From contig JAUHYJ010000040.1 of assembly GCA_030425785.1 (NCBI GenBank), positions 1 through 12,741 on the forward strand: a stretch of DNA of 12,741 bases, written 5' to 3'. The stretch is from Acidimicrobiia bacterium (GTDB lineage: Bacteria > Actinomycetota > Acidimicrobiia > Acidimicrobiales > Ilumatobacteraceae). Below are positions 1 to 12,741 of the stretch, in pieces. The translations under genes were made by a program, and so were the position numbers. Positions within the stretch are counted from its first letter, which is position 1, and each line of letters begins with the position of its first letter. Under the pieces are notes generated by a model. It had not been told where the DNA came from, did no database searches, and saw only the letters and a list, made by a program, of their open reading frames with translations.

Positions 1-531
1 GAACGACGAGACCTGTCCGGCGAAGACGAGCCCGAGGCCGATGCCGGACCCGACGAAGCCGACGGCGAGGCCGGCGCGGTGCGGCGGCAGCGTGCGCGCG
101 GCGATGGCCGGCGACGGGATCCAGATCACGGCCCCACCCAGCCCCATCGCGAACAGTGCGATGCCGAGGACCGGTGCGTTCGGTGCAAACGAGGCGAGCG
201 CGAGCGCCGAGGTCGACACCGTCAGCCCGAGCCGCATCAGCCCGACGAGCGTCGCCCGGCTGGCCGCCCACGACATCAGGAGCGTGCCGAGCAGGTAGGC
301 CGTGACGTTGAGGGTGCCGAAGAAGCCGGCCAGGGTGTTCGACCCACCGAGCACGTCGTCGCGAGCGTCGGGCAGGACGACGCCCCACGTGAACCGCCCG
401 AACGCCTGGGCGACACACGCCGACGCCATCACGAGCGAGATCACGACCCACGCCCGATCGAGACGTCCCGGGGCCCGGTCCGGCGATCGCTCCCCTGACG
501 GGTCGGGTCGTCGCCGGTCGGGGTCGGTCAC
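1..531 (-). CDS. MFS transporter, YbfB/YjiJ-like (partial, C-terminus beyond window)
   Basis: This is the first 177 codons of an integral-membrane transporter; the frame is still open at base 1. After a hydrophilic, Arg/Pro/Asp-rich N-terminus of about 27 residues there are about five hydrophobic segments. The first carries the stretch AFGRFTWGVVLPDARDDV, which resembles the start of the YbfB/YjiJ branch of the major facilitator superfamily. A later segment, GGAVIWIPSPAIAARTLPPHRAGLAVGFVGSG, fits the TM4/TM5 region with a loop containing PxHR. The substrate cannot be told from the sequence. The GTG at 531-529 is preferred because a TAGGGT -10 box ends 7 bases upstream, so the message would be leaderless; another in-frame GTG lies at 540-538. 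The stop of the upstream ABC ATPase gene is 50 bases away on the same strand. Family assignment is good; function is open. Confidence 0.8.
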   Translation of the reverse strand, partial: MTDPDRRRPDPSGERSPDRAPGRLDRAWVVISLVMASACVAQAFGRFTWGVVLPDARDDVLGGSNTLAGFFGTLNVTAYLLGTLLMSWAASRATLVGLMRLGLTVSTSALALASFAPNAPVLGIALFAMGLGGAVIWIPSPAIAARTLPPHRAGLAVGFVGSGIGLGLVFAGQVSSF

Positions 532-538
532 GCCGCGC

Positions 539-544
539 ACCCTA
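539..544 (-). promoter_or_regulatory. -10 box of a leaderless promoter for the MFS gene
   Basis: Read on the minus strand, TAGGGT is followed by 7 bases (GCGCGGC) and then the GTG start. This fits a TANNNT -10 element placing the transcription start at or next to the start codon. No Shine-Dalgarno sequence is present. The same arrangement recurs before other genes in this window. No clear -35 was seen. Confidence 0.45.
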
Positions 545-581
545 CGACGGCGTCGTGCCCGGCGCCGCGTCGGCGGTCGTG

Positions 582-1715
582 TCAGGCGGACGGGTGATGG
601 ATCGCGGCGCCGGTCACCGCGTCGAACAGGTGGATCCGATCGGGGCGCCAGCCGAGATCGAGCACGGTGCCGAGTCGCGGCGCGACTCCGGGCCGGGCGG
701 CGACGATGGGGAGCCCGGCCGCCGTGCGCATCCGGACCGCCGTCGTGTAGCCGAGGTGTTCGCTCGCGACGACCTCGGCGACGATGGCGTCGTCTTGGGG
801 GACCCCGAGCTCGACGTCGTCGGGGCGCACGCCGACGGTGATCGGCAACCCGTGCCGCGCATCGAGCCCCGGCGCCCACATCCGGATCGACCGGCCCGGG
901 AGGTCGATCCACCGGCCGTCGCCGTCGACACGGACCACGCCCGGCAACAGGTTCATCGCCGGCTCACCGAAGAACGCAGCGACCGCGGCCGTCGACGGCC
1001 GATCGAACAGCTCGCCGGGGGTGTCGTACTGGACGAGCTCGCCCGCGACCATCACGCCGATCCGGTCGCTCATCACCATCGCATCACGTTGGTTGGCCGT
1101 CGCCATGATGGTGGTGAGACGGCGCTCGCGGTGGACACGCATGATCTCGCTCCGGAGCTTGATGCGCACCTGGTCCTCGAGATAGCCGAACGGTTCGTCG
1201 AGCAGCAGGGTCGACGGCGATGCGATGACGGCGCGGACCAGCTGGATCAAGCGACGCTGCCCTTCCGAGAGCGTCGACGGCCGTCGATCGAGCAGGTCGG
1301 TGATCCCGAACGCCGCCGCCTCCTCGGCCACCTTGGCGGCCAACCCCCCGGGCCGGTCGTGGAAGCGCGGCAGCGCGCGTCCGAGCGGGCCGGGTGAGGG
1401 CCGCACCTCGAGGGGGAACTGGATGTTGCGGGCGGCGCTCACCTGCTTGACGAGTTGGTTCTGCTGGGTGACCAGGCCGACGTGCCGCTCACGGGTGTCG
1501 AGCCGGGTGATGTCGACGCCGCCGAGCCGGACGACCCCGAGTGTCGGCCGGTCGAGCCCGGCGACGATGCGCAACGCCGTGGTCTTCCCGCAACCGGACG
1601 GCCCGACGATCGAGACGAACTCCTCGGCGTCGACGGTCATCGAGAACCGGTGCAGGGCGTCCCGGTCGCGCTCCGGGTCACGCTTCGTGACCCCGTCGAA
1701 CCGCACCGAGTACAC
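582..1715 (-). CDS. ABC transporter ATP-binding protein, MalK/UgpC/PotA-like, with degenerate switch region
   Basis: A 377-aa ATPase subunit, the normal length for the importer ATPases that carry a C-terminal TOBE/OB regulatory domain. Visible in order: Walker A GPSGCGKTT (38-46), a Q-loop region TQQNQL (83-88), an ABC signature in the variant form LSEGQRR (149-155), Walker B TLLLDEPF (169-176) and D-loop GYLED (177-181). The C-terminal half contains GVRPDDVELG (295-304), typical of the TOBE domain. The switch region reads TIMATANQRDAM where relatives have a histidine (T-H-D-Q), so the H-loop His is Ala207. GTG at 1715 is chosen because TACGCT lies 7 bases upstream (leaderless pattern); a longer frame to 1835 would overlap the dehydrogenase gene end. 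No permease or binding-protein gene is in view, so it may be an orphan ATPase serving a distant transporter. Substrate unknown. Confidence 0.85.
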   Translation of the reverse strand: MYSVRFDGVTKRDPERDRDALHRFSMTVDAEEFVSIVGPSGCGKTTALRIVAGLDRPTLGVVRLGGVDITRLDTRERHVGLVTQQNQLVKQVSAARNIQFPLEVRPSPGPLGRALPRFHDRPGGLAAKVAEEAAAFGITDLLDRRPSTLSEGQRRLIQLVRAVIASPSTLLLDEPFGYLEDQVRIKLRSEIMRVHRERRLTTIMATANQRDAMVMSDRIGVMVAGELVQYDTPGELFDRPSTAAVAAFFGEPAMNLLPGVVRVDGDGRWIDLPGRSIRMWAPGLDARHGLPITVGVRPDDVELGVPQDDAIVAEVVASEHLGYTTAVRMRTAAGLPIVAARPGVAPRLGTVLDLGWRPDRIHLFDAVTGAAIHHPSA

Positions 1716-1722
1716 GCCGGCG

Positions 1723-1728
1723 AGCGTA
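1723..1728 (-). promoter_or_regulatory. -10 box of a leaderless promoter for the ABC ATPase
   Basis: On the minus strand TACGCT is followed by 7 bases (CGCCGGC) and the GTG start at 1715. It lies in the 43-base gap after the dehydrogenase stop, which suggests the ATPase gene can be transcribed independently. No Shine-Dalgarno is visible. Confidence 0.45.
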
Positions 1729-1758
1729 CCCGTCGTGCCGATGGGTGTCGCCGCGAGG

Positions 1759-2994
1759 TCAGGCGCGGTCGACCGGCACCAGCCGGGCCAGCTGGGTGAC
1801 GTGACCCGGCTCGAGCTCGGCGACCGCTTCGACACCGAGCAGCTTCATCGTGCGTGCGATCTCGTCGGCGAGGATCTCGATCGCGCGGTCGACGCCGCGC
1901 CGACCGCCGGCCATGAGCCCGTACAGGTACGCGCGGCCGACGAGCGTGAACGACGCACCCATCGCGATCGCGGCGACGACATCGGCGCCCGACATGATGC
2001 CGGTGTCGACCCAGACCTCGATGTCGTCGGGCAGCTCGTGCCGGACGCGTGGCAGCAGATGGAACGGCACGGGCGCGCGGTCGAGCTGGCGACCGCCGTG
2101 GTTCGAGAGCAGCACGCCGTCGACGCCGAGATCGGCGCAACGCGTGGCGTCCTCGAGCGTCTGCACACCCTTGACCACGACGGGGCCCGGCCAGCGGTCC
2201 TTGATCCACGCCAGGTCGTCGTAGGTCACGGTCGGATCGAACATCGAGTCGAGCAGCTCGGCGACGGTGCCGTCGAACTCCTTGAAGGTCGAGAAGCCGA
2301 ACGGCTCGGTGGTGAGGAAGTCGAACCACCAGCGGACCTTCGGGATCGCGTTGAACACGGTGCGGCCGGTGAGGGTGGGCGGGATCGTCAGCCCGTTGTA
2401 TCGGTCGCGTAGCCGCGCACCGCCGACCGGGACGTCGACCGTGACGAGCAGGGTCTCGAACCCCGCTGCGGCTGCCCGGTCGAGCACGTCCATCGACCGG
2501 TCGCGGTCGGCCCACATGTACAGCTGGAAGAAGTTCCGGCCGTCCGGGTTCACCGCCGCGACCTCCTCAGGGGTCGCCGTGCCGACCGTCGACAGCGAGA
2601 ACGGGATACCCGCGGCACCTGCGGCGGCGGCGCCCGCCTTCTCGCCGGCGGCGTGCAGCATGCGCGTGAAACCGGTGGGAGCGATGCCGAACGGCATCGC
2701 GGACGTGCCACCGGTGACCGTGACGGAGGTGTCGACCCGTGACACGTCACGCAGGATCGCCGGGTGGAACTCGATGTCGCGGAACGCCTGGCGGGCGCGA
2801 GCGAGCGAGAGCTCCTCCTCGGCGGCGCCGTCGCAGTAGTCGAACGGTGCCTTGGGGGTCACCCGCTGCGCGATCGCGCGCAGGTCGGCGATGGTGTGGG
2901 CTCGCCGGAGCCGCGCCGCGGTGCGGTCGACCGTCGGCCGCCGGAACTTCAGCAGGTCGGCGAAGTCGGCGGGCCGGGGGATCTGTCGGTTCAT
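1759..2994 (-). CDS. lldD: FMN-dependent L-lactate / 2-hydroxy-acid dehydrogenase, LldD2-like
   Basis: A 411-aa flavoenzyme of the glycolate oxidase/flavocytochrome b2/lactate dehydrogenase family, which oxidises (S)-2-hydroxy acids to 2-oxo acids and passes electrons to the respiratory chain or oxygen. Family residues are visible: Tyr53 (FDYCDG), QLY at 157-159, Asp187 and Arg194 in [10 protein letters not shown], Lys275 in VVVKG, and the catalytic His299 with Arg302 in SNHGGRQLD. The FMN phosphate loop reads DTGIMSGAD (330-338), with Met334 where glycolate oxidase has Arg. As far as I recall, the same GIMSGAD and the following [12 protein letters not shown] are features of mycobacterial LldD2, which has almost the same length. 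Start ATG at 2994 gives the expected family length; no strong ribosome site is seen. It is divergent from the dioxygenase gene. Lactate is the likely substrate, but another 2-hydroxy acid is possible. Confidence 0.88.
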
Positions 2995-3099
2995 CGGGAT
3001 CCAGTTCTACTCGGTCGTCGTCGAGCCGATCTCGGCGAGCCGGCCCAGCGGCCCGTCGAGTCGGTCGGGATCGCCCGCGGTCGATCCGTCGACGAGGGG

Positions 3100-3134
3100 T
3101 AGGGTCGATCGCGCAGGAGTCATCGAGCAGGGAG
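3100..3134 (+). promoter_or_regulatory. Candidate -10 box and Shine-Dalgarno for the dioxygenase-aldolase operon
   Basis: The 147-base divergent gap 2995-3141 must hold promoters for both neighbours. On the plus strand TAGGGT (3100-3105) could be a -10 box. AGGGAG (3129-3134) is a strong ribosome site 7 bases before ATG 3142 and fixes that start. No convincing -35 is present. The promoter element is weak evidence; the ribosome site is clear. On the minus strand TAGAAC, 9 bases before ATG 2994, is an even weaker candidate for the dehydrogenase. Confidence 0.4.
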
Positions 3135-3141
3135 CGCCATC

Positions 3142-4113
3142 ATGTCAACGACCGAGGCGAGTTCGCCGACCATGCCGCTGCTCATCGTGCCGGTCGGCAC
3201 CGACGTCACCGACCCGGTCGAATGGGCCGCAGCTCACCGGGACGAGATCATCGCCGGCCTCCACCACGCAGGCGCCGTGCTCGTGCGTGGTCTCGGCATC
3301 GACAGCCCGACGGTGTTCCGCGCCGTGTGTGCGGCGATCTCGCCGGAGCTCCGCAACTACGTCGGTGGCGACTCGCCCCGCACCGACCTGGCCGATCAGG
3401 TGTACACGTCGACGGAGTATCCGTCCCACCTCGAGGTCTTCCTCCACAACGAGCTGTCGTACGCCGGCTGGTCGCCCGACCGCGTGTTCTTCTGCTGTCT
3501 CGTCCCCGCCGAGACCGGTGGCGAGACCCACGTCGCCGACGGCCGTGAGATCTACCGTCGCCTCGACCCCGACGTCCGCGACCGGTTCGAGTCACGCGGC
3601 GTGACCTACCTGCAACACCTGTGGGATGCGAACGACGCCCCCGGCGTCGGCAAGTCGTGGCAGGAGACGTTCGAGACGGATGACCGGGACGCCGTCGAGG
3701 GGTACCTCCGCGACTCGGACATGGAGTTCGAGTGGACCGCGCTCGGCATCCGCACGGCCGCGACCCACCCGGCCGTGCTGACCCATCCCGTCACCGGCGA
3801 GCGGTGCTGGCACAACCAGGCCGACCAGTGGCACCGCGATCTGGCCGGCGTGAAGGTGTCGTTCGGCGGCGGGGACGACGATCGCGTCGACCCGACGACC
3901 GCCGGGGTCGAGACGCTCGGCAACCACGTCGTCTTCGGCGACGGCTCCGAGATCGACGTCGCCGACCTGCACCACGTCCGATCGGTGACCACCGCCTGCG
4001 AGATGACGTTCCCGTGGCGGGCCGGCGACGTCCTGGTCGTCGACAACATCATGGCGATGCACGGCCGCAAGCCGTTCACCGGCGAACGACGAGTGATCGT
4101 GGCGATGGCATGA
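3142..4113 (+). CDS. TauD/TfdA-family Fe(II)/2-oxoglutarate-dependent dioxygenase
   Basis: A 323-aa soluble oxygenase, normal length for the TauD/TfdA/clavaminate-synthase-like group, which couples 2-oxoglutarate decarboxylation to hydroxylation of a small substrate. The metal site is visible as His102-x-Glu104 (LHNELSYAGW) and the distal His307 (AMHGRKPF); Arg316/317 (GERR) would bind the 2-oxoglutarate carboxylate. TGGETHVADG (125-134) after the first motif matches the family. WHNQADQWH (223-231) resembles the NQ-containing segment of SyrP-like members, which act on amino-acid-type or carrier-bound substrates. The iron ligand is HxE rather than the HxD of TauD itself, a variant common in the clavaminate-synthase-like branch. 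The start has the Shine-Dalgarno AGGGAG. The stop overlaps the next gene as ATGA, so the two products are probably made together. Substrate cannot be deduced. Confidence 0.88.
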   Translation: MSTTEASSPTMPLLIVPVGTDVTDPVEWAAAHRDEIIAGLHHAGAVLVRGLGIDSPTVFRAVCAAISPELRNYVGGDSPRTDLADQVYTSTEYPSHLEVFLHNELSYAGWSPDRVFFCCLVPAETGGETHVADGREIYRRLDPDVRDRFESRGVTYLQHLWDANDAPGVGKSWQETFETDDRDAVEGYLRDSDMEFEWTALGIRTAATHPAVLTHPVTGERCWHNQADQWHRDLAGVKVSFGGGDDDRVDPTTAGVETLGNHVVFGDGSEIDVADLHHVRSVTTACEMTFPWRAGDVLVVDNIMAMHGRKPFTGERRVIVAMA

Positions 4114-4889
4114 GCACCGCGACGAACGACACCACGACAGACGACAGCGCGACGAACGACACCGCGACCCTCGCACGGCTGCGACACGACCTGTCGGCGG
4201 CGTTGCGCCTCGCCGATCGGTTCGGGTTCTCGGAGGGCATCTGCAACCACTTCTCGGCGGTGGCGCCCGGCGACGGCGGGTACCTCCTGATCAATCCGCT
4301 CGGCCTGCACTGGTCCGAGATCGGCCCGGACGACCTGCTCCTGATCGACGGCGACGGCGCCGTGGTCGAGGGCGACGGCGAGGTCGAGGCGACCGCGCTC
4401 CACATCCACGTCGCGGGGCACCGCGCGAACCCACGCCATCGCGTGATCCTGCACGTCCACATGCCACACGCGACCGCCCTCACCATGGTCGAGGGCGGCC
4501 ACCTCGCGATGGCGCACCAGACCGCCGTCAGGTTCCATCGCCGGATGACCCACGTCGCGTTCCGTGGCATCGCGCTCGACCGCAGCGAAGGCGATCGGCT
4601 CGCGGATGCGCAGCGTCGCGACCCCGATGTCGACATCATGTTTCTCGATCACCACGGCATCACGATCGGCGGCGAGTCGGTGGCCGTCGCATTCGACGAC
4701 CTCTACTACCTCGAGCGCGCGTGTCGCCAGCAGATCCTCGCCCAGTCGACGGGGCTGCCGCTGAAGCTCATCCCCGAGCCGATCCTCACCGAGACCTGGC
4801 GACAGCTCGCGGACATCCGCCGCGAGTCGGCCGAGCTCCACTTCGCGGCGCAGATGCGCGCGAACGGCTGGCCGCCGCCGGTCGGCTGA
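4110..4889 (+). CDS. Class II aldolase/adducin-family protein
   Basis: A 259-aa member of the family of zinc-dependent aldolases and epimerases (fuculose-1-P aldolase, ribulose-5-P epimerase, adducin head). Visible residues are SEGICNHFSA (41-50), Glu93 in EATALHIH as the likely catalytic acid, the zinc pair His115/His117 in HVHMPH, and a third His at 181 or 182 in DHHGITIGGES. Start ATG overlaps the dioxygenase stop by four bases (ATGA), the usual sign of translational coupling. The first 20 residues are Thr/Asp/Asn-rich and repetitive, encoded by an imperfect 30-base duplication, and probably lie outside the folded domain. It closely resembles the adducin-like branch often annotated only as class II aldolase, so the real reaction (C-C cleavage, decarboxylation or epimerisation of a hydroxy/keto acid) is unknown. 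It ends 16 bases before the convergent dehalogenase-like gene. Confidence 0.87.
   Translation: MSTATNDTTTDDSATNDTATLARLRHDLSAALRLADRFGFSEGICNHFSAVAPGDGGYLLINPLGLHWSEIGPDDLLLIDGDGAVVEGDGEVEATALHIHVAGHRANPRHRVILHVHMPHATALTMVEGGHLAMAHQTAVRFHRRMTHVAFRGIALDRSEGDRLADAQRRDPDVDIMFLDHHGITIGGESVAVAFDDLYYLERACRQQILAQSTGLPLKLIPEPILTETWRQLADIRRESAELHFAAQMRANGWPPPVG
4119..4163 (+). repeat. Direct repeat in the aldolase N-terminal coding region
   Basis: GCGACGAACGACACC occurs exactly at 4119-4133 and 4149-4163, a spacing of 30 bases. In frame it encodes ATNDT twice, inside a Thr/Asp/Ser-rich tail. The multiple-of-three spacing keeps the frame, so the repeat can expand or shrink without breaking the protein. 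Confidence 0.7.
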
Positions 4890-4905
4890 CCCCGGCCCGC
4901 CCCGG

Positions 4906-7008
4906 TCAACGCCCGACGCGGCGGCGCGCGTCGTCGGGTGATTCCGCCGCGCGCGCGGCCTCGATGCCCGCGGCCCGGTCGATCGGCGACGTCGCCATCC
5001 CGTGGTCGGCCGGCGGGGCGACACCGGGCGGGAACATCGCGTAGCCGTCGGCGTCACGCGGTTGCTTGTCGAGGTGCAGCTCGCGCGTGTTGACACCCTT
5101 CGGCGGGTCGACCGGCACACCGTCGACCATCTCGACGTCGACCCACCACTTCTTCACCGGGTTGATCGAGCCGCGCCCGAGCCGATCGTCGAGGTGCGCG
5201 ATCCACCGGCGGGTGAACGGCAGCTTCATCGCCGCCCACTGGAACGGCCGCTCGGCGAGCACGCCCTCGACGTTGTACGGACACGTCTTCATGCAGCGAC
5301 CGCACGCGGACCCGCGCATGTTCGTGATCCGGTAGCGGGCGCACCGGTCGACGTCGGGCTTCCACATCTCGTAGCCGTTGAACATCACCTTGTCGCCGAA
5401 CCGGATCGCGCCGCACGGGCACTCGCGGGCGCACTTGGTGCACTTGGTGCAGAAGTCCTGCAGGCCGAAGTCGATCGGGCGATCGGAGGTCAACGGCAGG
5501 TCGGTCGTGACGACACCCGACTTGAAGCGCGGCCCGACGAACGGGTTGAGCACGAGCTCGCCGATCCGCGACAGCTCGCCGATGCCGGACTGCAACAGGA
5601 GCGGGATGTGGTTGACCTCGTCGTCACGGGCGGAGTGCGCCTGGGCGGCGTGACCGAGCCGGCGCAGATGGGCGGCGATCGTGTTCGAGATGATCGACGC
5701 GCGCAGGTACGCCCGCATCGACTGGGCGCCGCTGATCCAGTCGTCGCCGGACGCACCCTCCATCGTCTCGTACCCCTGGTCGAGCACGAAGATGATCGCG
5801 TTGCGGTGCGCAGGCTCGATCGGCGTGCCGTCGGGGCGGTGGGAGTACCACGCGTACTCGGGGGCCTCGCACACGCCGACCAGGTCGGCGCCGAGGAAGT
5901 GACCCAACGCCTTCACCGACGCCGCGTTGTCGTCGGGGTCGTCGGTGCCGGGCGCGACGGTGTCCGCGTGCTCGCCGCGGTGGAGCGCTGCCAGCCGGCT
6001 GAGCAGTTCCTCGGTGGCGCGGCCGTGCGGCGCCTTCGGGATGAAGCGCGCGACCTCGGTCTTCGGCCGTGCACCGAGGTCGCCGGCTCGGGCGCGCACG
6101 AAGAAGTTGTGTCGAGCCGACGGCCGCTGCACCTCCTCGGGAATGATCAGCGTCGTCGGTTCGTCGACCCGCTTGACCTTCTCCATCGGATAGCGACCGA
6201 GGTGCCACGGCCGGTGCCGGCCGTCGAGGCGCTTCCAGCCCGGCCGGGTGCCGCCCCAGCCGACGAGGTGCCGCGCCCGGATCCATGCGTTCCGCTGCGG
6301 TGAGCGGCGGGCGAGCGGACGGTCGATCGGCAGGTCGAGCTCGGTCGTGACGACGGCGATCGCGTACCCGTCGGGCAGGAACGGATGGCGGAACATGCCG
6401 CTACGACCGGGTTCGAGCACCCCGGCCCGCCACCCGACCTCGTGCCGTTCGACGTCCGAGGCCGCAACGGAGTGGGCGGTGGCGGCGAACCCGAGGGTGC
6501 CGAGGTAGCGCGCGAGCACGGTGGCGACCTCGATCGCGCGCAGGTCGGCCGCGGCCTGCTCGGCGCCCTCGATCCAGCGCGCGCCGGGCTCACCGTCGCC
6601 GGCCGGACGACCCAGCCCGACGAGGATCGCGATGGCGTGGGTGTGGCCGTCGATCTGCTGTCCCGGCGCCCAGTCGCCGTCCTCCAGTCGCGTGATGCCG
6701 ACGACGTCGGCGTCGAGGAAGTAGCAGTAGCCGCGGACGTTGTCGACGGTCGCCTCGGGTGACGGCAGCGGCGCCTGCGCGGGTGCGACGTCAGCCGTGC
6801 GAGCGGCGACGAAGACGTCACGGACGGGCGCAAGCACCCTGGTCACGCTCCACTCCCCCGTCGTGTCGGCGGGGTGCTCGGCGCCGGACGACCAGCGACC
6901 CGCCGGCTCGCCGCGGGGCAACCACTCGGTCGGGAGGGGGCCGGCTGCGGCCGGGCGGGAACGGTTGGAGAACAGACGCATGGGAACGGTCGCGACGGAC
7001 GACAGCAC
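4906..7008 (-). CDS. Reductive dehalogenase homologue (cobamide-dependent, [4Fe-4S]), cytoplasmic type
   Basis: A 700-aa protein like the NpRdhA/BhbA-type catabolic reductive dehalogenases, which use a corrinoid and two iron-sulfur clusters to remove halogen from aromatic compounds. Two C-terminal cluster motifs are clear: Cys520, 523, 526 and 530 in FCTKCTKCARECP, and Cys556 with Cys569, 572 and 576 in ACGRCMKTCPYN. The section before them (NHIPLLLQSGIGELSR..., GPRFKSGVVTTDLPL) matches the RdhA catalytic domain; Lys496 is a candidate for the conserved catalytic lysine. Residues about 88-233 repeat the plan of 362-515, an internal duplication with a cluster-free N-terminal copy as described for NpRdhA. 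No twin-arginine signal and no RdhB anchor gene are present, unlike respiratory enzymes. GTG 7008 is preferred for its GGAAGGG site; ATG 6981 is an alternative. QueG is related but far shorter. Substrate unknown. Confidence 0.82.
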   Translation of the reverse strand: MLSSVATVPMRLFSNRSRPAAAGPLPTEWLPRGEPAGRWSSGAEHPADTTGEWSVTRVLAPVRDVFVAARTADVAPAQAPLPSPEATVDNVRGYCYFLDADVVGITRLEDGDWAPGQQIDGHTHAIAILVGLGRPAGDGEPGARWIEGAEQAAADLRAIEVATVLARYLGTLGFAATAHSVAASDVERHEVGWRAGVLEPGRSGMFRHPFLPDGYAIAVVTTELDLPIDRPLARRSPQRNAWIRARHLVGWGGTRPGWKRLDGRHRPWHLGRYPMEKVKRVDEPTTLIIPEEVQRPSARHNFFVRARAGDLGARPKTEVARFIPKAPHGRATEELLSRLAALHRGEHADTVAPGTDDPDDNAASVKALGHFLGADLVGVCEAPEYAWYSHRPDGTPIEPAHRNAIIFVLDQGYETMEGASGDDWISGAQSMRAYLRASIISNTIAAHLRRLGHAAQAHSARDDEVNHIPLLLQSGIGELSRIGELVLNPFVGPRFKSGVVTTDLPLTSDRPIDFGLQDFCTKCTKCARECPCGAIRFGDKVMFNGYEMWKPDVDRCARYRITNMRGSACGRCMKTCPYNVEGVLAERPFQWAAMKLPFTRRWIAHLDDRLGRGSINPVKKWWVDVEMVDGVPVDPPKGVNTRELHLDKQPRDADGYAMFPPGVAPPADHGMATSPIDRAAGIEAARAAESPDDARRRVGR

Positions 7009-7012
7009 CGTA

Positions 7013-7019
7013 CCCTTCC
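7013..7019 (-). promoter_or_regulatory. Shine-Dalgarno that favours the GTG 7008 start of the dehalogenase-like gene
   Basis: On the minus strand GGAAGGG is followed by 4 bases (TACG) and GTG. It sits in the 44-base gap after the lipid-kinase stop, so the two genes may share a transcript. TACGGT overlapping the GTG could instead be a -10 box, which would push the start to ATG 6981. Confidence 0.45.
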
Positions 7020-7052
7020 AGGGCGATCGTGAAGACGGCGGACCGATGGTCG

Positions 7053-7931
7053 TCAGCGGTCGAACCGAGCCCCCGCGAGCAGCAGCGCGCCGGGGCGGGC
7101 TTCGATCGCGAGCGGCGTGTGCCCGACGCATTCGCCGTCGGCGTCGACGCGGACGGGCTGCTCGGCGTCGATCTCGATGCGGGCGCCGCGGAGCACCTGC
7201 ACGTCGGGATGACCGACGTGGCCGCCACTCCCCGCCTTCGGGAGGAGTCGCAGCATCGCGAAGCGCGTCGACGGTCCGATCAGCACCACGTCGAGGAGGC
7301 CGTCGCGGGCGTCGGCGTCGGGGGCGATCCGCATCCCGCCGCCGAACGTCGGGGTGTTGGCGACGCCGACGAGGTTCGGACGCACGTCGTGCGGCACACC
7401 GTCGACGGTGATCCGGAGCGCGTGCTCGCGCATCGTCGGGATCTCGAGCAGCGTGGCCACGGTGTACTTCGCGCTGCCCGGCGGCCAGCGCAGGCGCTCG
7501 GCGCGGATGGTCACGTCGACCGAGAGACCGAGCGTGGCGACGGTGGCCCCGTATCGACCACCGATCCGGAGCAGATCGACCCGTTCGGCGGGCCCGAGCG
7601 AGCGGTCGACCGCCTGGGGCACGTCGCGCGGCAACCCCATCGCCGCCGAGAAGTCGTTGCCCGAGCCGACCGGGACGACGCCGAACGCGACGCCGGTCTC
7701 GGCGACCACCTGCAGCGCCTGGTGCACCGTGCCGTCACCGCCGACGGCGACCAGTCGATCGGCACCGTCCCCGAGAGCGGCGCGCGCCCGGTCGGCAGCG
7801 ACGGCCGGCGAGTCGACCGCCACGCGTTCGACGTCGTAGCCGTGCCGCTCCGCCTCGGCGACCAGGCGCGCGGACGCCTCGTGCGCCGTGCCGCGGCCGG
7901 CGGCCGCGTTCTCCCACACGACGAGGTGCAT
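7053..7931 (-). CDS. Diacylglycerol/lipid kinase-fold protein (DagK/YegS/LCB5 family)
   Basis: A 292-aa soluble kinase of the family that phosphorylates diacylglycerol, sphingoid bases or related lipids with ATP. The nucleotide-binding GGDGTVHQAL (64-73) and GSGNDFSAAMG (89-99) motifs are intact. The C-terminal beta-sandwich shows NTPTFGGGMRIAPDA (192-206), DGLLDV (210-215) and the usual DGE (265-267). ATG 7931 is chosen since the Rossmann-like first strand (MHLVVWENAAAGRG) starts directly there and a TACGGT -10 box lies 8 bases upstream; the frame is open to 8204, but that part only mirrors the sulfatase on the other strand. It is divergent from the sulfatase gene and upstream of the dehalogenase-like gene, with which it may be co-transcribed. 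No metabolic link between the two is evident. Substrate lipid unknown. Confidence 0.9.
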   Translation of the reverse strand: MHLVVWENAAAGRGTAHEASARLVAEAERHGYDVERVAVDSPAVAADRARAALGDGADRLVAVGGDGTVHQALQVVAETGVAFGVVPVGSGNDFSAAMGLPRDVPQAVDRSLGPAERVDLLRIGGRYGATVATLGLSVDVTIRAERLRWPPGSAKYTVATLLEIPTMREHALRITVDGVPHDVRPNLVGVANTPTFGGGMRIAPDADARDGLLDVVLIGPSTRFAMLRLLPKAGSGGHVGHPDVQVLRGARIEIDAEQPVRVDADGECVGHTPLAIEARPGALLLAGARFDR

Positions 7932-7939
7932 GGCGCCAG

Positions 7940-7945
7940 ACCGTA
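7940..7945 (-). promoter_or_regulatory. -10 box of a leaderless promoter for the lipid kinase
   Basis: On the minus strand TACGGT is followed by 8 bases and the ATG at 7931, with no Shine-Dalgarno between. It lies in the 75-base divergent gap shared with the sulfatase. Confidence 0.45.
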
Positions 7946-8006
7946 CCGCCGACATCGGCGCCCCCGATGGACGAGCGCGCCGTCGCCCTCTGCCAGGATC
8001 ATGGCG

Positions 8007-9443
8007 ATGGCGTACGCACAGACACCGGTCGGCGACGAGCGCTGGTTCGCGAGTCGCGGCACCGGGCGGCCGGCGCGCCGGCCGAACATCGTGTTCGTGC
8101 TCGCCGACGACCTGGGCTGGGCCGACCTCGGCTGCTTCGGCTCGACCGAGATCGAGACGCCCAACCTCGACCGGCTCGCGGCCGAGGGCATCCGGTTCAC
8201 GCACGCCTACGCACCGTCACCCTGGTGCTCACCGACCCGGATCGCGCTCTACACCGGCCGCTACCCCGGCCGACTCGACGCCGGGCTCGAGGAACCGTTG
8301 CGGACGCGACAGGACGGCAACGGCATCCCGCACGACCATCCGACGCTCGCGTCGCTGCTCGTCGACGCGGGCTACACGACCGCGATGTTCGGCAAGTGGC
8401 ACTGCGGCTTCATGCCATGGTTCAGCCCGATGCGGTCGGGCTACCAGCGGTTCTTCGGCTGCATCGACGGCGCGATCGACTACCACGAGCACATCGGCAC
8501 GCTCGGCGAGCCCGACCTGTGGGACGGCGAGACACCGATCACCGAGGTCGGCTACTTCACCGACATGATCTCCGAGCGGGCTGCCGAGTGGATCGGCGAG
8601 CAGGGCGACGACCCGTACTACCTCCAGCTCAACTACACCGCACCGCACTGGCCGTGGGAGGGACGCGGGGACGCCGACGTCGGCGCCCGCATCCGCGCCG
8701 ACTTCGAGGCGCAGGACGGCCCCGATTCCTGGCCGCTGCTCCACTGGGACGGCGGCTCGCTGGCGAAGTACCGAGAGCTGGTCGAGACGATGGACGAGGG
8801 CATCGGCGTGGTGCTGGATGCGATCGCCGCGAGCGGCGCCGCCGAGGACACGATCGTCTGCTTCGCATCGGACAACGGCGGTGAGCGATGGTCGAAGAAC
8901 TGGCCGTTCGTCGGCGAGAAGGGCGACATCACCGAGGGCGGCATCCGGGTGCCGTTCATCCTGCGTTGGCCGGCCGCGGTCGACGGCGCCCAGGTCAGCG
9001 GTGAGCCGCACATCATGCTCGACTGGACGGCGACGCTGCTCGACGCCGCAGGGACGGTTCCCGACCCGGTGTACCCGCTCGACGGCCCGAGTCTGCTCCC
9101 GTGGCTCGTCGACGGCGCGGCCTACCCCGACCACGATCTGTACTGGCGCATCTCGTCGCAGAGCGCGATCCGTCGCGGCCCGTACAAGTTCGTCCGCAAC
9201 GACCGTGGACGGGCGCGGCTCGGCAACTGGCCGGTGCGTCCAGGTCGGTTCGAGCACCTGTACGACGTGACGGTCGACGGACGCGAAGCCGCGGACATCG
9301 CCCGTTTCCACCCCGACGTGGTCGACGAGCTGCGGCGTGCGCTCGACGCCCTGAACGACGCGATGCTCGCGTACCCGTCCGAGCATCCGGGCCTGCCTCG
9401 CCAAGCGACGCCGGCGTCACCGGCCGTCGGGCAGGCCGACTGA
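8007..9443 (+). CDS. Sulfatase (formylglycine type, arylsulfatase A-like), no signal peptide
   Basis: A 478-aa hydrolase of the alkaline-phosphatase superfamily that cleaves sulfate esters (some relatives cleave phosphonate or phosphodiester bonds). NIVFVLADDLGWADLG (27-42) supplies the metal pair Asp34/Asp35. CSPTR (74-78) is the Cys-type site converted to formylglycine, with Thr in place of the more usual Ser/Ala. FGKWHCG (128-134), TAPHWPW (211-217) and the second metal pair Asp289/Asn290 in SDNGG follow in the usual order, and GEKGDITEGGIRVPF (303-317) is typical of sulfatases. No signal peptide is visible, so the enzyme is probably cytoplasmic and acts on an imported compound. ATG 8007 is preferred over ATG 8001 because AGGA (7995-7998) then has an 8-base spacing. 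The modifying FGE is not in the window. The stop overlaps the HD gene start as TGATG. Confidence 0.9.
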   Translation: MAYAQTPVGDERWFASRGTGRPARRPNIVFVLADDLGWADLGCFGSTEIETPNLDRLAAEGIRFTHAYAPSPWCSPTRIALYTGRYPGRLDAGLEEPLRTRQDGNGIPHDHPTLASLLVDAGYTTAMFGKWHCGFMPWFSPMRSGYQRFFGCIDGAIDYHEHIGTLGEPDLWDGETPITEVGYFTDMISERAAEWIGEQGDDPYYLQLNYTAPHWPWEGRGDADVGARIRADFEAQDGPDSWPLLHWDGGSLAKYRELVETMDEGIGVVLDAIAASGAAEDTIVCFASDNGGERWSKNWPFVGEKGDITEGGIRVPFILRWPAAVDGAQVSGEPHIMLDWTATLLDAAGTVPDPVYPLDGPSLLPWLVDGAAYPDHDLYWRISSQSAIRRGPYKFVRNDRGRARLGNWPVRPGRFEHLYDVTVDGREAADIARFHPDVVDELRRALDALNDAMLAYPSEHPGLPRQATPASPAVGQAD

Positions 9444-10066
9444 TGCTGTTCACGGCGCCGGCCACGAAGCTCGTCGCGAACGAGGCGGTCGACGCACTCG
9501 TCGACGGCTGCCACTCGGCGGTCGCGGCGCACAGCCGGCGCAGCTTCCAGTTCGCCGCGGGGCTCGCCGCCGAGGACGGCGTCGAGCTCGACGAGGAGGT
9601 CCTGTGGCTCGGCACGGTGCTCCACGACATCGGGCTGTCACCCGCCGCCGACGGTGACGAGCGCTTCGAGGTGCGCGGCGCCAACCTCGTCCGCGAGCTG
9701 CTCAGCGACCACGGCATGGAGCGCGACCGCGTCGCGAACGTGTGGGACTGCATCGCGATGCACGCGTCGACGCCGCTCGCCCGCCACAAGTCCGCCGAGA
9801 CCCTCTAGGCGAACCTCGGCATCGCGCTCGACGTGCGCGGCGGTGGCCGCGACCGGCTCCCAGCCGACTTCGTGCGGGCCGTCCTCGACCGTTGGCCGCG
9901 CCGCGGCTTCGCGCGTGACTTCGAGCAGGTGCTGGCCGACGAGGTCCGCGCCCACCCCGGCTCGGTCCGCATGTCGTGGCTCGAGTCGGTGGCCACGGTG
10001 CACGTACACGGCTTCACGCCGACCGACTTCCTCGCCGGGCTGCGAGCGAGCGACGACTTCGTCTGA
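9443..10066 (+). pseudogene. HD-domain hydrolase, cyanamide-hydratase-like, interrupted by an in-frame TAG
   Basis: The frame starts at ATG 9443, overlapping the sulfatase stop by one base (TGATG), and should be translated by coupling. It carries HD-fold residues: His30 (AAHSRRSF), His61-Asp62 (LHDIGLS), His107 (AMHAST) and His115. The pattern AHSRRSF, FEVRGAN, the AMH helix and the RHKSAE segment resembles the fungal cyanamide-hydratase/bacterial HD family of about 200-215 aa. At codon 122 a TAG (9806-9808) ends the product at 121 aa. The same frame then continues as ANLGIALDVRGG... to a TGA at 10064-10066 and keeps family-like sequence, giving 207 aa if the TAG were sense. CAG (Gln) to TAG is the simplest single change. 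It could be a recent nonsense mutation, a base error, or stop readthrough. All visible metal residues precede the stop, but a truncated fold is unlikely to be stable. Confidence 0.75.
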
Positions 10067-10080
10067 CGGCGTCAGCCGTC
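10065..10080. terminator. Candidate bidirectional hairpin between convergent genes
   Basis: GACGGC (10065-10070), loop GTCA, GCCGTC (10075-10080) form a perfect 6-bp GC-rich stem. It spans the stop of the HD gene frame and the stop of the convergent regulator, which are only 5 bases apart. There is no T-run on either side, so intrinsic termination would be weak; the position is the main support. Confidence 0.35.
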
Positions 10081-10437
10081 GGGCGACTCGCCGCCGTGCG
10101 GCTGGTGCTGCAGGGCACCCAAGAGCTGCGAGATCTGGTGGTGCTCCTCGAGCGGGTGACGCAGGTGCAGCTCGTCGTCGACGGCGTAGTGGTTCCGGCG
10201 TCCACGCCGCTCACGGCGGAGATAGCCGTCACGCTCGAGGTCGTCGACGATCTGGAGCGCCGTCCGCTCGGTGACGCCGACGAGGTCGGCGATGTCACGC
10301 AGTCGCAGATCGGGCGTTCGGGCGATCGCCAGCAGGACGTGTGCGTGGTTCGTCAGGAACGTCCACGAGCGACCGCTCGGCTCGTCCGCACCGGTCCGGG
10401 CCACCTCGGCAGTGTACTCCTCCACGGGATCTGACAA
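10072..10437 (-). CDS. Winged-helix DNA-binding regulator (MarR/ArsR-like)
   Basis: A 121-aa protein with one recognisable DNA-binding domain. WTFLTNHAHVLLAIARTP (25-42) is followed by a helix-turn-helix, LRLRDIADLVGVTERTALQIV (44-64), and a basic wing, GYLRRERRGRRNHYAV (71-86). The C-terminus is His/Gln-rich (HHQISQLLGALQHQPHGG) and could help dimerise or bind a metal; this is a guess. The start is uncertain: the frame opens with TTG at 10437, 8 bases after a TATAGT box (a leaderless arrangement), while GTG at 10425 is a second choice; neither has a Shine-Dalgarno. It is divergent from the DabB-DabA gene and shares an AT-rich region with two palindromes, so control of that gene and of itself is likely by position. 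It is not the LysR-type CbbR known for many carbon-concentrating systems. Confidence 0.8.
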   Translation of the reverse strand: MSDPVEEYTAEVARTGADEPSGRSWTFLTNHAHVLLAIARTPDLRLRDIADLVGVTERTALQIVDDLERDGYLRRERRGRRNHYAVDDELHLRHPLEEHHQISQLLGALQHQPHGGESPDG

Positions 10438-10438
10438 G

Positions 10439-10449
10439 TAGTTTAACTA
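10439..10449. promoter_or_regulatory. Inverted repeat TAGTT-T-AACTA, candidate operator
   Basis: A perfect 5-bp inverted repeat around a single T. It overlaps the proposed -10 box (ACTATA on the plus strand, TATAGT on the minus strand, 10446-10451) and abuts the TTG start of the winged-helix regulator. Binding here could block the regulator's own promoter; this is inferred from position only. Confidence 0.4.
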
Positions 10450-10451
10450 TA
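10446..10451 (-). promoter_or_regulatory. -10 box of the regulator gene
   Basis: Minus-strand TATAGT, five of six bases of the TATAAT consensus, is followed by 8 bases and the TTG start at 10437. The transcript would be leaderless or nearly so. No -35 match is evident. Confidence 0.45.
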
Positions 10452-10453
10452 GA

Positions 10454-10470
10454 ATTGCATTTCATGTAAT
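10454..10470. promoter_or_regulatory. 17-base inverted repeat, candidate operator of the dab gene
   Basis: ATTGCAT-TTC-ATGTAAT: the 7-base arms are complementary at six of seven positions. It covers the candidate -35 element (TTGCAT, 10455-10460) of the plus-strand promoter and lies just beyond the regulator's -10 box, so one bound dimer could affect both genes. The size and symmetry suit a winged-helix dimer. Confidence 0.5.
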
Positions 10471-10484
10471 GGTCTGCGTATGTT
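10455..10484 (+). promoter_or_regulatory. Candidate sigma-70-type promoter of the dab fusion gene
   Basis: TTGCAT (10455-10460) and TATGTT (10479-10484) are separated by 18 bases, an acceptable spacing. They match three and four of six consensus bases. Transcription would start near 10491, immediately before ATG 10492 of a small upstream frame. This is one of the few AT-rich stretches in the window. Confidence 0.45.
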
Positions 10485-10491
10485 GTCCCTC

Positions 10492-10572
10492 ATGATCGCT
10501 CGCCCCACGACCGTTCGCCCGGACCGAATCGCCTCGGACGCACGCCCGGCCGACGAGGACGCCCCGTGCTGA
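10492..10572 (+). CDS. Possible 26-aa leader peptide overlapping the dab start
   Basis: ATG 10492 opens a 26-codon frame (MIARPTTVRPDRIASDARPA, then six more residues) ending in TGA 10570-10572. The stop overlaps the GTG CTG start of the DabB-DabA frame. The ATG lies 7 bases after the TATGTT -10 box, the same geometry as the leaderless genes in this window, so it would be the first codon of the message. Translation through it could deliver ribosomes to GTG 10566. The peptide is Arg/Asp/Pro-rich with no run of one amino acid that would suggest attenuation. It may equally be untranslated 5' leader. Confidence 0.3.
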   Translation: MIARPTTVRPDRIASDARPADEDAPC

Positions 10573-12741
10573 CCGTCGTCCTGCTCGTCGCGGTCCTCAC
10601 GCCGCTCGCAGCGACCGGTGCGGCGTCACTCGCCGGCGCACGTGTCGCTCTGACCGCCCGCATCTGCGTCGCGGCAACCGCGGTGGCGACGATCGCCGCC
10701 GCGGTGGCACTCGGTGCGACGGTGACCGCCGACGACGGCAACCCGAGCGTGGGGCTCGAACTCCCGACCGCGGCGGTGCTCGGCGTCGATCGCGCGACCG
10801 CGATGCTGCTCGTCGCCGTCGTCGGCACCGGCCTCGTGGTGGCCAGCTTCTCTCGTCGCTCGCTCGATGCGGGACACCACCGCACGCGGGGCTACTTCAC
10901 GGCGCTCGCCGCCGTGGTCACCGGGTCAGCGCTCGTCGTACTGCCCGGCGGACCGATGCCGCTCGTCGTCGGCTGGCTCGTCTCCGGGCATGCGCTCCTG
11001 CACCTGGCGGGCGGATGGGTCGACTCGACCGGCGCACGCCGTGCCCACCGCCGGGCGCGAGCGACCGTGATCGTCGGCGACGTGGCCCTCGTCGCCGGTG
11101 TGGCGATCGCCGTCGCCGTCGCCGGCCCCGCGGCGGTCGCCGCGCCCGCTGACACGATCGGCGAGCTCACGTCGGCATCGCTCGCCGGCATCGGCGGCCA
11201 CATGTTCGTCGCCGTCGCCGTCCTCGTCGCGGGCGCATCGAGGTCGGCACTCGTGCCGTTCCACCGATGGCTGACGGCCACGCTGTACGCGCCGACGCCC
11301 GTCTCGGCGCTCGTCCACGCCGGCTTCGTCAGCGGTGCCGGGCTCCTGCTCATCCGGTTCGCGGTCCCGTTCGTCCGCGCCGACGTCGCCGTCGTCGCCG
11401 CCATGGCGCTCGCGACCGCCACCATCGCACTCGGTGTCGGGGCCGCCCTCACCCGCCCCGACGCGAAGGGGGCGCTCGCCTGGTCGACCGTGGCGCAGAT
11501 GGCGTTCATGGTGCTGCAGTGCGCGGTCGGCGCATTCGCAGGCGCCGTGTTCCACATCATCGGTCACGGCATGTACAAAGCGGCGCTGTTCCTCGGGGTC
11601 GGCGACACCGTGGCCGCCACGTTGCGCTCACGCCGTGCGCCCCGGCGATCGACACCACTCGGCGTCGGCGTGCACGCGGCGGCAGCCGCCGCCATCGCCA
11701 CCGGTGCCGTGGCGCTCGGGCTCGTCGTCGGACCGACCGGACTCCAGACGGGTGAGTGGCTCGTGCTCGTCGTGTTCGCCTGGCTGGCGCTCGCCGCCGG
11801 CGCGCACGGCGCGCTCGGCACGACGTCGCTCGGACGCGGGGCTGCCGCGACGATCGCAGTCGCCGGGGCGGCGTTGGCCGCGGTCGCGTACTTCGCCGGC
11901 CTCGCCGCCACGAAGCGGTTCCTCGCACCGTCGTTCGAGACCGTCGAACCCGACACCACCGTGACCACGATCGGCGCCATCGTCGCCGTGACGGTGCTCG
12001 CGGCGCTCGCCGCATCGGTCGTCGCACCCGGCACGTCCGCCTCGGCGTGGCGGTCCGGCCTTCGCCACCGGGTGCAGCACTGGACCGAGGTCCGGGCGCC
12101 GCTCGATCTGTCGTCGGTGACGCCTGCCTCCTCGACCGCGCCGCCGGCCCACCGCCACGCCGAGGCGCCGAACGGCGACGACCGCGTCCAGGTCGCCGAG
12201 TTGCAGGCCAAGGTCGCGCGGGCGGTCGAGATCGTGGCGCCGATGTGGCCGCTGGCGTCGTTCGTCGCCGTCAACCCGCTGGGCGGGCTCGAACGGCAGA
12301 GCTTCGACGATGCGACCGCCGAGGCGCGGCGGTGGTCACGTGGCCGGACCCACCGGACGCTCGACCAGTTCCGAGCCGACCACGAACGCGGACTGAGCAC
12401 CAGCGACGATCTGGTCTACGCGGCCCACGAGCTGGCGATGGTCGCGTGCAGCCAGCCGCCGGTCGAGCTGCCCGGACGGGCGATCGACGCAGTCGAGGTC
12501 GTGCTCGCCGACCTCCTGCACGGGCCGTGCGCCGCGACGGTCCCCGAACCGCGCACGGCGCTCGAGCGGCGGTTCGGCCCGGACGCCGGCGACCTCGTCG
12601 GCATCGACGATCTCGTCGGCGAGTGGGTGGCCGGACACCTCGCACCCCCGACCTGGCCGCTCGAGGTTCCACCCGATGCCGGCCGGCACGCGTTCATCGC
12701 CACGGCGCGGCGCGACGCGATCGCCGTGGCCCGACGGCACC
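10566..12741 (+). CDS. DabB-DabA fusion: inorganic-carbon uptake protein (partial, C-terminus beyond window)
   Basis: One uninterrupted frame of 725 codons to the window end. Residues 1 to about 500 are a polytopic membrane domain of the NuoL/MrpA proton-channel family: SRSALVPFHRWL (225-236), then APTPVSALVHAG (242-253), KGALAWSTVAQM (301-312) and FHIIGHGMYKAALFLG (329-344). This is the DabB pattern, with HRW and Arg226 where NuoL has Lys. A Ser/Thr/Pro/Ala-rich linker (about 510-535) leads to a DUF2309/DabA start, with WPLASFVAVNPLGGLE (561-576) and DQFRADHERGLSTSDD. In known DAB systems DabA and DabB are two proteins: DabB is thought to pass protons and DabA, with a carbonic-anhydrase-like zinc site, to hydrate CO2 vectorially. 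The zinc ligands lie beyond the window. GTG 10566 has Shine-Dalgarno GAGGA (10555-10559), 6-base spacing. The divergent regulator is likely involved in its control. Confidence 0.85.
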   Translation, partial: MLTVVLLVAVLTPLAATGAASLAGARVALTARICVAATAVATIAAAVALGATVTADDGNPSVGLELPTAAVLGVDRATAMLLVAVVGTGLVVASFSRRSLDAGHHRTRGYFTALAAVVTGSALVVLPGGPMPLVVGWLVSGHALLHLAGGWVDSTGARRAHRRARATVIVGDVALVAGVAIAVAVAGPAAVAAPADTIGELTSASLAGIGGHMFVAVAVLVAGASRSALVPFHRWLTATLYAPTPVSALVHAGFVSGAGLLLIRFAVPFVRADVAVVAAMALATATIALGVGAALTRPDAKGALAWSTVAQMAFMVLQCAVGAFAGAVFHIIGHGMYKAALFLGVGDTVAATLRSRRAPRRSTPLGVGVHAAAAAAIATGAVALGLVVGPTGLQTGEWLVLVVFAWLALAAGAHGALGTTSLGRGAAATIAVAGAALAAVAYFAGLAATKRFLAPSFETVEPDTTVTTIGAIVAVTVLAALAASVVAPGTSASAWRSGLRHRVQHWTEVRAPLDLSSVTPASSTAPPAHRHAEAPNGDDRVQVAELQAKVARAVEIVAPMWPLASFVAVNPLGGLERQSFDDATAEARRWSRGRTHRTLDQFRADHERGLSTSDDLVYAAHELAMVACSQPPVELPGRAIDAVEVVLADLLHGPCAATVPEPRTALERRFGPDAGDLVGIDDLVGEWVAGHLAPPTWPLEVPPDAGRHAFIATARRDAIAVARRH

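Follow-up and report, generated by a model that had tools for sequence, protein, structure and literature searches.

A natural DabB-DabA fusion gene in an actinobacterial genome and its relation to described DAB systems

Described DAB systems and their natural fusions

In DAB2 of Halothiobacillus neapolitanus (DabA2/DabB2; PDB 9rd0, 9rd8, and 9rd9), the channel residues of DabB2 and a finger of DabA2 carrying Glu444 form a proposed proton path, which is coupled to a zinc site hydrating CO2 in one direction, according to PMC13144422. Because the two-subunit complex dissociated during preparation, DAB2 was fused artificially for structural work, and the same paper states that the engineered C-to-N DabB2-DabA2 fusion, which mirrors the natural one, did not significantly affect growth yield. 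Natural DabB-DabA fusions were already in print in 2015 (PMC4633670), 2019 (PMC6689103), and 2026 (PMC13144422). Fan 2019 describes a fused mpsA-mpsB (DAC) gene in Acidimicrobium ferrooxidans, and Lo 2026 calls this fusion a naturally occurring single-subunit DAC. In the 2015 paper, a NuoL-type gene, a gene for a hypothetical protein, a DUF2309 gene, and a PII/SbtB homologue stand in a row in H. neapolitanus, and a 2017 paper (PMC5700660) notes that the operons of one ybcC clade (ybcC encodes DUF2309, or DabA) carry a PII gene at their 3′ terminus.

The gene analyzed here lies at the end of a stretch of DNA of 12,741 bases (hereafter, the window). It shares both domains, the zinc site, and the proton-path residues with DAB2, but the latter is encoded by two separate genes in nature, whereas the window holds a single frame. 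The DAC of A. ferrooxidans (L053; we took genome G067 as this species) comes from the same order as the window's genome and likewise has DabB followed by DabA in one chain (PF00662, PF00361, and PF10070). Unlike the window gene, it has a DabA of another clade and no PII gene found in the surrounding 12 kb with the profile used, and its host is capable of autotrophic growth. Unfused dabB-dabA-PII operons of other actinobacteria and Legionella, one operon type in PMC5700660, have the same gene order, with the PII-like gene directly after dabA, but their dabB and dabA are in different frames and overlap as ATGA in one example (L066). The window gene is thus an addition to an already published kind of natural DabB-DabA fusion and is not new in kind; the novelty implied by the first-pass annotation did not survive these reports or the frequency of fused relatives given below. 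Among the papers listed by our literature searches, none dealt with the window's own clade or with repeated, separate fusion events, which is weak evidence of absence, as few of these searches addressed fusions directly.

The fused frame and its continuation on a second contig

The window is an entire contig (C599) ending inside DabA, and it belongs to a 4.4 Mb genome assembly of 857 contigs that is 83.3% complete. The frame opens at position 10470, and GTG 10566 was the sole ATG, GTG, or TTG among its first 40 codons. From this codon, the frame ran free of stops to position 12740 and was still open at the contig end. Pfam searches placed a DabB-type domain and a DabA domain in this one frame with no stop between them: PF00361 matched with an E-value of 9.7e-28 and 97.6 bits (cut-off, 21.5), and the N-terminus of DabA matched at amino acids 550–692 to about positions 1–120 of the PF10070 profile, with an E-value of 1.5e-11 and 44 bits (cut-off, 25). 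Two matches to curated families in one stop-free frame, recurring in the uninterrupted proteins of relatives, put the fused frame beyond chance. The fusion of dabB and dabA in one frame in the window was confirmed, as the first-pass annotation had proposed from GTG 10566, and it is a reasonable inference that the fusion fixes a 1:1 stoichiometry. The coordinates of the features are collected in Table 1.

Table 1. Positions of the fused gene, its parts, and its neighbors (window coordinates unless a contig is named)
Feature	Positions	Strand	Size and supporting observations
5′ part of fused dabB-dabA	10566..12741	+	725 codons, running off contig end; open frame, PF00361 and PF10070, full-length fused relatives
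DabB core, Proton_antipo_M (PF00361)	10962..11630	+	aa 133-355; holds S247, H251, K301, S307, H330, H334, K338
Linker	12057..12209	+	aa 498-548, between last hydrophobic DabB stretch (to about aa 495) and DabA
DabA N-terminal part	12213..12741	+	PF10070 1-120 and on; continues on contig C568 (L001:1-1974), outside window
Winged-helix (MarR-like) regulator gene	10072..10437	-	121 aa, divergent; PF12802, E 8.1e-8; homologues at same place in L056 and L057
Intergenic region between divergent genes, probable control region	10438..10565	.	128 bases; from coordinates
PII-like gene, directly 3′ of dabA	C568, L001:1961-2344		PF00543, E 3.2e-20

The motifs named at the outset were present, namely, S247 and H251 in TPVSALVHAG, K301 and S307, H330, H334, and K338, and W561-P562-L563. 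The linker had been described as rich in Ser, Thr, Pro, and Ala; this was correct for its core (amino acids 513–532, 13 of 20 residues), while over its whole length these residues made up 20 of 51. A cytoplasmic linker, as had also been suggested, agrees with the tolerance of the engineered DabB2-DabA2 fusion described above.

Two PF10070 matches were found in the genome: the one in the window and one starting at base 4 of contig C568 that covers profile positions 161–747 (E-values of about 2.4e-187 to 4.4e-187). When the two pieces were aligned as separate fragments, the gap between them was 8 residues in eight of the nine fused relatives shown and 7 residues in the remaining one. Multiple alignment gave the same two proteins, P0064 and P0065, as the nearest relatives of both pieces, with identities of 57.2% and 55.5% to the window piece and 64.8% and 66.8% to the C568 piece, respectively; P0064 is itself fused and matches PF10070 at full length (1–747). 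Because of the gap of about 8 residues in relatives and the shared nearest relatives, the two pieces probably represent one gene split by a short assembly gap; we infer this join across C599 and C568, the intervening bases being absent from the assembly. The rest of DabA, which had been expected beyond the contig end, was accordingly located, given this join, at the start of C568 with its zinc-site residues (Cys-Asp-Arg, His, and Cys).

Frequency and origins of the fusion

A protein search with the fusion of L056 as the query, in which scoring was limited to the 8000 candidates with the most words in common, yielded 1225 proteins with E-values of 1e-5 or lower. Among the matches listed, 85 of 120 carried PF00361 and PF10070 in one chain, the arrangement that the first-pass annotation had suggested looking for, and the idea of a one-off fusion was rejected on this count. 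Counting the fused proteins by length likewise gave 85. The fused proteins bearing organism names among the matches listed came from Acidimicrobiales, Acidimicrobiia, Ilumatobacter, and other actinobacterial MAGs. One of the 85, P0077, was considered as a triple fusion with PII and rejected, since its DabA tail lies in a different frame; it is still counted among the 85. L075 (Svornostia) was likewise rejected as a fusion, with its DabB tail out of frame, and was left out of the trees. Apparent frame shifts, either inside dabA or where dabB ends (L066, L075, and P0077), can mimic or hide fusions.

PF10070 was present in 49 of 298 genomes of the same order, and 35 of these 49, plus the window's own, are represented in a DabA tree of 151 rows. 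The tree includes 40 loci from the same order, family, or genus, the window's among them; four count as fused (L053, L056, L057, and the window by the inferred join), and DabB lay outside the DabA frame in the other 36, one of which (L043) had no DabB in view. Separate dabB and dabA genes were also found in G002, of the same genus as the window's genome. Rows carry the tree label "separate" when DabB falls outside the DabA frame; 11 rows so labeled showed no DabB at all (L043, L079, L089, L094, L095, L108, L121, L128, L131, L132, and L138). Twenty-five of the 85 fused proteins were placed in the tree. Duplicates of loci (among L001-L005, L007, L022, L026, L031, L032, L034, L039, L040, L044, L045, and L052) were left out, the identical C568 piece stands in for L067, and L006/L066, one locus with a shifted dabA frame, was left out, so that genome G026 is absent from the tree.

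In this tree (FastTree), the DabA of the window fell into a clade with SH-like support of 100 that comprises 20 rows labeled as fused and one row whose state is not visible. The 20 fused rows include the window's own, through the join proposed above, as well as two pairs of rows that are identical. The rows nearest to the DabA of L053 were the unfused L024 and L023, and the fusion of Jiella mangrovi (L150) was placed elsewhere again. When the DabA of L053 and the window fusion clade were held together as one clade (46 rows), the log-likelihood was 400.4 lower and the arrangement was rejected (AU test, p = 1.35e-5), a test weakened by the choice of the group after the first tree had been viewed. 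The window clade and the A. ferrooxidans fusion thus do not appear to stem from the same fusion event. Because the window clade does not group with that fusion, the trees suggest that fusion probably happened more than once, and this is the small addition made by the window clade. The fused label changed at least nine times on the 151-row tree, eight of the changes being forced by well-supported branches; the number of fusion origins is soft, since each change could reflect gain as well as loss of the fusion, and several of the rows labeled as fused are single metagenomic proteins unchecked against reads.

Conserved residues, predicted function, and gene neighborhood

Alignment and motifs equated S247, H251, K301, S307, H330, H334, and K338 of the window with S256, H260, K310, S316, H339, H343, and K347 of DabB2, respectively, and alignments equated C176, D178, R180, E275, H342, and C357 of the C568 piece with C351, D353, R355, E444, H524, and C539 of DabA2, respectively. 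The zinc ligands Cys, His, and Cys (C176, H342, and C357) and the Asp-Arg dyad (D178 and R180) are therefore present on the C568 piece, and all seven DabB proton-path residues and the equivalent of Glu444 in the DabA finger are present on the window and C568, respectively; the Glu444 assignment rests on the multiple alignment with relatives, from which, as from a further alignment, one pairwise alignment to DabA2 differs in placing this region. Among the matches listed, the equivalents of K310, S316, H339, H343, and K347 were kept in all 85 fused proteins, those of S256 and H260 in 83 (2 gaps), and those of C351, D353, R355, E444, H524, and C539 in 84 (1 gap). Because these named DAB2 residues are all kept, a DAB2-like way of working is the most likely one for the window gene. 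Sequence comparison with solved structures turned up a single relative of the DabA piece, DabA2 (9rd0_A; E-value of 3.6e-104); for the window piece, DabB2 (9rd0_B) ranked fourth of 52 matches with an E-value of 1.8e-24, behind three NDH-1 subunits.

A point against this reading is that two ion-pair residues of DabB2 were replaced in the window: K235 by Arg at amino acid 226 (position 11241) and R182 by Ile at amino acid 169 (position 11070). Among the 85 fused proteins in the matches listed, the K235 position was occupied by Arg in 80 and by Lys in one (4 gaps), and the R182 position by Arg in just five (4 gaps). Unlike the usual fused proteins, L053 retains Lys and Arg at these two positions, respectively.

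Judging from its sequence, the gene very probably encodes a single-chain DAB/DAC (MpsAB-type) inorganic-carbon pump. The product would consist of an N-terminal NuoL-like DabB membrane domain, a variable cytoplasmic linker, and a C-terminal DabA with a beta-carbonic-anhydrase-like zinc site. Its predicted function is CO2 hydration driven by the proton motive force: protons passing through DabB would drive the one-way formation of bicarbonate from CO2 in the cytoplasm, as proposed for DAB2, and the bicarbonate would feed the carboxylases of a host whose genome yielded no RuBisCO match. For the homologous pair MpsAB of Staphylococcus aureus, sodium/bicarbonate symport has been proposed (PMC13144422 and PMC6689103), and the window gene might by analogy encode a fused symporter of that type instead of a proton-driven CO2 hydratase. 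This reading appears unlikely, as zinc site, Asp-Arg dyad, and Glu444 position have all been retained and DAB2 needs no sodium according to PMC13144422, although conservation does not settle the ion. A proton is the presumed coupling ion of the window system.

The other alternatives concern the gene itself. It is highly improbable that dabB and dabA are truly separate overlapping genes whose fused frame is an artefact of assembly or sequencing error. The assembly is fragmented and the contig ends inside the gene, some apparent fusions elsewhere do result from shifted frames, as in L075 (P0077 has a further shifted frame, in its DabA tail), and most of the same-order loci examined, as well as that of G002, are unfused; the linker, however, sits 530–680 bases inside the contig and not at its end, the window belongs to the strongly supported fused clade described above, and full-length fusions with in-frame linkers came from several source collections. 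The linker region also contains in-frame GTG 12072, GTG 12117, and TTG 12201, from which an internal start could yield free DabA as a second product of the same gene. We consider this very unlikely, because no in-frame ATG occurs in amino acids 486–559, the first being at amino acid 560 inside the DabA motif, and inspection by eye, unscored, revealed no obvious ribosome-binding site within 20 bases upstream of any of the three codons. A genuine fusion encoding one chain remains our preferred reading.

The adjoining divergent winged-helix gene recognized in the first-pass annotation was borne out by its PF12802 match, and its product probably controls transcription. Homologues of this winged-helix protein also accompany DAB genes in further actinobacteria, in Planctomycetota, and in one Bdellovibrionales genome. 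The impression that the fused gene stands alone with this regulator was due to the contig end and proved mistaken, as a PII-like gene, with GAGGAG shortly upstream of its ATG, follows DabA on C568. The same-order loci L056 (1371 amino acids) and L057 (1390 amino acids) hold an uninterrupted fusion in the full winged-helix/dabBA/PII module. A PII gene followed the fused gene in L056, L057, and C568; neither L053 nor L150 had one there. For separate dabA genes, the count covered rows that extend 450 bases or more past dabA: a PII gene came next in 11 of 33 rows from the same order, in 4 of 7 from other Actinomycetota, in 5 of 35 from Pseudomonadota, and in 0 of 35 whose phylum is another one or is not stated. 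A PII linkage peculiar to fused genes was rejected, since a PII gene also follows separate dabA genes.

The downstream PII-like protein may tune the activity of the pump. More tentatively, DabB and DabA may have fused several times independently, with a large fused clade, separate from the A. ferrooxidans fusion and including Ilumatobacter and further Acidimicrobiia MAGs among the members that have names, having kept the single chain beside its own PII-like protein; it is possible, if somewhat doubtful, that the fusion is an adaptation and not an accident, for example, a pump gated by a PII protein bound across the linker. Testable questions of regulation arise from the PII neighbor and from what look like repeated fusions, and the natural fused clade is a source of single-chain proteins for biochemistry.

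As had been noted for the window, RuBisCO was not in view, and PF00016 was not found in the window's genome (0 of 1 genome; assembly 83.3% complete). The genome contained one match to the beta-carbonic-anhydrase family (PF00484, E-value of 6.6e-13) on contig C734 (L073), covering positions 2–73 of 156. An actinobacterial genome that encodes a single-chain DAB pump and has no detected RuBisCO fits the view, published in PMC13144422, that DABs are not confined to autotrophs.

Elsewhere in the window, a TauD-family dioxygenase gene (PF02668; 3142–4113, + strand) is followed by a class II aldolase gene (PF00596, E-value of 2.7e-36; 4107–4886, + strand). Fer4_7 marks a ferredoxin-type 4Fe-4S region (E-value of 3.2e-6, barely above the cut-off) in the 741-amino-acid protein encoded at positions 4906–7131 (− strand), which otherwise matched no Pfam family, and a frame at 6759–9440 (+ strand) carries a sulfatase domain (PF00884, E-value of 8.4e-51) in its latter half.
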